Of a stretch of DNA of 24,069 nt, positions 1 through 24,069 are shown one piece after another (the first letter of the stretch is position 1; each line of letters begins with the position of its first letter). The notes under the pieces were generated by a model, which was not told where the DNA came from, made no database searches, and worked only from the letters and a program-made list of their open reading frames with translations. The stretch lies in the IMG/VR virus record IMGVR_UViG_3300027365_000058, positions 1 to 24,069 of that record. One strand, 5' to 3'. Made by a program: the position numbers and the translations under genes. This DNA is from a virus.

Positions 1-1
1 T

Positions 2-1768
2 AAAGTTGACATTGACCTATCACGAGACAATCTTTTCGATGAACTAGGTAGGCAACGACTTAAAGAAAGCTACATGAAGGATGATGAAGTATCTCCGCAA
101 GAAAGATTCGCATTCGTATCAGCATCGTTCGCAAGCAATCAAGAACACGCTCAAAGACTGTATGAATACTCTAGTAAGCACTGGCTCAGCTATTCTACTC
201 CTGTTCTATCTTTTGGTCGTTCTAAGCGCGGGTTGCCTATTAGCTGTTTTCTTAATTTTATGGATGATAGTGCAGAAGGTTTGGTCGATAATCTTTCAGA
301 GACTAACTGGCTCTCGATGATGGGTGGTGGTGTTGGTGTTCATGTTGGTATTCGTAACAGCGATGACAAGTCCACTGGTGTTATGCCTCACTTGAAAATC
401 TATGACGCTAGTTCATTGGCCTACCGTCAAGGACGTACACGCCGTGGTAGCTATGCTGCCTATCTCGACATTCACCACCCCGACATCATCCAGTTCTTGG
501 AGATGCGTAAGCCCACTGGTGATCAGAACGTGCGTACATTGAACCTGCACCACGGTATCAACATCACCGATGAGTTCATGACCATCATTGAGCGATGCAT
601 GAAAGATGACAATGCTGACGACAGCTTCAACCTAGTCAACCCCGCTAATGGTGAAGTGGTTGAGGTGGTATCTGCTAAGTATTTGTGGCAGAAGATTCTT
701 GAGTTGCGTATGCAGACTGGTGAACCCTACCTCATCTATATCGACACAGCTAACAAAGCTTTGCCATCTTGGTTGAAAGACAAAGGGTTGAAGATTAACG
801 GCAGCAATCTCTGCACCGAAATCTTCTTGCCGACAAATGAAAAACGCACTGCCGTATGTTGCTTGTCTTCATTGAACTTGGAATACTATGATGAATGGAA
901 AAAGAACAAGCAGTTTATCCTCGATGTTATGGAGATGCTTGATAATGTACTTCAATACTTTATTGACAATGCTCCAGACTCTATCGCCCGTGCTCGTTCT
1001 AGTGCGATGATGGAACGAAGCATTGGTGTTGGTACACTAGGCTTTCATGCTTTCTTGCAAAAGAAAGGTGTTGCCATTGACGGTGTAATAGCTAAGAGTT
1101 ACAACAATGAAATCTTCAAACACATCCACAACCAATGCACGATTGGTGACGCTATCTTGGTTACGTCACGTGGCGAATGCCCTGATGCACATCTCAGTGG
1201 TATTCGTCGTCGCTTTAGTCATTGGACTGCTATTGCTCCCAATGCCAGCAGCAGCTTGATTATGGGCAATACGTCCCCATCAATCGAGCCTTATCGCGCT
1301 AATGTATTCCGTCAGGATACATTATCTGGTGCGTTCGTGTACAAGAATCGTTTCCTCAAAGCAGAGCTTGAGAAGCTTGGTATGGACGATGACGACACAT
1401 GGGCATCCATCATCAGCAACGATGGCTCTATCCAGCATCTGGACGTGCCTGAGAAGCTGAAGGAAGTGTACAAGACAGCAATGGAGATTGATCAGCGCTG
1501 GTTGATTGAGCTTGCAGCAGATCGTCAGAAGTACATCGATCAGGGACAGTCGGTGAACCTGTTCTTCCCTGCTAACGTGTCTGTAAAGTATCTGCATAGC
1601 GTTCACTTTTTAGCGTGGCGCAGTGGGCTGAAGAGTCTGTACTATCTGCGTAGTGATAAGGTACGTAAAGCTGATAAAGTTGGTGCTCAGATTAAACGTC
1701 AGCGCATCGAAGATGAAATTGATTTGAAACAAATTGCAGATGGTGACACCTGCTTGGCTTGCGAATAA
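2..1768 (+). CDS. nrdA: Class Ia ribonucleotide reductase, large (alpha) subunit, 5'-truncated by window
   Basis: This enzyme reduces ribonucleoside diphosphates to deoxynucleotides for phage DNA synthesis. The reading frame is open to the left edge, so the ATG at 74 is internal and about 588 residues are visible; E. coli NrdA is 761 aa, so the N-terminus, including any ATP-cone, lies off-window. Catalytic landmarks are present. The first redox cysteine is in SCFLNF (codon 245). The N-x-C-x-E active-site triad is in NLCTEI (codons 806-820), and the second redox cysteine is in CCLSS just after. A YY pair in SLYYLRSD matches the radical-transfer tyrosines, and a C-terminal CLAC pair (codons 1751 and 1760) matches the cysteines that accept electrons from thioredoxin or glutaredoxin. 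The C-terminal spacing is CxxC rather than the Cx4C of E. coli. nrdB follows after 8 nt. Family identity is very secure. Confidence 0.96.
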   Translation, partial: KVDIDLSRDNLFDELGRQRLKESYMKDDEVSPQERFAFVSASFASNQEHAQRLYEYSSKHWLSYSTPVLSFGRSKRGLPISCFLNFMDDSAEGLVDNLSETNWLSMMGGGVGVHVGIRNSDDKSTGVMPHLKIYDASSLAYRQGRTRRGSYAAYLDIHHPDIIQFLEMRKPTGDQNVRTLNLHHGINITDEFMTIIERCMKDDNADDSFNLVNPANGEVVEVVSAKYLWQKILELRMQTGEPYLIYIDTANKALPSWLKDKGLKINGSNLCTEIFLPTNEKRTAVCCLSSLNLEYYDEWKKNKQFILDVMEMLDNVLQYFIDNAPDSIARARSSAMMERSIGVGTLGFHAFLQKKGVAIDGVIAKSYNNEIFKHIHNQCTIGDAILVTSRGECPDAHLSGIRRRFSHWTAIAPNASSSLIMGNTSPSIEPYRANVFRQDTLSGAFVYKNRFLKAELEKLGMDDDDTWASIISNDGSIQHLDVPEKLKEVYKTAMEIDQRWLIELAADRQKYIDQGQSVNLFFPANVSVKYLHSVHFLAWRSGLKSLYYLRSDKVRKADKVGAQIKRQRIEDEIDLKQIADGDTCLACE

Positions 1769-1776
1769 GGATAGAT

Positions 1777-2736
1777 ATGAAACATAAACTTGACCTAACA
1801 AAAGAGAGCGTAGTATTTCGCCCATTCTCCTTCCCTTGGGCGTATGACGCATGGCTACAACATGAGCAAAGTCACTGGTTGCATAGCGAAGTTCCTTTAA
1901 CGGAAGATGTTAAAGACTACAAAGTTAAATTGTCCGAAAAAGAACGTGAATTTCTGACAAAGATTCTTCGTTTCTTTACACAAGGTGACTTGGATATCGG
2001 TGCCGCATACCATGACCATTACATTCCTTTGTTTAAAAACTCAGAAGTGCGAATGATGTTGAGTGGTTTTGCAGCGAGAGAAGCACTACACGTAGCAGCG
2101 TATTCACACCTGATTGAAACACTGGGCCTGCCTGAGTCAACCTACAATGAGTTCATGCAGTACGGTGAGATGGTTGAGAAGCATAAGTATTTTCAGAACT
2201 TAGATGGTATGCCTGTGTCTGAGAAGATTGCTGTCATCTCAGCATTCGGTGAAGGCATGCAGTTGTTCTCCAGCTTTGTTATGTTGTTGAACTTCATGCG
2301 TCACGGCAAGCTGAAGGGGCTTGGACAAATCATCGCTTGGAGTCAGACCGACGAGTCGATGCATGCTGATGGAATGATTAAGGTCTATCGTGAATACGTA
2401 AAGGAAAATCCAAATGATTCGTCGTCTGATCGCATTAAAGAGATTGCTAAGGAGATGGTTGATCTTGAAGACAAGTTCATTGATCTTGCTTTCGGTATGG
2501 TGGAAGTTGAAAACCTCACGAAAGAAGAAGTGAAACAGTACATTCGCTACATTGCTGATCGTCGCCTCATCTCGATGGGTATGAAAGGAATCTACAAGAT
2601 TAAGAAGAATCCTTTACCGTGGGTTGATGGCATGTTGGGTGTGTCGCACACTTCGTTCTTTGAGCAGAAGGTGACAGACTATAGCAAGGGTGCTCAGACT
2701 GGTACGTGGGATGATGTGTGGGGGAGGGCAGCATGA
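1777..2736 (+). CDS. nrdB: Class Ia ribonucleotide reductase, small (beta) subunit
   Basis: This subunit carries the di-iron/tyrosyl radical cofactor that starts catalysis in NrdA. The chosen start is ATG 1777, preceded by AAGG at 1767-1770 with a 6-nt spacer; a TTG six codons upstream overlaps nrdA and has no comparable ribosome-binding site. The product is 319 aa. Metal ligands match the E. coli pattern: D71 (TQGD), E102 and H105 (REALH), E159 (SAFGEG), E193 and H196 (DESMH). The radical tyrosine is Y109, four residues after H105 as in E. coli, so this looks like the Tyr-radical class Ia type rather than a Tyr-less variant. The stop overlaps the next start (ATGA), so translation is coupled to the small-gene cassette downstream. 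Confidence 0.96.
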   Translation: MKHKLDLTKESVVFRPFSFPWAYDAWLQHEQSHWLHSEVPLTEDVKDYKVKLSEKEREFLTKILRFFTQGDLDIGAAYHDHYIPLFKNSEVRMMLSGFAAREALHVAAYSHLIETLGLPESTYNEFMQYGEMVEKHKYFQNLDGMPVSEKIAVISAFGEGMQLFSSFVMLLNFMRHGKLKGLGQIIAWSQTDESMHADGMIKVYREYVKENPNDSSSDRIKEIAKEMVDLEDKFIDLAFGMVEVENLTKEEVKQYIRYIADRRLISMGMKGIYKIKKNPLPWVDGMLGVSHTSFFEQKVTDYSKGAQTGTWDDVWGRAA

Positions 2737-2891
2737 TTGATAACGAACAATCTTATGAGTCAATCATTGCTGAAATAAAGGCAATGGCTAAGAGGGCTGG
2801 CACAGAAGGATACAACGAATATGGTGTTCCTCTACATGCTTGTCATGGTTATCGACACGATGCCCATTATTGGGCGTGGGTGGTTGCATGA
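2733..2891 (+). CDS. Hypothetical small protein, 52 aa
   Basis: This short ORF starts at an ATG overlapping the nrdB stop (ATGA) and ends in an ATGA overlap with the next gene. A purine-rich GGGGGAGGG run at about 2720-2728 can act as its ribosome-binding site. The product is acidic and helical at the N-terminus (IIAEIKAMAKRA) and rich in His and aromatic residues at the C-terminus (HACHGYRHDAHYWAW). I do not recognise the family. The two coupled junctions and the lack of any competing frame support it as a real gene. Confidence 0.7.
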   Translation: MIDNEQSYESIIAEIKAMAKRAGTEGYNEYGVPLHACHGYRHDAHYWAWVVA

Positions 2892-3070
2892 GAAACTTCA
2901 CCGTCAGCTATAGCAGTCAAAGCAACGTCTTCAAAGGTGTGTTGCATGTCAAAGCAAACACAATCTCTGAAGCACAAGACAAGTTCTTGGAGTGGCTACG
3001 TGAACAACCTAGCTATGCACATCTTTGGCAACTCACTTTTGAATTTACAGAAATAGGAACAAGTCTATGA
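2888..3070 (+). CDS. Hypothetical small protein, 60 aa
   Basis: The start is ATG 2888, which overlaps the preceding stop; an upstream TTG at 2840 in the same frame would overlap the 52-aa gene heavily and is not used here. The product begins MRNFTVSYSS and has an alternating beta-rich N-terminal half, then a helix (SEAQDKFLEWLREQ) and a further strand-like end (WQLTFEFTEIG). This resembles a small alpha/beta phage protein, but I cannot name it. It ends in an ATGA overlap with the next gene. Confidence 0.7.
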   Translation: MRNFTVSYSSQSNVFKGVLHVKANTISEAQDKFLEWLREQPSYAHLWQLTFEFTEIGTSL

Positions 3071-3267
3071 TGGTTATCAACTTACGACAAGGCATCGGCT
3101 TTGACATTGAATACAACGAAGACATCTGTCACATCGTTGACACTGGTGAAAAGCATGAAACGTTGCATTCCTACAACGGCATCATCATATTGCTGCCCTT
3201 CATCAAAATATACATCGGTGAGTTCGACCAAGTTGGTGAACTAATACCGGACAAGAAGAATGATTGA
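3067..3267 (+). CDS. Hypothetical small protein, 66 aa
   Basis: The start ATG 3067 overlaps the preceding stop; a second ATG at 3070 is also possible. The product has strand-like stretches (CHIVDT, GIIILLPFIKIYIGEF) and an acidic, charged end (PDKKND). No family is recognised. It overlaps the following nuclease-like gene by 8 nt, consistent with the compact cassette. Confidence 0.65.
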   Translation: MMVINLRQGIGFDIEYNEDICHIVDTGEKHETLHSYNGIIILLPFIKIYIGEFDQVGELIPDKKND

Positions 3268-3748
3268 GGTTATCATCACGGGCGACATGCTCGTCACTGC
3301 CCGAGACAAGGCGGCAGAGATGGGCAGGCTGCGTAACAGCATCATCAGTGGGGCAGGCAACTTAGCTGGCTTCTTAGGTGAAGCTGTTGCTCAACAGGTC
3401 ATGGGGGGTGTACTCGCTAACACCTACGACTATGACCTCATCCTGTGCAATGGCAAGACAGTGGATGTGAAAACTAAGCAGACCTCTGTTAAGCCATTAG
3501 AAACCTATGAGTGTTCTATTGCTGCGTTGAATACAACACAAGAGTGTGACTACTATGCGTTCATAAGAGTTAAGAACGACTTCAGTGTGGGTTGGTTCTT
3601 GGGTGTGTACGAAAAACAACAATACATGCTTGACGCAAAGTACCTAACTAAGGGTACAATCGATAGTGACAATGGCTATGTAGTTAAGAGCGATTGTTAC
3701 AACCTTCCTATCCACCAACTAAAGGAGCATACCTATGCCACCCGTTAA
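3260..3748 (+). CDS. PD-(D/E)XK nuclease-like protein, 162 aa
   Basis: This is a predicted metal-dependent nuclease of the restriction-endonuclease fold, possibly acting in host-DNA breakdown, recombination or DNA processing. The visible signature is E41 in a helix (AGFLGEAVAQ), D59 at the end of a strand (YDYDLIL), then D69-x-K71 in the next strand (KTVDVKTK). That order and spacing are typical of the PD-(D/E)XK core. The C-terminal half has strands rich in aromatics (YYAFIRV, VGWFLGVY). It overlaps the 66-aa gene by 8 nt and the next gene by 14 nt. Catalytic residues are inferred from the motif alone; the exact substrate and partner cannot be told. Confidence 0.7.
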   Translation: MIEVIITGDMLVTARDKAAEMGRLRNSIISGAGNLAGFLGEAVAQQVMGGVLANTYDYDLILCNGKTVDVKTKQTSVKPLETYECSIAALNTTQECDYYAFIRVKNDFSVGWFLGVYEKQQYMLDAKYLTKGTIDSDNGYVVKSDCYNLPIHQLKEHTYATR

Positions 3749-3917
3749 CACTGCTACTATCATCTTCACCGACAACAACGATGGAGGTCTTGAGATGCAA
3801 ATCTTGTTCGACCCTGAACCAGTCAACAAAGAAAGCAACGCACACATCGCTGCTGTGTTGGCCTACCAATACGTTGCAGAGAAAGTTAATGAGGCCGATG
3901 AAGATGAACCAGCCTGA
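3735..3917 (+). CDS. Conserved small phage protein of unknown function, 60 aa
   Basis: The start is set by a strong AAAGGAG at 3721-3727 with a 7-nt spacer, inside the end of the nuclease-like gene. The product has an N-terminal strand pair (ATIIFTDNN, LEMQILFDPEP) followed by a helix (AHIAAVLAYQYVAEKV) and an acidic tail (NEADEDEPA). Small beta-beta-alpha proteins of this pattern recur in phage genomes without an assigned function. Its end overlaps the start of the gp49-like gene. Confidence 0.75.
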   Translation: MPPVNTATIIFTDNNDGGLEMQILFDPEPVNKESNAHIAAVLAYQYVAEKVNEADEDEPA

Positions 3918-4197
3918 ACAACCTATCAAACGCACCACTGTCACCACGACAGACATGCAGCAGAAGACTAAGAAGGTGGAGTATTTTGTGGTGCCTGACA
4001 CAACAACAACGATCTGCTTCATGCATCTACACTGTGGCTTCCTCATCATGGGTAAGAGTGCCTGTGTAGACCCTGCTAAGTTCAACACAGCCCTTGGTGA
4101 GAAGTATGCCTACGAGGATGCAATCAACAAGATGTGGGAGCTAGAAGGCTATCTGCTTAGCAACGAAATCTATGGAGACAATAATGCAACAGTTTAA
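3904..4197 (+). CDS. N4 gp49/Sf6 gene 66 family protein, 97 aa
   Basis: The C-terminal core matches from memory the phage family named after N4 gp49 and Sf6 gene 66: a hydrophobic strand (ICFMHLHCGFLIMGKSAC), then VDPAKFNTALGEKYAYEDA, then a W/GYLL element (MWELEGYLL). The role of the family is not established. ATG 3904 is preferred because GAGG at 3891-3894 then has a 9-nt spacer; ATG 3898 in the same frame would leave only 3 nt. The frame is open further upstream to 3694, but that stretch lies over two other genes. It sits in the coupled cassette and overlaps the next gene. Confidence 0.82.
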   Translation: MNQPEQPIKRTTVTTTDMQQKTKKVEYFVVPDTTTTICFMHLHCGFLIMGKSACVDPAKFNTALGEKYAYEDAINKMWELEGYLLSNEIYGDNNATV

Positions 4198-4360
4198 ACG
4201 ACCACAACATTTGCTGCGTATCCAGTTTGACAAGGGCTACTACGCCTTCAGTCGTGGCTGGCTTACCAACAGCTATGACCCATCTAGCTTGGCTGGTATG
4301 GAATGGGAGCGTGGCTTTAACGCTGCCTACTTTGACAACCTTGCGAGGCTTACCAAATGA
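4184..4360 (+). CDS. Small protein with RMF-like pattern, 58 aa
   Basis: ATG 4184 has GGAG at 4174-4177 with a 6-nt spacer; the in-frame ATG at 4172 has no such site. The product carries a GYYAFSRGW segment followed by DPSSLAGMEWERGFNAAYFD. The pattern of A-x-x-x-G-W, then W-x-x-G-F-x-x-A, resembles ribosome modulation factor and many small phage proteins of the same shape. I cannot claim ribosome binding from this; the basic N-terminus (KRPQHLLR) would be compatible with it. The gene overlaps the gp49-like gene upstream and the phosphatase-like gene downstream (ATGA). Confidence 0.7.
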   Translation: MQQFKRPQHLLRIQFDKGYYAFSRGWLTNSYDPSSLAGMEWERGFNAAYFDNLARLTK

Positions 4361-4740
4361 CAACGTTCAATCGTCTTCATAACATGCGTAACCCGAATCA
4401 GGGCAAGGCTAAGAAGGTGCTGTGTGTCTGTTCTGCTGGACTGCTGCGTAGCCCTACACTGGCGTGGATATTGTCTAACGAACCCTTCAACTACAACACT
4501 CGTGCCGTTGGTACATCCAGTGAGTATGCATTGATTGTGCTTGATGAAGTGCAGCTACAATGGGCTGATGTTGTGGTGTTTGTAGATGAAGACAACCATG
4601 CCATTGCAAGGTATGAACATGCTGAGTTGATCGACAATATGGAGCATCATGTGTTGAAGATTCCTGACATGTTTCAGTTCAGACATCCCAAGCTTGTAGA
4701 GGCTGCAACACAGCAGTTGAAAGAAGCGTTCAAGATGTAA
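4357..4740 (+). CDS. Predicted tyrosine phosphatase, COG4551-like, 127 aa
   Basis: This protein looks like a low-molecular-weight-type protein tyrosine phosphatase. Residues 25-32 form the C-x5-R-S phosphate-binding loop (CSAGLLRS), with C25 the predicted nucleophile and R31 the phosphate ligand, at the end of a strand (KKVLCV). Later elements fit the COG4551 group: WADVVVFVDEDNH (69-81) and IPDMFQF followed by HPKLVE, with D104 a candidate general acid. The substrate is unknown and could be a host phosphoprotein or a small phosphate ester. It is the last gene of the + strand cassette, overlaps the preceding gene by ATGA, and is followed by the hairpin terminator. Confidence 0.83.
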   Translation: MTTFNRLHNMRNPNQGKAKKVLCVCSAGLLRSPTLAWILSNEPFNYNTRAVGTSSEYALIVLDEVQLQWADVVVFVDEDNHAIARYEHAELIDNMEHHVLKIPDMFQFRHPKLVEAATQQLKEAFKM

Positions 4741-4757
4741 CTCGGTCTGCCAAACAA

Positions 4758-4786
4758 AAAGGGGTAGCTATAACGGCTACCCCTTT
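4758..4786. terminator. Bidirectional rho-independent terminator between converging units
   Basis: A perfect 11-bp stem (AAAGGGGTAGC / GCTACCCCTTT) with a 7-nt loop lies 17 nt after the + strand phosphatase-like gene and 17 nt after the stop of the minus-strand giant gene. On the minus strand the stem is followed by TTTTTGTTT, a good U-tract. On the + strand it is followed by the weaker TCTTATTGT. It can end both transcripts. Confidence 0.9.
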
Positions 4787-4803
4787 CTTATTGTCGGTAC
4801 TTA

Positions 4804-7800
4804 TCACCGACGACTTGCTAGTCCACCCTTTGCCAGCTTTGGCACAAACTTCCTCACCTCATCCAATGGTTTAGTTCGCTTAGCTTCATCAGTGGCTTTA
4901 GAGATTGCAGGCTCCGACTGTTGAAACTTCTTCAGCTTGTCTGTAAGTTCATACAGATTCTGTGCTTTCTGCTTAGCTCCACCAGCATCCAAGATGTCAG
5001 CGACTTCACGCATCTGTCGCTGAATACCTGAATAGTCTGCGAAGTTGTTGATGGCAGCTTGATACTGTTGACCAAGACCAGTCTTCGTAGATGTTCCAGC
5101 AGCCATATCAATATAACTATTCATCAAATCTTTAATACCACCGTATGCCATATACGCAAGCTTCATCTTTTCTTTAGGGTCTGGTGTTGTACGAGCAAGC
5201 TTCATGTACTCAGATATAACTTCTTCATTTCCTTTGGTTGTCTCACGCAACAACCCTCTATTTTGTATACGATTGCGCTCTGAAAGCTTTGCATATTCTG
5301 AAGTAGTACCATCTTCTTTGGTCAACTTGCGATCTGTTAAGTTAAGAACTTTTGTAACATCCTCTTCACCACTACGCAGCTTGGCATTCTTACCCTTAAC
5401 AATCAGCTTCTCAGCCTCCAACATCATGTCTTCAGTTTCCAAGAAACCAGCACGAGGTAGACCGATTGGACGAACAACACCGGGTGCGCCAGTGACAGCG
5501 CGAAGGATAGTGTTCATGTCTTTCTTGTCATACTTCTCAGGAGCCATGTTGATTTTGTTGAACACATAATCAGCGTATGGAATCTCAGTGACAACATAGT
5601 TCTTTGGATTTGTTCCACCAAACGGTCTACCTCTAAAACCAAGATTCAAATCCCTAGTGAACGATGGAGCACCTACATACATTTCTGAGTGAAATTTATC
5701 TAGCTTAGTCGGGTCTACAAAACCTGTCTTCTTTAAGGTGTTAATGTCTTCTGTAACACCTTGACCGTGGAACAGCTTCACAGGTGGTACATCCTTATAC
5801 TTCTCACGCAATGTTTCAAGACGCTTCTGATATTGGGATGCCAACTTTGTTGCGTCATTAAGTGCTGCCGGGTCTTTCGGATTTAACTCGACACCACGAG
5901 AGTACCGATACTCACCCAACATCACACCCAACACTTCGTCATCAATTGCTGCAAACTTATCACTGTTGCGTAACTTGAAGAAGCTGTCTTCGCGTGTCTC
6001 TTTAATGGCGGCAATTGCCTTATTACGAGCACTGACACTGAAGTTTCCTGTAACAGCATTGGTATCACCAGACAAATACTTAGGATCAACACCGTACTCG
6101 TCAGCAACTGGTTCAACCTTCTTAACTACAGCCTTGCCACCAACACTGACAGGATTACCATCCATGTCATATTCAACTTCATCTACCAAAGACTCAGCGG
6201 CTTCATCGGTCTTCTTAGCAAATGGTGCTGGAGGAATCTCAGAAGACTTCAGTCCTTTAGCTTGAGCAGTGAAGCTATGCAGAGTGTTCTCATAGTCTTC
6301 AGGGCTGGCAACTTTCCAACTCTTCAACTGTGAAGGTGTATATGATTCCAACATCATCTCTTCACCCATGATGTAGTCTTCATCAGCAAAGGCTTTAGAG
6401 GGTGTTGGTGTATCAGCAATTGGTTCAGGAAGCATAGGAGCCTCCATTGTCTTTGCTGGTAGGGTAGGTAGGGCTTGCTCTGTTGGTGCTACTGTCGGGG
6501 CTGTGACAGCCTTTGGTGCAGCGCTAGGCAACACAGGCTTCTTACCCATCAGCATGTTAGCTGTCTGATCGATGGCGGGTGAGGTTGTACCGAGTTCTTT
6601 GTTGATGATGGCATCGATTGCTGCATTGTCAGCGGCGGGTGTGGGAGTTGGTGTCAAGCTTTTGAGTTTGCTTGTAACAGAATCAACGGCTTCACCAGCA
6701 AGTTTCTTACCCACAACCTTGGCAGCAAGACCACCTTTAGCAAAGGCTAAATTACCCAACATAGCTTCATACTTATCGACAGCGCGATAGTCTTTAGCTT
6801 CTTCAAGAGTTACACCTTCGTTGTCTTTGGCATAACGCTCATTAATAACCTTACGCTGATCAGCAGACAACTTGTCAAATCGCATCTTCTTAACACGAGT
6901 GAGGTCTTCACTCATGAACTTACCGTCTGTCTTGTCACGAGCAATACCTGTAACATCACGAACAACATTGGTCAGAGCCAGCTTCTGTTCAGTTGGTGAC
7001 AAAGCTTTGTATCTGTCGTTAGCCATTGTCCTATCAATGGCAGCAACCACCATAGGGTTGGCGCTCTCAACAAAGGCACGATCATACAATCTGTCACCAG
7101 ACGAAGGACCATACAGTTTGAAAGGGTCAATACCCAGACGAACAATCTCTTTTTCAGCAGGAGTCTTGTTAGGAGTTTCTCTAACACCAATCAAGCTGTT
7201 GAAGAATTCACCTTCTTTGTACACTGGTCCTTCACGCAAACGAGGGATGGCTTCAGGCAACTCTTCCTTCAATACAGGCAGCTTAGACTGCACACGATTG
7301 GCAGCAGCCTCTAATAATCTAGCACCACCACCTTCAGCGGTCAACACGTTAGGGTCACGCTGAATAGCACCTTCTTCACGGAACAGATCGAAGAATTCGT
7401 AAGCGCTTTTAAACACAAATGGTTGAGCAAAACGTGCAGTGAAGTCACCAAGAACTTTACCGACAGCCACTTCTAATTTATCAGCTTCTTTCTCAGAAGA
7501 GAATGCGGCAAACACTTGATCAAGAAATTGATTCTGTGTGCCAGCAGGCATCTTCATACCGACAACAGCTTCCAATGCTTCAGCAGTCTTTGGCTCAAGA
7601 CCAAGCTTACGCTTAGCCATGAAGTCAGCAACAGCCAGTGTTGGACCCAACGGGAAGATGGCACGAGTGTCGATGGTGGAGCCATCGTCGTTCTTCATGT
7701 TGTACCACTCAGTGTCTTGGTTGTTCATGCGGTAGTCGTAGGCAGCAGCCAAAGCAGCAGTACCAACAACACCCTTGGCAATGTTCTCTTGACCTTTACG

Positions 7801-10071
7801 GATGAGAGCATCACCACCCGAAGAGCCAGCAGCTTTTAATAATGCACCATTAGCCAAGTCTTCAGCACCTGATAATGCACCGAAGACGCTATAGCGATAT
7901 TGGAAGGCAATGGCGTTCGACATGAAACGTGGGAATGTAGCAAGCAAGCTACCACCGGGGAACTCAGCAGCTTTAACGAACAAGTTACCAGCAGCTTCAG
8001 CACCAGCTTCAAAGGTTTGAATACCTTTCTTCTGTGCCTTTGGTGTGTAGGAGAACGTAGCCTTCAACGTTTCATCAGCAGCTTCTTTCAATACCGATGC
8101 AGGGATTGTCTTGCCCTCAGCAATCACTTCATACATGTCAAGACCAGCACGGCGCATGTGCTTCTCAACTGAAGCGTTGAAGATGGCTTTGCGGAAGAAA
8201 GCATCCTGTGCCACGTTCAGAGTGTTGAAGACCTGTGCAGCTTTGGAGATTTCCTTAGTGGAACTTTCCTGTGTTGCACTCAAGATGTTGCTACGAAGGG
8301 CAGGGTTGTGTTGCAACAAAGTGTCAGTGACTTCTGTAGACAAACCACCCTTAGCCATATATCCATACACACCAAAGGCATCACGCATGGTGTCGCCAAG
8401 GCTGTTCTTTGCAGTTTCAATACGCTTACCGCTGGCAGCACCGTCCATAGTTCTACCGACAGTGTACAAAGCGCCTTCAATCAATGAAGCAGCGGAGTTG
8501 TATGTCAGACCAACAGATGTACCAATGACGTTACGAACAGTGGTGCCGATACCTGAAACAATCCAAGCCTTGGACTCACGCTCAAGTGTCTGAATACCCT
8601 GACCCAAACGACCAAGTGCTGAAACATACTCGTCAGGCTTTTCAAACAAAGCATCAACTTGCTTCTTGAATTCTGGATCAATCTCTGACATGCGCTTCAA
8701 CACCTTTGAAGCAGCAGAGTATTGCTGCATCACCTGAGCAGCTTCTGTCACTGTCAGTTTGTTAGCAGCAGCAAATTCATCAGGGGTCAGCCCTTCTTTA
8801 CGGATGGCCTGTTCAAGCAATGCATCGTCAATGTTGTCCAACTGAGAGAACACTTCAGCAATGGCTGTGCTTGTCTTCTGGTTAGGACGCAGACGGAATG
8901 TAGGGTCTTGTTCAATGACGTGCAACGCTACACGTACAGCACGAGCAGACAAGTCTTTCTGAATCTTTGCATCAGTCAATGCCGATGCTGGATTAACTTC
9001 ATTCAATACCTGACGACCTTGAATGTTCATGAACTCTTCGACGACAGTGTCCATGTTCTGTGCGACAGGATCGGTCAGTACACGTTCAACCTTTGTTGGT
9101 GGTGCGTTAGGATCGGTAGGGGTTTTGATCTTGTCTTTGAGAATATCATTGAGTTGTTCAGCACCAGACCTACCGCCTTTAGCTTTCATGATACCGGCAG
9201 CTTCAACACCACCAAATGCAGCAGAGAACAATCCAGCAACAGCAACAGCGGTGTTGTCAAACTCTTTAGGAGCAACACCAAGATCGGGACGTTGTTCAGC
9301 CAACACCTGTGATGTAGCAACCTGTGCTTTCTGTTCAACAGCAGCTTGACCAGCGCCAATGACAGCTTCAGTGCCTACAACACCAAGACCAGCCTTCAAA
9401 GGTGTAACAGTCATTGCTTGAGCAAGCTTAGCTTTGACACCTGTCTCAGCAACCTCACCCAATGCAGCGCGAGTGGCAGCTTTAGTTGTTTCTTTAGCAG
9501 CCATCTTCTTCAAACCAGCACCAACACCAAGACCAACATAGTTGGTTAAGTCTGTGAAGGCTGATGTTACCGCTTCAACGTATGGACGAGCACCGGGTTG
9601 ACCACCCTCTTCCAACGCACTCTTTGTTCGTTCAAACACAAGCTTACCCAATGCCAACTTCTCTTTGTCGGGCATAGGAGAGTTACGAAGCTGATTCAAA
9701 TATGCAATGTTACTGAAGGTGTTCCACTCATCAGCACGAGCACTGGACATGAATTGATTCGACAACTCCACGCCGCTGATGCCTTCAACTTTCTTGCCTG
9801 TGCGAATCTCCAGAAACTGTTTCTGAATATCTTGAAGGCTAGGATTGGTTGTTAAGTCATTCCATGTAAGCTCATTACCTTTTTCATCTCGACCTGAGAT
9901 GGCAACAGCTTGAGCCTTCTTTAGTTCGGTGGCACGTTGACGAGGCGAAACAAAGGCAGGCTTTGTCAGGTCTTCGGTGGGTGTAGGTTGTGTAGATGCT
10001 TGCGGTGCAGCAGATTCATCTAAGAACTTGATAGTTGGTTTCTGTTCTTCATCCAAGAATTTGATAGCCAT
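4804..10071 (-). CDS. Giant internal virion / DNA-ejection-type protein, 1755 aa
   Basis: This is the last gene of the late unit and is preceded by AGAGG near 10080. Size, composition (Ala, Lys, Gly, Glu) and position beside other internal-type proteins suggest a packaged protein ejected with the DNA, analogous to T7 gp16; no lysozyme or transglycosylase motif is evident. The N-terminus has IKFLDE twice (3-8 and 14-19). Residues roughly 170-300 and 500-560 hold Ala/Gly-rich, membrane-compatible helices (AGLGVVGTEAVIGAG, GIGTTVRNVIGTSVGL). Residues about 1150-1250 are a Pro/Ala-rich linker. Residues about 1430-1560 contain LFHGQG, SFTRD and ETED in an order reminiscent of ADP-ribosyltransferases. 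AKGGL recurs at 573, 1111 and 1747. The virion role is inferred from context; the ART resemblance is tentative. Confidence 0.75.
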   Translation of the reverse strand: MAIKFLDEEQKPTIKFLDESAAPQASTQPTPTEDLTKPAFVSPRQRATELKKAQAVAISGRDEKGNELTWNDLTTNPSLQDIQKQFLEIRTGKKVEGISGVELSNQFMSSARADEWNTFSNIAYLNQLRNSPMPDKEKLALGKLVFERTKSALEEGGQPGARPYVEAVTSAFTDLTNYVGLGVGAGLKKMAAKETTKAATRAALGEVAETGVKAKLAQAMTVTPLKAGLGVVGTEAVIGAGQAAVEQKAQVATSQVLAEQRPDLGVAPKEFDNTAVAVAGLFSAAFGGVEAAGIMKAKGGRSGAEQLNDILKDKIKTPTDPNAPPTKVERVLTDPVAQNMDTVVEEFMNIQGRQVLNEVNPASALTDAKIQKDLSARAVRVALHVIEQDPTFRLRPNQKTSTAIAEVFSQLDNIDDALLEQAIRKEGLTPDEFAAANKLTVTEAAQVMQQYSAASKVLKRMSEIDPEFKKQVDALFEKPDEYVSALGRLGQGIQTLERESKAWIVSGIGTTVRNVIGTSVGLTYNSAASLIEGALYTVGRTMDGAASGKRIETAKNSLGDTMRDAFGVYGYMAKGGLSTEVTDTLLQHNPALRSNILSATQESSTKEISKAAQVFNTLNVAQDAFFRKAIFNASVEKHMRRAGLDMYEVIAEGKTIPASVLKEAADETLKATFSYTPKAQKKGIQTFEAGAEAAGNLFVKAAEFPGGSLLATFPRFMSNAIAFQYRYSVFGALSGAEDLANGALLKAAGSSGGDALIRKGQENIAKGVVGTAALAAAYDYRMNNQDTEWYNMKNDDGSTIDTRAIFPLGPTLAVADFMAKRKLGLEPKTAEALEAVVGMKMPAGTQNQFLDQVFAAFSSEKEADKLEVAVGKVLGDFTARFAQPFVFKSAYEFFDLFREEGAIQRDPNVLTAEGGGARLLEAAANRVQSKLPVLKEELPEAIPRLREGPVYKEGEFFNSLIGVRETPNKTPAEKEIVRLGIDPFKLYGPSSGDRLYDRAFVESANPMVVAAIDRTMANDRYKALSPTEQKLALTNVVRDVTGIARDKTDGKFMSEDLTRVKKMRFDKLSADQRKVINERYAKDNEGVTLEEAKDYRAVDKYEAMLGNLAFAKGGLAAKVVGKKLAGEAVDSVTSKLKSLTPTPTPAADNAAIDAIINKELGTTSPAIDQTANMLMGKKPVLPSAAPKAVTAPTVAPTEQALPTLPAKTMEAPMLPEPIADTPTPSKAFADEDYIMGEEMMLESYTPSQLKSWKVASPEDYENTLHSFTAQAKGLKSSEIPPAPFAKKTDEAAESLVDEVEYDMDGNPVSVGGKAVVKKVEPVADEYGVDPKYLSGDTNAVTGNFSVSARNKAIAAIKETREDSFFKLRNSDKFAAIDDEVLGVMLGEYRYSRGVELNPKDPAALNDATKLASQYQKRLETLREKYKDVPPVKLFHGQGVTEDINTLKKTGFVDPTKLDKFHSEMYVGAPSFTRDLNLGFRGRPFGGTNPKNYVVTEIPYADYVFNKINMAPEKYDKKDMNTILRAVTGAPGVVRPIGLPRAGFLETEDMMLEAEKLIVKGKNAKLRSGEEDVTKVLNLTDRKLTKEDGTTSEYAKLSERNRIQNRGLLRETTKGNEEVISEYMKLARTTPDPKEKMKLAYMAYGGIKDLMNSYIDMAAGTSTKTGLGQQYQAAINNFADYSGIQRQMREVADILDAGGAKQKAQNLYELTDKLKKFQQSEPAISKATDEAKRTKPLDEVRKFVPKLAKGGLASRR

Positions 10072-10073
10072 TA

Positions 10074-11438
10074 TTATTGAACCTCTGCTGGTCGTCCATT
10101 GATTGTAATCTTAGTGCCTTTGGGTAGCTTAGCTGCCTCAGCTTCTGCCACGCTATTAAAACTTCTAACTGAAGCAGCGGCGGGTGCAGGTGTTGCTGGT
10201 GTAGCAGGTGTAGCACCACTGTCTGTTCTAACAACAGAAGGAACAACAGAGGTGTACGAGTTCATTACCGATGCAACATCGCGGTTAAATGGTTGACCCT
10301 TAGCATCTGTATACAACGACAAGGCGTTCTTCGCTGCGGTGGCCTGTGTCTCCAAGATTTGACGACGAAGAGTTTCATTATCACCGATGTAGTCGATACC
10401 AACACTACCGTCAGCCTTCTCAACAATGGCAAGCTGTTTAGTCTTAATCAAGTCACCATGCTTAGCCGCAACAGCACGAGCAACAGCAGCAGAAGTAAAG
10501 GTGTTCAATGTACCCAATGCAGGAATCTTACCTTCGCCTTCACCATCTTTAGTAACCTTCTTAGCCAATGCTTCGGCACGTACATCGGCCATGAGTTTGT
10601 CGTATTCAGGCTTGGCAGCTTTGCGTTCTTCAGTAGTACCAAACATGTAGCGATTCTTAATGTCAGCAACTTTGTTAGAGAACTGTTGTTGTTCAGATGT
10701 CAGTGTTTCTTTGATCTTGCCAAATATCATAACGTCAGCTTTTGCCACGTTAATGGCGTTAATATCACCACTCTGTTCAGCTTTCAGCAAAGCAAGCTTA
10801 GCGTCTTTCTCACGCTCGTCATAGCCTTTTTCTTTCTGAAACGCTCCCATGTTAAACTCAGCACCAGCATCAAACTCAGGACGTTTAAACCCTTCAGCGG
10901 CACGAAGCTTCTCAAGAGAAACACCCATAGCTTTTGCAGTTTGTTCTTCGGCTCTGGTGCCTGCGCGATCAGACGCACCCTTCCTAATCCTAGCAAAGAA
11001 GTTGGTGTCTTTATCGAGAGTGCCTTCAGCTCGTCGAGCAGACGCAGACACGGCAGGGATTTCTGTATACGCTTTCAGCATATCCATAGCTGTTGTATTA
11101 GATGCATTATCTTCTTTAATCTTAACTACATCACCAACTTTAAAGGTTGCAGGATTTGCCTTAGCCGCTTCAATTGCCATAGACATATACGTCTTGTTAG
11201 TGGCAGCAGCAAACAGTTCGGCTTCAGTGGCGTTACTATCAAATGTGCGTAAGACTTTAATGTTATCAGACACTTCACTTTCAAGCTTTCTATTCTCAGC
11301 CATTACCTTGTCGTAGTTTTCTTTCAAAGCTTTAACGCCGTACACACCAACCTTAGACGCTTCTTCTTCGTCTTTCCTAAGAGTGTCTACAACGGCTTCA
11401 GCGGCACCAGCCGCAAATGAACTAAATTTGAATCCCAT
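10074..11438 (-). CDS. Putative internal virion protein, 454 aa
   Basis: The ATG overlaps the upstream stop (TAATG), which indicates coupled translation. The product is highly charged and mostly helical, with coiled-coil-like stretches (NYDKVMAENRKLESEVSD, TEERKAAKPEYDKLMADV). An Ala/Pro/Thr linker at about 407-424 (ATPATPATPAPAAA) leads to a compact C-terminal element FNSVAEAEAAKLPKG followed by TKITINGRPAEVQ. Similar C-terminal elements are familiar from internal proteins of many podovirus-like phages. The neighbours are the 164-aa conserved protein and the giant protein. I infer a packaged or ejected role by analogy with the T7 gp14-gp16 cluster; no enzymatic motif is seen. Confidence 0.72.
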   Translation of the reverse strand: MGFKFSSFAAGAAEAVVDTLRKDEEEASKVGVYGVKALKENYDKVMAENRKLESEVSDNIKVLRTFDSNATEAELFAAATNKTYMSMAIEAAKANPATFKVGDVVKIKEDNASNTTAMDMLKAYTEIPAVSASARRAEGTLDKDTNFFARIRKGASDRAGTRAEEQTAKAMGVSLEKLRAAEGFKRPEFDAGAEFNMGAFQKEKGYDEREKDAKLALLKAEQSGDINAINVAKADVMIFGKIKETLTSEQQQFSNKVADIKNRYMFGTTEERKAAKPEYDKLMADVRAEALAKKVTKDGEGEGKIPALGTLNTFTSAAVARAVAAKHGDLIKTKQLAIVEKADGSVGIDYIGDNETLRRQILETQATAAKNALSLYTDAKGQPFNRDVASVMNSYTSVVPSVVRTDSGATPATPATPAPAAASVRSFNSVAEAEAAKLPKGTKITINGRPAEVQ

Positions 11439-11932
11439 TACATACTCTCCATCTTCTTAGGCTTACGAGCCATCAAACCCGAAAGCTCTACTTTAGGTTC
11501 AACAACTTCTTCAACAACATCAGAGGATGCTTTCTTCATTGCTTGTTTTATTACACGATCAGGAATAGTACCAGCGTTTTCGTCATCTTCAAAAACTTGA
11601 TATTTAACACCATGTATTTCAGCAGTGGTCTTTAGCATTTCAACAATAACTGGAATCACTAGGATGCCTGTATCAATGGTGTGAATACCAGAAGCTACAC
11701 CAGACAACATCATTCCATTAGCCAATGCAGCCAACGGCACACCAGTCTCAATTGCGTCGAGAGTGGAGTTGATCATACCAGCAGACGATAGGTTGGTGAC
11801 GTATCCTTGAGCAACTTCATTCACTGTAACAAACTTAGGTGGTGTAGACCAAGGACGACTCTTAGGTTCTGCTGTCCACGAAATACCGGGTGGTACAGGT
11901 TTGATAACATCAGCGGGACTAAGCTTAGCCAT
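11438..11932 (-). CDS. Conserved phage protein with proline-rich N-terminus, 164 aa
   Basis: The N-terminus is Pro-rich (VIKPVPPGISWTAEP, then SRPWSTPPKFVTVNE). A central hydrophobic region follows, VPLAALANGMMLSGVASG, then IHTIDTGILVIPVIVEML (about residues 65-100), which could be membrane-active or a buried core. The C-terminus is charged (LMARKPKKMESM). The PPG...W..PPK...G+HT+D pattern recalls a protein family shared by varied tailed phages, including T4-like cyanophages, with no assigned function to my knowledge. It overlaps the 66-aa gene upstream and the 454-aa gene downstream, placing it in the ejection-type block. Confidence 0.75.
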   Translation of the reverse strand: MAKLSPADVIKPVPPGISWTAEPKSRPWSTPPKFVTVNEVAQGYVTNLSSAGMINSTLDAIETGVPLAALANGMMLSGVASGIHTIDTGILVIPVIVEMLKTTAEIHGVKYQVFEDDENAGTIPDRVIKQAMKKASSDVVEEVVEPKVELSGLMARKPKKMESM

Positions 11933-12125
11933 TCTTCATTTCCTCTCGTGATTGTCGAATACTTTGTACAAAGCTGGCAACAATGTCCAACTGAGTTTGC
12001 TGAGAAGATGTAGAAGGCTTTGTTGGTGCTAACAACCCTTTAGCTTCTTTGCTTTTCTTAGCTCCTTTTTCTTTAGAAGAAATTAGAGCTTCGATTTTAT
12101 TCATGTAGTTTTTGATGTGTTGCAT
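11925..12125 (-). CDS. Hypothetical small basic protein, 66 aa
   Basis: The product starts MQHIKNYMNKIEALISSKEK, has a Lys/Ala-rich segment (KGAKKSKEAKGLLAPTKP), a Ser/Gln linker and a C-terminal helix (LDIVASFVQSIRQSREEM). The ribosome-binding site is weak (GAAAG upstream of the ATG). It starts 9 nt after the 911-aa gene stop and overlaps the 164-aa gene by 8 nt, so it belongs to the same late unit. Family not recognised; it may be a small packaged or assembly protein. Confidence 0.65.
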   Translation of the reverse strand: MQHIKNYMNKIEALISSKEKGAKKSKEAKGLLAPTKPSTSSQQTQLDIVASFVQSIRQSREEMKNG

Positions 12126-12134
12126 TTAATTCTT

Positions 12135-14870
12135 TCAACCAATGATACCTTTGATAGTGTCCCAGTTCTTTACACCTTCAATGAACAACTTACCCCAAGC
12201 CGAACTACTTTCACCGTCAGTTTTAATGTTCTGAACATCTTTTGCAACAGACGCAATTGCCAAATTAGCAATACGATCTTTACCGCTTTCACCAGTCTTC
12301 CAAGACATCTCTAACAAATCTCGATAAGTCTGACTCTGCTGTGCATATGCAGAAGCTGACAAGTCTGTAGCGTTCTTGGCATTGACAGCATTGGCTGCAT
12401 TAACAGAAGCAGTGTTTGCCGTAGACACTTCAGCCAACAACCTAGCATTAGCTACGTTAATCTCTGTAGACATTTTAGCATTGAAGTCTGCTCTGTCATT
12501 AGCTTCCTGAGCATTGAATTTAATCAACTCGTTGGAAGCATCCATGTTAGCAACAGCTATCTTGTTCTTCTCAGAAGCAGAGAACTGTTGAGCAGTGAGA
12601 GACAGTGTTGCATTAATCTTATCAACTTCGATTGCATTGGTTGCGTTTGTCAACGAGGCAGCATTCTTAGCAGCAGCATCGGACAAAATAGATTGTGCAA
12701 TTTGTTGACTCTGCACCACGGCCATCTGTTGTTTATTGTCTAAGTTTTTAAGATCGGTAGCCAAGAAAGCCTGAGCATTCTGCACAGCGGCTTGTTGACG
12801 ATTGTTCAAGTTTGTCATGTCCATTGTAGCAATGGTGGCAGCGTTGGCAATTGCTGTTTGCTGTGCAGCATTCAAGTTGGAAATACCAATGTCCTTCATC
12901 AACTGTGAATTGTTCAATGCGGCAGTTTGTGCAGCAGTGAAGGTCATATTGTTATTCTCAGCAATACGTGTGGAGTTCAACACAGCAGCTTGTTGCTTGT
13001 TGTCTAATATCTTACCCTGACGGGCAGCTTCAATCTGAGCATTAGCCAAAGCAGTTTGCTGACGATTGGAGGCATTAGAGATATCAACCTGCACAGCCAT
13101 AGAACTGTTATGCAAAGCAGCCTGTTGAATGTTGTTAAGGTTGATGTTGGCTTGTTCAGCATAACGAGCAGCATTAACTACAGCGGCTTGCTGTTGGTTA
13201 GACAAGTTCTGTCCCTGCAACGTAGCTCTAATCTGCGTGTTAGCCAACATTGTCTGTTGCATATTAGACAGGTTCTGACTCTGAAGAGCGAACGAGTTGG
13301 TGGCATTAGTCAGACGAGCTTGCTGTTCATTAGACAGGTTCTGCAAAGACAACCCTTGCTGAGCAGCAGCATTAGCCAATGATACTTGCTGGCGATTGTT
13401 AAGGTTCTGCATACCCATCTGCTGGAACACTTGAGCGTCCTGTGCAGCAATAGGCAGGGCACTCTCCATAGCAGCTTGGAAGATGGCTGTAGCAGCCATA
13501 GAGCTACCACCCAAACCCCGAGAGGCCATAGCAGCGTTAGCGGCACGAATAGCGCCAGCAGCCCATGCTGGAGTTGCACCATCGTTAAAGCTATTCATCA
13601 ACTGTGTAAGTTGACCCTGCACTGTAGACTGTGCATCCACATTACCCTGTGCAGCAGCAGCCAGAGTACCATCATCAACTGTAAACTTCTCAAGACGAGC
13701 AGCAACAACTGTAGCGTCAGGTGCAAGCCCTTCAGCGGTGATGGCCGTAGCCTGTGCCATGTCTGCTTCAGCAATCTGTGCAGGTCTGACCAACTCATTA
13801 GCTTGCACAACACCTGTAGCCGCCTGTACAGCGGTGGGGGCAGCAGCTTGTGCAGCTTCAGCAGTAACAGCAGGCATATCCGTTTGAGCAGTGACGAGTT
13901 CACCAGCTTCTGTAGTTCTAGTACCAGCAACAACAGGAGCGATGAATTCAGCACCAACCTCTTGGGCAGTGGCTAATGCGCCCTGCGACAATGTGCCTTG
14001 CTGTGCAGCCACCTGTGCTTGATCAGAGACAGTGCCTTGTGCAGCGCTCAAACCACCTGTTGTAACCTCTCTACCCCAATCCATATCATCGGGCATTGGA
14101 ATGCTTGTGGGTTGACCAAGCTGCATCTTCGACACATTAAGGGCGTCATCTAGGTCAATCTTCCCGTCACGATTCCAGTCATACTTCTTCAAAGCCTCTG
14201 GTGTTGCTGGTGTTAAACCAACCACTATCTTCAACGCATCTTTTGCGTCAGATTCTTGGGGAAGAGGATTCTTCTTAGTAATACCTTCGTAAATAGATTT
14301 AATGTCCGCTGTTGTGGCAGTGGTTGTGGCGTTTGTTGTCTTAACAGCGGTGGGGGCAGTGACACCCTGTGCTACTGCGGCAGGAGCAGCAGTGGCGGTA
14401 GTGGTCGGACCAGCAAGAGTGGCCTGTGCTGTCATACCGGGGGCCATTGCAGTTTGTGCTGCCGTATAACCGGGAGCAGTTGTCATCGAAGGTGCGTTAG
14501 GTGAAGCGCCTGTGATGGCGCTAAGGTCTGTTGTGGTACTACTACCCGGCTCTATTGGTGAAGGTGGTCCTACGAAAGCTTGCCGTGCAGGTGGTGCTGA
14601 AGGGTCTACAAAATCGGATTGTGATGGAGACCGGGGAAGTACATATCCTGCTGGTAAAACATCTCCACCAACTTGATACTTCTTCACCGGAGCCTTAGCG
14701 ACAATACCACCCTTAGCCATGCGTGTAGCAAACTTGTCTGTAATGGTGGCATACTTCATACCCAATGCTGGTGAGCTATTGAGGAAGTCGTCGAAGCCCT
14801 GCATAGGGCCGTCATAACCAAGTTTACGGGCTACGATTTCTTTTTGTTTTGCTGTAAAGCTTTCAGCCAT
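12135..14870 (-). CDS. Putative internal virion protein with 22-residue helical repeats and a dockerin-like calcium loop, 911 aa
   Basis: Start ATG 14870 has a strong AGGA with the same GGAAAACATATGGC context as the tail-fibre gene. Residues 5-50 form an N-terminal segment (KEIVARKLGYDGPMQGFDDF) leading to MAKGGIV at 51-57. Residues about 80-220 are a low-complexity Ala/Pro/Thr linker. D231-W-N-R-D-G-K-I-D-L-D-D242 is a complete EF-hand/dockerin-type loop (ligand positions 1, 3, 5, 9 and 12). Residues about 260-430 are Ala/Gln-rich. From N489 onward at least eleven consecutive units of exactly 22 residues follow the pattern N-L-x-N-x-Q-Q-x-A-(L/V)-x-N. No enzyme motif is visible. The role is inferred as an internal, long helical virion protein. 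Confidence 0.75.
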   Translation of the reverse strand: MAESFTAKQKEIVARKLGYDGPMQGFDDFLNSSPALGMKYATITDKFATRMAKGGIVAKAPVKKYQVGGDVLPAGYVLPRSPSQSDFVDPSAPPARQAFVGPPSPIEPGSSTTTDLSAITGASPNAPSMTTAPGYTAAQTAMAPGMTAQATLAGPTTTATAAPAAVAQGVTAPTAVKTTNATTTATTADIKSIYEGITKKNPLPQESDAKDALKIVVGLTPATPEALKKYDWNRDGKIDLDDALNVSKMQLGQPTSIPMPDDMDWGREVTTGGLSAAQGTVSDQAQVAAQQGTLSQGALATAQEVGAEFIAPVVAGTRTTEAGELVTAQTDMPAVTAEAAQAAAPTAVQAATGVVQANELVRPAQIAEADMAQATAITAEGLAPDATVVAARLEKFTVDDGTLAAAAQGNVDAQSTVQGQLTQLMNSFNDGATPAWAAGAIRAANAAMASRGLGGSSMAATAIFQAAMESALPIAAQDAQVFQQMGMQNLNNRQQVSLANAAAQQGLSLQNLSNEQQARLTNATNSFALQSQNLSNMQQTMLANTQIRATLQGQNLSNQQQAAVVNAARYAEQANINLNNIQQAALHNSSMAVQVDISNASNRQQTALANAQIEAARQGKILDNKQQAAVLNSTRIAENNNMTFTAAQTAALNNSQLMKDIGISNLNAAQQTAIANAATIATMDMTNLNNRQQAAVQNAQAFLATDLKNLDNKQQMAVVQSQQIAQSILSDAAAKNAASLTNATNAIEVDKINATLSLTAQQFSASEKNKIAVANMDASNELIKFNAQEANDRADFNAKMSTEINVANARLLAEVSTANTASVNAANAVNAKNATDLSASAYAQQSQTYRDLLEMSWKTGESGKDRIANLAIASVAKDVQNIKTDGESSSAWGKLFIEGVKNWDTIKGIIG
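12681..13406 (-). repeat. Eleven tandem 22-residue (66-nt) repeats inside the 911-aa protein
   Basis: Residues 489-730 divide into eleven back-to-back units of exactly 22 residues with no insertions. Conserved positions are N1-L2-x-N4-x-Q6-Q7-x-A9-(L/V/I)10-x-N12, as in NLNNRQQVSLAN and NLSNEQQARLTN. Units 6 to 8 are the most divergent (unit 8 begins TFTAAQ). A weaker twelfth unit may follow. The pattern suits a Gln/Asn-rich helical solenoid or coiled coil. Confidence 0.92.
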
Positions 14871-14881
14871 ATGTTTTCCTA

Positions 14882-15352
14882 TTATGCCACGATACCGGGC
14901 AGATATACAGTTCTACCATTTTGTTTCACTGCTGTCATCACTTGTCGTTTCAGGTTGTTACTGTCATATGAGACATGCACCCAACCACTATCAGGCACAC
15001 CTTGTGTATAGAACTCAAGAATCAATTGTGTATAATCAAAGTTGTCTGCAATGTATTGTGCAAGGTCTGCATTAGCAACACCGGGAATCTCAATGTCAGC
15101 AGCTTGTCCTTTGCAGTGATCGCTAGTACGACTACCACCAACAGCAGCATTAACATCAGGGCTACGATAACCACTATTAACTTTAATACCAACACCATAT
15201 ACATCACGTAATGGTTGCAATACTTGTTCACACAGCGTGGTCAAGTTCTGCACAACTTCATCACTGTGTGGTGTGTTGTCCATGTCTCGACGTGAAGCAG
15301 TCTCACTCTTAATCATTTCATGCAAAGAGAAGTTCTTAGTCAGCATTGTCAT
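14882..15352 (-). CDS. M15-family peptidase, probable endolysin, 156 aa
   Basis: This is a zinc peptidase of the D-Ala-D-Ala carboxypeptidase/peptidase M15A type, expected to cut peptidoglycan cross-links. The signature is clear: VNSGYRSPDVNAAVGGSR, then SDHCKGQAADIE with zinc ligands H79 and D86, then GWVHVSY with the third ligand H126. There is no signal peptide, so it should depend on a holin for release. It follows Rz by an ATGA overlap, and the neighbouring membrane proteins make the lysis role likely. A structural (tail-associated) M15 peptidase is the alternative but fits the context less well. Confidence 0.88.
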   Translation of the reverse strand: MTMLTKNFSLHEMIKSETASRRDMDNTPHSDEVVQNLTTLCEQVLQPLRDVYGVGIKVNSGYRSPDVNAAVGGSRTSDHCKGQAADIEIPGVANADLAQYIADNFDYTQLILEFYTQGVPDSGWVHVSYDSNNLKRQVMTAVKQNGRTVYLPGIVA

Positions 15353-15801
15353 TTTGTTTCCTTAGTTGTAGGCCAAGCATCTCTCAGGGCTTTTGCATCA
15401 ACTGCGTGTCCGTCAGCGAGTCTTGCCATTTCTTCAAGAGCAACTGTACACTCTCCGAATACGGACGTTGAGGTTGTGGCGTAGTCTCTAACGGCGGGGC
15501 AGGTAGCTGTAACAATGGCGGCGGTGGCACGGTTGGCTTCGATGCGCACCCTGTGAAGCTCAATACGAGCAGCATCGGTAGCAAGAGCATTCTTGCGAAT
15601 TTGTTGTTGAGCAGCCTTGAGAGCATCATCTTTTTGTCCTTGTAAACGTTTAGATTCTTCAGCAACCTGAACAGTGGCAGCAACCACAGCAGCAGCATTG
15701 GTTGCTTCCATCTCAGCAATCTTAGCGTCCATGCGCCAGCCCTGAACAGCAAAGCCGCCAACAAAGGCGGCGGCAGCTATAACAGCAGTAATGTAGGTCA
15801 C
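15349..15801 (-). CDS. Rz: Inner-membrane spanin, Rz-like, 150 aa, GTG start
   Basis: The product has one N-terminal membrane segment (YITAVIAAAAFVGGFAVQGW, about 3-22) followed by a long charged Ala-rich helix (residues about 25-100) that would cross the periplasm. This is the i-spanin architecture. The start is a GTG overlapping the upstream stop (GTGA); no in-frame ATG precedes the membrane segment. Strong support comes from the complete second reading frame inside it that encodes an Rz1-type lipoprotein. Two cysteines (ATCPAV, FGECTV) lie in the C-terminal third and could form disulfides. It fuses inner and outer membranes with Rz1 in the last lysis step of Gram-negative hosts. Confidence 0.85.
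   Translation of the reverse strand: MTYITAVIAAAAFVGGFAVQGWRMDAKIAEMEATNAAAVVAATVQVAEESKRLQGQKDDALKAAQQQIRKNALATDAARIELHRVRIEANRATAAIVTATCPAVRDYATTSTSVFGECTVALEEMARLADGHAVDAKALRDAWPTTKETK
15384..15629 (-). CDS. Rz1: Outer-membrane spanin lipoprotein, Rz1-like, embedded in Rz, 81 aa
   Basis: This frame lies wholly inside the Rz gene, shifted in frame. The start ATG 15629 has its own AAGGA with a 7-nt spacer. The N-terminus is a typical lipoprotein signal: basic residues (SRLLNNKFAR), a hydrophobic core (MLLLPMLLVL) and a lipobox-like SFTGC with C28 as the predicted lipidated cysteine. The mature part is Pro-rich (KPTVPPPPLLQLPAPPLE), as expected for Rz1, and ends in a helical stretch. The frame is open further upstream to 15764, but that part has no signal sequence or ribosome-binding site. 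Confidence 0.87.
   Translation of the reverse strand: MMLSRLLNNKFARMLLLPMLLVLSFTGCASKPTVPPPPLLQLPAPPLETTPQPQRPYSESVQLLLKKWQDSLTDTQLMQKP
15637..15641 (-). promoter_or_regulatory. Internal Shine-Dalgarno for Rz1
   Basis: AAGGA on the minus strand lies within the Rz coding sequence, 7 nt before the tandem ATG ATG of Rz1. It decides the Rz1 start and allows independent translation of the embedded gene. Confidence 0.75.
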
Positions 15802-16178
15802 AGCATTGGTCCTTGTTGACGAGGCATAGGTGGTGGTGGCATGTGCTTAGGTGCGTCTGTCATCTTACCACGAACATACGCTGTAGCAGCCATAAATGCA
15901 ACAACAACTGTACCCATTGATGCAGAGAATGTTGCGACCAAGCTCATTATCATCGTCACCTTTGCAGGCTCTACAAGGTCTGATACTAAATAAACAATGA
16001 GAACGAAAGGAAGGAACAATGCCATCCAAGCCATAATGCGTTGCTGATCTGCAAGCTTGTCCATGTTGTCAATTTGCAACATCTTCTCACTGCGGTCAAG
16101 CTCTTCGTCTGTTACGGTTCCATCATGGTTCATATCAAACTGATTGTAAGCGGAATGTTCTTGTAACTGCTTAGTCAT
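15798..16178 (-). CDS. EF-hand protein with two membrane segments, holin candidate, 126 aa
   Basis: ATG 16178 overlaps the upstream stop (ATGA) and has AGGGACAGG just before it; a longer in-frame reading starting at 16250 would run through the previous gene. Residues 15-26 form a complete EF-hand loop, DMNHDGTVTDEE, with ligand positions D15, N17, D19, T21, T23 and E26. Two membrane segments follow at about 49-68 (MAWMALFLPFVLIVYLV) and 73-101 (MIMSLVATFSASMGTVVVAF). The tail is Pro-rich (MPPPPMPRQQGPML). Size, topology and position directly before the spanin make it a holin or pinholin candidate. Whether calcium is actually bound cannot be told from sequence. Confidence 0.78.
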   Translation of the reverse strand: MTKQLQEHSAYNQFDMNHDGTVTDEELDRSEKMLQIDNMDKLADQQRIMAWMALFLPFVLIVYLVSDLVEPAKVTMIMSLVATFSASMGTVVVAFMAATAYVRGKMTDAPKHMPPPPMPRQQGPML

Positions 16179-16615
16179 AACCTGTCCCTGAACAATGAAT
16201 AAACTACAGCGGCAAAGTAAATAGAGAAAGCTAATGCAATAATTAAACAACTATTCCAAAAGATTGTTGCCATCCTCTCAGCCTTCTTTAGCTTCAACAT
16301 TGCTGCTTCTCTTTTGTCTGCCTCACGCTTACGTGCCGCTTCAGCTTGAAACTTAAGCCAATCGTCCCATAGTCCACCACGCCCGTGATAAACCATCATA
16401 CGTTTCAACTCAGCCTCTTGTGTCTTTAGCTGCTCAAGCGCTGCAAATTCTTCTAAGGCATTCTTGCCACCCTCGTTCACCTTGCGTTGTATAGCAGACT
16501 TACTATCAAAGTATTTGAATAGAGACTGACCAGCAGCAAAGATGTCTCCACCATTACTAACTGTTTCCTTAATGACAGCAAAGGCTGCGTTGGCAATAGC
16601 CAGTTCAGCCAGCAT
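16175..16615 (-). CDS. Conserved phage membrane protein with C-terminal TM segment, 146 aa
   Basis: The start overlaps the previous stop (TAATG). The N-terminal part is Ala-rich helical (LAELAIANAAFAVIKETV), followed by NGGDIFAAGQSLFKYFDSKS and the conserved-looking NEGGKNALEEFAALEQLK and GRGGLWDDWLKFQAEAARKR. A charged helix leads to a single membrane segment at about 116-141 (IFWNSCLIIALAFSIYF). I recall similar proteins in other phages, with no assigned function. It lies in the membrane/lysis block and could be a lysis accessory or antiholin; this is positional inference only. Confidence 0.72.
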   Translation of the reverse strand: MLAELAIANAAFAVIKETVSNGGDIFAAGQSLFKYFDSKSAIQRKVNEGGKNALEEFAALEQLKTQEAELKRMMVYHGRGGLWDDWLKFQAEAARKREADKREAAMLKLKKAERMATIFWNSCLIIALAFSIYFAAVVYSLFRDRL

Positions 16616-16818
16616 TAACGCAGCAACCTTTCACCAATAAAGGTGAGGAAGCCTCCAAAGATTGAAGCGATGGTCATGCCCATCCAGAAACCACCCTTGC
16701 TTTGATTAGCAAGCTGTAGTAGTTCTTTGATGTCAGCGTCCATGCTATCAACCTTTCGTGTAAGGTTGTCAACGGTGCTGATTAGCTTTCCATATTCTAT
16801 AGGGTCGATGTTCGCCAT
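16615..16818 (-). CDS. Small coiled-coil plus TM protein, XhlA-like, 67 aa
   Basis: ATG 16818 overlaps the preceding stop in a TGATG arrangement; a GTG one codon upstream is possible. The first half is a predicted coiled coil (KLISTVDNLTRKVDSMDADI), and residues about 44-62 form a membrane segment (FWMGMTIASIFGGFLTFIG) followed by a basic end (ERLLR). This architecture is that of the hemolysin XhlA/holin-associated small phage proteins. It starts the membrane/lysis block, so a lysis role is plausible. Confidence 0.72.
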   Translation of the reverse strand: MANIDPIEYGKLISTVDNLTRKVDSMDADIKELLQLANQSKGGFWMGMTIASIFGGFLTFIGERLLR

Positions 16819-17117
16819 CACTCACCCCAAGGTGTACCAGTGGCTGTCACAGGGTTCTTCTGCAACTCAATGTTCTGAGCCAGAGCAGCTTCGGTGGCAT
16901 CTTTTGACACACCGCTGTCCCAGACCCACTGAAGCACTTCTGCTTCTGTAACGTCTGCGTAAGGCACGGTAGGACTGCCATCAGCCCATGAGCAGGTTGA
17001 ATAGATGGAGGCTGTGTAGTCTCCGTCCACAGCATTGCATTGCCAGTGAGCACAGTTTATAAAGCCTGTTGCCACATCGTAGTTTGTGGTGGAGATCGTC
17101 CAGTTGTAGATGGTCAT
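16818..17117 (-). CDS. Conserved phage protein with AVDGDYTAS and NPVTATGTPW elements, 99 aa
   Basis: ATG 17117 has AAAGGA at a suitable distance (GAAAGGACTCATC before the ATG); the longer in-frame reading up to 17228 lacks a start site and overlaps the endonuclease. The product begins MTIYNWTISTTNYDVATGFI, has the pattern AHWQCNAVDGDYTASIY, then PYADVTEAEVLQWVWD and the end AALAQNIELQKNP followed by VTATGTPWGE. This whole layout is familiar from small proteins near the tail fibre of many marine and freshwater phages (I believe DUF7936-like). The function is unassigned; it may be a virion component. Confidence 0.78.
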   Translation of the reverse strand: MTIYNWTISTTNYDVATGFINCAHWQCNAVDGDYTASIYSTCSWADGSPTVPYADVTEAEVLQWVWDSGVSKDATEAALAQNIELQKNPVTATGTPWGE

Positions 17118-17136
17118 GATGAGTCCTTTCGGTGGG

Positions 17137-17622
17137 TTAAGATTTGGCGTAAGCGCCGTGATACAAAGAGCGTGCTTCTGCGGCAAACAAACCAGCCAAC
17201 TCCAAGTCTTTGAAGTATTGCTGAACAACAGTCTTGCCGTTCTTCATTACACGCACAACCCATGCTTTACTTTTTCTGTGCCAAGACACACCGGGATAAC
17301 CTGATGTATTGCTTGCCAAGGCGTTGCGGTTGCACTGGTTCTCGCTGCGTGTAGCTGGTCGTAGATTCTCAATGCGGTTATCAGCACGGTCGCCGTTGAT
17401 GTGGTCAACCTCTGGAGGCAGATAGCCGTAGTGCAGCATGAAGATCAAACGGTGCGACTTGTGAACCTTGCCACGCCATGTGATGTGACGATAGCCCGTC
17501 TTGTGGATTGAACCAGCAGGTTTGTCCATCATGTGCTGTTTGTTTGGATGGCTTACGCCTTTCCAGTACAAGTACCCATCAAGGTACGCAAAGCAGTCTG
17601 TTACGTCTTGTTGAGTAATCAT
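17137..17622 (-). CDS. HNH homing endonuclease with C-terminal AP2 domain, 161 aa
   Basis: This is a free-standing mobile endonuclease. The HNH core is at about 54-95: HKSHRLIF with H57, then PPEVDHINGDRADNR with D73-H74 and N82, then IENLRPAT. It is followed by an AP2-type DNA-binding domain at about 106-150 (TSGYPGVSWHRKSKAWVVRV, then YFKDLELAGLFAAEA). ATG 17622 lies 1 nt after the tail-fibre stop; a TTG at 17631 is an alternative, and no good ribosome-binding site precedes either. It sits between the fibre gene and the 99-aa gene in an otherwise coupled unit, consistent with a later insertion. There is no sign of an intron or intein around it. Confidence 0.92.
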   Translation of the reverse strand: MITQQDVTDCFAYLDGYLYWKGVSHPNKQHMMDKPAGSIHKTGYRHITWRGKVHKSHRLIFMLHYGYLPPEVDHINGDRADNRIENLRPATRSENQCNRNALASNTSGYPGVSWHRKSKAWVVRVMKNGKTVVQQYFKDLELAGLFAAEARSLYHGAYAKS

Positions 17623-17623
17623 G

Positions 17624-19339
17624 TTAAGCAACCATTAAAGCGCCAGCAAGAACATACAAATCACCTGCTGCCAAACCCGCAGAGGATGTGGGCAGGTTTT
17701 GAATATTGACTCTAGTGGTGGTGGTTGAGTGATTCCACTTGACAGTAAATCCGTTGGATGCACCAGAAATTTGTGCGCCAAAAATATCTCTGTCAGCACC
17801 AGACGCAACTGTTGCGTTAATTCTGAATGAGGTTGTTGTATTGCCAGCGACAAGGTTTCCATCAGAAGTTAGGGTTAACGCCTGAGTGAAGCTAATAGCG
17901 TCACCTGCTGTGCCGGAGGGGGCGGTAGACCAAATATGTCTGCCCACAGCGGATTCGTATAGCGTTGCTTCTTGGCTGCTGACTTTGTATCTAAATGCGT
18001 CTCCAGATGAGGTGTAGTAGACATTTGAGCCTAAGTACACTCCAGCAGTGCGTAATGTTGAACCTCCAAACAAAGACCCATTTCCAGCAATGTCAAAAGA
18101 AACGCCAGTAAAACTCCAAGCACTCGGAGTAACCCCCAAGCCGAGGTTGCCGCCGTTGGGCTGAAGAATTAAATCTTTGTACCCAGTGCCGTTGTGTACG
18201 GCTTGAATGTATCCGGTGTTTGCAGTGGTGTTGTAACCAACGTGTAGTTGCTTGCCAGTTGCAACAGACGCCTCTCCAATAATTAACTGTGGGGTAAAAT
18301 AATCGGCGCTTGCTGCGGTTACTTGTAACTTAGACGCTGGCGAACTCGTCCCAATACCCAGACCTGTGCTGGTCAGGCGCATTTGTTCGGCAGCATTGGC
18401 CCCAAAAATCAATGCACTGCTTGGCTCCCAATTCCACAAATATGCTTCAGACCCAGTTCCGTTAATCCTGAGCAGCAAACCATCAGTTGCGCCTGTGCCC
18501 GTGGTTGTAGTGGTGAGTTTGAAGTCAGAATCACCAGCGTTGTTGACTCCGAGAACAGAACCTGTAAACGTTAGCGCAGACCCAGTGGTCAGGACTTTGG
18601 AGCCGTTGAGGTAGGCCACGCCGTTGGCTGTGCCGCCTGAGAGGGTAGTTGCACCGGACAGTGTAAGCGCTTCAGCCGTGATGGTGCCAGTTAGAGTTGG
18701 TGCAGCAGACATGACAACGTTGCCCGTGCCTGTGATGGCGTTGCTCACAAGCCCTTTAGAGCCGTCAGAGAACACAGCACGAGAAGCTGTCAACGAAGAC
18801 ACAATAGGTTGTGCTGTAAATGTTGCAACGCCTGTAACACCCAATGTACCGGAAAGTGTAGCGTTCTCACCACCAACAGTACCAGTGAGTGTTGGCGAAG
18901 TTGACATGACAACGTTGCCTGTGCCAGTAATTGCATTACTAACCAGACCTTTAGAACCATCGGTGAACACAGCGCGGCTGGCTGTGAGTGAAGACAACAC
19001 AGGCTGTGCAGTCAATGTAGCCACACCAGTGACAGCCAATGTGCCACCAATCGAGCCATTACCAGCCAAGAACAAGTCTTTGAACTTCAACGAGCCAGAG
19101 CCAAGATCAACAGTGTTGGTGGTCTTTGGAGTGATAGCAGCAGCACCAACTACCACGTCCTGTGTTGGACCCAACACAAGAATGGGAGCGCCTTCACCAG
19201 TGGTACCGTCATGGTTGTGACCAGTGGAGCTATTGAATGCTGCCTGAATACCATCGAACTCGTTGTCAAGGTCGGTGGCATTAATGATGTTGCCATCAGC
19301 AATGTTGTTAGTGGTGTCTGTACGGGTATAGCCTGCCAT
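17624..19339 (-). CDS. Tail fibre protein, 571 aa
   Basis: ATG 19339 has a strong AAGGA (19346-19350) with 6-nt spacing. The N-terminus MAGYTRTDTTNNIADGNIIN, then DLDNEFDGIQAAFNSSTGHN, is a familiar virion-attachment-type start of podovirus fibres; H41 and H43 form an HxH in GHNHDG. The middle carries a tandem 65-residue duplication (102-166 and 167-231). Further on are beta-repeat motifs such as LTSTGLGIGTSSPASKL and LILQPNGGNLGLGVTP, typical of trimeric fibre shafts. The C-terminus ends in NLPTSSAGLAAGDLYVLAG, a common fibre-tip closure. No S74 intramolecular chaperone is visible. It recognises the host surface; the specificity is unknown. Confidence 0.85.
   Translation of the reverse strand: MAGYTRTDTTNNIADGNIINATDLDNEFDGIQAAFNSSTGHNHDGTTGEGAPILVLGPTQDVVVGAAAITPKTTNTVDLGSGSLKFKDLFLAGNGSIGGTLAVTGVATLTAQPVLSSLTASRAVFTDGSKGLVSNAITGTGNVVMSTSPTLTGTVGGENATLSGTLGVTGVATFTAQPIVSSLTASRAVFSDGSKGLVSNAITGTGNVVMSAAPTLTGTITAEALTLSGATTLSGGTANGVAYLNGSKVLTTGSALTFTGSVLGVNNAGDSDFKLTTTTTGTGATDGLLLRINGTGSEAYLWNWEPSSALIFGANAAEQMRLTSTGLGIGTSSPASKLQVTAASADYFTPQLIIGEASVATGKQLHVGYNTTANTGYIQAVHNGTGYKDLILQPNGGNLGLGVTPSAWSFTGVSFDIAGNGSLFGGSTLRTAGVYLGSNVYYTSSGDAFRYKVSSQEATLYESAVGRHIWSTAPSGTAGDAISFTQALTLTSDGNLVAGNTTTSFRINATVASGADRDIFGAQISGASNGFTVKWNHSTTTTRVNIQNLPTSSAGLAAGDLYVLAGALMVA
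18647..19036 (-). repeat. Tandem duplication of a 65-residue block in the tail fibre
   Basis: Residues 102-166 and 167-231 of the fibre are two direct copies, each starting VTGVAT and containing SSLTASRAVF, DGSKGLVSNAITGTGNVVMS and PTLTGT. Over the first 45 aligned residues I count about four differences. The DNA of the two copies differs at many third codon positions, so the duplication is not recent. Confidence 0.9.
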
Positions 19340-19370
19340 ATGTTTTCCTTAGCTAGTTAGTTATAACGCA

Positions 19371-21350
19371 TTAGCGTCTGTCGTGTGTGCTATATTCAAT
19401 GGTTGCAGCATCAAGAGAGAACGGTGGATTCTGTCCATTAGAAACAAACTGAATCGAAACACTAAAGCCTGAACCAATTAGTTGTGTCTCAAACTGTTTA
19501 GTCAGCTTATTACCATACACCGTAGTGCCATACTTAGCACCACTGTTACCATAAAAACCTACAGTGCTTGTCTCGTTTGATAACAAAATGGTGGCAGGCT
19601 GAATAGACCCTGCGTTGTCGAAGTCAAGCTTCAAGTTAACAGAGGTGGTGACACCCCCTTGTGGGTCTGTATAAAGCACCATCTTGTAGAACGTCTTACG
19701 CACACGAGGATCATTGATGTAAACAAAAGGTGTAGCAAATGAAGCAACGATGTTATCACCATCAAAGCTATTACCACTCTCCATCTGATAGACGTATCCA
19801 TCAATGTGAGCAAACACCAGTGTCTCTGTCTGATTGACATAGTCACTGTCGCAGACATAGGCTTTGATACCAACTGTCTCGGCCCACGCCATAGTGCCTG
19901 TATCATTACCAACAGTTTGTGTACCGATGATACCTTTAGCGTTTGATGATGTAACACTGCTGTTATATCCCAACAAACGGTATTGGCTTTTCTGCTTAAT
20001 GACACAGCTTGCGAATGACGAGCTAGAAGCAATGAGGCTTGTCATCTCTTCCTGAATAGGCTTAGACACCACACCCAAGTTGAAGTCACCAACACGGTCT
20101 GTAGCGCTAAGCAGACGCAATCCTTCAGGACCGAGGAAGATGACATCACCACCAATTTCCTCAACAGTGTCAGAAGCAACACAACCTACGTTACGTGTAA
20201 TAGGCTGCAATACAAAGTCTTGTAAGGTGTTACCTGTCAACTGACTAATTGTTTTATCGGTGAAGATGATGAGGCTTTCACGGAACACAATGATTGCTGT
20301 AATGGCTCCACCAACATTGATGACACCAGAACCATTGGCAGCAGAGAAGTCTGAATCTGTGTATGGTGCAGTGAAGACGATGGTTTCACCCTTAGCAAAG
20401 AACATCTGATTCTTGTGATAGACAACAAACTCAGCGCCAACTACGTCAGACGGTGCAGACGACAACACTGTGAATGTTGTACCGTTCCATGTGAAGGGGA
20501 AGTTGTAGCTGTCAACACCCATAACCTTGTCCACACCAGCAAGTCGATATTTAGCCACACGCAGCTTAAGACCGTTAGCGCGACTAACAGATCGCCAAGT
20601 GATAGCAGCGTTATCGGCTGGACTAGACGCTAAAGCAGGATAGATACTAATGGTGGCTGCTGTGGATGTAACAGTTGGCACAGCCAACACCGTATATACC
20701 AAAGCAACTCCAGCAATGGAGAAAGTGTCACCGATCTGTGGAACACTGGTCAATCCGTCAACAGCCAATGTCGCACCTGTCTGAGAGCCACCATTGACCA
20801 ACACAGTACCGTATGAGGGCTTATTGATTTTGGTGTAGCCTGAGCCAGTGGTGGAATATATGTCACCGTTTCTATAGGCCAACACAGTGTCGTCCCAAGC
20901 AACAACACCCTTGATGAGTCCTTGATGGCTGGTAAAGGTGATGACTGCTTTATCGGCAGGGCTGGATGCTAACGATGTTGTAAGGGTTAGTGTCGCTTGC
21001 TTATATGTACTGTTATAGCTGACACCAGCAGTGGTAATTGTGTAGGTGCCTATGACACCAGCGATGGTGAATGTATCACCGACAACTGGTGCAGCAAACA
21101 AGTTGGAGACAAGCAATGTTGTACCTGTTTGGCTTCCACCCTGCACAAGAGGCTCACCGTAGGCTGGCACAAAAGAGCTTGAGTATTTGTCAAAGCCTTC
21201 GATACGACGATAGCCACCATCCACTGAAGGCTCAAAGTTCTTCAGCAGTCGTGCGCTACCGGGTGCTTGAGTGCCATGCTGTAAAGGTGACAGGTTTGAT
21301 ACCAGTCCTCCACGAAACTCAAAAGGATATGTCTGCCATCCGTCAGCCAT
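19371..21350 (-). CDS. Tail nozzle / tail-tubular-B-like protein, 659 aa
   Basis: The ATG overlaps the stop of the adaptor-like gene (TAATG). The N-terminus WQTYPFEFRGGLVSNLSPLQ, then APGSARLLKNFEPSVDGGYR, followed by strand-rich segments (GVVAWDDTVLAYRNGDIYST, MGVDSYNFPFTWNGTTF, YHKNQMFFAKG, IVFRESLIIFTDKTISQL, DVIFLGPEGLRLLS) looks like the beta-propeller-type platform of short-tail nozzles. A domain of about 72 residues is inserted twice (65-139 and 181-252). Position after the adaptor-like gene and before the fibre fits a tail-tube or nozzle role, analogous to T7 gp12. The assignment rests on pattern and order, not on a decisive motif. Confidence 0.7.
   Translation of the reverse strand: MADGWQTYPFEFRGGLVSNLSPLQHGTQAPGSARLLKNFEPSVDGGYRRIEGFDKYSSSFVPAYGEPLVQGGSQTGTTLLVSNLFAAPVVGDTFTIAGVIGTYTITTAGVSYNSTYKQATLTLTTSLASSPADKAVITFTSHQGLIKGVVAWDDTVLAYRNGDIYSTTGSGYTKINKPSYGTVLVNGGSQTGATLAVDGLTSVPQIGDTFSIAGVALVYTVLAVPTVTSTAATISIYPALASSPADNAAITWRSVSRANGLKLRVAKYRLAGVDKVMGVDSYNFPFTWNGTTFTVLSSAPSDVVGAEFVVYHKNQMFFAKGETIVFTAPYTDSDFSAANGSGVINVGGAITAIIVFRESLIIFTDKTISQLTGNTLQDFVLQPITRNVGCVASDTVEEIGGDVIFLGPEGLRLLSATDRVGDFNLGVVSKPIQEEMTSLIASSSSFASCVIKQKSQYRLLGYNSSVTSSNAKGIIGTQTVGNDTGTMAWAETVGIKAYVCDSDYVNQTETLVFAHIDGYVYQMESGNSFDGDNIVASFATPFVYINDPRVRKTFYKMVLYTDPQGGVTTSVNLKLDFDNAGSIQPATILLSNETSTVGFYGNSGAKYGTTVYGNKLTKQFETQLIGSGFSVSIQFVSNGQNPPFSLDAATIEYSTHDRR
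20595..21158 (-). repeat. Two copies of an inserted domain in the nozzle-like protein
   Basis: Residues 65-139 and 181-252 share GGSQTG-x-TL-x-V, then P-x-(V/I)-GDTF-(T/S)-IAGV, a Tyr-Thr strand, and LASSPAD-x-A-x-ITF/W. They are separated by about 40 residues of propeller-like sequence that begins LIKGVVAWDD. This is a dispersed duplication rather than a tandem one. Confidence 0.88.
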
Positions 21351-22072
21351 TACTTGACCCTTTCACCAAAGGTCGAGAACATTCCTCGATTGATAGCGGT
21401 GGAACGCATGTAGCTGACACGATTGACCAGCATTGTTCGCATACGCTTGATGCCTTCTTCAAACTTATTCTTAGCTAAGTTGGCAGCTTGTTCATTGCTA
21501 CGAAACATGTATGCGTGATACATAGCACCGTCAATGAGAACATGCTTGAAACGTTCAGGGACAGCAGGGACATCTGTGTCGTTGAGAAGGTCTACAGGAA
21601 CTCGGTAGTACTCATACACCATTTCATAGGTTTGATCAGGAGCAGGAACAACCAACCACTCCAAGCTAGGAGCATGAACAATGTTCTTGGGGACAGTGAG
21701 CTTTGATGTATCGTTTGAGTATTCTTGATCTACAGATCGTTCAAGGTAGTCTTCATACTGCATGATGGTCAGCTTGACTGTGTCATTACCGAGTGTGCTG
21801 TCAGCCTTAATGCGGAAAGTGTCGAAGTCAATGGTAGATGCGTCAGACGGGAAAGCATAACGAGTGATACCAATCGACAACGTATCTTCAGCAATCACAT
21901 GATTGAAAGGCCAGTCTTGACCAGCATCATAAACATCACGCAGCGCAGCATTGACAGAGTCTTTAACTTGCGAATAGAAACCAGTGGCAGTGTCAAAGTT
22001 TGCAGAAGTCAGTTCAACTTCGTTAAGTCGTCTGTTCACATCATTGACCAACCCAATGTAGTCGTATGCCAT
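21350..22072 (-). CDS. Head-tail adaptor-like / tail tubular A-like protein, 240 aa
   Basis: The ATG lies 1 nt after the stop of the 105-aa gene, with AAGGA upstream. The product begins MAYDYIGLVNDVNRRLNEVE, continues with a helical stretch containing SQVKDSVNAALRDVYDAGQDW, then strand-rich sequence (RYAFPSDASTIDFDTFRI, EWLVVPAPDQTYEMVYEYYR), and ends with helices (FKHVLIDGAMYHAYMFR, NLAKNKFEEGIKRMRTM). This helix-strand-helix layout with a paired C-terminal helix is that of podovirus adaptor or tail tubular A proteins. Its neighbour, the nozzle-like gene, supports the call. No catalytic motif is expected. Confidence 0.62.
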   Translation of the reverse strand: MAYDYIGLVNDVNRRLNEVELTSANFDTATGFYSQVKDSVNAALRDVYDAGQDWPFNHVIAEDTLSIGITRYAFPSDASTIDFDTFRIKADSTLGNDTVKLTIMQYEDYLERSVDQEYSNDTSKLTVPKNIVHAPSLEWLVVPAPDQTYEMVYEYYRVPVDLLNDTDVPAVPERFKHVLIDGAMYHAYMFRSNEQAANLAKNKFEEGIKRMRTMLVNRVSYMRSTAINRGMFSTFGERVK

Positions 22073-22073
22073 A

Positions 22074-22391
22074 TCATTGTTCCTTAATCTTCAAACGCAC
22101 AACACGTTCGGCAACACTGCCTGTGCTGTCAGCCATACGGCATGTGAACTTGTAGTCGTAGTTGTCAGTACCGAGTCCAAGATTGATTGTGGCTACACCA
22201 CCGCTGATGGTTTGTGCAACGTTCTGAATACCGTTGACAGTAGAGCCAGCAGTAATCGTAGTAGCTACACCACTGGCATTATCAACGAACCATGTGATTG
22301 AACTAATCGTTGCACCATTGAGAAACCTAGACCAGTCAATGCTGTAGTCTAGTGTTTCATCTTTGTCCTTTGAAGGCCATTTAAACGACAT
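22074..22391 (-). CDS. Ig-like phage structural protein, 105 aa
   Basis: ATG 22391 has AGAGGA upstream. The product begins FKWPSKDKDETLDYSIDWSR and continues FLNGATISSITWFVDN, followed by short strands (TTITAGSTV, GGVATINLGL) and NYDYKFTCRMADSTGSVAER. The W/P-S-K-D-x-D-E-x-L-D-Y-x-I-DWS start and the Y-x-x-x-C-R-x-x-x-S end are familiar from small beta-sandwich proteins of phage head-tail or fibre attachment. The exact role (adaptor, fibre anchor or decoration) is not clear. It sits just before the adaptor-like gene. Confidence 0.66.
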   Translation of the reverse strand: MSFKWPSKDKDETLDYSIDWSRFLNGATISSITWFVDNASGVATTITAGSTVNGIQNVAQTISGGVATINLGLGTDNYDYKFTCRMADSTGSVAERVVRLKIKEQ

Positions 22392-22410
22392 ATGTGTCCT
22401 CTGTTCCTAT

Positions 22411-23385
22411 TTAAGCCACCATTGCTGATCGGTCAGACGAGCTAGGCTTTCTATACGTGTACACTTTTCTATCTTCGCTCGACACATGTATAGAACGTGT
22501 CGATGGTGTAGAAACTCTATCAACATATACTGTTCTGTCTTGCGCTGCTACAACCATTGTCCTGTCGCTACTACTATTACGTCTGCCAACACTGACAGTT
22601 CTACGTCTATCGTACAGAGCAGCAATTGCGTTGTAGTTGAAGACGACAGTAGTTATACCAACAACACCGACAACACCAACAGCAAAAACCCCGTCAAAGG
22701 TTGGTCTAGCATTGTCTGAGACAGTGACAGAGCCAACATCGGCTGCACCACCAACACCAATTAATGTATAAACATTATCGGCTGCAACAACTACACTACC
22801 CAACAAAACCTGTGCAGCAATACCAGACAAAGAAGTGTTGGCTTTTGCGACAACAACCATATCACCAACAGCACCTGTAGCAGCAATACCATCTACAGGA
22901 ATACGGTTGATTGATCGAACGTCAACCACACCAATAGAGAAGGAAGCTTCAACACCAGTGACGTCTGTGTTGGCATCAGCAGCTACGGTGAGCGAGTCAA
23001 CGAAACCTGTAGCACTGACACCAGAAAGAAGTGTTGTCGATTTAGCAACAACTGTTGTTGTACCGACAACACCTGTAGCAGCAACACCATCAACCAGAGT
23101 TGTGCAACCTAAGCTGAACGACACATTATCATTCAACAAAGCAGAGGCTTGAACACCTGTGATGTTTGTAACAGCTACACCAACAACACCTACACTGCCT
23201 ACAATGGCAGGACTAACTAAGCTTACAACAACATGATTGGCATCACCTGTAATGACAACACCACTGTCTGATGTAGCAACACCAGCTACACCATCAGGTG
23301 TATAGGCTACATTGCTAATGCCATAACGAGCGACACCATAGGTGCCTATTCCGTATATAGCGCCAGAGCGTACAGTTGTTGCCAT
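22411..23385 (-). CDS. Repeat-rich phage structural-type protein, 324 aa
   Basis: The product has a Gly/Tyr-rich start (GAIYGIGTYGVARYGISN), a Val/Ala/Gly-rich core of tandem 22-residue units (residues 98-251, with a 23-residue unit before), and a basic Ser/Arg-rich tail (259-324). Core units start x-x-G-(V/I)-x-A, as in VDGVAATGVVG, LSGVSATGFVD and VDGIAATGAVG, and look like a beta solenoid or stacked beta strands. The tail repeats DRT/DRK elements also with a 22-residue period (D283 to D305, D274 to T296 to D318). AGG precedes the ATG. The location suggests a virion component such as a decoration or fibre-like protein; this is inference only. Confidence 0.65.
   Translation of the reverse strand: MATTVRSGAIYGIGTYGVARYGISNVAYTPDGVAGVATSDSGVVITGDANHVVVSLVSPAIVGSVGVVGVAVTNITGVQASALLNDNVSFSLGCTTLVDGVAATGVVGTTTVVAKSTTLLSGVSATGFVDSLTVAADANTDVTGVEASFSIGVVDVRSINRIPVDGIAATGAVGDMVVVAKANTSLSGIAAQVLLGSVVVAADNVYTLIGVGGAADVGSVTVSDNARPTFDGVFAVGVVGVVGITTVVFNYNAIAALYDRRRTVSVGRRNSSSDRTMVVAAQDRTVYVDRVSTPSTRSIHVSSEDRKVYTYRKPSSSDRSAMVA
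22633..23094 (-). repeat. Seven tandem 22-residue beta-type repeats in the 324-aa protein
   Basis: Starting at V98, units begin at residues 98, 120, 142, 164, 186, 208 and 230, each 22 residues without gaps, with the consensus hydrophobic-x-G-V-x-A-x-x-x-(V/L/I)-G-x-x-x-V-V-A. A related 23-residue unit precedes them at 75. The basic C-terminal tail keeps the same 22-residue period with a different motif (DRT...DRS). Confidence 0.88.
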
Positions 23386-23397
23386 TTGTACCGCCTA

Positions 23398-23841
23398 TTA
23401 AGCGATACGGATGATGGCGTTGGAAGCGTCTGCTACAGGGAACTGCACAACAAAGTCACCGTTGGTCGATGTTTTGTCACCACCAAAAGAGATGACAGCA
23501 ACAGCGTTGGTTGTACTTGAACCACCGTCAGTGGTGGTGTTATAGATGAGAGCGCCAGCGGCTGTGATGGTGGCGGCAGAGAATGTAGCATCAGCAAAGT
23601 CAATGAAGGCTGTGGTGCCGCTACTGGTGGGGTCAATGTTTGTCAATGCAATACCACCTGCGGTGTACCCTGTGCCAACAACTTCGTTACTGGTAGTGTA
23701 GTTGGTAGTGGACGCACCAAGTGTCGCAGATGATGTGTACAAAGCAAGTTTAAAAGTGTGACCGCTAGTGGTATTGAAGTCGTGCTTACGCTCCAACAAT
23801 TCTTTCTTGAAGCTGGTGCAAAGTGCGGAGGTGATAGCCAT
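23398..23841 (-). CDS. Conserved phage structural-type protein, 147 aa
   Basis: ATG 23841 has TAGGA with about 7-nt spacing. The product begins MAITSALCTSFKKELLERKH, continues DFNTTSGHTFKLALYTSSAT with several Ser/Thr-rich strands (TNYTTSNEVVGTGYTAGGIA, FIDFADATFSAATITAAGAL), and ends VISFGGDKTSTNGDFVVQFP followed by VADASNAIIRIA. This whole pattern is familiar from many uncultured tailed phages, where it sits next to capsid or tail genes and carries no firm function. It is likely a virion protein such as a decoration or neck component. Confidence 0.75.
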   Translation of the reverse strand: MAITSALCTSFKKELLERKHDFNTTSGHTFKLALYTSSATLGASTTNYTTSNEVVGTGYTAGGIALTNIDPTSSGTTAFIDFADATFSAATITAAGALIYNTTTDGGSSTTNAVAVISFGGDKTSTNGDFVVQFPVADASNAIIRIA

Positions 23842-23864
23842 AATATTTCCTAGTTATAAACAAC

Positions 23865-23898
23865 AAAAGGGAGAGCCTCGTGGAAGACCCTCCCTCTT
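23865..23898 (-). terminator. Hairpin terminator after the partial gene
   Basis: On the minus strand AAGAGGGAG pairs with CTCCCTTTT (9 bp with one G-U) around a 16-nt loop; the U-rich 3' arm runs into GTTGTTTATA. It lies in the 73-nt gap between the partial gene and the 147-aa gene, so it may end or reduce transcription there. The U-tract is partly inside the stem, so efficiency is uncertain. Confidence 0.55.
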
Positions 23899-23904
23899 AG
23901 GTTA

Positions 23905-23920
23905 GCCTAAAAGATTAGGC
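23905..23920 (-). other. Palindromic hairpin covering the stop of the partial gene
   Basis: GCCTAA and TTAGGC form a perfect 6-bp stem with a 4-nt loop. The TAA stop (23915-23917) lies in one arm. CCTAA at 23906-23910 could instead pair with TTAGG at 23897-23901, so two alternative hairpins overlap here upstream of the terminator-like hairpin. Confidence 0.5.
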
Positions 23921-24069
23921 CAACTGGTCGCGGTCAACTTCGTCGGCAGCAATACGGCCATCAACGTTCATCAACACAGCCCACACACGAGCAACACCAG
24001 CAGTGGGTGCAGTGGTAGCAGTGGCAATCAACAAGTCAATAGTGTCAGCAGTAGCGCCAATCACGACAG
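23915..24069 (-). CDS. C-terminal end of a virion-type protein, partial (51 aa visible)
   Basis: The frame is open to the right edge and ends at TAA 23915-23917. The visible end is VVIGATADTIDLLIATATTA, continuing PTAGVARVWAVLMNVDGRIA and finishing ADEVDRDQLA. It is an Ala/Thr/Val-rich, strand-forming end of the kind found in phage head or decoration proteins. Position upstream of the structural genes and directly before a hairpin terminator would suit a capsid-region gene, but there is too little sequence to name it. Confidence 0.7.
   Translation of the reverse strand, partial: VVIGATADTIDLLIATATTAPTAGVARVWAVLMNVDGRIAADEVDRDQLA

Follow-up and report, generated by a model that had tools for sequence, protein, structure and literature searches.

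The window, by which we mean the whole stretch of DNA that was analysed, is the 24069-base record of a marine virus of bacteria. Genes for a 147-aa phrog_644 protein, a 324-aa repeat protein, a 105-aa adaptor homologue, an adaptor of the SU10 type, and larger proteins follow each other in this order on the minus strand. We propose that the 324-aa protein acts as the rope in a tail fibre built like a chain; its parts and its immediate neighbours are located as follows.

22411..23385, minus strand: the ORF of the 324-aa repeat protein, whose proposed role as a fibre rope rests on its period, its relatives, and its position between bead-like and adaptor genes.
23293..23385, minus strand: N-terminal cap (aa 1-31) with a YGxGxYGxxxYG motif, recognised by eye; similar [YW]G ladders open many relatives.
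22636..23292, minus strand: core (aa 32-250), in which the clear 22-residue repeats comprise aa 86-250 (22636-23130).
22603..22635, minus strand: junction (aa 251-261, YNAIAALYDRR), delimited by sequence and by the AlphaFold2 model, where it forms a short helix.
22414..22602, minus strand: arginine-ladder tail (aa 262-324), proposed adaptor anchor, with R at 262, 275, 284, 297, 306, and 319 (steps of 13, 9, 13, 9, and 13).
23398..23841, minus strand: 147-aa phrog_644 protein (6.7e-23), proposed bead (fibre subunit), whose model matches the fold of 8jou_a.
22074..22391, minus strand: 105-aa protein homologous to gp77, the fibre-tail adaptor of GP4 (PF23148, E 4.3e-14; 8jou_D profile, E 5.2e-05).
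21350..22072, minus strand: 240-aa SU10-type tail adaptor (PF24175, E 9.6e-21).

The original prediction concerned residues 98-324 of the 324-aa protein (22414-23094) and held that a single 22-residue period runs through two different motifs. The period is borne out by BLOSUM62 autocorrelation against 500 shuffles, in which the whole protein reaches z 8.4 at lag 22 and z 7.1 at lag 44, values attained by none of the shuffles at any tested lag. The same lag emerges separately in the core (residues 86-250; z 7.6, 0/500 shuffles) and in the tail (residues 251-324; z 6.4, equalled at any lag by 5 of the 500 shuffles), and residues 1-85 have no significant period by this test. The core repeats, which are inexact (identity at lag 22 is 29%), are marked, at the predicted positions, by V98, L120, V142, V164, L186, L208, and F230, each located two residues before a G(V/I). 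The tail likewise keeps the predicted spacing of 22 residues in two series (D274, T296, D318 and D283, D305), whose members are each followed by an arginine, and its R-x-h-x-V motifs alternate in steps of 13, 9, 13, 9, and 13 residues. The arginine positions in the window were read by eye, and close relatives share the 13/9 steps. The distance from the core markers to the tail markers is exactly 176 residues (8 x 22); absent a structure, however, core and tail being "in phase" has no defined meaning, because the markers differ (V/L/F versus D/T) and residue 252 is N.

A further 22-residue repeat, which the original prediction had noted as matching the period of the core, is indeed present in a 911-aa protein of the window.

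12681-13406, minus strand: about eleven repeats of the form NLxNxQQxAL, each of 22 residues, in the 911-aa protein (aa about 489-730), detected by autocorrelation.

Lag 22 reaches z 11.6 in residues 481-740 of this protein. Because lag 11 is also significant over its whole length and its sequence type, which is unlike that of the rope, suggests 11-residue helical repeats, these repeats are likely unrelated to the rope and the shared period is likely a coincidence. Among the tail genes, a 164-aa ORF (17137-17631, minus strand) by eye resembles an HNH homing endonuclease; at loci L129 and L132, the ORF next after the bead gene, which it slightly overlaps, is HNH-like and 196 aa long.

The ORF of the 324-aa protein is conserved in viral contigs, where we found 21 relatives with best-segment identities of 60-89%. 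Searches with the 324-aa protein gave nothing significant in Pfam and PHROGs and no match among PDB sequences, and tblastn in isolated phages returned one partial match, to DSL-LC04, that covers 32% of the query. Among the papers listed by literature searches, we found none that describes this repeat protein, although such listings cannot prove absence. A motif resembling YGxxxYGxxxYG occurs in the N-terminal region of the window protein and also at L200, L208, and L224, i.e., in ropes beside both of the bead types compared below, and WG variants are present elsewhere; the motif is possibly a distal cap.

The genes on either side of the repeat gene point to a tail fibre. With 53.2 bits against PF23148 (cut-off 27), the 105-aa protein is an adaptor of the gp77 type. 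The model of the 147-aa protein (pLDDT 87.1, from 32 sequences) matches the fibre I subunit of phage GP4 (8jou_a) with Z 8.2 over 114 of 136 residues and rmsd 3.2, a score near the caution limit of the structure-comparison tool (Z 8). Two T4-type baseplate proteins rank above it (Z about 12), the phage matches listed otherwise come from baseplates, tail tips, connectors, arms, and fibres, and A511 gp105 (6hhk_A; Z 5.7, 106 residues) and a segment of the phi812 arm (Z 5.0) are among the lower ones. A Foldseek search with the same model yielded no significant PDB match and no 8JOU chain among the best 50 of 63 rows. In a Pfam search, the 147-aa protein does not match PF23140, the family of gp80, at E 1, and profile comparisons between the bead and gp80 were not significant with either shallow or deeper alignments (probability 6% in one of them). 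Judged from its model, the proposed bead is like gp80 in fold and place; it is set apart from the gp80 family, because its sequence does not place it in PF23140. The repeat gene of the window thus lies between a bead-like gene and an adaptor gene, as in a fibre I system of the GP4 type.

The GP4 structure described by Zheng et al. in 2023 is said to present fibre I as five gp80 dimers that are joined by a long "rope protein" and sit on a 15-fold adaptor. The PDB entry 8JOU, entitled "Fiber I and fiber-tail-adaptor of phage GP4", contains ten gp80 chains and three gp77 chains. A preprint on DEV mentions a 15:12 mismatch for GP4, and the paper on the GP4 capsid does not mention gp77-gp80. Two relatives of GP4, BcepMigl (9.1e-44) and BcepIL02 (2.2e-33), encode homologues of gp80 (PF23140). 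In BcepIL02, the gp80 homologue is followed by a repeat protein and directly thereafter by the gp77 homologue; in BcepMigl, a pectin-lyase-like gene is located between the repeat protein and the gp77 homologue. The top lag of the repeat protein is 20 in both cases, clearly so in BcepIL02 (z 7.7, 0/400 shuffles) and weakly in BcepMigl (z 3.4, 26/400 shuffles), and that of BcepIL02 ends in R-x-L-x-V motifs spaced by 9. Counted by eye, the BcepIL02 protein (gp56) has about eleven 20-residue units; set against the ten gp80 chains of 8JOU, this number would agree with one unit for each bead subunit, as far as a by-eye count in a relative of GP4 can be compared.

The association of period and bead type was surveyed in the ORFs downstream of bead genes, taken from part of the viral contigs found and from isolated phages. 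Single-linkage clustering at 35% identity, after removal of the last 66 residues, gave 38 clusters, three of which were too short. Beside gp80-type beads, 15 of 24 clusters have a significant core lag, which is 20 in twelve of them and 8, 18, and 23 in one each. Beside phrog_644 beads, the lag is significant in 6 of 11 clusters: 22 in three, 20 in one (CRP-207), 24 in one (two Gordonia phages), and 9, with 20 as the second lag, in one (CRP-345). The three clusters at 22 include the 35-member lineage of the window and MJing1, which by eye has an ordinary tail-fibre repeat, and the ropes beside phrog_644 beads are not independent, because most of them form one lineage. No significant core period was detected in the remaining clusters (9/24 gp80-type and 5/11 phrog_644-type; 14/35 in all). 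By majority, periods of 20 and 22 go with bead type, and true exceptions exist. As a strict rule, the notion that the bead family alone fixes the period is rejected by CRP-207 (20), the Gordonia phages (24), and L099, which has a core of 23 and whose relative L100 has a phrog_644 bead.

Other loci depart from the two bead types. At L075 (922-1500), no phrog_644 or gp80 bead was found; the place of the bead is taken by a 192-aa protein, perhaps a third bead type, and the next protein, of 1078 aa, has an arginine tail of identical type. Seven loci (L085, L086, L088, L089, L090, L092, and L097) have a rope and an adaptor and no recognised bead in the flank examined. In L089 and L097, a repetitive, fibre-like ORF of >1100 aa is located directly upstream of the rope.

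The tails are of two types, which differ in their linkage to the adaptor gene. They were compared in 86 unique proteins, 52 beside phrog_644 and 34 beside gp80, with four or more W or Y defining an aromatic ladder, three or more motifs with enough flank defining an arginine ladder, and 2.5 kb downstream as the range considered for the adaptor gene. Aromatic ladders occur in 15 proteins and have a step of 11 at all nine phrog_644 loci and of 10 at all six gp80 loci; both sets contain proteins closely related to each other (several among the nine, two among the six). For each bead type, the aromatic step is half of the majority core period, so that a period shared by two motifs is part of a wider pattern. 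For none of the 15 aromatic-ladder proteins do the 2.5 kb downstream contain a gp77-like gene. By contrast, such a gene is present within this distance of all 26 arginine-ladder proteins (19 phrog_644, many of them from one clade, and 7 gp80, from several host genera). The other 44 proteins, which include ORFs that are not ropes, have a gp77-like gene nearby in 14 cases, and most of these 14 carry no more than two arginine motifs by pattern; the four at L187, L190, L193, and L197 have a single arginine motif at most. In this sample, an arginine ladder therefore implies an adaptor, whereas an adaptor does not imply a ladder.

Core and tail appear to be distinct modules and not a single continuous structure. 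Within the clade of the window, the core unit of 22 and the tail unit of 13+9 do share the same length. In the relatives, however, the tail does not stay in the 22-residue phase. Seven proteins of L085-L093 combine a core of 22 with tail steps of 19 or of 10 and 9, followed by 15; L074 has a core lag of 20 and tail steps of 13, 9, and 22; L099, with its core of 23, has tail steps of 13, 9, 11, 9, and 13; and BcepIL02 has a core of 20 versus tail steps of 9 and 9. In CRP-207, a core of 20 is accompanied by a tail step of 20 (by eye 11+9) and then one of 12. For L075, lag 20 emerges in the second half of the protein, and the top lag of L076 is 15. The step of 9 in arginine tails is nearly constant across the relatives, and it is the longer step that varies. 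In other clades, the unit of the arginine tail does not track that of the core (22/19, 20/22, 23/mixed). The predicted fold of the window protein also breaks between the two parts, with residues 256-313 and 315-324 at pLDDT below 50 and no strand. A drifting tail and a broken fold are the two results that the original prediction itself had named as decisive against a single continuous lattice with the tail wrapping on, and this part of it is not supported; the occurrence of one period over two motifs stands, and we agree that the period is probably structural.

Changes in length, which count in favour of the rope, occur separately in core and tail. Close pairs (95 pairs) differ in length mostly by whole units, which are 22s in the core and 22s or 19s in the tail. 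Core gaps of 66 separate L090 from L092 and L125 from L126, in each case as two gaps that sum to 66. In the clade with the 19-residue unit, comparison of L086 with L092 and L093 reveals core changes of 44, 66, and 176 and a tail loss of 19, and in the clade with the 22-residue unit, tails have lost 22 (L064/L073) or 44 (L058/L069) residues. Exceptions to whole units are L007/L017, which differ by 68, and L067/L072, where a difference of 66 is joined by a further 20 at the N-terminus. In all pairwise comparisons among 61 clade members, which are not independent, 1089 of 1759 gaps of five or more residues are within 2 of a multiple of 22, versus a share of about 23% expected from even gap lengths.

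The whole 22s by which the tails of the window clade vary would also agree with an alternative in which the bead chain is bound by the core and the tail alike; the shared 22 would then reflect one external lattice, and the tail would not be the anchor. The same is true of the aromatic ladders, which, according to bead type, step by half of 22 or half of 20, and of CRP-207, where core and tail step coincide at 20. We nevertheless consider this alternative rather doubtful, because the arginine unit is untied from the core in the other clades listed above, including BcepIL02, and because the adaptor gene accompanies every arginine ladder and none of the aromatic ones.

The AlphaFold2 prediction for the 324-aa protein (23 sequences) has a mean pLDDT of 56, and the five models spread from 37 to 56. 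The core is solenoid-like, with strands at steps of about 11 residues and a pLDDT of about 59-75; the tail has no strands and a pLDDT below 50. Among the fold families listed, the best match of the core is the beta-helix of HxuA (Z 15.2, 202 residues, rmsd 3.2). With Foldseek, the model has no significant match in the PDB and two matches at E 0.001 or better in a viral library, an uncharacterised 324-aa protein and a 450-aa "glycine-rich domain-containing" protein. Rope-position proteins likewise had no significant match among PDB sequences.

Strand spacing and beta-helix matches make a solenoid core a serious rival to the rope. The core would then be a self-standing beta-solenoid with 22 residues per coil, forming the shaft of a short tail fibre or spike that is tethered to the adaptor by the tail, and the 147-aa protein would be a separate fibre part. 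This is unlikely in our judgement, given the intermediate pLDDT values, the spread of the five models, and the Foldseek result in the PDB. Moreover, a beta-solenoid rises by 4.8 A per coil, and about 10 coils would make only a stub of about 5 nm. AlphaFold2 also tends to build unrealistic solenoids from perfect repeats, according to a study (PMC11795689), a bias that may apply here only in part, because the repeats are imperfect. A solenoid, as suggested by the original prediction, is retained as a rival model of the core; its continuation into the tail is not supported, the tail being unstructured in the model and its unit drifting in relatives.

The evidence for rope-position proteins in virions is mixed. 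BcepIL02 gp56 is annotated as virion-associated. JC1 gp54 is absent from the list of virion proteins, in the portion of the source available, in which gp53 and gp55 are present, and phiM5 gp18 is without the proteome note carried by gp17. Together with POI1126, whose rope-position protein also lacks virion evidence, these cases would suit a protein that acts outside the fibre, as a chaperone of fibre assembly or as a decoration protein of the head. So would the assignment of the repeat proteins of BcepIL02 and BcepMigl to phrog_19041, a "virion structural protein" family filed under head and packaging. The annotation of BcepIL02 gp56 and the linkage of the tail to the adaptor argue against such a role, which we regard as improbable.

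The explanation that we favour, with a confidence somewhat above even, is that a chain-like tail fibre of the GP4 type has the 324-aa protein as its rope, with the core threading the beads and the tail anchoring the rope to the adaptor. The period, the gene order, the adaptor homology, the fold match of the bead, and the linkage between tail type and adaptor gene were observed; the identity of the protein as rope, the binding of its units to beads and of its tail to the adaptor, and its presence in the virion are what we infer. Several results count against this explanation: the bead sequence falls outside PF23140, the period varies within a bead family, 14 of 35 clusters have no significant core period, gp77-like genes are also near 14 of the 44 proteins with neither ladder, seven loci combine a rope and an adaptor with no recognised bead in the flank examined, and the virion evidence is mixed. 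The weak lag of 20 in BcepMigl lowers our confidence slightly as well. In this mechanism, beads of the 147-aa protein would be strung on the rope, and each core unit of roughly 22 residues, comprising two strand-like halves of about 11, would dock on a bead, with one strand-pair unit per bead subunit or per dimer. If the units dock in this manner, the repeat length would follow the spacing of the bead subunits, and the number of units would follow the number of beads. The C-terminal arginine ladder would be a separate module that fixes the rope to a ring of the 105-aa fibre-tail adaptors.

More tentatively, and as a possibility that we would not call probable, many short-tailed phages may have adjustable fibres of beads and rope, in which the bead sets the repeat (20, 22, or 24) and the unit count sets the length. 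An interchangeable C-terminal ladder would state the attachment, with arginine directing the rope to the gp77 ring and aromatic residues directing it to further beads at half the period. If this is true, the length of a fibre could be read from the sequence as the unit count, and a search for the matching period might identify the string in bead chains like the garland of Milano.

Chains of small beads are also known from the A511 gp105 chain on the BW3 string, a published precedent for the rope, and from the garlands of Milano and 7-7-1, whose dimeric beads may have a fold similar to that of the proposed bead of the window. In the account of A511 (PMC10811340), the dimers are beads on a string that is an extended chain, and in that of the Milano garland, the nature of the string is given as not known. 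These systems differ from the window in that they belong to the baseplates of contractile tails, with a string that is part of a wedge protein, and the fold match to A511 gp105 is the weaker one (Z 5.7).

By the 105-aa protein, the nearest isolated phages are the Roseobacter phages CRP-603, CRP-207, and CRP-345, which are tentatively classed as HMO-2011-type in a published description (PMC9038755). They resemble the window in the matching order of bead, rope-like, and adaptor genes, and their rope-like proteins have an FxxEA junction and arginine motifs (one by pattern in CRP-603). Unlike in the window, extra genes are located between bead and rope in CRP-603 (one) and CRP-207 (four). CRP-345 (L026, 7079-7998) also differs from the window, in that rope core and arginine tail are encoded by two ORFs with a one-base overlap (stop-start), an arrangement that would suit separate production of the tail module or its translation by reinitiation.

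The closest comparison is fibre I of GP4 (8JOU), with which the window shares a homologous adaptor, a bead of similar fold, and the order of bead, repeat protein, and adaptor found in the GP4 relatives BcepIL02 and BcepMigl. It differs in its bead, which by sequence is phrog_644 and not PF23140, in its repeat of 22 rather than 20 residues, and in its tail steps of 13 and 9, where BcepIL02 has 9 and 9.
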